From NCBI GenBank assembly GCA_015066445.1, contig SVOK01000004.1:1-64000 (forward strand): a stretch of 64,000 nt of DNA, given 5' to 3'. Source of the stretch: Oscillospiraceae bacterium (GTDB lineage Bacteria > Bacillota > Clostridia > Oscillospirales > Acutalibacteraceae). The notes under the pieces are model-generated. The model did not search any database, was not told the DNA's origin, and worked only from the letters and a program-made list of their open reading frames with translations. The position numbers and the translations under genes were made by a program. Numbering within the stretch: position 1 is the first letter of the stretch; every line of letters begins with the position of its first letter. Below, in pieces: positions 1 through 64,000 of this stretch.

Positions 1-7
1 AGTAAAA

Positions 8-1027
8 ATGAAAGAAACTTTAAATTCTATCAGCATAGCCGCTAAAGAAGCTATAGCCACCGCTGCTGATGAAGCCCAGATTGAAGAAATCAGGGTAAAA
101 TATTTAGGTAAAAAGGGCGAGCTTACCGCTATTTTAAAGCAAATGGGTTCACTTTCTCCTGAGGAGCGCCCAAAAATGGGGGCTTTGGTTAACGAAGCCA
201 AGCAAGAGCTTGAAGCACTTATCGGTGAGAAAAAGGAAGAGCTTAAGGCAGCCGCACAGGAAGCTAAGCTCAAAGAGGAAACCATCGATATTACAATGCC
301 TGCAAAGGAATTAAAGCCAGGCAAGCTTCATCCGCTTAACACTGTGCTTGACGATATGATAAACATATTCCAATCTATGGGCTTTGATGTTGTAGACGGT
401 CCTGAGGTTGAAACCGACCATTATAACTTTGAGTGTCTCAATGTGCCTGCAGACCACCCCGCACGTGATATGCAGGATACCTTCTATCTTGCAGAGAATA
501 TTCTCTTGCGTACACAGACCTCTGCTGCACAAATAAGAACAATGGAAACCAGAAAGCCCCCTATCAGAGTTATCTGTCCCGGACGAGTTTTCCGTGCTGA
601 CGAGGTTGACGCTACCCACTCACCCGTTTTCCACCAGATTGAAGGTCTTGTTGTTGATAAGGGCATTACTATGTGCGACCTTAAGGGTATTCTTGAGCAA
701 TTTGCCCACGAAATTTACGGAAGTGAGACAAAGGTTAAATTCCGTCCTTCCTTCTTCCCCTTTACAGAGCCTTCTGTTGAGGTTGATGTTACCTGTTCAG
801 AGTGCGGCGGTAAGGGTTGTCGTGTTTGTAAGGGTGACGGTTGGATTGAAATTCTTGGTGCAGGTATGGTTCACCCCAATGTTTTACGCAGCTGTGGCAT
901 TGACCCTGAGGAATATTCAGGCTTTGCATTCGGTATCGGTCTTGACCGTCTTACCACTACACGCTATAAGATAAGCGATATCCGTCTTTTGTTTGAGAAC
1001 GATAAGCGCTTCCTTGACCAGTTTTAA
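8..1027 (+). CDS. pheS: Phenylalanine--tRNA ligase alpha subunit
   Basis: 339-aa ORF with class II aaRS motifs (HPLNTVLDDMINIF, GIGLDRL); followed by pheT. Confidence 0.97.
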   Translation: MKETLNSISIAAKEAIATAADEAQIEEIRVKYLGKKGELTAILKQMGSLSPEERPKMGALVNEAKQELEALIGEKKEELKAAAQEAKLKEETIDITMPAKELKPGKLHPLNTVLDDMINIFQSMGFDVVDGPEVETDHYNFECLNVPADHPARDMQDTFYLAENILLRTQTSAAQIRTMETRKPPIRVICPGRVFRADEVDATHSPVFHQIEGLVVDKGITMCDLKGILEQFAHEIYGSETKVKFRPSFFPFTEPSVEVDVTCSECGGKGCRVCKGDGWIEILGAGMVHPNVLRSCGIDPEEYSGFAFGIGLDRLTTTRYKISDIRLLFENDKRFLDQF

Positions 1028-1043
1028 AGGAGGGTTTTAAATA

Positions 1044-3434
1044 ATGAAAATTTCACTTAAAGCATTAAAATATTATGTTGATATAAATGTACCTGTAGAA
1101 GAGCTTTGCGACCGTATGGTTATGGCAGGCTTTGAGGTTGAGAGTATTGAAAAGCAGGGCGACAATCTCGTAAATGTTGTTGTAGCGCGTATTGTGGAAA
1201 TTGCTCCCCACGAAAACAGCGACCATTTGCAGATTTGCCAGATGGATATAGGTGCAGATGAGCTTGTACAAATTGTTACAGGCGCACAGAATATTAAAGT
1301 TGGTGACCTTGTTCCTGCCGCTTTAAATGACAGTTATCTTCCCTGCGGAGCTCATATTGTAAATGGTAAGCTTCGCGGTGTTCCCTCTAACGGTATGCTC
1401 TGCTCAGGCGAGGAGCTTTGCCTTACAGAGGCGGATTACGAGGGCGCATCCGTAAACGGAATACTTATTCTTAAGGATACACACCCTGTAGGTACTGATA
1501 TGCGTGAGGTTTTAGGTCTTGACGATTATATAATCGACTTCAAAATCACCGCAAACCGCCCTGACTGTAACTGCTTTATCGGTGTTGCTAAGGAAATCGG
1601 TGTTGTTTTAGGTACCGAATTTAAAGCACCTGTCCCCGAATATAAAACTGTTGGCGGCAACATTAACGACTACATCAGCGTTGAGGTTAAAAACTATAAC
1701 CTTTGTCCCCGTTATATAGGCAGAGTTGTAAAGAATTTAAGAATTAAAGAATCCCCTGTCTGGATGCAGAAAGCGCTTTTGGCTTCGGGTATGAGACCGA
1801 TTAACAACATTGTTGATATTACAAACTTTGTTATGCTTGAAACAGGTCAGCCTATGCACGCATTCAATTACAACGATTTGGCTGATAAGAAAATTATTGT
1901 AAGAAATGCACGTGTGGGTGAGAGTATTACCACACTTGACGGTAAAGACTATAACTTAACCGAAGATATGCTTGTTATTGCTGACGGTGAAAAGCCTTCC
2001 TGCCTTGCAGGTATTATGGGCGGCAAAGAAAGTGAAATTGAGGACGATACCAAGGATTTATTCTTAGAGTCTGCTAAATTCCGCCGTGATAATATCCGTC
2101 ACACAGGCAGAGCTTTGGGTATCAGAACAGAGGCAAGTGGAAGATACGAACGCGGTGTTGACATTATGAATGTTGAATATGCCGCAGAGCGTGCTTTACA
2201 GCTTATTTATGAGCTTGATGCAGGCGATATTATTGAAGGTGTTATTGACTGTAATGAGGGACTCCCTGAGGACAGAATAATAACCGTTACCACAGATAAG
2301 ATTATGGAGCTTATTGGTGTTGATGTTCCTGACGATACTATCGTTGATATTCTTAACCGTTTAGGACTTCCCACAACTATTAATGGTAAAGAAATCACCT
2401 GCCGTGTTCCCTCTATCCGTGATGATGTTGAAGGCAGAGCCGATTTAGCTGAAGAAGTAATGCGAATTTACGGCTATGACCACATTATTGGTACTCCTAT
2501 GAAAGGTACTGTGGTAAGAGGTAATTTATTACCCGAAAGAATTAAGACTAACAAAATTAAAAAGCTTCTCACAGGAGCAGGTGCCTATGAAATAGCAACC
2601 TATTCTTTTATAGCATCAAAGGCTATTGACACTCTAAATTTAGCCGAAGATGACGAACGCAGAAATCAGATTAAGATTATTAATCCTTTGGGTGACGAGT
2701 ATTCTACAATGCGTACTCAGCTCACAACAAGTATGCTTACTGTACTTGCAACCAACATTAATAAGAAGATTACTGACGGCAGATTCTTTGAGATTAGCAA
2801 ACGCTTTATTCCTAAAGCATTACCGCTTACAGAACAGCCCTTAGAGCTTGCTACAATGTCTATTGGTATTTACGGCAAGGATGAAGACTTCTTCACCTTA
2901 AAGGGTATGATAGAAGCAATAACCAAGCTTTTCGGCGCTCATACTGAGTATCAGAGAAGCGCTGAGCCTTATCTCCACCCGGGCAGACAGGCACTTGTAA
3001 AGGCCAATAATAAAGAGGTTGCCGTATTCGGTGAGGTTCACCCTGCTGTTGCTGCAGCTTATGGAATAGAAGAAAAAGTTTATGTAGCTGAAATTAAGCT
3101 TGATGTGCTTTTAACCATTGAAAAGCGCAAGACTGTTTACAAACCGTTACCCAAGTTCCCTGCTGTTGAGCGTGACTTTGCAATGCTTGTAGACGCTGAT
3201 CTTCCTGTTGGAGCTATTGAAAAAGCGATTTCCTCGGGTGCGGGCAGACTGCTTGAAAAAATTGAGCTTTTTGATATTTATCAGGGTGCACAGATACCCG
3301 AGGGTAAAAAGAGTGTTGCTTACAGCGTTTGGCTCCGTTCTCAGGACAGCACCCTTACCGATAAGGAAATTGAGGACGCTTCAAGCAAAATTATTAAAAA
3401 GCTTGAGGGCATTGGCGCAGAACTCAGAAAATAA
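1044..3434 (+). CDS. pheT: Phenylalanine--tRNA ligase beta subunit
   Basis: 796-aa ORF with N-terminal tRNA-binding (EMAP-like) domain and B3/B4/B5 and FDX-ACB regions; AGGAGG ribosome-binding site. Confidence 0.97.
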   Translation: MKISLKALKYYVDINVPVEELCDRMVMAGFEVESIEKQGDNLVNVVVARIVEIAPHENSDHLQICQMDIGADELVQIVTGAQNIKVGDLVPAALNDSYLPCGAHIVNGKLRGVPSNGMLCSGEELCLTEADYEGASVNGILILKDTHPVGTDMREVLGLDDYIIDFKITANRPDCNCFIGVAKEIGVVLGTEFKAPVPEYKTVGGNINDYISVEVKNYNLCPRYIGRVVKNLRIKESPVWMQKALLASGMRPINNIVDITNFVMLETGQPMHAFNYNDLADKKIIVRNARVGESITTLDGKDYNLTEDMLVIADGEKPSCLAGIMGGKESEIEDDTKDLFLESAKFRRDNIRHTGRALGIRTEASGRYERGVDIMNVEYAAERALQLIYELDAGDIIEGVIDCNEGLPEDRIITVTTDKIMELIGVDVPDDTIVDILNRLGLPTTINGKEITCRVPSIRDDVEGRADLAEEVMRIYGYDHIIGTPMKGTVVRGNLLPERIKTNKIKKLLTGAGAYEIATYSFIASKAIDTLNLAEDDERRNQIKIINPLGDEYSTMRTQLTTSMLTVLATNINKKITDGRFFEISKRFIPKALPLTEQPLELATMSIGIYGKDEDFFTLKGMIEAITKLFGAHTEYQRSAEPYLHPGRQALVKANNKEVAVFGEVHPAVAAAYGIEEKVYVAEIKLDVLLTIEKRKTVYKPLPKFPAVERDFAMLVDADLPVGAIEKAISSGAGRLLEKIELFDIYQGAQIPEGKKSVAYSVWLRSQDSTLTDKEIEDASSKIIKKLEGIGAELRK

Positions 3435-3496
3435 TACTTGCACTTTTTGAAAATTTAGTATACAATATATTTAGATGTTAATGTGAGGTGTTATTT

Positions 3497-3742
3497 ATGA
3501 ACGATAGAACAATGACCTTTTCTATAGGCGACGAGGCCGAGCAGGAAATTAGAAACATTTTGGTTACAGTTTATGATTCTTTAAAAGAAAAGGGCTATAA
3601 TCCCATAAATCAGATAGTAGGCTATATTCTTTCCGAAGACCCTACTTATATTACCACTCATAATAATGCCCGAAATCTTATAAGAAGAATTGACCGTGAC
3701 ACATTGTTACAGTCGCTTGTAAAATATTATTTAAGTGCATAA
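3497..3742 (+). CDS. ireB: IreB family regulatory phosphoprotein (UPF0297)
   Basis: [13 protein letters not shown]...[34 protein letters not shown] is the family signature; ATG at 3497 preferred. Confidence 0.92.
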
Positions 3743-3744
3743 GA

Positions 3745-3780
3745 AAAATCCCCTTAACCTAATGGTTAAGGGGATTTTTT
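3745..3780. terminator. Bidirectional intrinsic terminator
   Basis: aaaaatccccttaacctaatggttaaggggatttttt between convergent ireB and the ATPase gene. Confidence 0.9.
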
Positions 3781-6374
3781 TATTTTGCTGTTTTTCTTAA
3801 AACAAGCTTTAATATTTCGGTTACAGGAATTATAAGAATTGATAGTGCAAACGAAACAATAAATTCTTTAAAGCTTAATATTTTAAGACCGAATATAAAT
3901 CCTGCAGGAGTGAAAATAAGGAACAGGATTATGAAAATAGTGAGCCCGACTGAATAATTCATAAACTTGTTTGAAAGAATATTTTTGCCCAAAACAGAGC
4001 CTTCAAACTTATTGTTTATACAATGGAATATTTGTGAAATACCCAAGGTTGCAAATGCCATAGTCATTGCGGTTTTACTGTCACCAAAATCATATCCGCA
4101 GGAATAAGAAATAAGCGTTATAACCGCAATAAACACACTTTGCACTGCAATGGAAATAATAGATTTCAAATCAAAAATTCTGCCAAGTGAAGAAAGCGGC
4201 TTAGCACTCATACAGGCGTCCTCCGCCTTTTCCATGCTAAGTGATAATGCAGGTGCGCAGTCTGTAAGAAGATTTATCCACAAAAGTCCAACTGCGGCAA
4301 CGGGGGCTTCCCTAAAAATCAGCAAACCGAAAAGCACTGCTAAAATTTCAGCAAAATTACAGCTAAACAGATAGTTAACAGATTTTCTGATATTGCTGAA
4401 AAGCCCGCGGCTTTCTTTAATAGCTTTAACTACCGAGTCAAATCGGTTATCCGAAATTATAATATCGGCATTTCCCTTAGCAACATCTGCACCGAATTTA
4501 CCGATGGCGCAACCAACATCTGCCAAAGCCAAAGCATCGGCGTCCTCAACGCTGTCACCCGTAATAGCTATAATCTTTTTGCGTTGCTGCCAAGCTTTAA
4601 CTATTCTAAGCTTATCGCTTGGAGAAACACGTGCAAATACAGAATAGTTTTCAATACTGCCTGCCAGCTCAGCATCGCTCATTTCGTTTAATTCAGCGCC
4701 TGTAATGGCAAGAGTACCGTCCTTCAAAATACCAATTCTACGAGCAATAGCCTTTGCGGTGTTTAAATTATCACCTGTTACCATAACGGTTTTGATACCC
4801 GCCCTGTCGCAAGCGGCAATTTCTTCAATAACGCCCTCTCTTGGTGGGTCGTCAAAAGCTAAAAGTCCCAAGAATATAAGCTCGTTTTCAATGTCCTCTG
4901 AATTGGGATTTGCTGGGATAGTATCAAGAGGCTTCATCGCAAGAGAAACCACTCTGTATGCTTCATTTGCCAAAGACTCATTATTTTTTAAAATTTCCTC
5001 ACCGTTACAGCCCTTGCAGTTTGGGATAACAGTTTCAGGAGCACCCTTAACAATAGCGAATGGGCGTTCATTAATCATTGTGATAACACTCATTGTTTTT
5101 CGCTCTGTATCAAAAGGAACTTCAGCTATATGCGGAAATATTCCATTAACGTCCTGCACAGACATAGAATTATAAGCAAGGCAGGCTTTTTCTATAGCAT
5201 TCTCAGTAGAATCATTATTAAGAGTGGAACAAGCGGTAGCTAATTTTAATATCAGAGAAGTATTTTCGTCAATACCCTCATTTTCTAAATCGATAATTTT
5301 TTTACCGTTAAAGATTTTGCTTAAAACCATCTTATTGCGTGTAAAAACGCCTGTTTTATCACAGCATATAACATCAGTTTTACCGAGTAGCTCTGCTGCG
5401 GAAGCATCTTTAACAATAATCTTATCCTTTAAAATTCGCTGTATTCCTATAGCGATTACAATTGTGGTAATTGCAGGCAAGCCCTCAGGTATAGCGGCAA
5501 CAGCCAATGCCACAGAATTCATAAAATTATTAACCGTCATAACCGCAAATTGGCTGGAATTAAAATTCTGTATCATAGCTATTAAGAAAACAATAGCGCA
5601 AACCGAAAGAATTGCAATATTAACTATTTTCCCAATGCCCTCAAGCTGATTTTGAAGCGGAAGCCTATCCTCCCCTGTCTGCTGTAATAAAGCTGAGGTT
5701 CTACCAATTTCAGTATTAAGACCCGTTGCTACTACTACTGCTTTTGCAGTTCCGTGAACAACACTACAGCCCGAAAAGACCATATTACTGCGCTTTTCAA
5801 GTGTTGTGATTTCTTCAAAAATCTCATCGGGATTTTTTTCTACAGGCACTTCAACCCCTGTAAGTACCGTTTCATTGCAACGAAATTCATTCGCTTCAAT
5901 AAGGCGGGCATCTGCGGGGATATAGTCACCTTCTTCGAGCAAAATTATATCACCTGTTACCAAATTTGCCGCATTGACCGATTTTAAAATACCGTCACGC
6001 AAAACCGTTACAGTTGGGTTAGTGGTCTGCTTAATGCTGTCTAGCGTATTATTGCAGGAAAAAAGATAATATGCGCTTATAAAAGCGTTAATAACCACAA
6101 TAGCCACAATTAAAAGCGGAGAATACAAATTAACAGTATCCTGCATAAGCGATACTATAAAGGCTACAACCGCTATAACAAGAAGAGAAATAACCAATTT
6201 GCTTTTCATCTGTGCTAAAAAATAGCTTGAAAATTTGGGGCGTTCTATACGTGAAATTACATTTTGACCGCTATCCTCAAGGCGCATATCTGCAATGCCG
6301 TTTGCGAGTCCCTCTTTATCGTCAACCTGCAATTCTTTTAATACCTCTTCAGAGCTTGAGCTATGCCAAATCAT
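3780..6374 (-). CDS. P-type cation-translocating ATPase (P2/Ca-type architecture) with atypical catalytic motifs
   Basis: 864 aa; IPEGLPA, ICCDKTGVFT, MVTGDNLNTA, ITGDSVEDADAL, NLLTDCAPAL; N-terminal cation-ATPase domain. Confidence 0.92.
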   Translation of the reverse strand: MIWHSSSSEEVLKELQVDDKEGLANGIADMRLEDSGQNVISRIERPKFSSYFLAQMKSKLVISLLVIAVVAFIVSLMQDTVNLYSPLLIVAIVVINAFISAYYLFSCNNTLDSIKQTTNPTVTVLRDGILKSVNAANLVTGDIILLEEGDYIPADARLIEANEFRCNETVLTGVEVPVEKNPDEIFEEITTLEKRSNMVFSGCSVVHGTAKAVVVATGLNTEIGRTSALLQQTGEDRLPLQNQLEGIGKIVNIAILSVCAIVFLIAMIQNFNSSQFAVMTVNNFMNSVALAVAAIPEGLPAITTIVIAIGIQRILKDKIIVKDASAAELLGKTDVICCDKTGVFTRNKMVLSKIFNGKKIIDLENEGIDENTSLILKLATACSTLNNDSTENAIEKACLAYNSMSVQDVNGIFPHIAEVPFDTERKTMSVITMINERPFAIVKGAPETVIPNCKGCNGEEILKNNESLANEAYRVVSLAMKPLDTIPANPNSEDIENELIFLGLLAFDDPPREGVIEEIAACDRAGIKTVMVTGDNLNTAKAIARRIGILKDGTLAITGAELNEMSDAELAGSIENYSVFARVSPSDKLRIVKAWQQRKKIIAITGDSVEDADALALADVGCAIGKFGADVAKGNADIIISDNRFDSVVKAIKESRGLFSNIRKSVNYLFSCNFAEILAVLFGLLIFREAPVAAVGLLWINLLTDCAPALSLSMEKAEDACMSAKPLSSLGRIFDLKSIISIAVQSVFIAVITLISYSCGYDFGDSKTAMTMAFATLGISQIFHCINNKFEGSVLGKNILSNKFMNYSVGLTIFIILFLIFTPAGFIFGLKILSFKEFIVSFALSILIIPVTEILKLVLRKTAK

Positions 6375-7237
6375 TTAGTTACCCCCTTTGCAACAGAAAG
6401 ATAATAATCCTTCATCTGTTTTGCGTCTTCAGCCTGAGTTCCTGCCGATTCACAAATGAAAACAGGGCTACAGCCATATTTGTACGTAAGCTCCATAACG
6501 GGCTCAAAATCAGGACCGTAAACATTATCATCAAAGGTGAGATGACGTTTTTCGCCGCCTGTAGTATACTCAATTTTAGAAAAATGCGAATGGAAAGTTT
6601 TTAATCTGTCAATACCCAAAGCATTTTGAATAGATAAGAAGATTTTTTCAAAATCCTCTTTTGTTTTTAAAATTCCCATATCACGGGCATTTAAGTGACC
6701 AAAATCAATGCACGGAATAAGTCTTTCATCAATTTTGCAAAGCTCAAGAACCTCATCAAGAGTGCCTAGCTGATTTACCTTACCCATAGTTTCAGGACAG
6801 ATATGAATATCTCCAAGACCCTCTCTATCCAAGGCATCAATAGCAAGCTTCATAGTATCTATTGCAAGCTCTAATGCCTGTTCCCTGCTTATTTTACCGC
6901 AAGAGCCCGTGTGAACAATAATGCGATTTCCGCCCATAGCCTTAACGGCCTTAGCAGAAGCTAAAATATAGTTTACAGAATTAAGGCGTTTTTCCTCTTC
7001 CACAGAGGACATTGAAATATAATAAGGTGCATGGAGAGAAAGCTTAATATTGTGCTCTGCCGCAATTTTGCCAAGAGCTATAGCCTTTTCTTCGCCGATA
7101 TTAACACCTCTGCCACATTGGTATTCAAAACAGTCAAGCCCCATTTTAACAACATATTCAGGAACCTGAAGGCTGTTTTTATAGCCCATTTGTGTAAAGC
7201 TGTCAGAAGTCCCTGCAGGACCGAAAATAGCAGACAT
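6371..7237 (-). CDS. nfo: Deoxyribonuclease IV (endonuclease IV family AP endonuclease)
   Basis: GPAGTSDSF..., HTGSC, PETMGK, CIDFGHLNARD, HSHFSKIEYTTGGEKRHLTFDD. Confidence 0.92.
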   Translation of the reverse strand: MSAIFGPAGTSDSFTQMGYKNSLQVPEYVVKMGLDCFEYQCGRGVNIGEEKAIALGKIAAEHNIKLSLHAPYYISMSSVEEEKRLNSVNYILASAKAVKAMGGNRIIVHTGSCGKISREQALELAIDTMKLAIDALDREGLGDIHICPETMGKVNQLGTLDEVLELCKIDERLIPCIDFGHLNARDMGILKTKEDFEKIFLSIQNALGIDRLKTFHSHFSKIEYTTGGEKRHLTFDDNVYGPDFEPVMELTYKYGCSPVFICESAGTQAEDAKQMKDYYLSVAKGVTK

Positions 7238-7238
7238 A

Positions 7239-7754
7239 TTATGCCTCCTCAGTATTTTTTATCTTATAAAGCTTATAAACCAAGCGTTCAATTTTACGTT
7301 TGAATTTAAAGCCTGCTGTAGTCTCAAGCTTGATAGGTGTAAGAAGAATTGTTCTCACGCCTGTCAGTCTTCCTCCCAGAACATCGGTAAAAATCTGGTC
7401 GCCGACTATAGCGGTTTTTTTTCTTTTAGTTCCCAAAGCTTTGAGCGCTCTGATATATCCAAAAGGCAACGGCTTTAAACCGAGGCTTATGTAAGGCAGA
7501 GCGATTTTTTCAGCAAAAGGTTTTACTCTTGCCTCTTTGGAATTTGAAAGCACCATAAGCTTAATTCCGTTATTCTCCATTTCCCTGAGCCATTCGGGCA
7601 GACCGTCAGTAAGTATCTGACCGTGGTGGGTGGATAAGGTATTATCAACATCAAGAATAAGTGCTTCAATATTATATTTTTTAAGAATATTAATAGTAAT
7701 ATCCGTTACACGTTCTAATTTAATTTCGGGTTTTAAAAGCATTTTAATCTCCAA
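7239..7754 (-). CDS. YqeG family HAD IIIA-type phosphatase
   Basis: LILDVDNTLSTHHG, VLSNSKEARVKPFA, AIVGDQIFTDVLGG motifs. Confidence 0.9.
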   Translation of the reverse strand: MEIKMLLKPEIKLERVTDITINILKKYNIEALILDVDNTLSTHHGQILTDGLPEWLREMENNGIKLMVLSNSKEARVKPFAEKIALPYISLGLKPLPFGYIRALKALGTKRKKTAIVGDQIFTDVLGGRLTGVRTILLTPIKLETTAGFKFKRKIERLVYKLYKIKNTEEA

Positions 7755-7763
7755 ATCAAAAAT

Positions 7764-7791
7764 AAAAAGCGGTTATAAATAACCGCTTTTA
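7764..7791. terminator. Intrinsic terminator downstream of rpsU
   Basis: aaaaagcggttataaataaccgctttt hairpin. Confidence 0.8.
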
Positions 7792-7798
7792 AATCTTA

Positions 7799-7975
7799 TT
7801 AGCGGAACTTTCTTTTACGAGCAGCTTCCGACTTCTTTTTACGCTTTACAGAGGGCTTCTCATAGTGCTCTCTCTTACGAACTTCCTGAATAACGCCATC
7901 TTTAGCAGTCTGTCTCTTAAAACGGCGTAAAGCGTTATCTAAGGATTCGTTCTCTTTAATTCTAACTTGACTCAT
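7799..7975 (-). CDS. rpsU: 30S ribosomal protein S21 (58 aa, below the ORF-track cutoff)
   Basis: Manual translation [68 protein letters not shown] ribosome-binding site upstream. Confidence 0.95.
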
Positions 7976-8049
7976 TTACATTCCCTCCCTCCGCACAAAT
8001 AGCAGGGGTCTTACTTAATATTAAGGACTATCGTCCTTGGAAAAGGTAA

Positions 8050-8316
8050 TTAGTTACCTTTCAATGCGATAATATTTGCAACAATAGCAAGGATAAAGAA
8101 AATAATTGCTACATACTTTGTCCAACGTGATAAAAAAGCATCAAAGGTTCTTGCCTTATTCTTAGAAAGAAAAGTATCAGCACCGCCTGAAATGGCACCT
8201 GAAATACCTGCACGACGACCGGGCTGCAAAAGAACCGCAACAATTATGATAAGGGAAACGAGTATAACCAAAATACCTAAAATAATTTCAACTGCGTTCA
8301 CCTGTTTCACCTCCAT
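8050..8316 (-). CDS. secG: Preprotein translocase subunit SecG
   Basis: 88 aa, two TM segments, VLLQPGRRAGISGAISGGADTFL. Confidence 0.92.
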   Translation of the reverse strand: MEVKQVNAVEIILGILVILVSLIIIVAVLLQPGRRAGISGAISGGADTFLSKNKARTFDAFLSRWTKYVAIIFFILAIVANIIALKGN

Positions 8317-8405
8317 ACAAACATTTAACTGCCAACATTGGCAACGTTAAGAATATAATAACACACTATAATAAAATTTGCAACAATTATTTTTAAAAAA
8401 TCACA

Positions 8406-10823
8406 TTATTTTACTACTAAATTTACAAGTTTCTTCGGAACATAAAGTTCTTTGACAATATTTTTGCCCGAAATCTCATTAGAAACGCTATCCTGAGCCT
8501 TTGCAAGAGCAATTGCATCGGGAGCTGTAATATCAGCAGGAATGTTAATTCTTGCCTTAATTTTACCGTTCACCTGAACTACAATTTCAACAGTAGCATC
8601 AACACATTTTGCCTCGTCAAACTCGGGCCACTTAGCTTGGTTAAGCATACCATCAAAGCCTGCAGTACACCAAAGCTCCTCTGTAATATGAGGTGCAAAA
8701 GGATTAAGAAGAATAATAAAGGTTTTGAATTCGTCCTTAGTAATCTTGCCGCTGCTCTGTATAGAATTAAGGAGCGACATAAGCGCTGCAATAGCGGTAT
8801 TCATCTTAAGACCTTCGATATCCTCTGTTACCTTCTTGATAGTACGGTGGAATTCAGCCTCAAGCTCACTGCGGTAACCGTTTTCATCAGTCATAATATC
8901 AGCAAGAGCCCAAACCTTATCAAGGAAACGCTTACTACCCTTTATTGATGATTGACTCCAAGGGGCAGCCTTTTCAAAGTCACCAATGAACATTTCATAT
9001 ACACGCATTGTATCTGCGCCATAATTTTCAACAATTTCATCGGGGTTAACAACGTTACCACGTGACTTAGACATCTTCTCGCCGTTCTCACCCAAAATCA
9101 TACCGTGACTTGTACGCTTAGCGTAAGGCTCAGAAGTTGGCACAACGCCGATATCATAAAGGAATTTATGCCAAAAACGGCTATAAAGCAGGTGGAGTGT
9201 TGTATGCTCCATACCACCGTTATACCAGTCAATAGGACTCCAGTATTCTAAAGCCTCTTTAGAAGCCAATTCCTTATCGTTGTGGGGGTCACAGTATCTC
9301 AAGAAATACCATGAAGAGCCTGCCCACTGAGGCATTGTATCAGTCTCACGCTTAGCAGGAGCTCCGCAATGAGGACAGGTGGTATTTACCCAGTCAGTCA
9401 TCTTTGCTAAAGGTGATTCACCGTTATCAGTAGGCTCATAAGAATCAACATTGGGAAGCATTAAAGGAAGCTCACTCTCAGGAAGCGGCACATATCCGCA
9501 CTTCTCACAGTAAACCATAGGAATAGGCTCGCCCCAATATCTTTGACGTGAGAACACCCAGTCACGAAGCTTATAATTGGTCTTAACCGAGCCAAGGCCC
9601 TTTTCAGTTAGCCATTCCTGAATTTTCTTTTTAGCGTCTTCAACAGAAAGACCGTTAAGGAAGTCAGAGTTTACTAAAGTACCTGTAGCACATTCGGTAT
9701 AAGCCTCAGCTTGTACATCTTCACCGCCTGAAACAACCTCTATAATGGGCAAATTGAATTTCTTAGCAAAATCCCAGTCACGTGTATCGTGAGCAGGAAC
9801 TGCCATAATAGCGCCAGTACCGTAAGAAATGAGAACATAATCCGAAATGAATATCGGAATTTCAGTATTATTTACGGGGTTAATTGCAGTAACTCCCGAA
9901 AGCTTTACACCGGTTTTATCCTTAGCAAGCTCGGTTCTTTCAAAGTCAGACTTTTTAGCAGCCTGAGCCTTATAATCCAAAACCTCGCTATAATTTTCTA
10001 TTTTATCAGCCCACTTTTCAAGTAACGGATGCTCGGGAGACATTACCATATATGTAGCTCCAAACAATGTATCCGCACGGGTAGTGAAAATTTCAAAGGT
10101 ATCACCAATATTGGTGCTGAATGTAACCTGAGTACCATAGGAGCGGCCTATCCAGTTGCGTTGCTGAGTTTTTACACGGTCGATAAAGTCAACATCCTCA
10201 AGACCGTCAAGCAATTTTTCAGCATAATCGGTAATCTTAAGCATCCATTGGCTTTTTTCCTTTTGAACAACCTCGCTGCCGCAACGCTCGCAAACTCCAC
10301 CAACAACTTCCTCGTTAGCAAGCACACACTTACATGAGGTACACCAGTTAACCGACATTTCCTTTTTATAAGCAAGTCCCTTTTTGAAAAGTTGCAAGAA
10401 AATCCACTGAGTCCATTTATAGTAAGATGGGTCAGTAGTGTTAATCTCTCTGTTCCAGTCAAAAGAGAAGCCTAAGGACTTTAACTGTCTCTTAAAGTTG
10501 GAAATATTATTTTCTGTTACAACAGATGGGTGAATATGATTTTTAATAGCAAAGTTCTCGGTAGGAAGACCGAAAGCATCCCAACCCATAGGATAAAGAA
10601 CATTATAACCCTGCAAACGCTTTTTGCGGCATACAATATCAATAGCAGTGTATGAACGGGGATGTCCTACATGAAGTCCCTGAGCGGAAGGATAAGGGAA
10701 TTCAACCAAGCCGTAAAACTTAGGTAAGCTATAGTCATTCTTAGCGGCAAAGGTGTCCTTTTCGTCCCAAATTTGTTGCCATTTCTTTTCAATCTGTGCG
10801 TAATCGTAAATTTTGTTACTCAT
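8406..10823 (-). CDS. leuS: Leucine--tRNA ligase
   Basis: [29 protein letters not shown] and editing domain. Confidence 0.97.
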
Positions 10824-10825
10824 AT

Positions 10826-11191
10826 TTAGTCCTCCTGAGAGTTTGTGAGAATTTCTTCCATATTAATAGGCTCGCCATCGCTCCACATTTTATCGAGACC
10901 GTAAAACTCACGCTGGTCACGTGTGAAAATGTGAATTATAACAGAGCCGTAATCAAGGCATACCCAACCTGTGGTTTTTCCTTCAATATGATGGGGTCTT
11001 ATTCCGCTTTCCTCTAACTTTTCCTCAGCCTCATCGCAAAGAGCACGAAGCTGAGTTGTAGAGCCGGCGGTACAAATAAGAAAATACTCAGCTAAAACTG
11101 TTAAATTATCAATTTTAATCCCGAGAATTTCTTTTCCTTTTTTCTCATTAAGCGCATTAGCGGCAATTTTCAAAATATCAAATGCTTCCAT
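10826..11191 (-). CDS. rsfS: Ribosome silencing factor
   Basis: [23 protein letters not shown]..., [28 protein letters not shown]. Confidence 0.95.
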
Positions 11192-11759
11192 TATTTCCTC
11201 CTACTACCTCGTTGTAAGCCTCCAAGGTATCAAAATGAACAGCCTTAGACTGCTCTAACAAGTCGTTTATTGAATATTTAAGTGTATAAACCATTGCTTC
11301 TTCAATAGATTTATCAACTATTTCTCTTATTACATCTACATCTTCATAATCCCTGTCACGTGAAGTGAAATCAGCAAGATAAAGAATTTTAGCTGTAAGC
11401 GACATATTTTTCTTAGCCGTTGTATGATAACGAACGGCATCTAAAAGCTCAGTGTCTTCTATTCTTAAAACATTTTTAATATAAGCCTCGCCCGAAATTG
11501 CATGCCATAGCTTTTTAGCATTTTTTTCAATATCGTTTAGCATTATACCAAAGCTTTCAAAGATTTGCAAGTGTTCTTCATCGGGAGTATTTTTTGTTAT
11601 ATCGTGAAGCAATCCTGCAAGGTAACATTTTTCGGTGTCCCCGCCGTAAATAGAAGCTAATCGCTTAGCTTCATCAGCAACACAAAGGGAGTGAAAATAG
11701 CGTTTTTCATTAAGTCGCTTTTTCAGAATTTCCTTATATACTTCATAATTATTATTCAC
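11178..11759 (-). CDS. yqeK: HD-domain bis(5'-nucleosyl)-tetraphosphatase, YqeK family
   Basis: HSLCVADEAKRLA, LAGLLHDITKN, VRYHTTA; GTG at 11759 preceded by GGGGAG (longest ORF reaches 11777). Confidence 0.9.
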   Translation of the reverse strand: MNNNYEVYKEILKKRLNEKRYFHSLCVADEAKRLASIYGGDTEKCYLAGLLHDITKNTPDEEHLQIFESFGIMLNDIEKNAKKLWHAISGEAYIKNVLRIEDTELLDAVRYHTTAKKNMSLTAKILYLADFTSRDRDYEDVDVIREIVDKSIEEAMVYTLKYSINDLLEQSKAVHFDTLEAYNEVVGGNNGSI

Positions 11760-12345
11760 CGTACACTCCCCTTTCAACTAAAAATCTGAATATTTTTTGA
11801 GGCAACAGCTTTTTCGCTGCCTTGAAATTGTTTCTGATTTCAGTAGAAGATACACACGGTATAACCTCATTCTTAACAGTAAGTCTCATACCCTTGTTCG
11901 ATAAAAGCTTTGCAGCATTATCAAACAAATTATCATCAACATCGCTTCTTCTGAAAGCAATAAACGGAATTTCTTTCATCAATTCCTCATATTTATACCA
12001 TCTGTCAAAGGTGACAAGCATATCACCGCCACAAACAAATATAAAATTCTCATCAGGATATTTTTCTTTAAGAGTCAGAACAGTATCATAGCTGTAGCTT
12101 TTACCCTCACGCTCGAACTCTATAAGGCAAAGTTCAGCTTTACTGAAATCCTCTGCCGCCAAACGGCACATTTCGATTCTTATACTGTCCTCAGCCAAAA
12201 AATCGCAAATTTTATGAGGCGGAATTCTATCAGGCATAATAAATATTTTTTCAATGCTGCTGTCATTCTCTAAAGCTCTCAGCATTTCATAATGACCGAT
12301 ATGCAACGGATTAAAGGTGCCGCCAAAAATTGCAGTAAAAGCCAT
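11752..12345 (-). CDS. nadD: Nicotinate-nucleotide adenylyltransferase
   Basis: GGTFNPLHIGHYEM and SSTEIRNNF motifs. Confidence 0.95.
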   Translation of the reverse strand: MAFTAIFGGTFNPLHIGHYEMLRALENDSSIEKIFIMPDRIPPHKICDFLAEDSIRIEMCRLAAEDFSKAELCLIEFEREGKSYSYDTVLTLKEKYPDENFIFVCGGDMLVTFDRWYKYEELMKEIPFIAFRRSDVDDNLFDNAAKLLSNKGMRLTVKNEVIPCVSSTEIRNNFKAAKKLLPQKIFRFLVERGVYGE

Positions 12346-12638
12346 TATTTCACCAGCTTGATAGTTTTATTGTTTTTACTCTCTTTATATAAAATAAAGC
12401 GAGTGCCTATAACCTGAACCACATCACATTCTACCGCTTCGGCTAATAGGTCGGCAGTCTCTCTTGAATTAGTGGGTGAGGTTTCAAGAACACGAAGCTT
12501 TATAAGCTCTCTTGCCTCTAAAGCGTCACGCACCTGTTTTACGGTATTCTCGTTAATACCGCCTTTTCCTACCTGTAATATGGTTTCCATATCGTTTGCC
12601 ATAGCACGAAGCTGTGCTCGCTGTCTGCTGTTTAACAT
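12345..12638 (-). CDS. yhbY: YhbY family (CRM domain) RNA-binding protein
   Basis: LRAMANDMETILQVGKGGINENTVKQVRDALEARELIKLRVLE. Confidence 0.92.
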   Translation of the reverse strand: MLNSRQRAQLRAMANDMETILQVGKGGINENTVKQVRDALEARELIKLRVLETSPTNSRETADLLAEAVECDVVQVIGTRFILYKESKNNKTIKLVK

Positions 12639-12648
12639 AGATATCTCC

Positions 12649-13236
12649 TTAAATATATTTACTTAATTCTTCCTTAAATAATCTTAACGCCTTACCTCTA
12701 TGGCTTATACTGTCCTTTTCTTCAGCCGACAAATGACCAAAACAGCCCTTTTCGCTTATAAATAAAGGGTCATAACCAAAGCCACAACTACCCGATTCCT
12801 CAAACGCTATATGACCGTGACATTCACCTCTAACGGTGAACTGTCTGCCGTCGGGAAATACACAGGCTATAGCCGCTACATAGTAAGCGGTGCGATTCTC
12901 CATTGGAACGCCCTCAAGCTCTTTAAGTATTTTCTTATTATTATCATCATCGTTACCGTGTCCGCCTGAATAACGGGCAGAATATATACCGGGGGCTCCG
13001 TCAAGATAATCTACACAAATTCCCGAATCGTCGGCAACGCTTATATAGCCTGTCTCTTTAAGTCCTGCTTTAGCCTTTAAAATTGCATTTTCTTCAAAGG
13101 TAGTACCTGTTTCCTCAATCTCATCTAAAGGTTTCTCCAAATCCTTTTCAGATAAAACATCAAAGCCCATAGGCTCTAAAATGCGGCTAAGCTCTACTAA
13201 TTTTTTTTGATTTTTAGTTGCAATAAATATCTTCAT
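12649..13236 (-). CDS. rdgB: XTP/dITP diphosphatase
   Basis: IATKNQKKLVEL, ADDSGICVDYLDGAPGIYSARYSG, SCGFGYDPLFI. Confidence 0.95.
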   Translation of the reverse strand: MKIFIATKNQKKLVELSRILEPMGFDVLSEKDLEKPLDEIEETGTTFEENAILKAKAGLKETGYISVADDSGICVDYLDGAPGIYSARYSGGHGNDDDNNKKILKELEGVPMENRTAYYVAAIACVFPDGRQFTVRGECHGHIAFEESGSCGFGYDPLFISEKGCFGHLSAEEKDSISHRGKALRLFKEELSKYI

Positions 13237-13238
13237 TT

Positions 13239-14153
13239 TTATTCCTCAACTGCAAATATTCCGTCAGCAAATTCCTTGGCATTAAAGGGCTGTAAATCAT
13301 CAATACCCTCTCCAACGCCGATATATTTAACAGGTATATTAAGCTCGTTTCTTATCGGGATTATTATGCCGCCTTTAGCAGTACCGTCAAGCTTAGTAAG
13401 CACTATACCCGTAATATCAGTAACATTTTTAAATTCTCTCGCCTGATTTACGGCGTTCTGTCCGGTAGCAGCATCAAGCACAAGCAAAGTTTCAACCGAA
13501 GAATCAGGAAGCTCCCTTGCTATTACACGGTTGATTTTTGCAAGCTCATCCATAAGATTTTTCTTATTGTGAAGTCTGCCCGCAGTGTCGCAAATTATAA
13601 CATCAGCATTGTGAGCCTTAGCAGAAGCTATTGTATCAAACACAACAGAAGCCGGATCAGTACCCTCAACACTTCTTACCATTGAAACGCCTGCACGCTC
13701 TGCCCAGATGCCTAACTGGTCGATAGCGGCAGCACGGAAAGTATCCGCAGCGCCTAAAACAACATTTTTACCGTCATTTTTAAGCTGAGCGGAAATTTTA
13801 CCTATAGAAGTAGTTTTACCAACTCCGTTAACGCCAATAACCAATATAACAGATGGCTTGGTTTCAAGCTTTAACCCCTCGTCCTCGCCTAACATTTCCA
13901 CAATTATATCCTTTAACAGACCTTTAATTGCATTAGGGTCGGTAGTTCCTGTTTCTTTGATTTTTTTACGCAAAAGCTCGCAAATTTCACCCGAGGTGGT
14001 AACACCGATATCGGACATTATAAGGGTTTCCTCTAATTCCTCAAAAAGCTCCTCATCAATTTTTGTGAAGCTTTTTACAATGCTGTTAACGCCCTCTGCG
14101 ATAGAATTTCGGGTTTTTTTAAGTCCCTCTTTAATTTTACTGAAAAATCCCAT
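13239..14153 (-). CDS. ftsY: Signal recognition particle receptor FtsY
   Basis: GVNGVGKTTSIGKIS, DTAGRLHNKKNLM, LTKLDGTAKGG; ATG at 14153 (MGFFSKIKEGLKKTR) preferred over the ORF start at 14228. Confidence 0.95.
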   Translation of the reverse strand: MGFFSKIKEGLKKTRNSIAEGVNSIVKSFTKIDEELFEELEETLIMSDIGVTTSGEICELLRKKIKETGTTDPNAIKGLLKDIIVEMLGEDEGLKLETKPSVILVIGVNGVGKTTSIGKISAQLKNDGKNVVLGAADTFRAAAIDQLGIWAERAGVSMVRSVEGTDPASVVFDTIASAKAHNADVIICDTAGRLHNKKNLMDELAKINRVIARELPDSSVETLLVLDAATGQNAVNQAREFKNVTDITGIVLTKLDGTAKGGIIIPIRNELNIPVKYIGVGEGIDDLQPFNAKEFADGIFAVEE

Positions 14154-14169
14154 TAAATCACCTGTTTTG

Positions 14170-15177
14170 TTATTTGATAAAATCTTCAAGCCAAAAGCTT
14201 TGCGAATCTGCACGCCTGCCCTTCTCATCTAACACAGATATTCTGAAATAACCGTCAGTATCCATTAAATTAAAGGTGGCTTCATTTACATTAATGCCGT
14301 TTTCTGCATTGATAGTCATCGCACGTCTGCCTTTGGTAGTGAGATTAATTTTTAAAGCATCAGAGCATTTAACATTTACTGTCATTCCATCTACTGATAT
14401 TTCGTATATCTGAGGACCTGTAGAGGTGTAAAAATCGCCGTTTAATAATGAACTTATTATTTCACTGTATTCCAGTTTATCGGCATTCACCATAACAAAA
14501 GTACCGAAAGAATCTTTTTTGTTATTATGATTATCGTCACCTGATGAAGCAAAAATACGTTTGCCATCTCTTAAAAAGTCGTCCAAAACATTAATATCAT
14601 ACTCATACAAACCGCCGACATTGCAGGAAGTATTGAAAATCTCTACTCCCCAAAGACCCTCATAGCCACCGTAATTACCGTAATTTTCGAGTGACCAGCG
14701 TGGGTGGTTATATGCTACGAAAAATCCGTTTTCATTAGCGGTTTTAATAATCTCATTGATACCTTCTACCCCGTAAACACGTTCAAAATCCTTATCGGGT
14801 CTTCTGAACGCAACTCTGCGCTCCTTGGCAGAAAAATGGTCATATACTTCATTATAGCAAGCATTATAATCGTTGCTCTGCTCTTTGGCGTAAAGGTTCA
14901 AATGGCAAACCTTCATATCACGATTTACACCAGTTGACATATTAGGAAACTGCTTTATAGCAATTTCACAGCTTGTGATTGTCAAGAAGTTTTCGTCATC
15001 AAGATATGAATTATTATTAATATGTTCGTGGTCAGTAATAGCTAATATACTATAGCCGTGTGATTTATAATAATCCTTTAGTTCCTCTGGTGAAAGTCTA
15101 CCGTCCGAGAGGTTACTGTGACAATGCATATTGCCTTTATAAAAATTACATTTTCCGCCAAATAACAGTTTTTTCAT
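14170..15177 (-). CDS. PHP domain-containing metal-dependent hydrolase
   Basis: NMHCHSNLSDGRLSPEELKDYYKSHGYSILAITDHEH, YNHPRWSLENYG. Confidence 0.85.
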   Translation of the reverse strand: MKKLLFGGKCNFYKGNMHCHSNLSDGRLSPEELKDYYKSHGYSILAITDHEHINNNSYLDDENFLTITSCEIAIKQFPNMSTGVNRDMKVCHLNLYAKEQSNDYNACYNEVYDHFSAKERRVAFRRPDKDFERVYGVEGINEIIKTANENGFFVAYNHPRWSLENYGNYGGYEGLWGVEIFNTSCNVGGLYEYDINVLDDFLRDGKRIFASSGDDNHNNKKDSFGTFVMVNADKLEYSEIISSLLNGDFYTSTGPQIYEISVDGMTVNVKCSDALKINLTTKGRRAMTINAENGINVNEATFNLMDTDGYFRISVLDEKGRRADSQSFWLEDFIK

Positions 15178-15180
15178 AAA

Positions 15181-18100
15181 TTATGCTCCTTTATTACCCT
15201 CAAGTAACTTCTTTTCAAGCTCTGCAACGTTAAGTTCAAGCAGTTTTGTTACACCCTTTTCCTGCATAGTAACACCGTAAAGCATATCAGCAGCTTCCAT
15301 AGTACCTCTGCGGTGGGTTACGCAAATAAACTGGGTTGAAAAATCAGGCTTTTTCATATAATCAGCAAAACGGTCAACGTTAATATCGTCAAGAGCCGTA
15401 TCAACCTCATCAAGGAAGCAGAACGGAGGCGCATTAACACGCATAATTGCAAAGTAAATGGAAAGAGCGATAAGCGCCTTTTCGCCGCCTGAAAGACCGT
15501 CCAGACTGGGTACGTTTTTACCGGGTAATTTAGCGTTAATATCAATTCCGCTTTCAAGAATATTATCGGGGTCAGAAAGTGAAAGACTCGCTGTACCTCC
15601 ACCGAAAAGCTCAGTAAAGGTTTTGGAGAAGTTCTCGTTGATTTTTGCGAAGCCCTCGGTGAAAATATCCTGCATCTGGGTTGTAAGCTGATTAATAAGC
15701 TTATGAAGCTCTGCACGAGATTTTTCAACATCGTCAATCTGAGCGGATAAGAAATCGTAACGCTCCTTAACCTCTTTATATTCTTCAATAGCAGAAACAT
15801 TAACATTTCCGAGATTTCGGATTTTGCCCTTGATTTCAGCCAAGTTTTTCTTAGCTTCAGACGGATTTTCAGGCTCGCAAGCTACCTTTTCAGCCTCGCT
15901 GCGAGTGAGCTGATATTCGTCATAAAGCTTGCGGATAACCTCATCATATTCTTTGAGCATAACCTCTTTACGCTCGGTAAGACGGGCAAGCTCGCCACCT
16001 ATCTGCTCACGGCGAAGTGTTTTTTCACGTTCACTGTTTCTAAGCTCAATACCTGCCTTTTCGGTTTGGTTACGTTTTTCAAGCATTTCGGTAATATTAG
16101 CTTCGCTCGAATTAATCTTTTCCTTTAAAGACAACACATAAGCTTCGATTTCTGTGATTTTTTGAGTTATTTCGTCATTTTTACTTGCAATTTCAGAAAT
16201 TTCTAAATCAATTTCACCGCTACGCTTACCACGTGAAGAAATGAGCTCTTTAAGACTTTCTGCCGATGCATTTAACTGCTCAATATCCTTATCTGTTTCA
16301 ATAACAGAAAGCTTTGCCGCAGTAATATCAGCAGAAATTTTTTCTCTTGTTTCGTTAAGACTGTCCCTGCCGCCTGTCATTTTATCGATTTCAGATTGCA
16401 GTTCAGTTTTCTTACCGTCAAGCTCAGCAATTTTCACTGCAGCGTCCATAGACTGTTGCTTTAATTTTGCAAGCTTTTCTTCGTTTGATGCCTTTTCATC
16501 GGTTAATTGCTTTAATGCAGATTTTAAATTTCCACGTAAATCATCAATTCTTTTAAGCTCTGCCAAAGCTCTTATCTTATCCTCATTAGCGGTAGTAAGC
16601 TCCGCCTTAGCGGCTGTAATATCCGCTTCAACCACAGCTACCGCCTCATTAGCGGCAGTGAGTTTCGCTGAAAGCTCCTCTGCCCTTACAGTGGCTTTCT
16701 TTATTTCCTCTTCCATTTTTTCAATATCGGAGGAACGGCTTAAAAGTCCTGCATTTTTAACAAGCGAGCCACCTGTAAGCGAGCCGCCCGGATTTATAAC
16801 CTGACCGTCAAGGGTAACAACCTTTACCCTATAACCGTATTTTTTAGCGATAGTAGCAGCGCTGTCAATATCCTCAGCAACAACTGCTCCGCCTAAAAGA
16901 TATTTTATAATCTCACGGTATTTATTATCACACTCTACCAAATCGGAAGCAATGCCCACAAAGCCAAATAAACTCTCGAAGCCTTCCTCTTTGAACTCAC
17001 GTGACTTAATTGTAGCAACAGGCAAAAATGTAGCTCGACCGCCACCCGAGGTTTTAAGGTAATTAATAGCCTTTTTAGCATCCGCCTCGGTTTCGGTAAT
17101 AATATTCTGAATTGCCGCTGCTAAAGCAGTTTCAATAGCAATACTATATTCCTTATCAACCTTGATAAGCTTTGAAACAGGACCGCAAATTCCTTTAAGA
17201 GTGCCAAGCTCGGCCTGCTTTATAACCGCTTTTACAGAATGACCGAAGCCCTCCATATTGTTTTCAAGCTCACGAAGAATCTGTGCACGGCGACGTTTAG
17301 CCTCAATATCAAGATTAAGAGAATCCAATTCCTCCTTAACAGCCTTTGCTGACTGCTCCTTAGAGGCAAGACGAAGCTCGTAGCCTTTTAAAGTATTAGT
17401 ATTGCTCTCGATTATTTCCTCGAATTTCTGCAAAAGCTTATCTGTTTCTTCAAATTCGCTATCAAGCTTTTCAATTTCCGCAGTGTGCTGTGCTATTTGC
17501 TCCTTAGAACTTTCGCCTCTGCCGCCGATTTCCTCAATTGCAGTATCAGCAGTAACCATTGCAACACGCATATCTGCGCTTTCTGCCGATAAAGCATTTA
17601 ATGCTCTAATCTGAGCTTCAATTTTTCTGGAAATACTGTCGCTATCGCTAAGTAACTCAGAAAGCTCCGTTTCAAGAGAATGAAGCTTTTCTTCAATTTT
17701 TAAGCGTTCTTCTTGCTTTTCTGCGGCAAGATTTTGCTTTTCTTCAATTTCGTTAAGAGCCTCACTATCAGAGCGACCCAAAACAAGCTTTTCTTCATTA
17801 AGACGGCTTACAGTTTCATTATTATAAGTAATATTATTCTGCAAAACTGTAATTTCACCGTTTTGCTTTACAATTTCCTCATTAGTTGAGGATATAACAA
17901 GTCTCTCACCCTCAATATCAGAGGTGAGTCTTGCAAAATAAGCAGTATTTTGCTCTTGCTTACGGTCAAACTCAGCCAGAGATTCTTCAATTTCACGGTA
18001 AGAAAGCTGAGCTGCAGCTATTTTACTCTCCTGATTTCTAAGTGCATCCTTAGAGTTATTAAGTGTATAAAGCCAAAGACCAATTTCGAGCTCCTTCCTT

Positions 18101-18762
18101 TGGTCGGCAAGCTCTAAAAATCTCTGTGCTTTACGGCTTTGCTCCGCAAGAGGACCAACACGTGACTCCAGCTCATCAAGAATATCGTGTAAACGAAGAA
18201 GATTATCCTCTGCAGCGGTAAGCTTTCTTTCCGCCTCGATTTTGCGGTAGCGATATTTTGAAATACCTGCCGCCTCTTCAAAAATATCACGTCTCTCACC
18301 TGATTTAGAGCTGATGATAGTGTCAATTTTACCCTGACCTATCATTGAATAACCGTCACGACCAAGACCTGTATCCATAAAAAGCTCGTGTATATCCTTA
18401 AGTCTTACATTTACACCGTTTATAGCATACTCACTTTCATGAGAACGGTAATAACGCCTTGTAATAGCTACAAAATCGTTATCAAAATTAAGACTTCTGT
18501 CAGTGTTATTAATATTAAGGGTTACCTCACAAAAACCGTGAGGACGGCGGGTTTCGGTACCTCCGAATATTACGTCTTCCATAGACTGACCACGAAGGCT
18601 TTTGGTAGACTGCTCACCAAGTACCCAACGTACAGCATCGGAAATATTACTCTTACCGCTGCCGTTAGGTCCTACTACTGCGGTAATACCCTTACCGAAT
18701 TTTAAAACTGTTTTATCCGCAAAGGATTTAAAGCCCTGAATTTCAATTGAGCTTAACAGCAT
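15181..18762 (-). CDS. smc: Chromosome segregation protein SMC
   Basis: VVGPNGSGKSNISDAVRWVLGEQ, hinge, SLDGLSGGEKALIALSIYFAIM, FLDEVDTALDD. Confidence 0.97.
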   Translation of the reverse strand: MLLSSIEIQGFKSFADKTVLKFGKGITAVVGPNGSGKSNISDAVRWVLGEQSTKSLRGQSMEDVIFGGTETRRPHGFCEVTLNINNTDRSLNFDNDFVAITRRYYRSHESEYAINGVNVRLKDIHELFMDTGLGRDGYSMIGQGKIDTIISSKSGERRDIFEEAAGISKYRYRKIEAERKLTAAEDNLLRLHDILDELESRVGPLAEQSRKAQRFLELADQRKELEIGLWLYTLNNSKDALRNQESKIAAAQLSYREIEESLAEFDRKQEQNTAYFARLTSDIEGERLVISSTNEEIVKQNGEITVLQNNITYNNETVSRLNEEKLVLGRSDSEALNEIEEKQNLAAEKQEERLKIEEKLHSLETELSELLSDSDSISRKIEAQIRALNALSAESADMRVAMVTADTAIEEIGGRGESSKEQIAQHTAEIEKLDSEFEETDKLLQKFEEIIESNTNTLKGYELRLASKEQSAKAVKEELDSLNLDIEAKRRRAQILRELENNMEGFGHSVKAVIKQAELGTLKGICGPVSKLIKVDKEYSIAIETALAAAIQNIITETEADAKKAINYLKTSGGGRATFLPVATIKSREFKEEGFESLFGFVGIASDLVECDNKYREIIKYLLGGAVVAEDIDSAATIAKKYGYRVKVVTLDGQVINPGGSLTGGSLVKNAGLLSRSSDIEKMEEEIKKATVRAEELSAKLTAANEAVAVVEADITAAKAELTTANEDKIRALAELKRIDDLRGNLKSALKQLTDEKASNEEKLAKLKQQSMDAAVKIAELDGKKTELQSEIDKMTGGRDSLNETREKISADITAAKLSVIETDKDIEQLNASAESLKELISSRGKRSGEIDLEISEIASKNDEITQKITEIEAYVLSLKEKINSSEANITEMLEKRNQTEKAGIELRNSEREKTLRREQIGGELARLTERKEVMLKEYDEVIRKLYDEYQLTRSEAEKVACEPENPSEAKKNLAEIKGKIRNLGNVNVSAIEEYKEVKERYDFLSAQIDDVEKSRAELHKLINQLTTQMQDIFTEGFAKINENFSKTFTELFGGGTASLSLSDPDNILESGIDINAKLPGKNVPSLDGLSGGEKALIALSIYFAIMRVNAPPFCFLDEVDTALDDINVDRFADYMKKPDFSTQFICVTHRRGTMEAADMLYGVTMQEKGVTKLLELNVAELEKKLLEGNKGA

Positions 18763-18767
18763 TTATT

Positions 18768-19763
18768 TCACACTTCCCTTTCAATTTGAAGTTCTAAATT
18801 TTTAATTCCCTCTTTTGCTTTTACCTTACAGTAAAAACCATTAGTTTCCAAATGAAGAATATTGCTTTTCTTCTGACCTATCATTTTCGATACGTCGCTT
18901 TTATTTACAAATATTATATATTTTCCTTTTTCGCCTAACTGCTTTAAAGCCTTGTTAAGCATTATCTGCGATTGACAAAGCTCACTGAAAGCGGGGTGCC
19001 ATGGGCCCGAAAGATAAGCCTTTTCTTCGATAGAATGAAGTCCGAGTCTTATAACCCTTATACCCGCTTCTGTAAACATTGTATATAGCCTTGCAGCAAG
19101 CTCCACTGCTTCACCCAAAGACTGTGGCTTATATTTACCGTCATCGTATAAGGCGCCCAAATCGGTGTCCTTTAAAACTATTGTTGGATAAATACGCACC
19201 GTATCAGGCTTTATTTCAATAACCTTTTTAGCGGTTTTAATAGCGCCCTCATCACTATCAGCGTAAAGCCCCGTCATTATCTGGAGCCCCAATTCAAAGC
19301 CGTGCTCTTTAATAAGCCTTGAAGCATTCACAACGTCCTGTGCAGTATGCCCACGGTTATTCATTTTAAGCACCCTCGCAACAAGACTCTGCGCACCAAG
19401 CTCAATTGCGGTAACGCCTTTGTTTTTAAGGATTTCAAGTATTTCCTCATCTATAGCATCAGGTCTTGTTGAAATTCTGATACCACTCACATCGCCATTT
19501 TTAACGAATTCATACGCCTCATCTAAAAGGTCGGTCATATAGTTACGGTTAATTGCTGTAAAGCTGCCGCCAAAAAAGGCTATTTCAGTGGTACCAGGGT
19601 CGAATTTAGGCGATTTTTTAGCAAGTGCTACAGCTTCTGCCACGTCCTTAGTTCTCGGCGCTTTGCAAACTCCTGTAATATATCTTTGGTTACAAAAGCT
19701 GCATTTGTTTGGACAACCAATATGCGGCACAAAAATCGAAATATTTGAGTGAACCGCACTCAT
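18768..19763 (-). CDS. Elongator-type (Elp3-like) radical SAM protein
   Basis: PHIGCPNKCSFCNQRYITG 4Fe-4S motif; located between smc and rnc. Confidence 0.88.
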   Translation of the reverse strand: MSAVHSNISIFVPHIGCPNKCSFCNQRYITGVCKAPRTKDVAEAVALAKKSPKFDPGTTEIAFFGGSFTAINRNYMTDLLDEAYEFVKNGDVSGIRISTRPDAIDEEILEILKNKGVTAIELGAQSLVARVLKMNNRGHTAQDVVNASRLIKEHGFELGLQIMTGLYADSDEGAIKTAKKVIEIKPDTVRIYPTIVLKDTDLGALYDDGKYKPQSLGEAVELAARLYTMFTEAGIRVIRLGLHSIEEKAYLSGPWHPAFSELCQSQIMLNKALKQLGEKGKYIIFVNKSDVSKMIGQKKSNILHLETNGFYCKVKAKEGIKNLELQIEREV

Positions 19764-20440
19764 ATCTCAGCACCCATAAGGCTAAGCGCCTGCTTTGCTG
19801 CCATCTGCTCTGCTTGCTTTTTGGATTTACCCTTTCCCTTGCCGATAACATTTGAATTAAGATGAACCTCAACCTCAAAAAGCTTATCGTGGTCAGGACC
19901 GCTCTCCCCTGTGAGAATATAAGTCACATACTCCTCGGGGTTGCGCTGTATGATTTCCTGCAAAGCAGTTTTATAATCCTTGAATACCTCATCATCGGTA
20001 TGCTTTAATTCCTTAAGAATAAAATTCATAACAAATTTTCGGGCAGTTTCCAAATCGCTATCAAGATAAATTGCCGCAAGAACTGCCTCAAAAGCATCAG
20101 CTAAGATGGAATCCCTTTCTCTGCCGCCGCCCTTTTCCTCGCCTTTGCCAAGACGCAAAAACGAGCCTAAATCGAGTTCTCTTGAAAAACCGCAAAGTGA
20201 TTTTTCGCACACAAGTGATGCCCTTAGCTTTGTTAGCTCGCCCTCAGGAAGATTTCCGAATTGTTTATATATATAGTCCGAAACTATTACCGATAAAACC
20301 GAATCGCCCAAAAACTCAAGTCTCTCATTAGAGGTCACTCCGTCTCTCGCCTCATTAGCATAAGAGGAATGCGTGAGTGCATTTAAAAGAAGTGACTCGT
20401 TTTTAAAGGTATAGTCTAAATTCTTTTGTAAAGCCTTCAT
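19760..20440 (-). CDS. rnc: Ribonuclease III
   Basis: NERLEFLGDSVLSVIVSDYIY signature plus C-terminal dsRBD. Confidence 0.96.
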   Translation of the reverse strand: MKALQKNLDYTFKNESLLLNALTHSSYANEARDGVTSNERLEFLGDSVLSVIVSDYIYKQFGNLPEGELTKLRASLVCEKSLCGFSRELDLGSFLRLGKGEEKGGGRERDSILADAFEAVLAAIYLDSDLETARKFVMNFILKELKHTDDEVFKDYKTALQEIIQRNPEEYVTYILTGESGPDHDKLFEVEVHLNSNVIGKGKGKSKKQAEQMAAKQALSLMGAEI

Positions 20441-20460
20441 TTAAAAATTCCTTTATAAAT

Positions 20461-21447
20461 TTATGTAAGCTGTTCTGAAATTGTTTCGATAACGCCGTTT
20501 TCTGTAATAGCCACTGCCTGACGGATAGCATTTTTAACCGCCTTTGCATCTGAGCTACCGTGTGCTTTAATTACTGTCTTTTTAACACCCAACAAAAGTG
20601 CTCCGCCAACCTCTGAGCTATCCATCATACTTTTAAGTGCATATAAATCCTTTTTGATAACCAACGCGGCTAATTTGTTGAATATGTTTTTATAAAGAGC
20701 ATTTTTTATAAGCTTAAAGAGAGTTGAAGCTGTGCCCTCAATAAGCTTTAAGGCGATATTGCCTGTAAAGCCGTCAGTAATTACAGCATCACATTCGCCC
20801 TTAGGCATTTCTCTCGACTCAATATTACCCACAAAGTTTATAGGAGCTTCGCTTAAAAGCTTGTAAGCTTCTTTCTGGAGCTCACCACCCTTAGTATCCT
20901 CTGTTCCGATATTAAGAAGACCTATTTTAGGCTCTTTAATGCCCTCAACCTTTGATAGATAGGTGCTTGCCATAATACCAAATTGCTCTAACATTTCAGG
21001 TCTGCATTCAGCGTTAGCGCCCATATCCATAAGCATATAATGTCCCTTAGGAGATGGTATAAATCCTGCCAGAGCAGGTCTTTTTATACCCTTTATTCGC
21101 TTTACAATAAGAGTACCGCCCACAACTATAGCACCTGTTGAGCCTGCTGATACAAAGGCGTCTGCTCTTCCCTCTGTCAGCTCCTTAAACGCTAAAGCCA
21201 TTGAGCTTTCGCTATGAGCCTTTAAAAGAGTTGTGGGGTCATCGTGCATAGAAATAACATCATCAGTATCAACAATAATAAGCTCGCCTTTAAATGAGAG
21301 TTCATTTTCTTTAATAATGTTTTCAATAGTTCCCTTATTTCCTGTAAGAGTGATATCAACCCCTAATTCATTAGAGGCTAAAGCCGCTCCCTTTACAATT
21401 TCCAAAGGCGCATTATCTCCTCCAAAAGCATCAACTACTACACGCAT
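20461..21447 (-). CDS. plsX: Phosphate acyltransferase PlsX
   Basis: VVDAFGGDNAPLEIVKGA, FVSAGSTGAIVVGG, VITDGFTGNIALK. Confidence 0.96.
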   Translation of the reverse strand: MRVVVDAFGGDNAPLEIVKGAALASNELGVDITLTGNKGTIENIIKENELSFKGELIIVDTDDVISMHDDPTTLLKAHSESSMALAFKELTEGRADAFVSAGSTGAIVVGGTLIVKRIKGIKRPALAGFIPSPKGHYMLMDMGANAECRPEMLEQFGIMASTYLSKVEGIKEPKIGLLNIGTEDTKGGELQKEAYKLLSEAPINFVGNIESREMPKGECDAVITDGFTGNIALKLIEGTASTLFKLIKNALYKNIFNKLAALVIKKDLYALKSMMDSSEVGGALLLGVKKTVIKAHGSSDAKAVKNAIRQAVAITENGVIETISEQLT

Positions 21448-21450
21448 TGT

Positions 21451-22761
21451 TTACAACTCCTTTTTTATGTTTGCGCTAAACCACTCCAAAGAACGGTTTG
21501 AAAGCGCTGCATATCTTTCCTTTTTATCCTTGATTTTCTCTGTAAGTGCGGGAAGAATTCCAAAATTTGCGCCCATAGGCTGAAATTTTTCCACACGTTC
21601 ATCTGTTATATATCCAAGTAAAGCGCCTATCATACTTATATCAGGTAATACCGTCGGTTCTTCATCACGAAGTCTTGCTACAGCATTAATTCCTGCTATA
21701 ATTCCGCTTGCGGCAGATTCCATATAACCCTCAACACCCGAAATCTGACCTGCAAAGAAAATATTTTTATTTTTCTTTAAAGACAAATCCCTGTTTAAAA
21801 GCTTGGGCGAATTAATAAAAGTATTTCTGTGCATAACACCGTAACGCATAAATTCTGCATTTTCAAGTCCCGGTATCATTGAAAAAACTCTTTTTTGCTC
21901 AGGAAATTTAAGGTTAGTCTGAAAACCGACGATATTAAAAAGTGAGCCCTCTGCGTTTTCACGTCTTAACTGAACCGCCGCCCAAGGTCTGTGACCGGTT
22001 CTCGGGTCCTTTAGTCCCACAGGCTTTAGCGGACCGAAACGGATAGAATCCTCGCCACGTTTTGCTAAAACCTCAATTGGCATACAGCCTTCATAAACCG
22101 TTAGCGGTTTATCAAATTCCTTTAAAGGAGCGCTTTCAGCATTTACAAGCTCTTTATGAAACGAAGTATACTCCTCCTTATTCATATAGCAGTTGATATA
22201 ATCGTCAGTACCTTTATCATATCTTGAAGCGTAAAACGCCTTGCTCATATCAATACTTTCGGCTGTAACTATCGGTGCTGCCGCATCATAAAAACTGAGA
22301 TTTTCGCCGCCTGAAAGCTCTTTGATTTTTTCTGCCAATTCGCCGTCAGTAAGAGGACCAGTTGCAATAACGGTAATACCGTCGTCAGGAATTTCGGTTA
22401 CAACTCGGTTTTCAATTTCAATATTAGGGTGAGCTTTTATTTTTTCGGTGATAAGCGAAGAAAAAATATCTCTGTCAACCGCCAAAGCTCCGCCTGCCGC
22501 AACAGAGCATTCTGCCGCCGCATCTAAACAAACCGAGTTAAAACGCCGCATTTCCTCTTTTAAAAGTCCTGCCGCAGAATCTATTCTTGCCGCCTTTAAG
22601 GAGTTTGAGCAAACAAGCTCTGCAAAGCCGTCACTTTTATGCGCAGGGGTTTTCTTTAAAGGCTTCATCTCTATAAGCCTTACCTTTATTCCTCTGTTTG
22701 CTATCTGCCAAGCTGCTTCACAGCCCGCAAGACCTGCGCCCAAAACCTTAATTTCTTTCAT
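21451..22761 (-). CDS. trmFO: Methylenetetrahydrofolate--tRNA-(uracil-5-)-methyltransferase TrmFO
   Basis: [46 protein letters not shown]. Confidence 0.96.
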
Positions 22762-24860
22762 TACTCGGTATCCTTACTTTTTTTAGTTGTTTTCTTTTGT
22801 CTTGTGGGACAATCCCCGTTAATACAGTAATTTCTGCCCCTTATTCCTGCTATTATATATCCTCCGCATTCCTTGCAGGTCTCACCTGTTGGAATACCGG
22901 GGGCTGCAAAATCGCACTGAGGATAATTTGAACAGCCATAGAATTTTTTGCCTTTTTTAGAAGTGCGTTTTATTAGCTTAGCTCCGCATTTAGGACATGG
23001 CTGTTTAACCTCGTCCTCGGGAACAGGCTTTGTGTTTTTACATTGCGGATAATTCGGGCAAGCCAAAAACTTTCCGAATCTGCTTGAACGGATTACCATT
23101 TTGCTTCCGCACTTTTCACACACAACATCGGTTTCAACCGCAGGCACTTTAACACGCTTACCATCAAGCGATTCTTCTGCCTTTTTATAAAGCTTATCAA
23201 AATCATTGTAAAAATCTTCAATGGTTTTAACCCACATCAAATCGCCTGCGCCTATTTTATCAAGCTTTACTTCAAGTCCTGCCGTAAATTTAACATCAAA
23301 TATTTTATCAAAATATTCTACCATCAAATCGGATACAACCATACCAAGATTAGTAGGCTTAAGTGATTTCTTTTCACGCTCAATATAATCTCTGCCCATA
23401 ATATTGGTAAGAATCGGCGCATAGGTAGAAGGTCTGCCTATACCGTTTTCATCAAGAGCCTTAATAAGAGTGGGCTCAGTATATCTTGGTGGTGGCTGAG
23501 TGAAATGCTGATTTGGAGTAAGCTCCCTAAGCTTTAAAATTTCACCCTCGGTCATATCAGGAAGGCTTACCTCGTTTTCATTCTCCTCGTCTTTACCTTC
23601 TTCGTAAAGCACAGTAAAACCGTCAAAACGGACAGAATAACCGCTTGCCTTAAAGAGATAATCCCCTGCAGTAATATCAACATTAACAGTATCCTGAACG
23701 CAAACTGCCATAAGAGAAGCTATAAAGCGCTCCCAGATAAGTTTATAAAGCTTATACTGTTCAGCTGTAAGTGAAGGCTTTGCCTGCTCGGGAGTTAGAG
23801 TAATAACAGTGGGACGGATAGCCTCGTGAGCGTCCTGAGCGCCGCTTTTGGTTTTAAAATAGCGAGGAGAAGACGGCAGATATTTTTCACCGTAACGACC
23901 TGTTATATATTTATTAGCCGCCGCTCTTGCTTCCTCAGAGATACGCAAAGAGTCTGTACGCATATAGGTTATAAGACCGGTAGAGCCAAGCCCCGAAATA
24001 TCAACACCCTCATAAAGCTGCTGAGCAATACGCATTGTTCTTTGAGCGGTAAAGCCGAGCTTTCGTGAAGCCTCCTGTTGGAGGGTTGAGGTTATAAACG
24101 GAGGTGCAGGCTGACGGTTGCGCTTGCCCTTTTTAATCTGAGTCACAGTATACTCTGCATTCTCAAGGCTGTTTACAATGCTTTCTGCCTGAGTGCCGTT
24201 TTCAATTCTTTCAATTTTTTCGCCGTTTTTATCTCCGTAAAGCTTAGCCACAAAGGTTTTTCTGCCTGATGCTAACTTTGCATCAATTGACCAATATTCC
24301 TCAGGGTTAAACTTTTCGATTTCACGTTCACGCTCAACAATAAGTCTTAAGGCAACAGTCTGAACTCGTCCTGCCGAAAGACCGCTCTTTACCTTTTTCC
24401 AAAGCAAAGGGCTGAGCTTATAACCCACAATTCTGTCAAGCACACGGCGAGCCTGCTGAGCATCAACCAAATTTATATCAAGCTGTCTTGGAGCTTTTAT
24501 ACCCGCCTTAACGCCTGATTCAGTGATTTCATTAAAGGTAACACGGTTAGCATCATTTAAATCAAGCGCTAAAATCTGAGCCAAATGCCAAGAGATAGCC
24601 TCACCCTCTCTATCAGGGTCAGTTGCAAGGTAAACTGCGTCACTGTCAGCCGCAGCCTGCTTCAAGGTTTTTATAAGTTCCTTTTTTTCAGGCAAATTAG
24701 AATACTGTGGCTTAAATCCGTTTTCTATATCAACACCAAGCTTTGATTTTGGCAGGTCACGTATATGACCCATAGATGCCATTACCTTATAATCGCCGCC
24801 AAGATATTTTTTTATGCTTTTTACTTTAGTCGGAGACTCTACTATTAAAAGCTTTGACAT
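22761..24860 (-). CDS. topA: DNA topoisomerase I
   Basis: [46 protein letters not shown]-terminal zinc-finger repeats. Confidence 0.97.
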
Positions 24861-24880
24861 ATATTTCCTCCTGAATTAAT

Positions 24881-26062
24881 TTACATTTTTTCATATCTGC
24901 CGCCTGGAAGAGCCTTAATAAGAAACTCCATCTCAAGCTCTGTAAGTGCCGAAAGCAGCTGCTGATTATCCATATTGGAAATCCCGATTTCTTCGGGCAG
25001 AAAAATTTGCTTATCTAAATAATTATATACTATTTTTGCTTCATTTGAAAGAGTTTCAGGCAAATTTTTTTGTGAATTTTCTGTTTTTTTCTCTGTAACA
25101 GGCTTTTTTGGGGTCACATTTTGCTTATTATTGCCGATTATGTCGCTATTTAAAGCCTTTTCTATATTGATTTTATCAGGAAAACGCAGAATATATTCAT
25201 TAAAAATATCACTTACATCTAAAAGCGGTCTTGCGCCGTCACGCAAAAGCAAATTAGAGCCTGCATATTTACTGTCCTCAGGTGAGCCTGGAATTACAAA
25301 AACATCTCTTCCCTGCTCGTTAGCATGCCTTGCAGTTATAAGTGCTCCGCTCTTTTTACCTGCCTCAACAACCACCGTTCCAAGACTAAGCGCCGCCATT
25401 ATACGGTTTCTCACAGGAAAAGTATATCGGCTCGGGTCTTCACTGGGCGGATATTCACTAATAAGACAGCCATTTTTTGAAACCGCTTTTCTAAGTTTCT
25501 TATTTTCGGGTAAATAACTGCTCTTAATTCCACAACCAAGGCACAAAACCGTTGTGCCACCTGCTTTAAGGGCGCCTGCGTGGGCATAGGTATCGGTACC
25601 TAAAGCACCTCCGCTTACTACTATCATACCTGAAGCCGCCAAGCGGTAACCCAAAGAGAATGCCGCCTTTTTACCGAATTCGCTGACCTTACGCGGTCCT
25701 ACAATACAAACGGTTGGTATCTCGTCAAATCTGGGCATATTTCCCTTTACATAAAGCACTAACGGTGCATCAGGTATCACCGAGAGGCAAAAGGGGTATT
25801 TTTCGCTGCCATAGGGTATGATTTCAATACCGTCTTTCTTGCACTCTGCCATAATGCTTAAAGAATTGGCAAGAGTAACCGCTTCTAAACGCTCCAATTC
25901 CCTTTTTGTGAAAATTTTGCTTTTTGCCCGTTTTTCATTACCCGACTTAAACAAAGCCTCGGCTGAGCCAAAATGCTCCAAAGCTTTTACCGCCTTACAG
26001 CTTCCCGCACCCAAAGCCTGCTGCAACCAAATTAAATATCTTATCACTTCATCATTTCCCAC
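24881..26062 (-). CDS. dprA: DNA-processing protein DprA
   Basis: IVVSGGALGTDTYAHAGALKAGG, EYPPSEDPSRYTFPVRNRIMAALS. Confidence 0.95.
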   Translation of the reverse strand: MGNDEVIRYLIWLQQALGAGSCKAVKALEHFGSAEALFKSGNEKRAKSKIFTKRELERLEAVTLANSLSIMAECKKDGIEIIPYGSEKYPFCLSVIPDAPLVLYVKGNMPRFDEIPTVCIVGPRKVSEFGKKAAFSLGYRLAASGMIVVSGGALGTDTYAHAGALKAGGTTVLCLGCGIKSSYLPENKKLRKAVSKNGCLISEYPPSEDPSRYTFPVRNRIMAALSLGTVVVEAGKKSGALITARHANEQGRDVFVIPGSPEDSKYAGSNLLLRDGARPLLDVSDIFNEYILRFPDKINIEKALNSDIIGNNKQNVTPKKPVTEKKTENSQKNLPETLSNEAKIVYNYLDKQIFLPEEIGISNMDNQQLLSALTELEMEFLIKALPGGRYEKM

Positions 26063-26826
26063 ATTGAAATTGAGGCAGCAACCGCCGCATTTAACGACTC
26101 TGCCCTACCGCTCATTGGAATGGTTATAAGCTCGTCCGATTTTTGTTTTGTTTCATTAGTTATTCCGTTAGCTTCATTGCCGATAACAAGCACCGAACCA
26201 ACCGAAAAATTAATTTCGTTTATATGCTTAGCATCGCTATCCACAACGCAGGAATAAATTTTTAACCCTGTGTTTTTCAAATCATCAGCAAAGCATTTAA
26301 GGATTATTACAGGCATACGCAAAAGCGTTCCCATTGAAGCTCTGAGTGATTTTGGAGAATACGGGTCACAACCGCCTTGGGAGAGTATTATTCCTGATAC
26401 TCCTAAAGCCTCTGCAGTGCGTGCAACAGCCCCCAGATTTGAAGGGTCTGCTATATTTTCAAGCGCAATATATTTTCCGTTTTTGTCAATTTCAAAGTCA
26501 GCCTTCTGAGGGATTTTTGCTATTACAATTATTCCCTGCGGAGACTGAGTGTCACTTATTTTTTTGAACAATGAATCGGGAATTTTATAACATTCCTCAG
26601 CTTTTAAGGATAGTTTTTTAATATCCTCAGGGTATTTTGAATAAGCCGTAGCCGAGACAATTAACTTATCAAACAGAATTCCGTTATCATAAGCATCAAA
26701 ACAAATCCGCAGCCCCTCAAGTACAAAAAGCGCATTTTCTTTACGTGCTTTTGCAGATGACTGAAGCATTGAAGTCAGCTTGATAAGTGAATTTTCTTTG
26801 CTTGTAATTTCCTTAAAATCGGTCAA
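26044..26826 (-). CDS. TrmH/SpoU family RNA methyltransferase
   Basis: ALENIADPSNLGAVARTAEALGV, VIGNEANGIT, IPMSGRAESLNAAVAASISMWEM. Confidence 0.93.
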   Translation of the reverse strand: MTDFKEITSKENSLIKLTSMLQSSAKARKENALFVLEGLRICFDAYDNGILFDKLIVSATAYSKYPEDIKKLSLKAEECYKIPDSLFKKISDTQSPQGIIVIAKIPQKADFEIDKNGKYIALENIADPSNLGAVARTAEALGVSGIILSQGGCDPYSPKSLRASMGTLLRMPVIILKCFADDLKNTGLKIYSCVVDSDAKHINEINFSVGSVLVIGNEANGITNETKQKSDELITIPMSGRAESLNAAVAASISMWEMMK

Positions 26827-26867
26827 AATTACCCCTCCTTGCCCTAATTAAAAGAACATTTAAAAAT

Positions 26868-26900
26868 GAAAAAGTCGCCAGAGAGAAAAATCTCTGGCGA
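26868..26900 (-). terminator. Intrinsic terminator of the infC-rpmI-rplT operon
   Basis: Minus strand CGCCAGAGATTTTTCTCTCTGGCGACTTTTTC. Confidence 0.85.
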
Positions 26901-26906
26901 GAATAA

Positions 26907-27266
26907 TTATTTTTCAAGAGCTTTTTTTGCATTCTTAACGAGAGTTGCAAAACCTGCAGCATCGTTAACAGCTAAGTCAGCCAACATCTTACGGTTGATC
27001 TGAATTCCTGCCTTGTTAAGACCATTCATAAATGAAGAATAGTTAATATCATTCATTTTGCAGGCAGCAGAAATACGGGTGATCCAAAGACGACGGAAGT
27101 CACGCTTCTTAAGTCTACGACCAACATAAGCATAGTTGCCGGATTTCATTACGGCTTCTTTAGCGGTTTTAAAGAGCTTGGATTTAGCGCCAAAATAGCC
27201 CTTAGCAAGCTTTAATATCTTTTTTCTTCTTTTGCGTGTTGCTAACGCACCTTTAACACGTGCCAT
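26907..27266 (-). CDS. rplT: 50S ribosomal protein L20
   Basis: [32 protein letters not shown]. Confidence 0.98.
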
Positions 27267-27295
27267 TTGTGTTTACCTCCACTTTCAAGTTTTCC

Positions 27296-27493
27296 TTACT
27301 TATAAGGAATCATTTTCTTTATTGCTGCTACATTTGTTACGTCAGCAGTTACGGTCTTGCGAAGATTTCTCTTGCGCTTGGTTGTTTTCTTGTTGAGAAT
27401 GTGTGACTTGAAAGCATGAGCTCTCTTAACCTTACCGGTTTTGGTCAGCTTAAAGCGTTTCTTAGCGCCACTGTGTGTTTTAATCTTAGGCAT
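27296..27493 (-). CDS. rpmI: 50S ribosomal protein L35
   Basis: [36 protein letters not shown]. Confidence 0.98.
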
Positions 27494-27523
27494 TGTAAGT
27501 CCTCCCTATATTTTTTACAACAA

Positions 27524-28042
27524 TTATTTACCCGACTTGGGGGCAAGGAACATAAGCATATTACGTCCTTCCATTTTAGCAGGCTTTTCTACAGAACAAT
27601 AGTCCTTGCAGAATTCTGCAAAGCGGTTCATAGTTTCAAGACCTATCTCAGGGTGACCGAGCTCACGGCCTCTGAAACGGATAGAAACCTTAACCTTGTC
27701 GCCGTCCTGCAAAAAGCGGATAGCGTGCTTGCCTTTGGTTTCAAAATCATGAACATCAATACTAAGTCCAAGACGAACTTCCTTAACATCCATTACCTTT
27801 TGATTCTTCTTAGCTTCTTTTTCACGTTTTGCCTGCTCGAAACGGTACTTACCGTAATCCATTATCTTGCAAACAGGCGGCTGAGCATTAGGAGAAATGC
27901 AAACCAAATCTAAGTCTGCGGCATAAGCCTCCTCCAAAGCCTTATCAACCGAAACGATACCAAGCTGAGAACCATCGGCTGTGATTACACGAACTTCCTT
28001 GAATTTAATATTTTCGTTTATGGCAAGTTCTTTACTGCTAAT
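27524..28042 (-). CDS. infC: Translation initiation factor IF-3, AUU start codon
   Basis: ORF track starts at an internal TTG (27937). In frame upstream the coding continues ISSKELAINENIKFKEVRVITADGSQLGIVSVDKALEEAY, with GGAGGT 8 nt before ATT at 28042 and no ATG/GTG/TTG in a suitable position. Confidence 0.93.
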   Translation of the reverse strand: MSSKELAINENIKFKEVRVITADGSQLGIVSVDKALEEAYAADLDLVCISPNAQPPVCKIMDYGKYRFEQAKREKEAKKNQKVMDVKEVRLGLSIDVHDFETKGKHAIRFLQDGDKVKVSIRFRGRELGHPEIGLETMNRFAEFCKDYCSVEKPAKMEGRNMLMFLAPKSGK

Positions 28043-28218
28043 GTTGACACACCTCCAGATTAGGTAGTCGGTTAAACCGACCTAAAAACAAAAGCGTGGA
28101 CGCAAAACGCCCACGCATAAGAATACCGTAAATAAAAAATTAAAAACGAAATCTTATTAACCCTTTAACTTACTCGCTGAGGGTGAGGACGCATAGCGCA
28201 CTACTTCTTTGTGCTTAC
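28043..28218 (-). ncRNA. infC operon 5' leader (candidate L20/IF3 autoregulatory leader)
   Basis: ~170-nt untranslated leader between a consensus promoter and infC, containing a terminator-like hairpin; position matches the Firmicutes L20 leader. Covariance match not tested. Confidence 0.55.
28083..28117 (-). terminator. Attenuator-like terminator in the infC leader
   Basis: Minus strand GCGTGGGCGTTTTGCGTCCACGCTTTTGTTTTTAGG located upstream of the infC ribosome-binding site. Confidence 0.75.
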
Positions 28219-28219
28219 T

Positions 28220-28247
28220 ATTATACACCCTTTTTCCGATTTGTCAA
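28220..28247 (-). promoter_or_regulatory. Consensus sigma-A-type promoter for infC operon
   Basis: Minus strand TTGACA, 16 nt, TATAAT. Confidence 0.8.
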
Positions 28248-28281
28248 GCATTTTTTGTAAAACAATATTCAACTATATTTT

Positions 28282-29616
28282 TCACACCCTGAGCTCTTTT
28301 CGCCACTTGCCGAAATAGTAAAAGGCAAAACCGAAAGCGGCATCTGCCAGCCAAAACATTGCCCAACCGATGAATATACCGTAATAACCCAAAAATCTTT
28401 CAAATATCACACTGAAAATTATTCTTGCTACCGAGCCTGCCAGAGTTGCTATTAACAGAGCTTTCATTCGGTCCATTGCCCTGAAAAAATTGTGATATGC
28501 ATTAGCCAGAACGTTAAGTATCAAAAATGGCATAAAATATTTTAAAAATGCTACTGAATACTCAACCGCCGTTTTTGAAGCATCTGCTCCAAAGAAAATT
28601 CCGCATATTTGTTGCGGAAAGCATACGCAAACAAGTAAAACAGGAAGTGTAAACAATATATTCTGAAGCACGCCCACAAAAAAGCCTTTTTTAAGCCGTT
28701 TATATTTTTTTGCACCGTAGCACTGAGCAGTGTGACTTCCTATGCTTTTAGCAGCATTCTGATAAATTGAAGCATTTATATCGTATACTCTTAAAATAAC
28801 TGTATAGCTTGATGTGGCATCACTGCCAATACTATTTACTATCGGAGACAGTATCATAGACGAAAAATACATAATAGACTGTTGCACCATAGTAGGCAGA
28901 GAAAAGTGGAAGGTTTCTTTAATAACACGGCTGCTAAGCATAACCTTATGGTTACTACAGCGAAGCTGCCTGAAGCATTTTCTAAGCTTGATGAAATAGA
29001 ACACCGAAACTACAAATGCAGAAAAAACAGTTGCTACCGCAAGACCCGCAACACCCATCTCAAGCACAGATACTGTAAAAATATTACCGGCAACATTAAT
29101 AACTGCACATAAAACCGACATTTTAAGCGGATAAGAGCCGTCTCCAAGAGCGTTCATTATATGTAAAAAAGTGTTCTGCATCAGAACAAAGACATTACCC
29201 AAAGTGCAAATAGTAAAATAAATATCCGCTTCCTTTAAAACCTTGCTGTCTATCTGCAAAAAAGAATAAAGTGCATCCTTGAAAGCAATGCTTAAAATAC
29301 TCACCAGAATTATTACAAAGGAAATAAACCAGAGATTATTAATAGCCACATTTTTAACCCTGAAATATTTTTTTGCGCCAAAAAGATTTGCAACATAAAT
29401 TCCCACGCCGCAGGAATATCCCCAAAAGAAAGAATTAGTAAACGATACAAACGGTGATGTGGCTCCTATTGCCGCAAGAGCACTATCGCCTATCAGCTTG
29501 CCTGCAATTATTGTATCAATTGTATGATACATCTGTGAAAGCACGCCTGCAAGCACCATAGGCAATGCAAAAACAAAGAAGTTTTTGTAAATATTACCAC
29601 TTGTTAAGTCCTTCAT
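28282..29616 (-). CDS. MATE family efflux transporter
   Basis: 12-TM MatE architecture; FALPMVLAGVLSQMYHTIDTIIAGKLIGDSALAAIGA. Confidence 0.9.
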   Translation of the reverse strand: MKDLTSGNIYKNFFVFALPMVLAGVLSQMYHTIDTIIAGKLIGDSALAAIGATSPFVSFTNSFFWGYSCGVGIYVANLFGAKKYFRVKNVAINNLWFISFVIILVSILSIAFKDALYSFLQIDSKVLKEADIYFTICTLGNVFVLMQNTFLHIMNALGDGSYPLKMSVLCAVINVAGNIFTVSVLEMGVAGLAVATVFSAFVVSVFYFIKLRKCFRQLRCSNHKVMLSSRVIKETFHFSLPTMVQQSIMYFSSMILSPIVNSIGSDATSSYTVILRVYDINASIYQNAAKSIGSHTAQCYGAKKYKRLKKGFFVGVLQNILFTLPVLLVCVCFPQQICGIFFGADASKTAVEYSVAFLKYFMPFLILNVLANAYHNFFRAMDRMKALLIATLAGSVARIIFSVIFERFLGYYGIFIGWAMFWLADAAFGFAFYYFGKWRKELRV

Positions 29617-29741
29617 TTAACCACATCCTTGACTTTCCCCTTGATAGCTGTTACTATTATATAGAATTATCAAAATTTTGCAATATGCGTTTAAAATATT
29701 TAACAATTCTCATTTTTTCTCATTGTGCTGAGGTGTTTTTA

Positions 29742-30503
29742 ATGGCTAAAAAAAGAACAGATATCATTCTGGATATTTTAAAAAGCGAGGGCTATGTTAC
29801 GGTAAAATATCTTACCGAAAAGCTTCATTACAGTACCGCTACCATAAATCGGGATCTCAACGACCTACAAAACCGAAAGCTTATAAAAAGGCATTACGGC
29901 GGTGCCGAGCTTGTTGAAAGCCGAGCCACTCCCCTTGTTTTCAGATATCACAAAATGCGACCCGTTAAAAATGTGATAGCAAAAAAGGCGGCAGATTTCA
30001 TTAATAACGGTGATACTATTTTTATTGATGCTTCAACCACTGCACAGTGCATTGGTCAGTATATAACTGATAAAAAGGACTTAACTGTTATTACCAATAA
30101 TATGATGCTTGCCAGCTTTTTAAGTGAGAATAACATTAAATGTATCTGCCTTGGCGGAGAGATAGTGGAAATTCCGTATATGCTGGACGGTGCTGACACA
30201 GCAGAATTCGCAAGCCACTATATTGCTGATAAAATGTTCTTTTCAACAGGTGGCATTTCAAGTGACGGCGCAATATATGGCGGAAACGCATATTACTATT
30301 TGCATCTTACAATGCAAAAAAATTCAGATAAAGTTTTCTACCTTGCCGACCACCAAAAAATTGATGTAAAAATCAAAAAAATACTTTTCGATTTATCAAA
30401 GGTGGATTATATTATCAGCGATTATACTTTTAATGACAGCGTAAAAGAAAAATATAAGGACACAAATTTTATTGAAGTGCCAACACCCAAAACGCAAAAA
30501 TAA
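29742..30503 (+). CDS. DeoR/GlpR family transcriptional regulator
   Basis: N-terminal HTH TVKYLTEKLHYSTATINRDLNDLQNRKLIKRHYGGA; ATG at 29742 with GAGGTG upstream preferred. Confidence 0.9.
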   Translation: MAKKRTDIILDILKSEGYVTVKYLTEKLHYSTATINRDLNDLQNRKLIKRHYGGAELVESRATPLVFRYHKMRPVKNVIAKKAADFINNGDTIFIDASTTAQCIGQYITDKKDLTVITNNMMLASFLSENNIKCICLGGEIVEIPYMLDGADTAEFASHYIADKMFFSTGGISSDGAIYGGNAYYYLHLTMQKNSDKVFYLADHQKIDVKIKKILFDLSKVDYIISDYTFNDSVKEKYKDTNFIEVPTPKTQK

Positions 30504-30528
30504 TAATATACTAAATAATTAAAGTTTT

Positions 30529-30556
30529 AAAGGGCTCGCATTTGCGAGCCCTTTTA
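30529..30556. terminator. Bidirectional intrinsic terminator
   Basis: aaaagggctcgcatttgcgagcccttttaa between convergent genes. Confidence 0.85.
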
Positions 30557-30562
30557 ATAATT

Positions 30563-31948
30563 CTATTTAGATTTTAAATATTCATCAATTGAATTTGCGG
30601 CAGTTTTACCTGCTCCCATTGCAAGAATAACGGTGGCGGCGCCTGTTACAGCATCTCCGCCGGCATAAACACCTTGCTTTGTGGTCTGCATATTTTCGTC
30701 CACCACAAGACAGCCCTTTTTATTTGCCTCGAGTCCCTTTGTAGTAATTCTCAGCAACGGATTAGGAGATGTTCCAAGAGCCATAATTACGGAATCCACG
30801 GGAATTGTAAACTCAGAGCCTTCTACCTCAACCGGTCTTCTTCTGCCGCTACTGTCAGGCTCGCCAAGCTCCATTTTAATACATTCAATAGCTGTTACAT
30901 AACCTTTTTCATCACTAATGATTTTAGTAGGATTGCAAAGAAGCTTAAACTCAATTTCCTCTTCCTTAGCGTGGTGAATTTCTTCCTTACGGGCAGGCAT
31001 TTCCTCTTCGCCTCTGCGGTAAATTATATAAACGTGCTCTGCACCAAGTCTTTTTGCGCAGCGTGCAGCATCCATAGCCACATTACCGCCGCCCACAACT
31101 GCTACGGAATTTGATTTTTTAATGGGAGTAGCATAATCAGAAAGATAAGCCTTCATAAGATTTATTCGGGTTAAAAATTCATTAGCCGAATAAACTCCTA
31201 CACTGCCTTCCCCTTCAATACCCATAAACATAGGCAGACCCGCTCCCGAGCCGATAAACACAGCCTCGTAGCCCATATCTATTATTTCATCAATAGATAA
31301 AATCTTACCTATAACCATATCGGTCATTATTTCAACGCCCAATTTTTTAAGACCCTCAATTTCGTCAGCAACTATTTTTTTAGGGAGTCTGAATTCAGGT
31401 ATACCGTAAACCAAAACACCGCCAGGGGTGTGAAAGGCTTCAAAAACAGTTACCTTATAGCCTTTTTTAGCAAGGTCTCCAGCACAGGTAAGTCCTGCAG
31501 GACCGGCGCCTATAACCGCAACCTTTTTACCGTTTTCTTTAATCTGCGGTACATTAGCCTCGCAGTTGTTCATATAATAATCGGCAACAAAGCGTTCAAG
31601 TCTGCCAATAGCAACACTCTCGCCCTTTATTCCTCTTACGCATTTACCCTCGCACTGTCGCTCCTGAGGGCAAACTCTGCCACAAACTGCAGGAAGAGAA
31701 TTGGTTTCGTTTATTTTTTCATAAGCCGCTTTAAAATCGCCTTTAGCTACAAGGGAAATAAATTCAGGTATCTTAACATTAACGGGGCAACCTGAAACAC
31801 AGGGCTTATTCTTACAGTTAAGGCAACGGTTAGCCTCAGCAATAGCCATTTCCTCGGTATAACCGAGAGCTACCTCTTCAAAGTTTTTGTTTCTTACTAA
31901 CGGCTCTTGCTCGGGCATTTTATTTTTAACCGGTGACATATCAGCCAT
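30563..31948 (-). CDS. nfnB: NADH-dependent ferredoxin:NADP+ oxidoreductase large subunit / GltA-type glutamate synthase small-subunit-like protein
   Basis: Cys-rich N-terminus (CLNCKNKPCVSGCPV, VCPQERQCEGKCV) plus FAD/NAD binding domains; adjacent to the NfnA homolog. Confidence 0.85.
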   Translation of the reverse strand: MADMSPVKNKMPEQEPLVRNKNFEEVALGYTEEMAIAEANRCLNCKNKPCVSGCPVNVKIPEFISLVAKGDFKAAYEKINETNSLPAVCGRVCPQERQCEGKCVRGIKGESVAIGRLERFVADYYMNNCEANVPQIKENGKKVAVIGAGPAGLTCAGDLAKKGYKVTVFEAFHTPGGVLVYGIPEFRLPKKIVADEIEGLKKLGVEIMTDMVIGKILSIDEIIDMGYEAVFIGSGAGLPMFMGIEGEGSVGVYSANEFLTRINLMKAYLSDYATPIKKSNSVAVVGGGNVAMDAARCAKRLGAEHVYIIYRRGEEEMPARKEEIHHAKEEEIEFKLLCNPTKIISDEKGYVTAIECIKMELGEPDSSGRRRPVEVEGSEFTIPVDSVIMALGTSPNPLLRITTKGLEANKKGCLVVDENMQTTKQGVYAGGDAVTGAATVILAMGAGKTAANSIDEYLKSK

Positions 31949-32768
31949 TTAAAACACCCTCCATTCTGCAAGCGTGAGCTTCTTCCTCACGGTAGAGACC
32001 GTTTCTGCGCATAAGCTCATCATAATCCACCTGATGACCGTCAAAATCGGGACCGTCCACACAAGCGAACTTCACTTCTCCCCCAACCTTAACACGGCAG
32101 CCGCCGCACATACCTGTACCGTCAATCATAATAGGATTAAGGCTGACAATAGTTCTGATAGCCTGCTGCTCGGTAGCTTTAGAAACGAATTTCATCATAG
32201 GAATAGGACCAATGGCAATAACTAAATCATAGGTATCCTTTTCTATAAGCTCCTTTAAAACATCAGTAACAAAGCCTTTTCTACCGTATGAGCCGTCATC
32301 AGTAGTAACAAAATAACTGTCACTGACATTTCTCATTTCTTCTTCAAGAATTACAATGTCACGATTTCTGAAACCTGCAATAACAGTAGTATCCACACCC
32401 ATATTATGAAGTGCCTTTGCCTGCGGATAAGCTATTGCGCAACCAACACCGCCGCCTATTACAATAGCCTTTTGGGGAGCTTTAAATTCAGTAGGCTGAC
32501 CCAACGGACCCACACAGTCGGTAATAAAATCGCCTTTGTTTAAGGTGGCTAATTTTTTAGTCGTAAAGCCAACAGCCTGAAAAATAATTGTAAGTGTTCC
32601 CTTATTGCTATCAAAATCTGCAACAGTCAGAGGCACTCGTTCACCTTTCTCATCAATTCTTATAATAACAAATTGACCCGGCTTTACCTTTTTTGCCACA
32701 AACGGAGCAGAAATTGTCATTGCTGTTACCTGCTCATTTAACTGCTTTTTTTCTAAAATTTCAAACAC
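31941..32768 (-). CDS. nfnA: Sulfide/dihydroorotate dehydrogenase-like FAD/NAD-binding protein (NfnA)
   Basis: RVPLTVADFD, GGGVGCAIAYPQAKAL, DGTGMCGGCRVKVGGEVKFACVDGPDFDGH. Confidence 0.88.
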   Translation of the reverse strand: MFEILEKKQLNEQVTAMTISAPFVAKKVKPGQFVIIRIDEKGERVPLTVADFDSNKGTLTIIFQAVGFTTKKLATLNKGDFITDCVGPLGQPTEFKAPQKAIVIGGGVGCAIAYPQAKALHNMGVDTTVIAGFRNRDIVILEEEMRNVSDSYFVTTDDGSYGRKGFVTDVLKELIEKDTYDLVIAIGPIPMMKFVSKATEQQAIRTIVSLNPIMIDGTGMCGGCRVKVGGEVKFACVDGPDFDGHQVDYDELMRRNGLYREEEAHACRMEGVLNG

Positions 32769-32842
32769 TTATAACACCTGATTTTAAAAAACTAAAATAA
32801 TACTAATAAAAAACCTTATAATTTGCAATTCGGTTTTTGCAG

Positions 32843-34027
32843 TTATTTGCAAAGTGCAGCCTTTAAATCATCTGCTTTATCGGTCTTTTCCCAGGAAAGC
32901 TCAATATCTGTTCTACCCATATGGCCGTAAGCGGCAGTATTTCTGTAAATAGGATTACGAAGCTGTAATGTATCAATTATTGCTGCAGGGCGCAAATCAA
33001 ACACCTTTTCAACAGCAGCAGCGATTTTTTCGTCGCTTACTACACCTGTACCAAAGGTATCAACCATAACCGATACAGGCTTTGCAACACCGATAGCGTA
33101 AGCTAACTGAATTTCGCATTTTTCTGCAAGACCTGCGGCTACGATATTCTTTGCAACATAACGGCTGGCATAAGCTGCACTTCTGTCAACCTTTGTGGGG
33201 TCCTTACCTGAGAAAGCTCCGCCCCCGTGACGGGCATAACCGCCATAAGTATCAACAATGATTTTTCTTCCGGTAAGACCGGTATCACCCTGAGGACCGC
33301 CAACAACAAATCTACCTGTGGGGTTAATATAAACCTTTGTATTCTCATCAAAAAGCTCACTTGGAATAATGGGCTTTATTACCTTTGCGAGTATATCTGC
33401 TCTTAGTGTTTCAAGTGATACATCTGCAGTATGCTGACTTGATACAACCACAGCATCAATTCTCTTGGCAACACCGTCTTCATACTCAACAGTAACCTGA
33501 GTTTTTCCATCAGGATTAAGATATGAAAGCTCTCCTGATTTACGAACGTCAGTAAGTCTTTTTGCCATTTTATGAGCCAAGGAAATTGCAAGTGGCATAA
33601 GCTCGGGTGTCTCTTTGCAGGCATAGCCGAACATCATACCCTGATCTCCTGCGCCGTGAAGATTATAAGCATCGTCTTCGCCGTCTTTGAACTCCATAGA
33701 ATTATCAACACCGAGAGCAATATCGGGCGACTGCTTATCTAAAGACACCATTACAGCACAGGTATTACCGTCAAAACCTGCTTCAGGGCTATCATAGCCG
33801 ATTCCACAAACGGTATCACGAACAATTTGCGGAATATCCAATTGAGCGGTTGTGGTAATCTCACCCATAACAGTTACAACACCTGTGGTGCAAAATGTTT
33901 CGCAAGCCACACGTGCATTCTTATCCTGAGATAGAATTGCATCTAAAACCGCATCGGAAACGCAGTCACAAACTTTATCGGGATGACCCTCAGTTACAGA
34001 TTCAGATGTAAAAAGTAATTTAGACAT
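32843..34027 (-). CDS. metK: S-adenosylmethionine synthetase
   Basis: [47 protein letters not shown]. Confidence 0.98.
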
Positions 34028-34082
34028 TTAACTTCCTCCATTTTGAAATTTATTTAAAACCGAAAACTTCCGTAATCACCTA

Positions 34083-34113
34083 AAAACAAAAGCCGCTCCA
34101 AAAAGAAGCGGCA
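34083..34113 (-). terminator. SAM riboswitch expression-platform terminator
   Basis: Minus strand GCCGCTTCTTTTTGGAGCGGCTTTTGTTTTTA. Confidence 0.88.
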
Positions 34114-34116
34114 TTG

Positions 34117-34216
34117 AAAACCTCATCTTTCGGATAATCCGCCGGATTTGGCACCTTATTTTAAAAACAGGTTGCCGGGTATCACAGGGCCGGTCCCCTC
34201 CACCACTCTTGATAAG
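34117..34216 (-). ncRNA. SAM-I riboswitch (S-box)
   Basis: Minus strand CTTATCAAGAGTGGTGGAGGGGACCGGCCCTGTGATACCCGGCAACC...AAGGTGCCAAATCCGGCGGATTATCCGAAAGATGAGG. Confidence 0.95.
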
Positions 34217-34236
34217 GAAATATTCAGTTCTTAAAT

Positions 34237-34264
34237 ATTTTATCACATAATGCTCATTTGTCAA
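34237..34264 (-). promoter_or_regulatory. Promoter for the metK riboswitch transcript
   Basis: Minus strand TTGACA, 16 nt, TAAAAT. Confidence 0.75.
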
Positions 34265-34281
34265 GAGCCAAAATAATACAT

Positions 34282-34947
34282 TTATTTTAACACAAATTCA
34301 AAGCTACCGTCAAAAATTAAGAAAATTGCTAAAATGCAAACAATTATTAAAACCGCCGAAATAACCGTTAATCCTAAAAACTTTTTTCTGTCGGTTTTAT
34401 CACTCTGAGATATTATTAGTCCTGTCTTTTTAAGGGCTGAGGTAATCGGTTTATACAAAATCAAAGTAACCGCCATATTAACAGCTCCCTTAATTAAATT
34501 AAAGGGCAACAAAAGGGTTGGAATCATAGCAGCTACCTGACTTCTTTCAACACCCATATAAAAAGGAGTGATTATCCAGTTTGCTATAAGCATTACAACT
34601 GTCATTATCAAAACTGCCATAACAGCTCCAAGAACTGCGCCTTTAAAGTTATGCTTATACTTATAAAACAAACCGCAAGTTCCTGCAAAAGCCGCACTCG
34701 AAATCGCATTCATTAAAAAACCGTAAAGACCTGTATCGCTTACTGATATAAACTCAAAAAAGGCTACTAAAACAGATGAAATAACACCGTAAACCGGTCC
34801 GTAAAGAAACGAAATAATTGCGAGAAAAGCATCTTTAAAATCAAAGGTTAAAAAGCTGATTTTAAATTTAAACAAAAACACACATAAATACGCCACAGCG
34901 CAAAGCATTGCAACTACCGAAATCTTCTTTAACTCACTTTTTTGCAT
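34282..34947 (-). CDS. ribU: ECF transporter S component, riboflavin-type (RibU-like)
   Basis: MQKSELKKISVVAMLCAVAYLCVFLFKFKISFLTFDFKDAFLAIISFLYGP; immediately downstream of an FMN riboswitch. Confidence 0.88.
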   Translation of the reverse strand: MQKSELKKISVVAMLCAVAYLCVFLFKFKISFLTFDFKDAFLAIISFLYGPVYGVISSVLVAFFEFISVSDTGLYGFLMNAISSAAFAGTCGLFYKYKHNFKGAVLGAVMAVLIMTVVMLIANWIITPFYMGVERSQVAAMIPTLLLPFNLIKGAVNMAVTLILYKPITSALKKTGLIISQSDKTDRKKFLGLTVISAVLIIVCILAIFLIFDGSFEFVLK

Positions 34948-34965
34948 AAAAATCCTCCAAACAAA

Positions 34966-34989
34966 AAGCCCTGTCAAAAAAGACAGGGC
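34966..34989 (-). terminator. FMN riboswitch terminator
   Basis: Minus strand GCCCTGTCTTTTTTGACAGGGCTTTTTG. Confidence 0.88.
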
Positions 34990-35009
34990 AAAAAATGCAA
35001 TATATGCAC

Positions 35010-35127
35010 ATCTTCTTTCATCCGGACTTTAACCGTCGGCTTTGGAATTTCACCAAATCAACCTTTACTCCTAAAGGCTCGTGGGCTGTACCACCGGTGA
35101 GGAATTGCACCTCGCCCTGAAGATTAC
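35010..35127 (-). ncRNA. FMN riboswitch (RFN element)
   Basis: Minus strand TCTTCAGGGCGAGGTGCAATTCCTCACCGGTGGTACAGCCCACGAGCC...GATTTGGTGAAATTCCAAAGCCGACGGTTAAAGTCCGGATGAAAGAAGA. Confidence 0.96.
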
Positions 35128-35133
35128 AAATAA

Positions 35134-35162
35134 AGTATAAATCCTTATAATAACATTGTCAA
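35134..35162 (-). promoter_or_regulatory. Promoter for the ribU riboswitch transcript
   Basis: Minus strand TTGACA, 17 nt, TATACT. Confidence 0.7.
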
Positions 35163-35165
35163 CAA

Positions 35166-37136
35166 TTATTTTATCATTTCTCTGAATTCTTCTTCAGATA
35201 TAACCGCAACGCCTAATTTATTGGCTTTATCAAGCTTGCTGCCTGCCTCCTCGCCTGCTAAAACATAATCGGTCTTTTTTGAAACAGAGGAAGAGGTTTT
35301 TCCGCCAAAGCTTTCGATTATTGCGGAAGCTTCATTTCTCGTGAGCGTAGGCAGAGTGCCTGTGAGCACAAAGGTTTTACCCATAAAACGAGTATCGGTA
35401 ACCTCTTTTAGCGATTTCATATTAACCCCACAGGCTTTAAGCTTTTCGATTATTTGCTTAGTGCTATCGAGCGAGAAAAACTCTGCCGCAGACTCCGCTA
35501 AAATATGACCGAAGCCGTCAATGCTTTCAAAATCCTCAACAGTTGCGCTTATAATTGAATCTATATCTCCGAAACGCTCGGACAAAAGCTTTGCCGCCTT
35601 AGCACCGATATGCCTTATGCCAAACGCAAACAAAAGGCGGGACAAATCATTTTCCTTTGACTTTTCAATGGCGTTTTTGAGGTTTGAAACAGTCTTATCG
35701 CCCGTTCTTTCAAGCTTTGCAACCTTACTGTAATCAAGATTATACAAATCCTCAATATTGTGTATCAGCTCAGCGTCAAGCAGCTGTTCCAAAACCGCAG
35801 GACCCAAGCCCTCAATATCCATAGCATCACGTGAAGTAAAATGAATAAGGTGACGAAGTAGCTGAGCGGGACACTCGGCATTAGTACAGCGAATAACTGC
35901 CTCACCCTCTTCTCTGAATACAGGTGAACCGCAGGAAGGACAGCTTTCGGGCATTTTGAAAACTGAGGAATTTTCACAATGCCGTGCCACAGAAAGCACC
36001 TCAGGTATAATATCCCCTGCTTTTCTTACAACAATAGTATCTCCTATGCCTATACCCTTTGAGGTTATAAAATCCTCGTTATGAAGAGTTGCTCTTGAAA
36101 CAGAAGTACCTGCAAGAGTTATCGACTCAAATACAGCAGTAGGAGTAAGCGCACCTGTTCTTCCCACAGCAATTTCTATCTCTTTGAGGACAGTTTCCTT
36201 TTCTTCAGGAGGATATTTAAAGGCAACAGCCCATTTAGGATATTTAGAGGTGCTTCCAAGCTCGGTACGGTAGCTCAAATTATCAACCTTAACAACAGCA
36301 CCGTCAATATCATAAGAGAGGTTACCTCTTGAATTTCCAATGCGTTTGATTTCAGCTATTACCTCATCAATTGTCTTACAAGCCTTATAGGTTGGCAGGG
36401 TGTGAAAACCTAAATCCTTTAAAAAATCAAGTGTTTCGATATGAGAATTAAAGTTTTTTCCATCAATATACTGAATATTAAATACGAATATATCAAGCTC
36501 TCTTTCGGCTGTGATTTTCGGATTTTTTTGCCTTAGTGAGCCTGCAGCCGCATTTCTTGGATTTTTAGCAGGCGCTTCACCCATAAGCTCCTGACGGCGA
36601 AGTAGCTTTAAAAAGCTTTCTTTAGGCATATAAACCTCGCCTCTGACACAAAGCTCACCCTCAAATTTAATAGCTCTTGGTATACTCTTAATCTGCATTA
36701 AATTTGCGGTTACATCCTCGCCTGTCTCACCGTCTCCCCGAGTGGAGCCTCTGAAAAACAGACCGTCTCTATATTCGAGCGACACCGAAAGACCGTCAAT
36801 TTTAGGCTCAACCGAAAATACAGTATTTGAGGTATCTATTTTTTCGCCAAATGTACTTAGCTCGTCAAAATTGAAAACATCCTGAAGGCTTTCCATTTTA
36901 ACCCTGTGTTCTACTGGGGTAAAAAGCCTTAATGCCGCTCCACCCACAGTTTGCGTGGGTGAATCTTCCTTTTTGAATTCGGGAAATTCTGCTTCCAAAT
37001 CTTCAAGCTCACGAAGCAAAGCATCATACTCGAAATCCTCGATTTCAGGAGAATCCTCGATATAATACTTTCTGTTATGATATTTTAAAATTTCACTAAG
37101 CTCTTTAATTCTGTTTTCAGCTGTTTTAATATCCAT
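35166..37136 (-). CDS. ligA: NAD-dependent DNA ligase LigA
   Basis: EPKIDGLSVSLEYRDG, zinc finger CPSCGSPVFREEGEAVIRCTNAECPAQ, BRCT C-terminus. Confidence 0.97.
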   Translation of the reverse strand: MDIKTAENRIKELSEILKYHNRKYYIEDSPEIEDFEYDALLRELEDLEAEFPEFKKEDSPTQTVGGAALRLFTPVEHRVKMESLQDVFNFDELSTFGEKIDTSNTVFSVEPKIDGLSVSLEYRDGLFFRGSTRGDGETGEDVTANLMQIKSIPRAIKFEGELCVRGEVYMPKESFLKLLRRQELMGEAPAKNPRNAAAGSLRQKNPKITAERELDIFVFNIQYIDGKNFNSHIETLDFLKDLGFHTLPTYKACKTIDEVIAEIKRIGNSRGNLSYDIDGAVVKVDNLSYRTELGSTSKYPKWAVAFKYPPEEKETVLKEIEIAVGRTGALTPTAVFESITLAGTSVSRATLHNEDFITSKGIGIGDTIVVRKAGDIIPEVLSVARHCENSSVFKMPESCPSCGSPVFREEGEAVIRCTNAECPAQLLRHLIHFTSRDAMDIEGLGPAVLEQLLDAELIHNIEDLYNLDYSKVAKLERTGDKTVSNLKNAIEKSKENDLSRLLFAFGIRHIGAKAAKLLSERFGDIDSIISATVEDFESIDGFGHILAESAAEFFSLDSTKQIIEKLKACGVNMKSLKEVTDTRFMGKTFVLTGTLPTLTRNEASAIIESFGGKTSSSVSKKTDYVLAGEEAGSKLDKANKLGVAVISEEEFREMIK

Positions 37137-37213
37137 AAATTTTCCCTTCCAAAAATAAAAAACTTAAAAATTATTAACCGTACCGTTTTAAAAAGAGCGG
37201 TCCGTGTAGAATT

Positions 37214-37900
37214 TTATTCAGCAATAGCGCCATAATCGTTAATTAAGCCCCCAGTATTATCGGTCTGGCTTTCTATAACGCTTGTAAACGCATCCGGACT
37301 TTTACCCACAATTACCGTCTGTGCCGCAATTGCAGAGGTTGAGGCGCTGATACCCTTATTATACCCTGTTATAATAAGACTTCCCTCTATATCAATATCA
37401 ACCATTATTATATGCAAAACCTGATTGATTCCCGCAGATTTAAATTCATGGCGAAAATCAACAAAAGCAGTAGTAGTAAGCTGCATTTTAAATTTAAGTG
37501 ATGGTCCGAAGCCCGTAGTATAAGTATTACCTAAAAAAGTTCCTATCGGGATAGCTAAATCATAAAACTCCTCTTCCTCAATTATAGAAGCGGTGGCATT
37601 TGAAATATTGCTTTTAAGACGGTTCACCTCATAAATATCAATTTCAAGACTTGTTACATAACCCTCATCATTAGTTGTAAGACGGACTATATCATCATAA
37701 GAAACGTTATTTTCTTCAAGAATTTTCAATATTGCCTCATTTGCAGAGTTAAGCATAATCGTTTCTGCCGCACTCACAGCATACCTCATAATTACAGGAT
37801 GCATTTTATGAAAGGTTATCCCAAGTAAAACCGCAACACAAAGAAGAAAAATCAAAAATATTCTCAGCTTATATTTTTTGTTTTTTCTCAAGTTTAACAT
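37214..37900 (-). CDS. yunB: Sporulation protein YunB
   Basis: Single N-terminal TM; NEAILKILEENNVSYDDIV..., IPIGTFLGNTYTTGFGPSLKFKMQ; ATG at 37900 preferred. Confidence 0.88.
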   Translation of the reverse strand: MLNLRKNKKYKLRIFLIFLLCVAVLLGITFHKMHPVIMRYAVSAAETIMLNSANEAILKILEENNVSYDDIVRLTTNDEGYVTSLEIDIYEVNRLKSNISNATASIIEEEEFYDLAIPIGTFLGNTYTTGFGPSLKFKMQLTTTAFVDFRHEFKSAGINQVLHIIMVDIDIEGSLIITGYNKGISASTSAIAAQTVIVGKSPDAFTSVIESQTDNTGGLINDYGAIAE

Positions 37901-38105
37901 ATTCCACCCTCTTTCCACACTATATTGTACGGAATTTGGGAATTTTTGTTAAAACTACTATTTAATTTTATAATAATATCAGCCTAAAATCAAGAAATAA
38001 TTTTTTTGATATTTTATTGCACGAATTTGTTAAAATGTTGAAAAATGTTGAAAATATCACGCAATTGAAATATAATAAAAATAATAATTGTAAGGAGGCT
38101 TTAAT

Positions 38106-39857
38106 ATGAAACCTGTTACTTATGACAAAGAAAAAATTTACATAAACGGTGTCCCCACAAAAATCATTTCAGGTGCAATGCACTATTTCAGAATTATGCC
38201 TGAATATTGGTATGACAGACTTTTAAAGCTTAAGGAATGCGGTTGCAACTGCGTTGAAACCTATATTTGCTGGAATCTTCACGAAAAGAATCAGGGTGAA
38301 TTTGATTTTAAAGACGGACTTGATTTTATCCGCTTTCTTAAAATCGCTCAGGATTTAGGGCTTTACGCTATTGTAAGACCGGGCCCTTATATCTGCTCAG
38401 AATGGGATTTCGGCGGAATGCCTTGGTGGCTTCTTAAGTACAACGATATTGAGCTTCGCTGCAATAATGAAAGATACAAAGAGTTATGCAAGCCTTATCT
38501 TCAGAAGGTATGCGAATTATTAAATCCGCAGCTTATATCAAACGGCGGTAATGTGATATTTTTACAAATCGAAAATGAATACGGCTCATACGGCAACGAT
38601 AAGGAATACCTTAATTGGATTAAAAATTTGTATGAAGAAAGCGGTATGGACTGCGGTTATTTAACCTCGGACGGTGATACTGATTTTTGCCTTATAAACG
38701 GCTCGGCAGACGGTGTTCTTGCCAGCGTTAACTACCGTTGGGATAGTAAAAATGCCGTAGCTGCTTTAAAATCTTTCAGAGACGACCAACCCGGTGCAGT
38801 CTTAGAGCTTTGGAACGGCAAAGCTGTTCATTGGGAAGAAAAATTTGAACGCAGAGATATTGCCGAAGTTAAAGACTCGGTTAAAACAGCACTCGAGTAT
38901 GCTGAGCTCATTAATCTCTATATGTTCCACGGCGGCACATCTTTCGGTTTTATGAACGGCAGCCTTGACTTTGGTGAAAAGCTTGTAGTTCAGATGACAA
39001 GCTATGATGTTGACGCTCCTTTAGATGAGTACGGCAGAAGAACCAAGAAATATTATGCTGAGCAGGAAGTAATCTGCAAAGCAATGGGAATTGAAATAAA
39101 TAATACCGCAACCGATACCGTATTAGCAGAATTCAAAGATATTAAATTTTTAGGAGCAACCTCACTAAGGCAAAGTGGTCTTAAGCTTAAAAGCTTTAAA
39201 ACTCCTGTTACAAAAAATATGGAATATTTCGATCAGGGATATGGCTATATTATTTACGAGACCGAAGCTTTTATTGACGATAAGGGCGCCGAAATCGTTC
39301 TCCCCGAAATCCACGATATTGCCCATATTTATATTGACGGAATTTACACAAAAACCCTTCTCCGCCACAGCGAGAATAAAATTGTTTCTGTTGAAGGCAA
39401 AGGAAAACACAAGGTTTCTATAGTAGTAGAAAATATGGGTCGTGTCAACTACGGTATAAGGCTTAAGGACTATAAGGGTCTTGTTGGAGATTTATGTATT
39501 CACGACCTCAGATATAATATGTATACAAGGCTTATGAATATTAACACCTATTCTCTTCCTTTAGATGAACTCCCCGAAAATTACAGTGGTGAGATTTCCG
39601 AAAATGAGCCTGCCTTCTATAAATACGAGCTTAATGTAGATAAAGCTCAGGACACTGTAATGCATCTTGAAGGCTTTACAAGAGGCGTTGCCTTTATCAA
39701 TGGTTTTAATCTTGGCAGACATTGGGATACTCCTTTGTCGGACAATAAGCTTTTTATACCCGCTCCCCTTATTAAAGAGGGTAAAAACGAAATCGTTGTT
39801 TTTGACATTCTTCATAAAAACGCTGAAAAGAAGCTGATTTTTGGAGAAAACAAATAA
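38106..39857 (+). CDS. Glycoside hydrolase family 35 beta-galactosidase
   Basis: SGAMHYFRIMPEYWYDRLLKLKECGCNCVETYICWNLHE, GPYICSEWDFGGMPWWLL, QIENEYGSYG. Confidence 0.93.
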   Translation: MKPVTYDKEKIYINGVPTKIISGAMHYFRIMPEYWYDRLLKLKECGCNCVETYICWNLHEKNQGEFDFKDGLDFIRFLKIAQDLGLYAIVRPGPYICSEWDFGGMPWWLLKYNDIELRCNNERYKELCKPYLQKVCELLNPQLISNGGNVIFLQIENEYGSYGNDKEYLNWIKNLYEESGMDCGYLTSDGDTDFCLINGSADGVLASVNYRWDSKNAVAALKSFRDDQPGAVLELWNGKAVHWEEKFERRDIAEVKDSVKTALEYAELINLYMFHGGTSFGFMNGSLDFGEKLVVQMTSYDVDAPLDEYGRRTKKYYAEQEVICKAMGIEINNTATDTVLAEFKDIKFLGATSLRQSGLKLKSFKTPVTKNMEYFDQGYGYIIYETEAFIDDKGAEIVLPEIHDIAHIYIDGIYTKTLLRHSENKIVSVEGKGKHKVSIVVENMGRVNYGIRLKDYKGLVGDLCIHDLRYNMYTRLMNINTYSLPLDELPENYSGEISENEPAFYKYELNVDKAQDTVMHLEGFTRGVAFINGFNLGRHWDTPLSDNKLFIPAPLIKEGKNEIVVFDILHKNAEKKLIFGENK

Positions 39858-39867
39858 TTAATAAGCA

Positions 39868-39907
39868 TAAAAAAGTGGTAGAGACTACGAGCCTCTACCA
39901 CTTTTAT
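39868..39907. terminator. Intrinsic terminator between convergent genes
   Basis: aaaaaagtggtagagactacgagcctctaccactttt. Confidence 0.85.
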
Positions 39908-39910
39908 TAT

Positions 39911-40354
39911 TTATTCAACACAAACAGTGCCGTCTTCCTCTATTGTTATTGTCATACCGTCTTTAACGTAGTCTAAAAACTCGTCGCCCAAACAGTCAAT
40001 AACAGGCATTGTAACACCGTCCACCCAAACATCAGCAAGCACAGCACCTGCGGCAGCAAGGGAGTCAATATGATTTGCAAAGAGCATACAAGCAGGATAG
40101 GTTTTTAACGCACAAGCACAGTAAAGCACCAAGCCGCCTGTGGTTGAGCCTATAGTCTGAGGTAAGCATAACGCCTTACCTGCTAAGGGCTTACCGTTTA
40201 TATAAGGGTTATTCTGGTCACCACATTTAACCGACTTATCACCAAACTGTAAAGCCATCTGCATAGATGCCAAGGTATTAAAACCGTCCTTTGTAACTAC
40301 TGCAGGTGCAGTAACTGTACCGGGAGTAACAATTCTACCTTTAAACTTTTTCAT
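39911..40354 (-). CDS. Aconitase X swivel (small) subunit, DUF126 family
   Basis: FKGRIVTPGTVTAPAVVTKDGFN..., GKALCLPQTIGSTTGGLVL; adjacent to large subunit. Confidence 0.88.
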   Translation of the reverse strand: MKKFKGRIVTPGTVTAPAVVTKDGFNTLASMQMALQFGDKSVKCGDQNNPYINGKPLAGKALCLPQTIGSTTGGLVLYCACALKTYPACMLFANHIDSLAAAGAVLADVWVDGVTMPVIDCLGDEFLDYVKDGMTITIEEDGTVCVE

Positions 40355-40356
40355 TA

Positions 40357-41631
40357 TTATTTACCTCCCTTAGTAATTGCTACAAGAATTTCGTCATCGG
40401 TGTAATATCTTGCGCTGGTATATGTGCGAAGCTTGTTAGACGAGGTTATAACAGGCATTTTCTTGCAAAGTGGGTTGTTCATATACATAAGCGGACAGAT
40501 ATATGAAGTAATAACGCCTGTAGCCTTGAGTCGGCTCGCATACTCGGTTTTATTAAACTGCTCTAAAACCTTGGGTGCTGCTGTAAAAACAGTAGGAATA
40601 ACCACCTTTTTATTGCCGTATTCCTTTAAAGCAGCTTCAACCTTATCGGTCCAGTCCTTTAACTGTTCAAGGCTCATATGAGGGCAACCCATAAAGCATA
40701 ATTTCGGTGTAGCATCAGGATTTTTCCAAACCACGGGATAATTTGCCTTAACACGCTCTAACTCAGCATCGTCGATTATATACTCACGTGCACCCTCTGC
40801 AATAAGAGCTTTACCCTGCTCTACAGCTTCGGGAGTAAGGTTTTCGATATGATAAAGACCAACCGCACCGTTAGAAGCGGTAGCCGCGCCGAAATCCTTA
40901 AGATATGTGCAGGTAGCGTCGTCAAGCTCTGTGCCGAGCCATTTGTCAAGACCTACAATGTAAGGCACGTCTTCCATAACCTTCATACCTATAGCCGAGC
41001 CTAAAAGCTGCGCCTCAGGCTTTTTGGTGGTTTCGATTTTAATAACCCATGTAGCCTTTCTGCCCTCGTCGGTAAGAAGTCCAAAATAAGGAACAAAGCC
41101 AACAATAGAGCCCATAATATCAATAATGCCTGAATTACGGTTGCAACGAGCGCCTAAAACAGAGTTAGCATAAACTACTGCGCTTGACTCTGCCCAGCTA
41201 AGCACATCACCCTTTTGTGGCTTGTTACCAACCTCGTCCATATAGCAAGCGCAGGTAAAAGCATCGTCGTCAATAAGACCTAACTTTTTAAGCTGTTCTT
41301 CATAAAAATCCTGCTTTGTATACATAAGCTTATTAAACACAAAATTCTGCAAAAAGTTTGCAGGAACATTTCGGTCTAACGGTCTTGGGTCAACCGAAAA
41401 CTTCTGACCTGACATTACCCCTGCATCTAAAAGCTGCTGCATAAGGTCATATACAGGAGACATTACCTTTAAACCAAAAGAGGTTACAAGGTGGTTATAA
41501 TTTGATGTTATAGGCACCAGCTTTTCAGCCTCAAAAGCGTCACCGTACATAACCATAGTTTTCATAACCTTGGCCATAGTTTCGCCCTTGGCGCCATCTA
41601 AAATCTGTTGTTGTTCAGCAGTTAATTGCAT
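40357..41631 (-). CDS. Aconitase X catalytic (large) subunit, DUF521 family
   Basis: MQLTAEQQQILDGAKGETMAKVMKTMVMYGDAFEAEKLVPI..., AESSAVVYANSVLGARCNRNSG; ATG at 41631 preferred. Confidence 0.9.
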   Translation of the reverse strand: MQLTAEQQQILDGAKGETMAKVMKTMVMYGDAFEAEKLVPITSNYNHLVTSFGLKVMSPVYDLMQQLLDAGVMSGQKFSVDPRPLDRNVPANFLQNFVFNKLMYTKQDFYEEQLKKLGLIDDDAFTCACYMDEVGNKPQKGDVLSWAESSAVVYANSVLGARCNRNSGIIDIMGSIVGFVPYFGLLTDEGRKATWVIKIETTKKPEAQLLGSAIGMKVMEDVPYIVGLDKWLGTELDDATCTYLKDFGAATASNGAVGLYHIENLTPEAVEQGKALIAEGAREYIIDDAELERVKANYPVVWKNPDATPKLCFMGCPHMSLEQLKDWTDKVEAALKEYGNKKVVIPTVFTAAPKVLEQFNKTEYASRLKATGVITSYICPLMYMNNPLCKKMPVITSSNKLRTYTSARYYTDDEILVAITKGGK

Positions 41632-41708
41632 AAAATCACTCCTTAAATTTTTAAATAATAAATAAAAAATAATAAAGAATAAAAAATGTTTACTAAAGTA
41701 CAATTAAA

Positions 41709-42065
41709 TTACTGACTCTCCTTTGAAGTATTTATGGTTGAAATCAGTATTTTTTTAATCTCCAAACAATCTTCCAAAAGAGAATTTTTTTCTTGTATTG
41801 TAATATATTCTGACAGAAAGAGTAATTTAATCCAATATTCAGTTTCAGCGGTTTCTTTTAAAGATATATGTAATTTTGCAATAAAATCAGCTTTACTTAT
41901 ACCATAAACAGCTTCGTTTGCATTAGCTCCAATTGAAGTAGCAGAACGAATTATCTGTTTTGAAATAATATATTCCTGTTTTTGAGTAACTAAATATTTA
42001 TTTAATTTTACTATTCTTGATGCAAACAACAGAGTTTTATCAAGCAGTATATTTTTTTCTTTCAT
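41709..42065 (-). CDS. Four-helix bundle protein (S23/TIGR02436-type)
   Basis: KQIIRSATSIGANANEAVYGISKADFIAKLHISLKETAETEYWIKLL. Confidence 0.88.
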   Translation of the reverse strand: MKEKNILLDKTLLFASRIVKLNKYLVTQKQEYIISKQIIRSATSIGANANEAVYGISKADFIAKLHISLKETAETEYWIKLLFLSEYITIQEKNSLLEDCLEIKKILISTINTSKESQ

Positions 42066-42112
42066 ATTTATTATTTCTTATTTTTTCTTTATTCTTTTGA
42101 AGCTGTGGCTTA

Positions 42113-44173
42113 TTACAGCTTCATAGCCACATCCCAAGCCTGCCAGATAACAGTTCTAAGACTTCCTACCTTATAGGCATCACCAATAATATGAACATTC
42201 TTAGATTTCTTAGTCAGGGGTGCGGGAATATATCCTACAGACATAATAACATTATCAGCATCGATTTTAAAGCTCTTGCCGTCCTTGTCAATAACGGTTA
42301 CACCGTCTTCATTAATTTCAGAAAGCTTAGTTTCAAGATGAACCGGAACTTTATTTGCATTAAAGAAATCACGCAAAAAGCTTGTATTTGCAAGGCATAT
42401 TTTATCCGATACAATAAGGTCGTTCTTCATTTCAACGATAGTTGGCTTCTTGCCCTGCAAATATAATTCATAAGCGATTTCACAGCCTGTAAGACCGCCG
42501 CCAACAATTACAACATTATCTCCTACTGTCTTTTCGCCAAGCAAGAACTCAATTGCTTCAATGCTGTGCTCTGCACCCTTAACAGGTACTCGATTAGGTC
42601 TGGCGCCTGTAGCCACGATAACCTCATCAGCGCCTAACGAATTAACATCAGAAACCTTTGTGTTAAGCTTGATTTCGATAGGATACTTCTTTATCTCACG
42701 GTTATACCAAGCAATAAGGTCTCGGTCCTTTTCTTTATAAGATGGCGCTGCCGCAGCAATAAACACGCCGCCTAATTTATCCGTTTTTTCATAAAGTGTC
42801 ACGCTGTGACCGCGTTTAGCGCAAACAATAGCTGCTTCCATACCGCCAATACCGCCGCCGATAACAGCAATTTTCTTTTTGGTCTTAGCCGGTTTAATAC
42901 CGTATTTATCAGACTGCATAACTGTGGGGTCTAATGCACAACGGGCAATATGACTTGCATCATAAATGGACTGAGCATTTGCAACGCCATTATAGTGAGC
43001 CATATTAAAGCAAGCGTTATGACAGCAAATACAAGGACGAATATCCTCAAGTCTATCCTCAATGAGCTTTGTTACCCACTCTGCATCTGCAAGGAACTGA
43101 CGGGCAACACCCATAGCATCTATTTTACCCTCTGCTACAGCTTTTGCACCAACATCGGGCTCCATTCTTCCTGCACAAACAACAGGGATATTAACAAACT
43201 CCTTAATGTGCGCCACATCGTCAAGATTACAGTTCTGCGGCATATACATCGGCGGATGTGCCCAATACCAAGAGTCATAAGAGCCGTTATCAGCATTAAG
43301 CATATCATAGCCTGCTTCTTCAAGGTATTTAACCGCTTTTTCACTTTCTGCCATATCTCTGCCGATTTCGGTATACTCTTCACCTGGAACTGCACCAACG
43401 CCGAAATCCTTAACCTTGCTTTCAACAGAATAACGGAGTGATACAGGGTAATCCTTTCCGCAAGCCGCTTTAATAGCCTTAACTATATCGGTTGCAAAAC
43501 GGTAACGGTTTTCAAAAGAACCACCGTATTCATCAGTACGCTTGTTTGTGTACTCTGTTGTGAACTGGTCAAGAAGATAGCCCTCGTGAACAGCGTGTAC
43601 CTCTATACCGTCAACTCCGGCTTCCTTGCAAAGTGCGGCAGTTTTTGCAAAGGCATCAATAATTTCTTCAATTTCCTTAACCGTAATTGCACGACAGGTC
43701 ATTTTATCCGACCAACGTGAGGGCAATTCACTCGGACTTGCGCTCTGATAAGGAATATTGATAATAGGTTTAATAATATCTCTTACAACGGGCATATTAT
43801 GCAGCATTACAAGAGGTGTAGGCACAGCCCAGCTTCTGCCCATACCGGCAGTTATCTGAATAAAGAGCTTTGCTCCCGTTTTATGGATTTCGTCCATAAA
43901 CACCTTAAGCTCCTTAAACATCTTCTTGTTCTGATAAAGCCATTGACCCATAAATGTACTGCGGATAGGCGCAATACCGGGAATGATAAGACCAACGTTG
44001 TTATTAGCCTTTTCAATAAAGAACTTAGCCGCCTCTTTATCGAAGTGGTTGCCTGTGTGCTCCATCCAACCAAAAAGTGATGTACCGCCCATAGGACACA
44101 AAACTATACGGTTTTTGATTTCAACATTACCGATTTTCCAAGGGGTAAACAGAGCTTCATATTTTTGATCCAT
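42113..44173 (-). CDS. Old-yellow-enzyme/2,4-dienoyl-CoA reductase-type NADH:flavin oxidoreductase fused to FAD/NAD(P) domain
   Basis: FTPWKIGNVEIKNRIVLCPM, GVDGIEVHAVHEGYLLDQFTTEYTNKRTDEYGGSFENR, CICCHNAC...C cluster motif, IAVIGGGIGGMEAA. Confidence 0.93.
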   Translation of the reverse strand: MDQKYEALFTPWKIGNVEIKNRIVLCPMGGTSLFGWMEHTGNHFDKEAAKFFIEKANNNVGLIIPGIAPIRSTFMGQWLYQNKKMFKELKVFMDEIHKTGAKLFIQITAGMGRSWAVPTPLVMLHNMPVVRDIIKPIINIPYQSASPSELPSRWSDKMTCRAITVKEIEEIIDAFAKTAALCKEAGVDGIEVHAVHEGYLLDQFTTEYTNKRTDEYGGSFENRYRFATDIVKAIKAACGKDYPVSLRYSVESKVKDFGVGAVPGEEYTEIGRDMAESEKAVKYLEEAGYDMLNADNGSYDSWYWAHPPMYMPQNCNLDDVAHIKEFVNIPVVCAGRMEPDVGAKAVAEGKIDAMGVARQFLADAEWVTKLIEDRLEDIRPCICCHNACFNMAHYNGVANAQSIYDASHIARCALDPTVMQSDKYGIKPAKTKKKIAVIGGGIGGMEAAIVCAKRGHSVTLYEKTDKLGGVFIAAAAPSYKEKDRDLIAWYNREIKKYPIEIKLNTKVSDVNSLGADEVIVATGARPNRVPVKGAEHSIEAIEFLLGEKTVGDNVVIVGGGLTGCEIAYELYLQGKKPTIVEMKNDLIVSDKICLANTSFLRDFFNANKVPVHLETKLSEINEDGVTVIDKDGKSFKIDADNVIMSVGYIPAPLTKKSKNVHIIGDAYKVGSLRTVIWQAWDVAMKL

Positions 44174-44311
44174 TATGTAAAACACTTCCCTTATTTTAAA
44201 AATTTGCATAAAAATACTTATTTATTATACTAAAATCACGCATTTTCGTCAAGCTTTTAACAACCCTCACAATTATATAGGAAAATTATTTAAAATTATT
44301 TAACTTAGATG

Positions 44312-44340
44312 TTGACTTTTTAAAATCTTTATGTTAAAAT
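44312..44340 (+). promoter_or_regulatory. Promoter for tRNA-Ser(UGA)
   Basis: TTGACT, 17 nt, TAAAAT just upstream. Confidence 0.65.
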
Positions 44341-44355
44341 ACTTTAGTCGCATTC

Positions 44356-44444
44356 GGAGAGGTATCGAAGTGGTCATAACGAGGCGGTCTTGAAAACCGT
44401 TTGGGGGCAACCCCACATGGGTTCGAATCCCATCCTCTCCGCCA
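44356..44444 (+). tRNA. tRNA-Ser (anticodon UGA)
   Basis: GGAGAGG/CCTCTCC acceptor, loop CTTGAAA, long variable arm, TTCGAATCC T-arm, GCCA end. Confidence 0.95.
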
Positions 44445-44459
44445 TTTATTTTAATATTA

Positions 44460-44516
44460 ACAATTTAATATAAAATACAACGTATAGCATCTGGAGTAGT
44501 ACTCAAGTTGGTGACG
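44460..44516 (+). repeat. 57-bp direct repeat copy 1 (tRNA-Ser upstream region plus first 24 nt of the tRNA)
   Basis: Identical to 44668-44724: acaatttaatataaaatacaacgtatagcatctggagtagtactcaagttggtgacg. Confidence 0.95.
44493..44516 (+). pseudogene. Truncated 5' fragment of tRNA-Ser(GCU)
   Basis: ggagtagtactcaagttggtgacg equals nt 1-24 of the intact tRNA at 44701, then runs into the 116-bp element. Confidence 0.9.
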
Positions 44517-44631
44517 GGCATTGAGCACGAGCGCTGCCTGCGGCAGATGAAGCGAGTGTGAAATGGCGCAGCGGTCGAAATTTTTTTGGCGCTCCAAGCC
44601 TTTAAAAAATTTCGGGCACCGCAAGAGGGCA
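44516..44631. repeat. Hairpin-rich ~116-bp element, copy 1
   Basis: gggcattgagcacgagcgctgcctgcggcag...gcaagagggca; differs from copy 2 by one substitution and one T-run indel. Confidence 0.93.
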
Positions 44632-44667
44632 CGTTCGCCGAGGAACTCCTAAAAAATTAATGTGTTT

Positions 44668-44724
44668 ACAATTTAATATAAAATACAACGTATAGCATCT
44701 GGAGTAGTACTCAAGTTGGTGACG
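44668..44724 (+). repeat. 57-bp direct repeat copy 2
   Basis: Identical to 44460-44516. Confidence 0.95.
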
Positions 44725-44794
44725 AGGCGCCCCTGCTAAGGGCGTAGGTCGGCTAAACCCCGGCGCGAGAGTTCGAGTCTCTCCTACTCCGCCA
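44701..44794 (+). tRNA. tRNA-Ser (anticodon GCU)
   Basis: GGAGTAG/CTACTCC acceptor, loop CTGCTAA, long variable arm, GTTCGAGTC T-arm, GCCA end. Confidence 0.95.
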
Positions 44795-44799
44795 GACAG

Positions 44800-44836
44800 A
44801 AAGCATCGATTAAGTTCGGTGCTTTTTATTTTTATA
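44800..44836 (+). terminator. Intrinsic terminator after tRNA-Ser(GCU)
   Basis: aagcatcgattaagttcggtgctttttattttt. Confidence 0.7.
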
Positions 44837-44870
44837 TTATATATATTCTCGAACTCGAGCGCCGAGACGT

Positions 44871-44985
44871 GGGCATTAAGCACGAGCGCTGCCTGCGGCA
44901 GATGAAGCGAGTGTGAAATGGCGCAGCGGTCGAAATTTTTTGGCGCTCCAAGCCTTTAAAAAATTTCGGGCACCGCAAGAGGGCA
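44871..44985. repeat. Hairpin-rich ~116-bp element, copy 2 (115 bp)
   Basis: gggcattaagcacgagcgctgcctgcggcag...gcaagagggca. Confidence 0.93.
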
Positions 44986-44988
44986 AAA

Positions 44989-45008
44989 GAGTCTCTCCTA
45001 CTCCGCCA
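44989..45008 (+). pseudogene. 3' fragment of tRNA-Ser(GCU) (T-arm/acceptor/GCCA)
   Basis: gagtctctcctactccgcca identical to 44775-44794. Confidence 0.88.
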
Positions 45009-45032
45009 GATAAAACAGTGGCGAATATAACT

Positions 45033-45061
45033 GAGGCACACTTCCTTACGGAGTGTGCCTC
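45033..45061. terminator. Intrinsic terminator
   Basis: gaggcacacttccttacggagtgtgcctc hairpin between tRNA region and convergent MATE gene. Confidence 0.7.
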
Positions 45062-45080
45062 TATATGAATATTTTTTATT

Positions 45081-46466
45081 TTATTCATTTGATACTATAT
45101 TTCTTATCCATACTCCCTTTTTAACAAATATATATCCGATAATACATTTAATTAAATTGATTAGCTGAACAATTGCATAAAGCCAAAGAATATTAAGCGA
45201 GGTGAAATTGCTTAGCACAAAAGCTACAGGCACACTTACCACCCACATATAACCACTGTCAAACACAAAGGTTATTAGTGTTTTTCCGCCCGAACGCAGG
45301 GTAAAATAAGTAGCATGAGCAAAAGCATCAATAGGCATTACAATAGCGCATATCTGCATTAGCTTTGTTGCGGTGTCACGCACCTCATCGGGGTAGTTAT
45401 AAGCCTTTGGTATAAATATAGCACACACGAAGAATACTATTCCGACAATAACGCTCACAAGCACAGAGAACATTATTAGTTTGCGGCAGGTATCCATTGC
45501 ACCTTTTTCGTCCTTTGCGCCAAGCTGTTGACCGAGCAAAATACCGATAGCAACACCGACCGCCATAAAAGCAACAGAAAAAACATTGAAAAAGGTCTGG
45601 AGAATATTATTAGCCGCCACAACTTCTATACCACGAGCTGAATAACATTGATTAACCGTAGCAATACCCATACTCCAAAGCGCCTCATTAAGCATTAAAG
45701 GCATACCCTTTTTTATAATTTCTTTTACAAGGTTAGCAGGAACATACAGACTTCTATATACGCCGATAATAAAAGGGCTGTTTTTAGCCGTCATACGAGT
45801 CCAGATTATAATTATTACAAGCTCAACATAGCGTGAAGCAACTGTAGCGATAGCGGCGCCCTTAACACCCAGGGCGGGCGCACCGAAATGCCCAAAAATC
45901 AAAATATAGTTAAATACTAAATTTGTTACTACCGCAATACTACCTGCCACCATTGGAAGTACAGGTCTGCCACATTCTCTGAGAGTTCCCGAATAGCATT
46001 GTGACAACGCAAACGGCACCAAGCCAATGAGCATAACATTAAGATAATCCCTTGCTTCTTTTAAAGTGATAACAGGGTCAACATTGCCACTTTCCCCTTG
46101 CAGGTAAAGATTTATAAGCGGTTTGCCCGCAACAATAAACAAAACCACCGCTAATACCGAAAGAATTAAGCTTATAATAAGTTTAAAGCGGAAGGTGTGG
46201 CGAACACCGTTATTATCACCCTTGCCAAAAAACTGCGCACCAAAAATACCCGCACCTGAAATAGCTCCAAAAATGCAAAGGTTAAACACAAATATAAGCT
46301 GGTTTGTAACCGTTACACCCGAACTTGAAGCGATATCAAGTCTGCCAACCATAATATTATCAAGCATATTAACAAGGTTGGTAATGCCGTTTTGAAGCAT
46401 TATCGGTAATGTAAGCGCTAACACCTTTTTATAAAAAGCCTTATCGCCTATATATTTTCTAATCAT
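45081..46466 (-). CDS. MATE family efflux transporter
   Basis: MIRKYIGDKAFYKKVLALTLPIMLQNGITNLVNMLDNIMVGRLD; ATG at 46466 preferred. Confidence 0.9.
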   Translation of the reverse strand: MIRKYIGDKAFYKKVLALTLPIMLQNGITNLVNMLDNIMVGRLDIASSSGVTVTNQLIFVFNLCIFGAISGAGIFGAQFFGKGDNNGVRHTFRFKLIISLILSVLAVVLFIVAGKPLINLYLQGESGNVDPVITLKEARDYLNVMLIGLVPFALSQCYSGTLRECGRPVLPMVAGSIAVVTNLVFNYILIFGHFGAPALGVKGAAIATVASRYVELVIIIIWTRMTAKNSPFIIGVYRSLYVPANLVKEIIKKGMPLMLNEALWSMGIATVNQCYSARGIEVVAANNILQTFFNVFSVAFMAVGVAIGILLGQQLGAKDEKGAMDTCRKLIMFSVLVSVIVGIVFFVCAIFIPKAYNYPDEVRDTATKLMQICAIVMPIDAFAHATYFTLRSGGKTLITFVFDSGYMWVVSVPVAFVLSNFTSLNILWLYAIVQLINLIKCIIGYIFVKKGVWIRNIVSNE

Positions 46467-46722
46467 AAAATCACCTTTGGCATTGTATATCAAAAAGCAA
46501 TTAAAGTCAACCAAAACCGACTCTTTATAACACCGTTTTTAATTGATTTTCTAAATATATAAAACTTCATTAAAATAATTGTTATTTTTACCACTTTTTG
46601 GAAGTATTTTTGTTGAATTTTGCAAAATTTACATTAAACAAGGGTTTTTATTGGTTTTTCGCTTGATTTTACAGCGACAATATGTTAATATATGTAAAAA
46701 TTTGATGAGGAGAAATTAAAAA

Positions 46723-47490
46723 ATGGAAGAACAAATCAAAATTATTATTGCCGATAGCAACACAGAATTAGGTAAAAATTGTGCTAAAGCATTTGAAAGC
46801 TTCGGAGCCGATGTTGTGATGTGTGAAAAGGATGGTAAAAGAGTGTTAGCCAAAATCAAAAGTGAAAAGCCTGATATTGTATTAGCAGATGTATTTATGC
46901 CAAATTTAGATATTTTTGGAGTACTTAATAAAGTAAATACTATGACCGAATTTGAAAAACCTTTAGTTATGGCAATGTCAAGCTTTGATAATGAGGCACT
47001 TGAAAAAGAAATGATGGACGCAGGCGCAAGCTATTATTTTTTGAAGCCATTTGATATAGGCAATATGACAAAGTTTGTAATGAATTTTTCAAAACACAAG
47101 CTCAGAAATTATAAAACCTTAAAACCCAAAGCCACCGATAAAAATATTTTAGAGCTTCAAATAACCGAGGTATTACATAAAGCAGGAATTCCCGTTCATA
47201 TTAAGGGCTATCAGTATTTAAGAGAAGCGATTATGCTGACTGTTAATGACAGCGAAATGCTAAATGCAGTTACTAAACGCCTCTACCCCACTGTTGCAGA
47301 GATTTTCGGAACAACCGATTCAAGAGTTGAAAGAGCAATACGCCACGCAATAACAGTGGCTTGGGAAAGAAACAACCCTGATACATTAAACCGCCACTTC
47401 GGTTACTGCCTTTACAATGATAACGAAAAGCCCACCAACAGCGAGTTTATTGCTATGGTGAGCGACAGTTTGAAATTAAATTTAAGATAA
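46723..47490 (+). CDS. spo0A: Sporulation transcription factor Spo0A (REC plus Spo0A_C), atypical REC acidic pocket
   Basis: C-terminal AGIPVHIKGYQYLREAIMLTVND..., TTDSRVERAIRHAITVAWERNNPDTLNRHFGY, KPTNSEFIAMVSD; N-terminal receiver with LADVFMP. Confidence 0.92.
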   Translation: MEEQIKIIIADSNTELGKNCAKAFESFGADVVMCEKDGKRVLAKIKSEKPDIVLADVFMPNLDIFGVLNKVNTMTEFEKPLVMAMSSFDNEALEKEMMDAGASYYFLKPFDIGNMTKFVMNFSKHKLRNYKTLKPKATDKNILELQITEVLHKAGIPVHIKGYQYLREAIMLTVNDSEMLNAVTKRLYPTVAEIFGTTDSRVERAIRHAITVAWERNNPDTLNRHFGYCLYNDNEKPTNSEFIAMVSDSLKLNLR

Positions 47491-47496
47491 GATACA

Positions 47497-47534
47497 AAAA
47501 TACCGTTCAGCCAGAGTTAGACCGAACGGTATTT
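47497..47534. terminator. Intrinsic terminator between convergent genes
   Basis: aaaaataccgttcagccagagttagaccgaacggtatttt. Confidence 0.85.
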
Positions 47535-47552
47535 TATTATATATAATTTCTA

Positions 47553-48422
47553 TTATCTTTCCTTGCCTATAAAGAAAACTGCAAGAGTGCCGGGACCTGC
47601 GTGAGCGGCAATAACAGGGTCTATCATATTATAAACCACGTTTTTAACGCCATAACGCTTTTTAACCTCAGCTTCAATGAATTTAGCATCCTGCTCACAA
47701 TCACCGTGAACAATGAATATATCCTGATTTGCAACATCGATACCTTTTTCACCGATAGAAGCTATAAGATGCTCCATAGCAGCGGCTCTGCCTCTCGCCT
47801 TGCCTGTTACATAGAGCTTACCGTCATTAGCAACATGGAGCAACGGCTTTATACCAAGAAGAGTTCCGAAAACAGCGCTTGTGCCCGAAAGTCTGCCGCC
47901 ACGCTTTAAGAAAAACAAATCATCAATAGTAAATGTGTGGCAAATAGAAAGTCTGTTCTGCTCTACCCATTCAGCAATTTCTTCCATAGATTTGCCCTCG
48001 TTTTTGAGCTTGACAGCATAATGCACAGCCATACCCTGACCTAAGGAAGCACAAAGAGTATCAACAACCAAAACCTTGCGCTCGGGATAAAGCTCTTGGT
48101 AATCCTCAGCAGCAAGCTTTATGTTCTGGCAAGTACCTGAAAGACCTGAAGAAAAGCAAAGAACTAAAACATCGTCTCCGCCTTCAAGAATTTGAGGTAT
48201 AACCTTATCACAATCTCCTCTGCTTGCAAGTGATGTGGTGATAACAGCCTTTTCACGAAGCAGACGGTAGGTTTCGGCAAAATCGGTTTTTTCACCCTTT
48301 ATATAACTATCATAATCCTTATCGCCTATTCGGTATTTAAGTGAAATCACTTCAACACCGTATTCCTTAATCTGTTTGTCAGTAAGGTTGGCGCAAGAAT
48401 CAGTAACAATTTTAAAGCCCAT
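47553..48422 (-). CDS. DegV family (fatty-acid-binding) protein
   Basis: [53 protein letters not shown]. Confidence 0.93.
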
Positions 48423-48517
48423 AATTTAAACTCCTTTTTAAAAACTGCTATTAATATATATAATTATTATATATACTTCAACCTACTGATGATTTTTGGA
48501 ATTCTAATAATAAAATA

Positions 48518-48556
48518 TTCACAGTAGAGTTTAAAATTTCAACTCTACTGTGAATA
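48518..48556. terminator. 15-bp perfect inverted repeat, probable terminator of the ECF gene
   Basis: attcacagtagagtt - 9 nt - aactctactgtgaat, T-rich on the minus strand side. Confidence 0.65.
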
Positions 48557-48565
48557 GAATTTCCT

Positions 48566-49108
48566 TTATTTAAGCGGTTTTAAAGCCTTATCAAGTGAAT
48601 TTGTGAGTACCCTGTAAAGCAAAAGGGTTAAAATAAAATTTCCGCCGCAATGCAAAAGGTCAAACCAGATGCCACCTATTATATTCGCCACACCCATTGA
48701 AATTCCGCCTATGATAAAATAAGGAACCGAACAAAATGTGCCAAACAACAAACCGTAAATCGCAGAAAGCAAGGCATAGAAAATGGCACTATCGATTTTT
48801 CTTACAAGAAAAATAACAATGCACAAAATTGCCCATACATACAAGTAATTTATTACCCACATTGAAAGTCCATAGGTCATAATTTCACAAAAAACAAACA
48901 CATAAACTGCCACAAAGGCTTTTACCCCGAATTTACGTGTTATTAAGATTATGAGTAATGATACTATTTCTATATTTGGCAGTCCCGACATTACCACCTG
49001 AGAGACATACATCAACACACCCAAAAGGATAAGGACTAATATTTCAAACAGTTTAACTCGGTGTGTGCGTGATTTCAAATTCGTCACCGTCCGCAACAGG
49101 CAATTCAT
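48566..49108 (-). CDS. ECF transporter S component, candidate corrinoid/cobalamin-related
   Basis: Multi-TM ~170 aa; FGVKAFVAVYVFVFCEIMTYGLSMWVINYLYVW..., ISMGVANIIGGIWFD; operon downstream of a cobalamin-type riboswitch; exact start uncertain because it overlaps the upstream gene. Confidence 0.75.
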   Translation of the reverse strand: MNCLLRTVTNLKSRTHRVKLFEILVLILLGVLMYVSQVVMSGLPNIEIVSLLIILITRKFGVKAFVAVYVFVFCEIMTYGLSMWVINYLYVWAILCIVIFLVRKIDSAIFYALLSAIYGLLFGTFCSVPYFIIGGISMGVANIIGGIWFDLLHCGGNFILTLLLYRVLTNSLDKALKPLK

Positions 49109-49445
49109 TCATACCTGCATTTGTCATTTCGCCGCCCTTAGTAACGCACCACCAAGCGCCATCCTTATTGTAATCAGCCCGTACACCGTCTATGTAGGTA
49201 TAAAAGCCCGATTTGTACTCATCTTCCTTGATAAGCTTTTCTTCTAACAATGCATCTGCCAAGAATTCAGCATCGGTGCTTATTTCAAACTCTTTTTCGG
49301 ATTTATTCTCATAAACCACCGTTACAAGAATATCCTTATCACCTTTTTGGGTTTCGGGTAAGTTTTTAATAAGTACCACGCCGAATACCGCCACTAATAC
49401 AGCTACCAAAGCCGCCAAGCCAATAATAATTTTTTTGTTTTTCAT
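49053..49445 (-). CDS. Membrane-anchored/secreted DUF4430 (transcobalamin-like fold) protein
   Basis: MKNKKIIIGLAALVAVLVAVFGVVLIKNLPE N-terminal hydrophobic segment; GVRADYNKDGAWWCVTKGGEMTNAGMNELPVADGDEFEITHTPS; ATG at 49445 with AAGGAG 7 nt upstream. Confidence 0.82.
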   Translation of the reverse strand: MKNKKIIIGLAALVAVLVAVFGVVLIKNLPETQKGDKDILVTVVYENKSEKEFEISTDAEFLADALLEEKLIKEDEYKSGFYTYIDGVRADYNKDGAWWCVTKGGEMTNAGMNELPVADGDEFEITHTPS

Positions 49446-49452
49446 TTTAAAA

Positions 49453-49492
49453 ACTCCTTTGTATTGTGTCTTAACAACATCAATACAAAGGA
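49453..49492 (-). promoter_or_regulatory. Shine-Dalgarno-sequestering hairpin
   Basis: Minus strand CTCCTTTGTATTG-atgttgttaagaca-CAATACAAAGGAG, 13/13 bp, includes the SD of the DUF4430 gene. Confidence 0.85.
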
Positions 49493-49589
49493 GATATATG
49501 CACAAAAATAAGGCCGCAATACTCGGCATTAAGCTGCAACATACACCGTCAATTACTCGTGACACTCTGTATTGATAGCTAACGGCGAG

Positions 49590-49735
49590 TATTCCGACTT
49601 ATTGCGCGGGACTTCGGGGTTAAGTCTCAGGCTTTGCGTCTTCCCATAAGCTGACTTACAGTGACATTATGCAAAGCTTAACGCAAATTACGGCGACGAG
49701 TTCGCAGAGGAATTGCACCTCTATTCCAGTTTAAA
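49590..49735 (-). ncRNA. Cobalamin-type riboswitch
   Basis: Minus strand GGAATAGAGGTGCAATTCCTCTGCG...CGCCGTAA...GTCACTGTAAGTC...GGGAAGACGCAAAGCCTGAGACTTAACCCCGAAGTC (B12-box-like segment). Confidence 0.72.
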
Positions 49736-49747
49736 TCTTTTTAAATC

Positions 49748-49780
49748 AAAAAGATACCGCCAGCCCTTGCTAAGCGGTAT
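49748..49780 (-). terminator. Terminator of the ABC-F gene
   Basis: Minus strand GATACCGCTTAGCAAGGGCTGGCGGTATCTTTTTG. Confidence 0.75.
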
Positions 49781-49781
49781 C

Positions 49782-49810
49782 ATTTTAACACTAACTTAAA
49801 ATTATGTCAA
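49782..49810 (-). promoter_or_regulatory. Promoter for riboswitch-DUF4430-ECF transcript
   Basis: Minus strand TTGACA, 17 nt, TAAAAT. Confidence 0.7.
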
Positions 49811-49814
49811 TATA

Positions 49815-51713
49815 TTAAATCAAATTTGCGAGTTCTTCTGACAAGCGCTCCCATTCACCCATGGCAATATCAAGATCGGTCTGAAGCTCCTCCTGCTCTT
49901 TCTGAAGTTCAGAAAGCTTTAAATAATCGGACAAATTTTCCTCAAGCTGAAGCTCTGCCTCAATACCGCCGAGCTTTTCCTCCAAAAGGGCAATTTTTTC
50001 CTCCGCCTTTTTAACCGCCCTCTCCTTTTTAGATTTTTCCTTTAAAGGGGTAACATAGGTCTTTTTCTCTTTTTGAGGTTTAATCTCCGCTACAACGGTT
50101 TCCTGTGGCTTTTTAAGGCTTTCGAGATAATTTTCATATCCGTAATTATAAAGCACAGTTTCCCCACTCTTAAAATCAAGCACCTTCGTTGCTATCTTTT
50201 TGATAAAATAGCGGTCGTGAGAAACGAATATCACCGTACCCGAAAAACCTGCAAGCATTTCTTCAAGTGTTTCCTTACCAACAATATCCATATGGTTTGT
50301 GGGCTCATCCAAAATAAGAAAATTCGGTCGCTTTTTGAAAATTTTGCAAAGTGCCAAACGCACACGCTCTCCACCCGAAAGCACATTGACAGTTTTGAAA
50401 ACATCCTCACCGCTGAATAAAAATGCTCCTAATGAGCTTCTTGCTTCAAACTCTGTAAGACTTGGAAATTCATTCATAAAATCATCAAGAACGGTATTAT
50501 CACTTTCGTACTGCGCCATTTGCTGATCAAAATAGCCAATACTTGCTCTGCCACTGAATTCAAATCTGCCTGATAACGGCTTCACCGCTCCCACAAGAGT
50601 TCTTATAAAGGTAGACTTACCCAGTCCGTTACCGCCTATTATACCTATACGGTCGCCCTTTTCAACCTTTAAATTAACTGTGGACAATGGTTTATCATAG
50701 CCAACCGCCAAATCGCATACCTGAAGCATATCCTTAACACCTGCGTCGATTGGCTCAAAATCAGCATTAAAGGTACGCAAATCATAAGATTCGGGAGCTT
50801 CAATTGGTATCATTCGTTCAATTTGCTTCAGCTTTGACTGAGCCATTGCCGCCTTGGTGGGCTTATATTTAAAACGGATAACAAGCTCATTAAGGCGCTC
50901 TATTTCCTTTTTTTGTGCTAAATACTCCTTTTTTTGTTGCTCACGCACCTGTTTTTTAAGCTCGGTGAATTTAGTATAATTTCCAACATATTTATAGGTT
51001 TTACCGTGTTCAATTTCATAAACTGTATTAACAACATTATCAAGGAACATTCTATCGTGCGAAACTATAACAAAAGCCTTTTTATACTCCTTTAAATATT
51101 CCTCAAGCCATTCTATGGCTTCAATATCAAGGTGGTTTGTAGGCTCGTCCAGGAGCAGAATTTCAGGCTTTGATAACAGAAGCTTTAAAAAGGCGATTTT
51201 AGTCCGCTGTCCGCCCGAAAATTCATAAAGAGGTCGGGTTTTCTGCTCATCTGTAAACCCGAAATGCTTTAACGCCGCCTCATATTCCCTTTCAAAATAG
51301 AAACCTCCCAAATTAGTAAATGTATCTAAAAGATTAGTATAAAGCTTTATACTCTCATCGCTTCCGGTAATCTCCATATCAAGCTGAGCCGAATCCATTT
51401 GCTCCTTTATAGACAAAATTTCGGTATAAGCGCTTCTTATTTCTTCAATTAAGGTTACACTGTCATCGCTAAAGGTCATCTGAGAAAGTGTACCGATTTT
51501 AGGTTTGCCCGAAACTGTAAAAAAGCTATCCGTTTCACTTTCGCTTTTAACAATATCATATTCACCTGAAATAAGCTTTAAAAGGGTGGTTTTTCCGCAA
51601 CCGTTACGTCCTACAACGGCAATTCGGCTACTATCATTAACTTCAAAATTAACCGAGCTTAGTATTCTCTCGCCCGATAAATCCACTGCGCCGTTTTGAA
51701 TTTTAAGCTGCAT
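49815..51713 (-). CDS. ABC-F family ATP-binding protein
   Basis: Two ATPase domains (VVGRNGCGKTTLLK, GIIGGNGLGKSTF; two LSGG/FSGGQ-type signatures; LLLDEPTNHLD), no TM segments, C-terminal coiled coil. Confidence 0.93.
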   Translation of the reverse strand: MQLKIQNGAVDLSGERILSSVNFEVNDSSRIAVVGRNGCGKTTLLKLISGEYDIVKSESETDSFFTVSGKPKIGTLSQMTFSDDSVTLIEEIRSAYTEILSIKEQMDSAQLDMEITGSDESIKLYTNLLDTFTNLGGFYFEREYEAALKHFGFTDEQKTRPLYEFSGGQRTKIAFLKLLLSKPEILLLDEPTNHLDIEAIEWLEEYLKEYKKAFVIVSHDRMFLDNVVNTVYEIEHGKTYKYVGNYTKFTELKKQVREQQKKEYLAQKKEIERLNELVIRFKYKPTKAAMAQSKLKQIERMIPIEAPESYDLRTFNADFEPIDAGVKDMLQVCDLAVGYDKPLSTVNLKVEKGDRIGIIGGNGLGKSTFIRTLVGAVKPLSGRFEFSGRASIGYFDQQMAQYESDNTVLDDFMNEFPSLTEFEARSSLGAFLFSGEDVFKTVNVLSGGERVRLALCKIFKKRPNFLILDEPTNHMDIVGKETLEEMLAGFSGTVIFVSHDRYFIKKIATKVLDFKSGETVLYNYGYENYLESLKKPQETVVAEIKPQKEKKTYVTPLKEKSKKERAVKKAEEKIALLEEKLGGIEAELQLEENLSDYLKLSELQKEQEELQTDLDIAMGEWERLSEELANLI

Positions 51714-51749
51714 TAACCGTTCCTCCTTTTAAATTTCAGTTAAAGTAAT

Positions 51750-51773
51750 TTGGGCGAACTGCTGTCCGCCCAA
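51750..51773 (-). terminator. Probable intrinsic terminator
   Basis: ttgggcgaactgctgtccgcccaa hairpin downstream of the lipoprotein gene. Confidence 0.55.
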
Positions 51774-51778
51774 GGTTT

Positions 51779-52795
51779 TTATTTTATTTTAGCGTAACCC
51801 TTGATAATCTTGGATACCTTTTCGCTTACAACCATATTTTCGAAATAGTACTCTCCGTAATATTCCTTTAATTGGTCTGCGGTTACTTCGCTCTCACCGA
51901 TTTCCTTAATCATTTCTTTAATTCGATTGTCAACATCCTCGGTGGTAACTTCCTCTTTTTCCTTATCAAGAATAGCATAAAGCACCATCTGCTCGTTCAT
52001 TAAAGGATATACCTGCTCATCAAGAAACTTTTTATCAAATGCTTCTTGGGTCATACCGGTCTGAGAAATATAAGTATCAATAGTCATACCGTAATACTGA
52101 AGATTTTTTTCAAAAAGCTTGATTAAATCGTTCTTTAAGATTTCGATATCCTCCTCAGGATAATCCTTGACCTTAGATTTATCTATAACTGTTTCAAGCA
52201 AATTACCCTTTATAGCACGGTCCTTAACATCTGCCTCATATTCCTTTAAGGTTTTAAAATTAATCTGCTTGTAATAATCCTCAGGAGACATAGGGTCTGT
52301 GGTTTTTACGTAATTTACCTTAACAGTAAACACAACAGCCTTACCTGCAAGGTCGCTGCTTTGATAGTTTGTTGGGAAAGTGAGATTAAGGTCTACTGTG
52401 CTGCCTATTTCAACACCGATAAGACCGGTTTCAAAACCATCAATAAAGCTATTAGAACCGATTGTTAAATCGTATCCCGAAGCTGTACCGCCCTCAAATG
52501 CAACACCGTCTTTTTTACCAACATAATCAATATTAGCGGTATCACCATTTGCTACAGTACCCTCGGTTTTTCTAACATATAAACCGTAATCCTCAACATC
52601 GCCTGCGATAATCTCATCATATAATTTCTTAAACTCATCCGACGAAGTATCAATTTTAATTCCCTTGTATTCTGCCAAATCTACATATTTAGTAAGCTTT
52701 ACAGATTTGTAAAGTATTCTGTCCTTCTCGCCACACCCTGTAAGACAAAGTGCCGCAAAAGCTACAACTAAAATTAAACTTATTATTCTTTTCAT
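51779..52795 (-). CDS. Trigger-factor-related FKBP-type peptidyl-prolyl isomerase lipoprotein
   Basis: Lipobox LCLTGC; VANGDTANIDYVGKKDGVAFEGGTASGYDLTIGSNSFIDGFETGLIG FKBP domain; trigger-factor C-like helices. Confidence 0.88.
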   Translation of the reverse strand: MKRIISLILVVAFAALCLTGCGEKDRILYKSVKLTKYVDLAEYKGIKIDTSSDEFKKLYDEIIAGDVEDYGLYVRKTEGTVANGDTANIDYVGKKDGVAFEGGTASGYDLTIGSNSFIDGFETGLIGVEIGSTVDLNLTFPTNYQSSDLAGKAVVFTVKVNYVKTTDPMSPEDYYKQINFKTLKEYEADVKDRAIKGNLLETVIDKSKVKDYPEEDIEILKNDLIKLFEKNLQYYGMTIDTYISQTGMTQEAFDKKFLDEQVYPLMNEQMVLYAILDKEKEEVTTEDVDNRIKEMIKEIGESEVTADQLKEYYGEYYFENMVVSEKVSKIIKGYAKIK

Positions 52796-53928
52796 ATTTC
52801 TTCTCCCTCTGCGTTTCCTAACTCACCGTTAGAAGCCGCTTTTAAATAAGCATTTATAAATCCATCCAGATCGCCGTCCATAACAGCATTGATATTACCC
52901 GATTCAAAGCCTGTTCGGTGGTCCTTAGCAAGAGTGTAAGGCATAAATACATAAGACCTTATCTGCGAACCCCAGGCAATTTCCTTTTGAACACCCTTAA
53001 TATCCTCAATTTTTTCAAGATGCTCGCGCTCTTTAATTTCCAAAAGCTTGGATTTAAGCATACGCATTGCCTGATCTCTGTTCTGGAACTGACTTCTCTC
53101 ATTCTGACACGCAACGACTATGCCTGTTGGAATATGAGTAAGTCTTACCGCAGAAGAGGTTTTATTAATATGCTGTCCGCCCGCTCCCGAAGAACGGAAA
53201 ACGTCCATTTTAACATCTTCTTCTCTTATCTCTATATCAGCATCGTCTGCGATTTCAGGCATAACCTCAAGAGAAGCAAACGAGGTGTGACGTCTGCCCG
53301 AAGCATCAAACGGAGACACACGCACAAGTCGGTGTACACCAGATTCACTCTTCAGATATCCATAAGCATTTTCACCCTCTATAAGCAGGGTTGCGCTTTT
53401 AAGACCCGCCTCATCACCGTCAAGAAAGTCAAGCATCTGCACCTTGAAGCCGTGACGCTCTGTCCAACGTGTGTACATACGCACAAGCATTGAAACCCAG
53501 TCCATTGCCTCTGTACCGCCTGCACCTGCGTGAAAAGTGAGAATTGCATTATTTTTATCATATTCCCCTGTAAGCAGAGTCTGAAGCCTTAAAGAAGCTA
53601 AATTGTTTTCAAGCTCGGTTATAGAAGCCTCTATTTCCTCAACGAGTGAAAGGTCGGCCTCCTCGTCGCCCATTTCGATAAGCACCAAAAGGTCATCAAA
53701 GGAAGCACACATTCTGTCATAGGTTTCAACTGTGTTTTTAAGCTTTCCTGTTCTTTGAAGTATCTTCTGGGAATTTTCCATATCGTCCCAAAAGCCTGGA
53801 GCCGAAGCCTTGGTTTCAAGCTCTTCAATTTCACGGGTTAATCTATCATAACCCAAAGCGTCCTTAAGGTCACGAAGCTCACCCTCGTTTGATAAAAGAC
53901 GCAAATTAAGCTGCTCAAATTCAAGCAT
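52792..53928 (-). CDS. prfB: Peptide chain release factor 2
   Basis: RVSPFDASGRRHTSFASLEVMPE (SPF anticodon-like motif), RSSGAGGQHINKTSSAVRLTHIPTG; single uninterrupted frame. Confidence 0.97.
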   Translation of the reverse strand: MLEFEQLNLRLLSNEGELRDLKDALGYDRLTREIEELETKASAPGFWDDMENSQKILQRTGKLKNTVETYDRMCASFDDLLVLIEMGDEEADLSLVEEIEASITELENNLASLRLQTLLTGEYDKNNAILTFHAGAGGTEAMDWVSMLVRMYTRWTERHGFKVQMLDFLDGDEAGLKSATLLIEGENAYGYLKSESGVHRLVRVSPFDASGRRHTSFASLEVMPEIADDADIEIREEDVKMDVFRSSGAGGQHINKTSSAVRLTHIPTGIVVACQNERSQFQNRDQAMRMLKSKLLEIKEREHLEKIEDIKGVQKEIAWGSQIRSYVFMPYTLAKDHRTGFESGNINAVMDGDLDGFINAYLKAASNGELGNAEGEEI

Positions 53929-53948
53929 AATTTTCCTCCGTTAATAAA

Positions 53949-54872
53949 TTAAATGCTTTTACTAAGCACAAATGCACACCAATTGTCTTTATATTTTTCT
54001 TCAATAATAGTAAAGCCGTTTTTGACAACTGCTTCAAATATATCTTCTTTTCTTATATCAATTATACCCGAAATTATAAGTACACCGTTATCGGTCATAA
54101 ATTTATCCACATCGGGAAGCAATCTTATAATTACATCGGCAACAATATTAGCGCAGATAACCTCATATTTACCGCTGATTTTATCAGCAAGGTCACCCAC
54201 AATAAATTTTACCTTATCGCTTATATTATTAATTTGGGCATTTTCGGTAGCAGTTTTAACCGACTGCGCATCAATATCAACACCAACGGCATTTTCTGCT
54301 CCCAAAAGCACCGAAGCCAAAGCCAGAATTCCGCTTCCGCAACCGATATCAAGCATTTTAACGCCGTCACAAATTTTATCCTGTAACAGTTCAAGGCAAA
54401 GCGAGGTAGTGGCGTGAGTGCCTGTTCCGAAAGCGGCGCCGGGGTCAATTGATAAAATTGTTCTGTTTTGCGGATTTTCGTAATTTTCCCAGCTTGGCAC
54501 AACTGCTAATTTTTCGCCGATTTCAATGGTATGAAAATATTTTTTCCAATTTTCGTTCCAATCGCTGTCATCCACTCCTACAGAGCCTGCTTCAAAGGGC
54601 ACACCCTCAGCAGTAAGACGCTCTTTCAAAAATTCCAACGCCTCTGCCGCATTATCACATTCAGAAATGTAAATATGAATAATTGAACAGCTTCTGTCCT
54701 TATTAATAAGCTCCTCATCTATGAGGTCTATATGAGCAATATCCCAAGCCGACTGCTCTAAATCGGAATAATCTTCAATATAAATTCCATAAGGAACGGT
54801 CATATTGGCAATAGCCGCCGCAGTATCTGTAAACTCCAGAGGAACGTTTACCGTGATTTCAGTCCAGTTCAT
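53949..54872 (-). CDS. prmA: Ribosomal protein L11 methyltransferase
   Basis: SIDPGAAFGTGTHATTSLCLELL, MLDIGCGSGILALAS; ATG at 54872 preferred. Confidence 0.96.
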   Translation of the reverse strand: MNWTEITVNVPLEFTDTAAAIANMTVPYGIYIEDYSDLEQSAWDIAHIDLIDEELINKDRSCSIIHIYISECDNAAEALEFLKERLTAEGVPFEAGSVGVDDSDWNENWKKYFHTIEIGEKLAVVPSWENYENPQNRTILSIDPGAAFGTGTHATTSLCLELLQDKICDGVKMLDIGCGSGILALASVLLGAENAVGVDIDAQSVKTATENAQINNISDKVKFIVGDLADKISGKYEVICANIVADVIIRLLPDVDKFMTDNGVLIISGIIDIRKEDIFEAVVKNGFTIIEEKYKDNWCAFVLSKSI

Positions 54873-54964
54873 AATTCGACTCCTAAACAAATATTCAAAT
54901 TATTATAACATTTTTCACCCCAAAAGAAAAGAGTTATTTTAAAATATCACAAAAATAATATAAA

Positions 54965-55003
54965 AAGACTTTCTTATATGCTTTAAACATAAAAGAAAGT
55001 CTT
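54965..55003 (-). terminator. Intrinsic terminator downstream of the GH3 gene
   Basis: aagactttctt...aagaaagtctt inverted repeat with T-rich tract on the minus strand. Confidence 0.7.
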
Positions 55004-55014
55004 AAAATTACATA

Positions 55015-57153
55015 TTAAATAATTTCAACAGTTGTTTTATTTGTGGTGAGACAGTTTTCACCGATATATATTTCAAACTCACCCTTTTCAACGGTGTAAT
55101 CACCGTTTTCGGTATAAAAGCCCAACTTATCATAACCCAATTGGAAGCTAAAGGTTTCAGTATCACCCTTGTTTATAAGTCTTTTTTCAAAAGCCTTAAG
55201 CTCACGAAGCGGGCGCATAACAGAGGCAATTTTATCCCTTATATAAAGCTGTACTGTTTCCTTACCATCATAATCACCCGTGTTTTTAACCGAAACAGTA
55301 AAATTAAAGCTCTTACCGTTCTTTAAATCTGAAAGGGTGATTTCATTAGTCCGAGAGACAATTTCGCCATACTCGAACTCTGTATAAGAAAGACCGAAGC
55401 CAAACGGAAATGCGGGTGTGGGATAACTATCCACATAACAGTTTTGAGGATTTTCGCCGTAATAGCAGTCAACCTTTCTGCCGCTTGAGGTTACATTGTA
55501 ATACATTGGGATATGCCCTGTTCTTTTTGGGAATGTAACCGCTGTTTTACCGCTTGGTACAACATCACCAAATAATATATTACAAGCCGCATTTGCGGTT
55601 TCGCTTCCCGCATGCCAAGCATAAAGAATAGCATCAAGATACTCTGCCACGCCCTCCATAGCCATAGGTCTGCCGCAGAAGAACACACCCACAACCTTTT
55701 TACCAAGCGCTTTATATCTGTGAATAAGCTCAACCTGATTTTTAGGCAAGGAAATATCCGAAACTGAATATGCTTCACCTGTAACCTTTTCACTTTCTCC
55801 TAACGCTAAAACCACAACATCGGCCTTAACAGCTCTTGCTATGCTGTTATCAAGAACAGCAATATTATCGTCGCTAAGCAACATATTATTGCCGATAACC
55901 GCTTTCATAGCCTCAGCAAAGTTTGGTGTTTCCTCTGCCTTACCGTCAAGAGTCCAGCTGCCCAAAAGCGCTCTGCGCTCTCTTGCAAATGGGCCCACCA
56001 AAGCAACCTTTGAATTTTTACTTAAAGGCAACACACCGTCGTTTTTAAGCAGTACCATTGATTCTTCCGCAATAGCTCTTGCGTCCTTTAAATGCTCAGT
56101 GCGGTCGATTTCAGGCGCATCGCAATAAGGTTTTTCAAAAAGACCCTTTTGAAGCTTAATCTTTAAAACTCTTCTGACCGCCGTATTTATAGTTTCTTCT
56201 GAAACCTTACCTTCAATAACCAGTTGTTCTAAGTTATTAATATATACCTTATCGGTCATATTCATATCGAGTCCTGCATTTATAGCAAGCTCGGCACAAT
56301 CGGCATCATTTTCAGCAACACCCTGCTTTTTAAGTTGGCATACAGCGTCCCAATCTGATACAACAAAGCCCTCAAACCCAAGTTTTCCGCGCAAAATATC
56401 GGTAAGATATTTTTTGCCCGAGGTAACAGGCTGACCGCTTATATCGTTAAATGATGACATTACTGTGCCAACACCTGCATTTACAGCAGCCCTGAACGCA
56501 GGAAGATAATAGTTATACAAATTATAATCAGATATTTCGGTGCGGTGATAATCTCTTCCTCCCTCGCTAGCTCCGTAGCCTATATAATGCTTAGCGCAAG
56601 CCACTAGGCTATCTTTATTGGAAATATCATCACCCTGAAAACCCTTTACACAAGCTTCTGCCATAGTAGCTCCAACATAAGGGTCTTCGCCGGGACCTTC
56701 AATAATTCTACCCCAACGTGGGTCTCGGGATAAATCAAGCATAGGAGAAAAGGTCCAGTTAACACCGTCTGCCGTAGCCTCCCTTGCTATATTGCGGTAG
56801 CATTTTTCAACAAGCTCAGGATTAAAGCTTGCAGCCGATGCTAAAGGTACAGGATAAACTGTTCTGTGACCGTGAATAACATCTCTGCCGTAAATAATAG
56901 GAATACCAAGTCTGCTTTCTTCAACAGCAATTTTTTGCATCTTGTTTATAAGCAGATTTTCAGTGATAGCAGTATCATCATTACCTGCGTGGGCAGTGGT
57001 AGCCATAATAAAAGAACCGATTTTGCCCTGACGTATCTGTTCAAAAACTGCTTCATCAGCCTTAAGCGGCGCTTTCACCTGATTTAACTGACCGATTTTT
57101 TCCTGCAATGTCATTCGGGAAAGAAGTTCCTCTATTCTGCTTTCAATATCCAT
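55015..57153 (-). CDS. Glycoside hydrolase family 3 beta-glucosidase-like protein
   Basis: FSPMLDLSRDPRWGRIIEGPGEDPYVGATMA, KHYIGYGASEGGRDYHRTEIS, GFVVSDWDAV nucleophile, C-terminal Fn3-like domain; ATG at 57153 preferred. Confidence 0.95.
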   Translation of the reverse strand: MDIESRIEELLSRMTLQEKIGQLNQVKAPLKADEAVFEQIRQGKIGSFIMATTAHAGNDDTAITENLLINKMQKIAVEESRLGIPIIYGRDVIHGHRTVYPVPLASAASFNPELVEKCYRNIAREATADGVNWTFSPMLDLSRDPRWGRIIEGPGEDPYVGATMAEACVKGFQGDDISNKDSLVACAKHYIGYGASEGGRDYHRTEISDYNLYNYYLPAFRAAVNAGVGTVMSSFNDISGQPVTSGKKYLTDILRGKLGFEGFVVSDWDAVCQLKKQGVAENDADCAELAINAGLDMNMTDKVYINNLEQLVIEGKVSEETINTAVRRVLKIKLQKGLFEKPYCDAPEIDRTEHLKDARAIAEESMVLLKNDGVLPLSKNSKVALVGPFARERRALLGSWTLDGKAEETPNFAEAMKAVIGNNMLLSDDNIAVLDNSIARAVKADVVVLALGESEKVTGEAYSVSDISLPKNQVELIHRYKALGKKVVGVFFCGRPMAMEGVAEYLDAILYAWHAGSETANAACNILFGDVVPSGKTAVTFPKRTGHIPMYYNVTSSGRKVDCYYGENPQNCYVDSYPTPAFPFGFGLSYTEFEYGEIVSRTNEITLSDLKNGKSFNFTVSVKNTGDYDGKETVQLYIRDKIASVMRPLRELKAFEKRLINKGDTETFSFQLGYDKLGFYTENGDYTVEKGEFEIYIGENCLTTNKTTVEII

Positions 57154-57166
57154 TATTAATTCCCCT

Positions 57167-58084
57167 TTATTCACCGTATCGGTTTTTAAGTAAATTTCGC
57201 ATAACCTTAACCGCATAATCAGCAGATTCTATTTCAAGATCTTTACCGCCGATAACGCCTAAATTAAGCTCCATATTATAAACTCCGCTATAGCCAATTT
57301 CATCTAAAGCGTCAAATACATCGTTCCAATCTATACAGCCAGTAAGCGGAATTTTATGCTGGTCGGTAAGAGTATCATTATCGTTAAGATGAAGCACCTT
57401 TATATCACTGCCTAGTCTTCTTATAACATCGGCAGGAGCAGGATTATTAAAACGCATAGCTTTATTTGAATGACCCGTATCCATACAAATCGCCATATAA
57501 TCTTTGTTATCACCCACTGCGCAAACATCATTATAGGATTTCTGGAATTCTTCTATATTCCCGAAAAAGTCACAACAATTATACTTGTCCGCATCTCCGA
57601 AGGTTTCGCTTGCTATTATAACGCCATATTTTTTAGCCACTGCAACCGAACGGTTAAAAAGGTCGAAATTAAGGCTGTGCATCAGCTCTTTGGGAGCATC
57701 AGGTCCTAAATGAATAGTAGTAGTTGAGTGAACAACACAGTATTTGGCCTCTAAAGCGTTGCAAGCAATGCAGTCTCTACGCATATTCTCAATAAATGCT
57801 TCATCCTCAGAGGGGATATTCTTAAAGCCTGATATTCTGCCGTGAGTCTGGCAAATTTCAATTCCTAAATCATCAGCAAGCTTTTTTAAACCTCTGTAAT
57901 AAGAATAAATTTCATCATCACTCTTAGCATAGATGGTATCGGGCTTTCTGTAATCGTGAATACTTCTTATTATTGTAGAAAAATCAACCGCATCTGCACC
58001 AATAGATTTTGCTATTTTTAGTGCCTCGGCATCTCCAAATTTTGTTTGCAAAAAATGTGTGGAAATTCCAACCTTTCGTTTCAT
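57167..58084 (-). CDS. Sugar phosphate isomerase/epimerase (xylose isomerase-like TIM barrel)
   Basis: AKYCVVHSTTTIHLG, ICMDTGHSNKAMRF, VLHLNDNDTLTDQHKIPLTGCIDWNDVFDALDEIGYSGVYNMELN. Confidence 0.88.
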   Translation of the reverse strand: MKRKVGISTHFLQTKFGDAEALKIAKSIGADAVDFSTIIRSIHDYRKPDTIYAKSDDEIYSYYRGLKKLADDLGIEICQTHGRISGFKNIPSEDEAFIENMRRDCIACNALEAKYCVVHSTTTIHLGPDAPKELMHSLNFDLFNRSVAVAKKYGVIIASETFGDADKYNCCDFFGNIEEFQKSYNDVCAVGDNKDYMAICMDTGHSNKAMRFNNPAPADVIRRLGSDIKVLHLNDNDTLTDQHKIPLTGCIDWNDVFDALDEIGYSGVYNMELNLGVIGGKDLEIESADYAVKVMRNLLKNRYGE

Positions 58085-58177
58085 ATTAACCACCCTTTTT
58101 GTTAGTAGAATAATTATATCATATTAAAACCAAAAATTAAATATTAAAAATATAATATTATTGAAGGTTAATTTTAA

Positions 58178-58210
58178 AAACAAAAGGCCGAGTTCCCCCG
58201 ACCTTTTGAT
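58178..58210 (-). terminator. Probable intrinsic terminator after the GH43-like gene
   Basis: Minus strand AAAAGGTCGGGGGAACTCGGCCTTTTGTTTTT. Confidence 0.6.
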
Positions 58211-58212
58211 AA

Positions 58213-59181
58213 TTATTTTGGAACACTTGCATTTTCACAGTACAAAAGCTGAGGATTATTGTTTTCATCAAAAGCAATTTCTAAAATAACATATGTAGAA
58301 GTGAAATATTCTGCACTGCTATTTCCCCAACGGTCGCCAAAGTAATAATACTTGCCGTCTTTTTTACTGTAGAACACAAACGCAGGCTGACTGCGGTATG
58401 TAACCTCATCGCCTATTTTTTCCAGCTTTTCCCACTTAACCATATCATTTGACATAGAAAATTTGCACTGATTAGGTCTCCAACCTGTGCAGCCCGAGGT
58501 AAGCACATAAACCTTGCCGTCCTTATTGAAGAAAGCAGGCGCTTCCCTCTTTTCACCTGGGAACATAACCAGTTTATTCTCGGTAACGTCAAGATAATCC
58601 TCTGTGAGCTCATAGGCAATTAAATCTAAATTCGCATTACAAGCCGCAACAAAGTACATCTTACCGTCGAATTCATGAAGAGTGCAGTCTCTTGATTCAT
58701 TGCCGTGTGGTCTGAAAGAGCCGTGGTAAACAAAATCACCGTCAGGCGTATCACAGGTTGCAACAGCACAGCGAGCGGCATCGTAATCGTGACCGTTTTC
58801 ATAGTGCATCCACATAACAAATTTCTTTGTCTTTTCGTTATACACTACCTTTGGTCTCTCGATATTGGAAATAATATTATGCTCGCTATCCCAACGCAGG
58901 ACACCGAGTCTTTCAACACTCGGGTCGAAAGACTCCTCTTTCCTTTTCAGCAACAAATCATTTGTTTCGTTAATTTTCTTAACAGGGCTGTCAGAAGTTA
59001 AGACATTGTTGCAAAACTCCCAGTCCTTAAAGTTTTTTGTACGGTAGCATGACACAAAATTATTATCTGTTCTATTTTCGCCGTACCAGTAATAATAATC
59101 ACCGTATTCAAGCATAAAACCGCCGTGAGCGTGAATTTCGTTATTTTCGGTGTCATACCACCGCATACCGTTGATTAACAT
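58213..59181 (-). CDS. GH43-like five-bladed propeller glycosidase (possibly galactan exo-beta-1,3-galactosidase-like)
   Basis: WYDTENNEIHAHGGFMLEYGDYYYWYGENRTDNNFVSCYRTKNFKDWEFCNNVL, ERPKVVYNEKTKKFVMWMHYENGHDYDAARCAVATCDTPDGDF. Confidence 0.82.
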   Translation of the reverse strand: MLINGMRWYDTENNEIHAHGGFMLEYGDYYYWYGENRTDNNFVSCYRTKNFKDWEFCNNVLTSDSPVKKINETNDLLLKRKEESFDPSVERLGVLRWDSEHNIISNIERPKVVYNEKTKKFVMWMHYENGHDYDAARCAVATCDTPDGDFVYHGSFRPHGNESRDCTLHEFDGKMYFVAACNANLDLIAYELTEDYLDVTENKLVMFPGEKREAPAFFNKDGKVYVLTSGCTGWRPNQCKFSMSNDMVKWEKLEKIGDEVTYRSQPAFVFYSKKDGKYYYFGDRWGNSSAEYFTSTYVILEIAFDENNNPQLLYCENASVPK

Positions 59182-59216
59182 TATTTTCTCCTTGAGAAAT
59201 CTTATTTTGGATAAAA

Positions 59217-62200
59217 TTATTTATAATATCTTACATAGTCAACAGCCATCTGAGCCGGGAATTCGGTATTAGCGATGTCTGCCATAGCTTCTTCACTACC
59301 GCCTACTGCAAGAGTAACGAGTAAATACATATCCTCGTTGTTAATCTCAGCAAAGGTTTCAGCATCTTTAACATATTTATGAGTCATTACGCCATCAACA
59401 TAATATGCAACATATTCCTCAGTCCACTCACAACCAAATGTATGGAAGCTGTCATAGAAATTACCGTCTATTTCAGTATTATACACGCCATCATCGGGTC
59501 TGATTTTGTTGGCAACAATATTACCCTCTGCGTCATAGGTTGCATAGTGGAAGTTGTGGAATACTGTATCAGCCTTATATCCATAGTGCTCAATTACATC
59601 GATTTCGCCATTTTCGGGCCAGGTTGTTTCACCGTCACGGTTAGAAGTGCCGCCGAACCAGAAGCCGGACCATAGACCTGCACCCTTGGGTAGCTTTGCA
59701 CGCATTTCAACATAGCCTGTTTTGAAATCGAACTTGCCGTATGTATCAATACCGCCACTGGTGTAATCATAGGTTCTGTTATTTGCTGTTGCGGTTTCCT
59801 TAACAGCCTGCAAAATAAGACAGGAGTTACCGTCAACATCGTTGTCCATAAATAAGTTATCAGAATCGTTTTGATAATACTGATACTCATTATCAGCAGC
59901 AGACTTACGGTCAGCCCAATTGTTACGGTCAATATAGCTTCCTGTAAAATCATCATTCCAAGCAAGGCTATAGGTAGTGCCTTCTCTAACAATAGTAATG
60001 TCTGAAACTATCTCGGTATCAGCTGCTATTTGCTTTTTAAGGTTAACTATATCTCTTACGTCTACATTTGTATCCTTGCTTGCATCAAAGAAAGATTCAG
60101 CTATTTCAGTATCAAAGCCTAATAAATGGCTACGCATAAGAACACGGTCGTCTGCATTTAAAAGCTTATCGTTGTTAGCGTCGCCTGCATAAGGAAGTTG
60201 AATATACATAGCCTCGCTTGCTGCAGAAGGATAACCGTTATCGGTAACAGCTTCTCTGTAATATATAGGATAAATACCAGTTTCTAAATTAAGATTATTG
60301 AATATACCGCTTCCAGTGAAGTGAACACCGTCAACACTGTATTGGTAACCATTTTTAGCAGTAACTTTAATGCTGTTAGGAGTAACATTCTCAACAACTA
60401 CATCTTCTTCAGTGCAATCATAAAGCTTAACTATAGCTACATTATCAAAATAAAGAGCTACATTAGAAGCATTCTGAGGCTGCATGGAGAACTTAAATTT
60501 ATCAGTACTGCCTGTTGCTTTAAGTATTGTGCTTGAGGTTTTCCAAGCACCGCCTGTGCCCTCCTCAGCAGTAAGAGAAAGATTACACTTATAACCAATA
60601 TCATTATTTAAAATTGCACCTAAAGTACCTGTATAAGCATCACTGTAATAATCAAACTCAATTATATAATAACTGCCCTTTTCGATAGCAATAGCTTCAT
60701 CAAAATCATTATAAACAGAGCCGTTTGCCTGACCGTTTGTATGTGAGAAAACGAGCTTTGTAGTATCATTACCAGCTACAGAATTTGTGCTATATCTCCA
60801 AACGCTTGTTGAACTGTCAACTGCGCTACCTGACTTTTTACCCTCAAAGGTAATCGGAGACTCTGGGTTAAAGGGAGTGAGAGAGAAATTATCAAAGTAC
60901 ATATAATTCTCGGTCAAGTTATTTGTAGTAATACCGAATTTAAGAGTAGCTGAGCCTTCGCTTGCTGTAAAGAATGCAGTCTGATGAACCCATTTACCAT
61001 TTGTACCTTTTTCGGCATCTATTGGTAATGAGATAGTTTTAATGTTCGCATCTTGGTTACGAATAGTAGCTTCCTTAAAGTCAACTCCTGCTTCGCAATA
61101 GAAATCGAAATCAAGTCTGTATTTATTTCCGGCAACTATAGGAACTGCTGTAGCACCATAGGTAACATTCATTGTAAGGCTGCCTTTAGCTTTACCTGTA
61201 TAAAGTCTCAACATTCTTGTATCGTTGCCTGCAATACCTTCTGCAGCGTCATAGAAACTCCAAACAGAGCTACTCAAGGTACCTGCTGTACCATTTGCAG
61301 TATCAAAACTGATGTTTGAATAATCGTCAGCAGCCTCTACTGGAAGCTCTACCAATGAGAAGTTATCGAAGTACATATATACATCAGGTGTAGCAGTATT
61401 TAGTTCTACGCCTATTTTGAAAACTGAATCAGCAGGAGCTGTAAAATATAATCTAAAGCTTTTCCAAGCACCATCTGTACCATTCTCAGAGGTTATACCC
61501 ATCATAGTACCGTTATGAACCTTACTTGAGCTTTTATCAGTAGCAATAGCTGCACTTGAGGTTCTGATGGTTAATTGCTTGAAATCAATACCTGCATCTG
61601 CATAATAATCGAAATCAAGACGGTAAACCTTACCGTTTGTTATATTAACAGTATTGCTGCCGTAAGTAAGCTGAGCCATTAAGTTTCCGGACTTATTTGT
61701 ATCTAACTTAAGCATTCTTGTTGCATTTCCTGCAATAGCACCGTTAAAACCATCATAGAAAGACCAATAGCTACTACTCAAATTACCTGCTATACCGTTT
61801 GCGGTATCAAAGCTGATGTTTGAATAATCGCCCTCTGTTTCAGCGGGAAGCTCTATAAGAGAAAAATTATCAAAGTAAATAAACACATCAGAAACAGCAG
61901 TTTTGGGAGTAATACCTACCTTAAGATTAGCATCTTCATCTGCTGTAAATGCAAGCTTAATGCTCTTCCAAGCGCCTGCTGTACCATCGGTAGAAAGACC
62001 GAGAGTTGCAGCAGTTATTAAACCTGAAGAATCGCTCTTATCGGTTACTATTGCACCAGAATCTCTTACAGTCATACCGTTAAGATCTACGCCTGCATCT
62101 GCATAATAATCGAAAGAAAGAGAATAAGTTTTTCCACTTTCAATAGCTACATAGTTGCCATCTGCTAAAAGCCAAGCTGCAAGATTACCTGTAGCATCTG

Positions 62201-62435
62201 TTTTAACCTTAAGCATTTTGGTAGCATTTTCGCCTACAGGATTTTCAGCAGCATTATAAAAAGACCACTTAGAGCTGCTCATATTACCTGCAGTGCCGTT
62301 TTCACCGTCAAAGTTGATATTAGAATAATCAACTGCTACTGTAGTGTCAGTAGCGAACACCGTACCCACGGAAAGTGATGTCAGCAGGAGTGCTGCTGTA
62401 CAAAGAATTGCCAATAACTTTTTAAAAGTTTTCAT
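59217..62435 (-). CDS. Secreted GH16 beta-glucanase with four tandem N-terminal CBM-like modules and an internal dockerin-like domain
   Basis: Signal peptide MKTFKKLLAILCTAALLLTSLSVGTVFA; repeats ending YFDNFSL; GDANNDKLLNADDRVLMRSHLLG...FDASKDTNVDVRDIVNLKKQIA; GH16 ENGEIDVIEHYG active site; ATG at 62435 preferred. Confidence 0.92.
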   Translation of the reverse strand: MKTFKKLLAILCTAALLLTSLSVGTVFATDTTVAVDYSNINFDGENGTAGNMSSSKWSFYNAAENPVGENATKMLKVKTDATGNLAAWLLADGNYVAIESGKTYSLSFDYYADAGVDLNGMTVRDSGAIVTDKSDSSGLITAATLGLSTDGTAGAWKSIKLAFTADEDANLKVGITPKTAVSDVFIYFDNFSLIELPAETEGDYSNISFDTANGIAGNLSSSYWSFYDGFNGAIAGNATRMLKLDTNKSGNLMAQLTYGSNTVNITNGKVYRLDFDYYADAGIDFKQLTIRTSSAAIATDKSSSKVHNGTMMGITSENGTDGAWKSFRLYFTAPADSVFKIGVELNTATPDVYMYFDNFSLVELPVEAADDYSNISFDTANGTAGTLSSSVWSFYDAAEGIAGNDTRMLRLYTGKAKGSLTMNVTYGATAVPIVAGNKYRLDFDFYCEAGVDFKEATIRNQDANIKTISLPIDAEKGTNGKWVHQTAFFTASEGSATLKFGITTNNLTENYMYFDNFSLTPFNPESPITFEGKKSGSAVDSSTSVWRYSTNSVAGNDTTKLVFSHTNGQANGSVYNDFDEAIAIEKGSYYIIEFDYYSDAYTGTLGAILNNDIGYKCNLSLTAEEGTGGAWKTSSTILKATGSTDKFKFSMQPQNASNVALYFDNVAIVKLYDCTEEDVVVENVTPNSIKVTAKNGYQYSVDGVHFTGSGIFNNLNLETGIYPIYYREAVTDNGYPSAASEAMYIQLPYAGDANNDKLLNADDRVLMRSHLLGFDTEIAESFFDASKDTNVDVRDIVNLKKQIAADTEIVSDITIVREGTTYSLAWNDDFTGSYIDRNNWADRKSAADNEYQYYQNDSDNLFMDNDVDGNSCLILQAVKETATANNRTYDYTSGGIDTYGKFDFKTGYVEMRAKLPKGAGLWSGFWFGGTSNRDGETTWPENGEIDVIEHYGYKADTVFHNFHYATYDAEGNIVANKIRPDDGVYNTEIDGNFYDSFHTFGCEWTEEYVAYYVDGVMTHKYVKDAETFAEINNEDMYLLVTLAVGGSEEAMADIANTEFPAQMAVDYVRYYK

Positions 62436-62472
62436 AGTATTTCGCTCCTTTTTTAAATATATATATATTATT

Positions 62473-64000
62473 TTATTGGGATACAAACTGTTTCACAGCA
62501 TCGTTCTGTGAGGCGGAAGCCACATCCAACACATTAAGTGTGATAGCTTCGCCATAGGTATAAACCGTGCCTGTTCCATTCATAGGGGAAATAACAATAA
62601 ATGGTTTTACTTCAATATCCATATCCTTGTAAAGTGCTCTTATGTTTATGATTTTTGAAGTAAACTTTATATAATCTGCCGCAGAATCAACAACCTTTGT
62701 GTGATAGCCAGCGGACACAAGATCATCAGCCATTAAGGCTTCATCAAATCTCATCGGGCCCATAATATCAAGCTTTTTAGGGCGGTAAATCATACCGTAA
62801 TCCGAAACTAAATATTTTTCGCCTGCTATCTCGATAACCTTGCTGTTACCGTAGGTGGATTTGAAACCGAGCTTAAACTGCAAGGATATATCAGCATAGC
62901 CCTCAAAATCCTCGGTGTTTCGTCCTACCGAAACCTCAAAGGCTTCTTTTTCGGTAAGAAGCATTTTTTCATTGGCGATTACATTATCAATACGAACTAA
63001 TCTGAAATTATCAAAATATACAACAGCCGAAGTGTTTTCTGCCTTAGCGTAACACATTATCTGCAAAATATCATCAATATCAGCAGTGGCTGTAAATATA
63101 AAGTTGGCTTTTTTCCAGCCGCCGTCAGTTCCCTTTTCGTTTGATATATCAAGGTCAGCTTTGAACAAATTCTCGCCCGACTTATTCTTGATATAAAACT
63201 CGCCTAAAGTACCCTCGTACCCTTCAGCATAATAATCGAAGGAAAGACTGTAATTAGCGCCATCTTTAATAGGAATGGTACGCTTACCCTTATAAAGCTT
63301 AGTGACATAGTATTTAAGTCTTGCTTCATCAGGGTCAAATCTAAGCATTGTAGTTTCGTTACCACCTACAGGCTCTGCCTTACCGTCTACCCAAGACCAG
63401 CCTGCAGAGGTGAGCGCCGCATTAGTACCGTCAAGGTCAATATCAATAATATCGATATCCATATCAGGCTCTTCAACAATTTGGAAATTATCAAAATAGG
63501 TCTCATTACCCATAACATCGGATTTTACACGTATGAATAAATAATTGGCATTCTCTGTCTTTGGTGTTACCACAAAGGAAGCCTCACCGTTTACCCAACC
63601 TTGCGTGTCATTTGTAAGAGTAATAATATCGCCTATCTGGTAATTAGTCCAAGCGCTGTTTTCGGCACTTGTTCCAACAGTAAAGTTAACTTTACCTGTT
63701 TTGGACGGATTATAGTACTTGAATTTAACAGTATAATATTTACTTGGCTTTACTGGTACGGTAGCCATTCCGTTATAGAAAGCTACACCGTAATCCGTTC
63801 CTGCTGCAGCGGCTGTAAATTTTAACATATTAGTAGAATTACCTACAATATACCTTTTTTCACCGCTTGCATATTTAAGACCGCTTGAATTAAGGTTTTT
63901 GTTTTCTCCGCTGTCAAAATTAATTATACCATCAGCAGTATTAAGAAATGTAGCATCAGGTTCTCCCTGCTCTATTTTGGTAGCTTTAATAGTAATATCA
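62473..64000 (-). CDS. Secreted-type protein with CBM-like modules, 5' end beyond the right edge of the window
   Basis: Frame stays open from 63828 to 64000 (DITIKATKIEQGEPDATFLNTADGIINFDSGENKNLNSSGLKYASGEKRYIVGNSTN-MLKF...); contains modules homologous to those in the GH16 protein. Confidence 0.85.
   Translation of the reverse strand, partial: DITIKATKIEQGEPDATFLNTADGIINFDSGENKNLNSSGLKYASGEKRYIVGNSTNMLKFTAAAAGTDYGVAFYNGMATVPVKPSKYYTVKFKYYNPSKTGKVNFTVGTSAENSAWTNYQIGDIITLTNDTQGWVNGEASFVVTPKTENANYLFIRVKSDVMGNETYFDNFQIVEEPDMDIDIIDIDLDGTNAALTSAGWSWVDGKAEPVGGNETTMLRFDPDEARLKYYVTKLYKGKRTIPIKDGANYSLSFDYYAEGYEGTLGEFYIKNKSGENLFKADLDISNEKGTDGGWKKANFIFTATADIDDILQIMCYAKAENTSAVVYFDNFRLVRIDNVIANEKMLLTEKEAFEVSVGRNTEDFEGYADISLQFKLGFKSTYGNSKVIEIAGEKYLVSDYGMIYRPKKLDIMGPMRFDEALMADDLVSAGYHTKVVDSAADYIKFTSKIINIRALYKDMDIEVKPFIVISPMNGTGTVYTYGEAITLNVLDVASASQNDAVKQFVSQ

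Follow-up and report, generated by a model that had tools for sequence, protein, structure and literature searches.

A folded element beside tRNA genes of a clostridial order shares the anatomy of the E. coli tyrT/RtT repeats

Known repeats at tRNA genes and the serine tRNA locus

The closest described counterparts are the 178-bp RtT repeats (RF00391), which lie in tandem behind the tRNA of the tyrT/tyrV locus. In E. coli K-12 the order within a repeat is GGGGAAGGATGAGAAGCTTCGA, AAGGTTCG, a folded insert and AATCCTTCCCCCACCACCA, where GGGGAAGGATGAGAAGCTTCGA is antisense to the T-arm (score 13 versus 5.6 for shuffled sequences, sd 1.0), AAGGTTCG is a sense T-arm piece and AATCCTTCCCCCACCACCA corresponds to the final 19 nt of tRNA-Tyr up to CCA; the tyrT locus scores 133-138 bits against the RtT model. 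RtT has been reported to be released from the tRNA operon and to have stringent-response effects (PMC4986893), and RtT-like elements have been counted among the BIMEs (PMC2965389). The tyrT/RtT repeats have long been known, without a general explanation.

We analysed 64,000 nt of contig SVOK01000004.1 from an Oscillospiraceae bacterium (GCA_015066445.1; Clostridia, Oscillospirales), referred to here as the window. Downstream of a promoter-like site (TTGACT-17-TAAAAT, 44312-44340, a consensus match only), it carries in tandem intact genes for tRNA-Ser(UGA) (44356-44444) and tRNA-Ser(GCU) (44701-44794), these and the further features of the locus being on the forward strand. Between the two genes lies a unit composed of a first copy of the tRNA-Ser(GCU) 5' flank (U, 44457-44492), nucleotides 1-24 of this tRNA, which breaks off where the D-loop ends (T5, 44493-44516), and a first copy of an element that we term E, in its 5' form (44516-44631). 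There follow GAG and ACTCC (44640-44649), which could re-close the D-stem and pair with the acceptor sequence GGAGT, respectively, and a second copy of the flank (U', 44657-44700) that leads into the intact gene. U and T5 belong to a 60-nt direct repeat (44457-44516 and 44665-44724, 98% identity). The minimum free energy fold of the T5-E unit does pair GGAGU with ACUCC, with a z-score for the whole fold of only -1.4. Behind tRNA-Ser(GCU) we found a predicted hairpin resembling an intrinsic terminator (44798-44827), then 17 nt antisense to nucleotides 61-77 of the same tRNA (44848-44864; 3' strand of the variable arm, 5' strand of the T-stem and T-loop), shortly thereafter the second copy of E, in its 3' form (44871-44985), and finally nucleotides 75-94 of the tRNA, from the T-loop to CCA (T3, 44989-45008). 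The two E copies are 98% identical by BLAST and differ by one substitution and one indel in a T-run. The preliminary description of this locus had overlooked the antisense stretch, but its placement of tRNA-Ser(GCU), the repeat with nucleotides 1-24, both E copies and the tRNA 3' end proved correct to within a few bases. It had also considered a chimeric transcript, which is plausible for the 5' copy, no terminator being predicted across this copy between the promoter-like site and the tRNA; the 3' copy is located beyond the predicted terminator. The motif ACAATTTAATAT (44669-44680) or near variants of it occur just 5' of many tRNA or pseudo-tRNA starts in the genus.

The 3' form in the window has the same anatomy as RtT, and in both cases the last part of the unit repeats the 3' end of the tRNA beside it. 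Sequence and covariance model differ: the RtT model gave no match at E<=1 in positions 44200-45300 of the window and none at E<=0.1 at six other E loci. The earlier lack of a match to any named class thus holds as far as the RtT covariance model is concerned, but not for the anatomy. In E. coli, RtT comprises the 3' form alone at one tRNA locus, whereas the system described here includes a 5' form as well, involves many isoacceptors, can occupy either flank of a single tRNA, comprises three families of elements and extends to sites in protein genes. The same anatomy, found with different inserts at many tRNAs of a distant order, turns a single-locus curiosity into a comparative problem.

Three other kinds of sequence resemble E in part. 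The Rickettsia palindromic elements are palindromic repeats of 100-150 bp that preserve the frame within ORFs and occupy the same site in orthologs (PMC3767692); E resembles them in length and in keeping the frame in one clear case, a palindromic insertion in a permease gene (see below). This likeness is one of description, between unrelated lineages, and neither tRNA halves nor antisense copies of the target are reported for the Rickettsia elements (PMC3767692). Like REP/BIME and IS200/IS605-derived elements, E is small, has a hairpin near each end and lacks a clear short target duplication, but it does not reach REP-type copy numbers. A Y1 transposase as partner of E was considered and rejected, as neither the E motif or hairpin nor shared ends were found at or near 30 Y1_Tnp loci sampled in the genus. 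Integrase attachment sites, finally, likewise have a tRNA fragment on one side and an intact tRNA on the other, but E differs from them in its conserved insert of about 110 bp, its preference for the D-loop and the lack of an integrase: in the loci read, units measure ~200 bp, and the tRNA repeats enclose neither an integrase gene nor any larger element. Repeats flanking tRNAs can therefore pass for tRNA pseudogenes or att sites.

Fold, distribution and tRNA neighbourhood of E

E is ~110-116 bp long and, in the structure derived from 27 copies, comprises P1-P2, a long hairpin termed P3 and the tip of P3 as its three parts. Changes on both sides were observed for 24 of 35 pairs, amounting to 126 two-sided cells versus 41 in shuffled alignments. 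A later harvest of 64 distinct copies, aligned by fitting to the model and having a few copies in common with the model's own set, yielded 424 versus 142. Covariation persists inside single locus classes (99 versus 34 for Pro-CGG, 40 versus 11 for Ser-GCU). It is this covariation on which we base the structure, since single-sequence folding was not significant, neither for E by itself (z -0.58) nor for the E-tRNA units. G-U pairs make up ~1% of the P2-P5 pairs, compared with 3.4% in tRNA acceptor stems, a weak hint at pairing on the DNA level. Rfam 15 contains no family matching E in scans of window positions 44200-45300 and six other E loci, and our literature search returned no paper on chimeric tRNA/structured RNA in this bacterial group. 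The covariance model, R1, thus provides a searchable model for a folded element missing from Rfam.

With copies picked by model score in MAG assemblies and viewed in contexts of ~1-2 kb, R1 matches 52 of 61 genomes in the genus and 93 of 299 across the order, at about 1-12 copies per genome. Under strict filters E was absent from about 246 sampled genomes of the phylum outside the order; a phylum-wide draw of 249 gave matches in the window's own genome and in one more of the same order. E is apparently confined to this order, with one weak match each in phage and plasmid collections. The genome of the window contains two more copies, adjoining tRNA-Pro(GGG) and tRNA-Leu(UAG).

Among 91 copies in the genus, 65 have a tRNA gene on the same strand (up to 300 nt away on the downstream side or 130 nt on the upstream side) and a single one has a tRNA on the opposite strand only, the expectation being about 1% for either strand. 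The remaining 25 have no tRNA in reach, for some of them because the contig ends. Copies that do not adjoin a tRNA are numerous in families further removed (G289, G333). The suggestion that the element targets or travels with tRNA-Ser genes is hence strongly supported and its enrichment next to tRNAs confirmed, though not for tRNA-Ser alone. Many genomes of the genus carry the same tRNA without E.

Two forms of the unit can be distinguished. In the 5' form, the tRNA flank and 5' end are followed by E, a short stretch, the repeated flank and the intact tRNA, with the break in the D-loop or anticodon loop. The 3' form, downstream of the intact gene, consists of an antisense tRNA arm, E and the tRNA 3' part up to CCA, and was seen at Met, Ser, Asn, Pro, Trp and Leu tRNAs. 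The 5' break is constant for a given tRNA: nt 23 in Pro(CGG), 22 in Leu, 24 in Pro(GGG), about 24 in Ser(GCU), 18 in Ser(CGA/UGA), 20 in Trp and Ala, and 37 (mostly) or 19 in Pro(UGG), so that the D-loop is the dominant site. The two sides of the serine locus had been read as one duplicated tRNA-element chimera with an embedded gene. We could not support this reading because they are separate unit types, each of which is found by itself elsewhere, both at different tRNAs and in different genomes; a split tRNA gene of the joined order T5-E-T3 was never met, the break being in the D-loop on the 5' side and in the T-loop on the 3' side.

Long direct repeats (median 49 nt) surround 101 of 144 E copies, as opposed to 1 of 60 control positions. 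Repeats as strong as those of the window were found for 65 of 77 copies in the genus versus 1 of 60 controls, and therefore cannot be attributed to chance; tandem units (~200 bp) also occur. The stretch adjoining E is antisense to the break region of the tRNA that the unit accompanies. Its mean local score is 11.1 in the 3' form (5.3 shuffled, 5.8 against other isotypes) and 6.8 in the 5' form (4.8 for both). The pattern is clearest at Leu (GGCAG-[E]-ACGCA..TGCG-G-CTGCC), at Pro(UGG) (GTTTTGG-[E]-CCAAAAC) and in the 3' form at Pro(GGG), in which 23 of 26 nt are antisense; the targets in Pro(CGG) and Pro(GGG) are near-palindromic, so that sense and antisense are poorly distinguishable there. 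For the 5' form at Ser(GCU) the score was not raised (4.3 versus 4.6), and in these units GAG and ACTCC could re-close the D-stem and acceptor stem in place of the antisense stretch.

On a tree of the 91 copies, which is based on 110 columns and has low resolution, the tRNA label requires 42 changes (66 when shuffled). After removal of the target-influenced P1 columns, the values are 41 versus 57 for the tRNA label and 71 versus 79.5 for the genome label. E copies thus track the tRNA locus more than the genome, which implies that recent transposition is rare in the genus. Between species, E at the same locus is 72-80% identical and the adjoining 22 nt are 70-79% identical, while the identity of the remaining spacer is near the shuffled level.

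Sites outside tRNA genes and further tRNA-linked elements

In a permease gene of genome G135, E forms an in-frame insertion of 111 bp; the insertion point follows GG, and six related gene copies are empty exactly there. Several genomes of genus g112 have a copy of E at the stop codon of an ABC-permease gene, a site that is empty in G395 and G386; this copy shows switches of the whole P1 stem (AAAGTTGC/GCAACTTT versus AAAATCCC/GGGATTTT). These two empty-site cases are the only ones, and neither has long duplications. A 5'-form unit was also found at the start of a protein gene in two genomes (L232 in G356:C21 and L236 in G011:C8), which, judging from its start sequence, we take to encode mini-RNase III. 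Here the duplicated 5' end of the gene is followed by E, GTCCCCGA(C) and the intact gene, GTCCCCGA(C) being the antisense of the intact GTCGGGGAC. Fragments of spoVT-like gene starts are split by E, mostly after AACAGG (L113 and L116 in G169, L142 in G251, L210 in G337), and appear to be stray pseudogene pieces. G023 and G032 (L213-L215, L225, L226, L230) harbor an E subfamily whose copies, several in each genome and nearly identical, are embedded in a longer repeat off tRNAs; this is perhaps a recently mobile form.

Two further families have units in the 3' form. E2 (128 nt) follows Pro, Leu, Gln, Arg and Lys tRNAs at a distance of 60-75 nt, in the order antisense T-arm, E2, T3, with the break in the T-loop (for example G000:C17:9358-9485, L001 and L294, and G000:C32:36498, L323). 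Almost every full copy read is linked to a tRNA; one near a contig end is not. E2 includes the palindrome AACAGTCCGGTGGACTGTT, which is widely scattered through these genomes. E3 was found behind tRNA-Ser(GCU) in four genomes (G012, G011, G033 and G025; L030, L036, L037 and L040), and its antisense stretch matches each genome's own T-loop (GTTCAAGTC/GACTTGAA, GTTCGAATC/GATTCGAA, GTTCGAGTC/GACTCGAA). By eye, E2 and E3 units also stand behind terminators. A different arrangement, termed array F (L119, G139:C1:1860000-1862600; also L010, L016 and L058), contains tRNA-Pro 5' parts split in the anticodon loop, in units of about 190 nt with GACCACA repeats resembling integrase arm sites and no integrase in view.

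Origin of the E units

How such units form is now constrained by the fixed breaks, the strand bias, the antisense copies and the empty sites. We consider it somewhat more probable than its negation that E is a small palindromic mobile element which prefers tRNA loops and leaves behind RtT-like units that are inherited with their pairing kept. E would be non-autonomous, or have a partner yet to be found, and would enter DNA directly after, or near, GG, with a strong preference for the sense strand of tRNA gene loops, the preferred targets being loops exposed in highly transcribed tRNA genes. An insertion there would persist only if an intact tRNA gene remained. On one side of E, the tRNA and its flank would be partly duplicated, and sequence antisense to the intact target would come to adjoin E; the interrupted arm would thereby extend into a longer hairpin, to which E contributes a third arm. 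The antisense stretch would copy the target in its uninterrupted state, which either fold-back synthesis or selection for hairpin closure might achieve. Later, the copies would be inherited with the tRNA under maintenance of base pairing, and some would be multiplied in tandem or, as in the window, copied across the gene to its opposite flank. Movement of E itself, its movement as a DNA hairpin and this order of events are what we infer; folding at the DNA level is favoured by the same-strand bias, the GG at the site, the empty sites, the scarcity of G-U pairs and the position of 3' units behind terminators, each an indirect indication. Against mobility speaks that no transposase or recombinase could be linked to E, that copies cluster by tRNA locus, that empty sites are limited to two cases without long duplications and that the antisense score is not raised in the 5' form at Ser(GCU).

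The conservation of E and the next 22 nt beside near-random spacers is equally compatible with a functional RNA, in which case the 5' units would be co-transcribed, excised during tRNA maturation and act as stable small RNAs or as cis regulators of their own tRNA, as claimed for E. coli RtT. We regard this as rather unlikely. The compensatory changes inside the Pro-CGG and Ser-GCU classes, the location of E on the strand of the tRNA, the 5'-form unit at the mini-RNase III-like gene start and the operon product with stringent-response effects reported for RtT (PMC4986893) would all fit. However, the 3' units of E, E2 and E3 are located behind terminators, the identical tRNA does without E in many genomes of the genus, E also resides within a protein gene and at other non-tRNA sites, and G-U pairs are rare. 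A guide-RNA variant, with sense S1 and antisense S2 around E, was rejected, having no support beyond the flanking sequences.

Less probable still is that the units are remnants of attachment sites of integrative elements that used tRNA arms as integrase core sites. Breaks do fall into the D-, anticodon and T-loops, and two of these three belong to the sublocations classically used by integrases; the neighbouring array F also splits tRNA-Pro copies in a like manner; yet D-loop breaks predominate, the insert is conserved and folded, tandem ~200-bp units occur without any integrase, and the permease insertion is in frame. Plain tandem duplication of tRNA genes, followed by decay and insertion of a common intergenic repeat into the dispensable copies, would account for the direct repeats around most E copies and for the tandem units. 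We deem it very improbable because random decay would yield neither break points that are identical per isotype across species nor E3 antisense stretches that track each species' own T-loop. As for misassembly, which the preliminary description had raised, the genome that contains the window is a draft assembly in 42 contigs, and tandem units often stand at contig ends. Nevertheless, further genomes of the genus, among them G007, G013, G016, G340 and G354, show the order T5, E, intact tRNA-Ser as well, so that the locus is not an artefact of assembly; since the anatomy is found in many independent assemblies, including the single-contig genome G139 and E. coli K-12, this explanation is refuted for the general feature and retains a negligible probability.

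Returning to E as a mobile palindromic element, it is conceivable, though we would not presume it, that E, E2, E3 and E. coli RtT are convergent or related members of one tRNA-addressed class, defined by a folded body at the junction of the target arm and an inverted copy of the uninterrupted target. If true, a single class would imply one dedicated fold-back (hairpin) insertion mechanism in distant bacteria. In the window, the two E copies are each other's nearest relatives on the tree of the 91 genus copies; because they are sisters, one probably derived from the other by copying or conversion across the tRNA.
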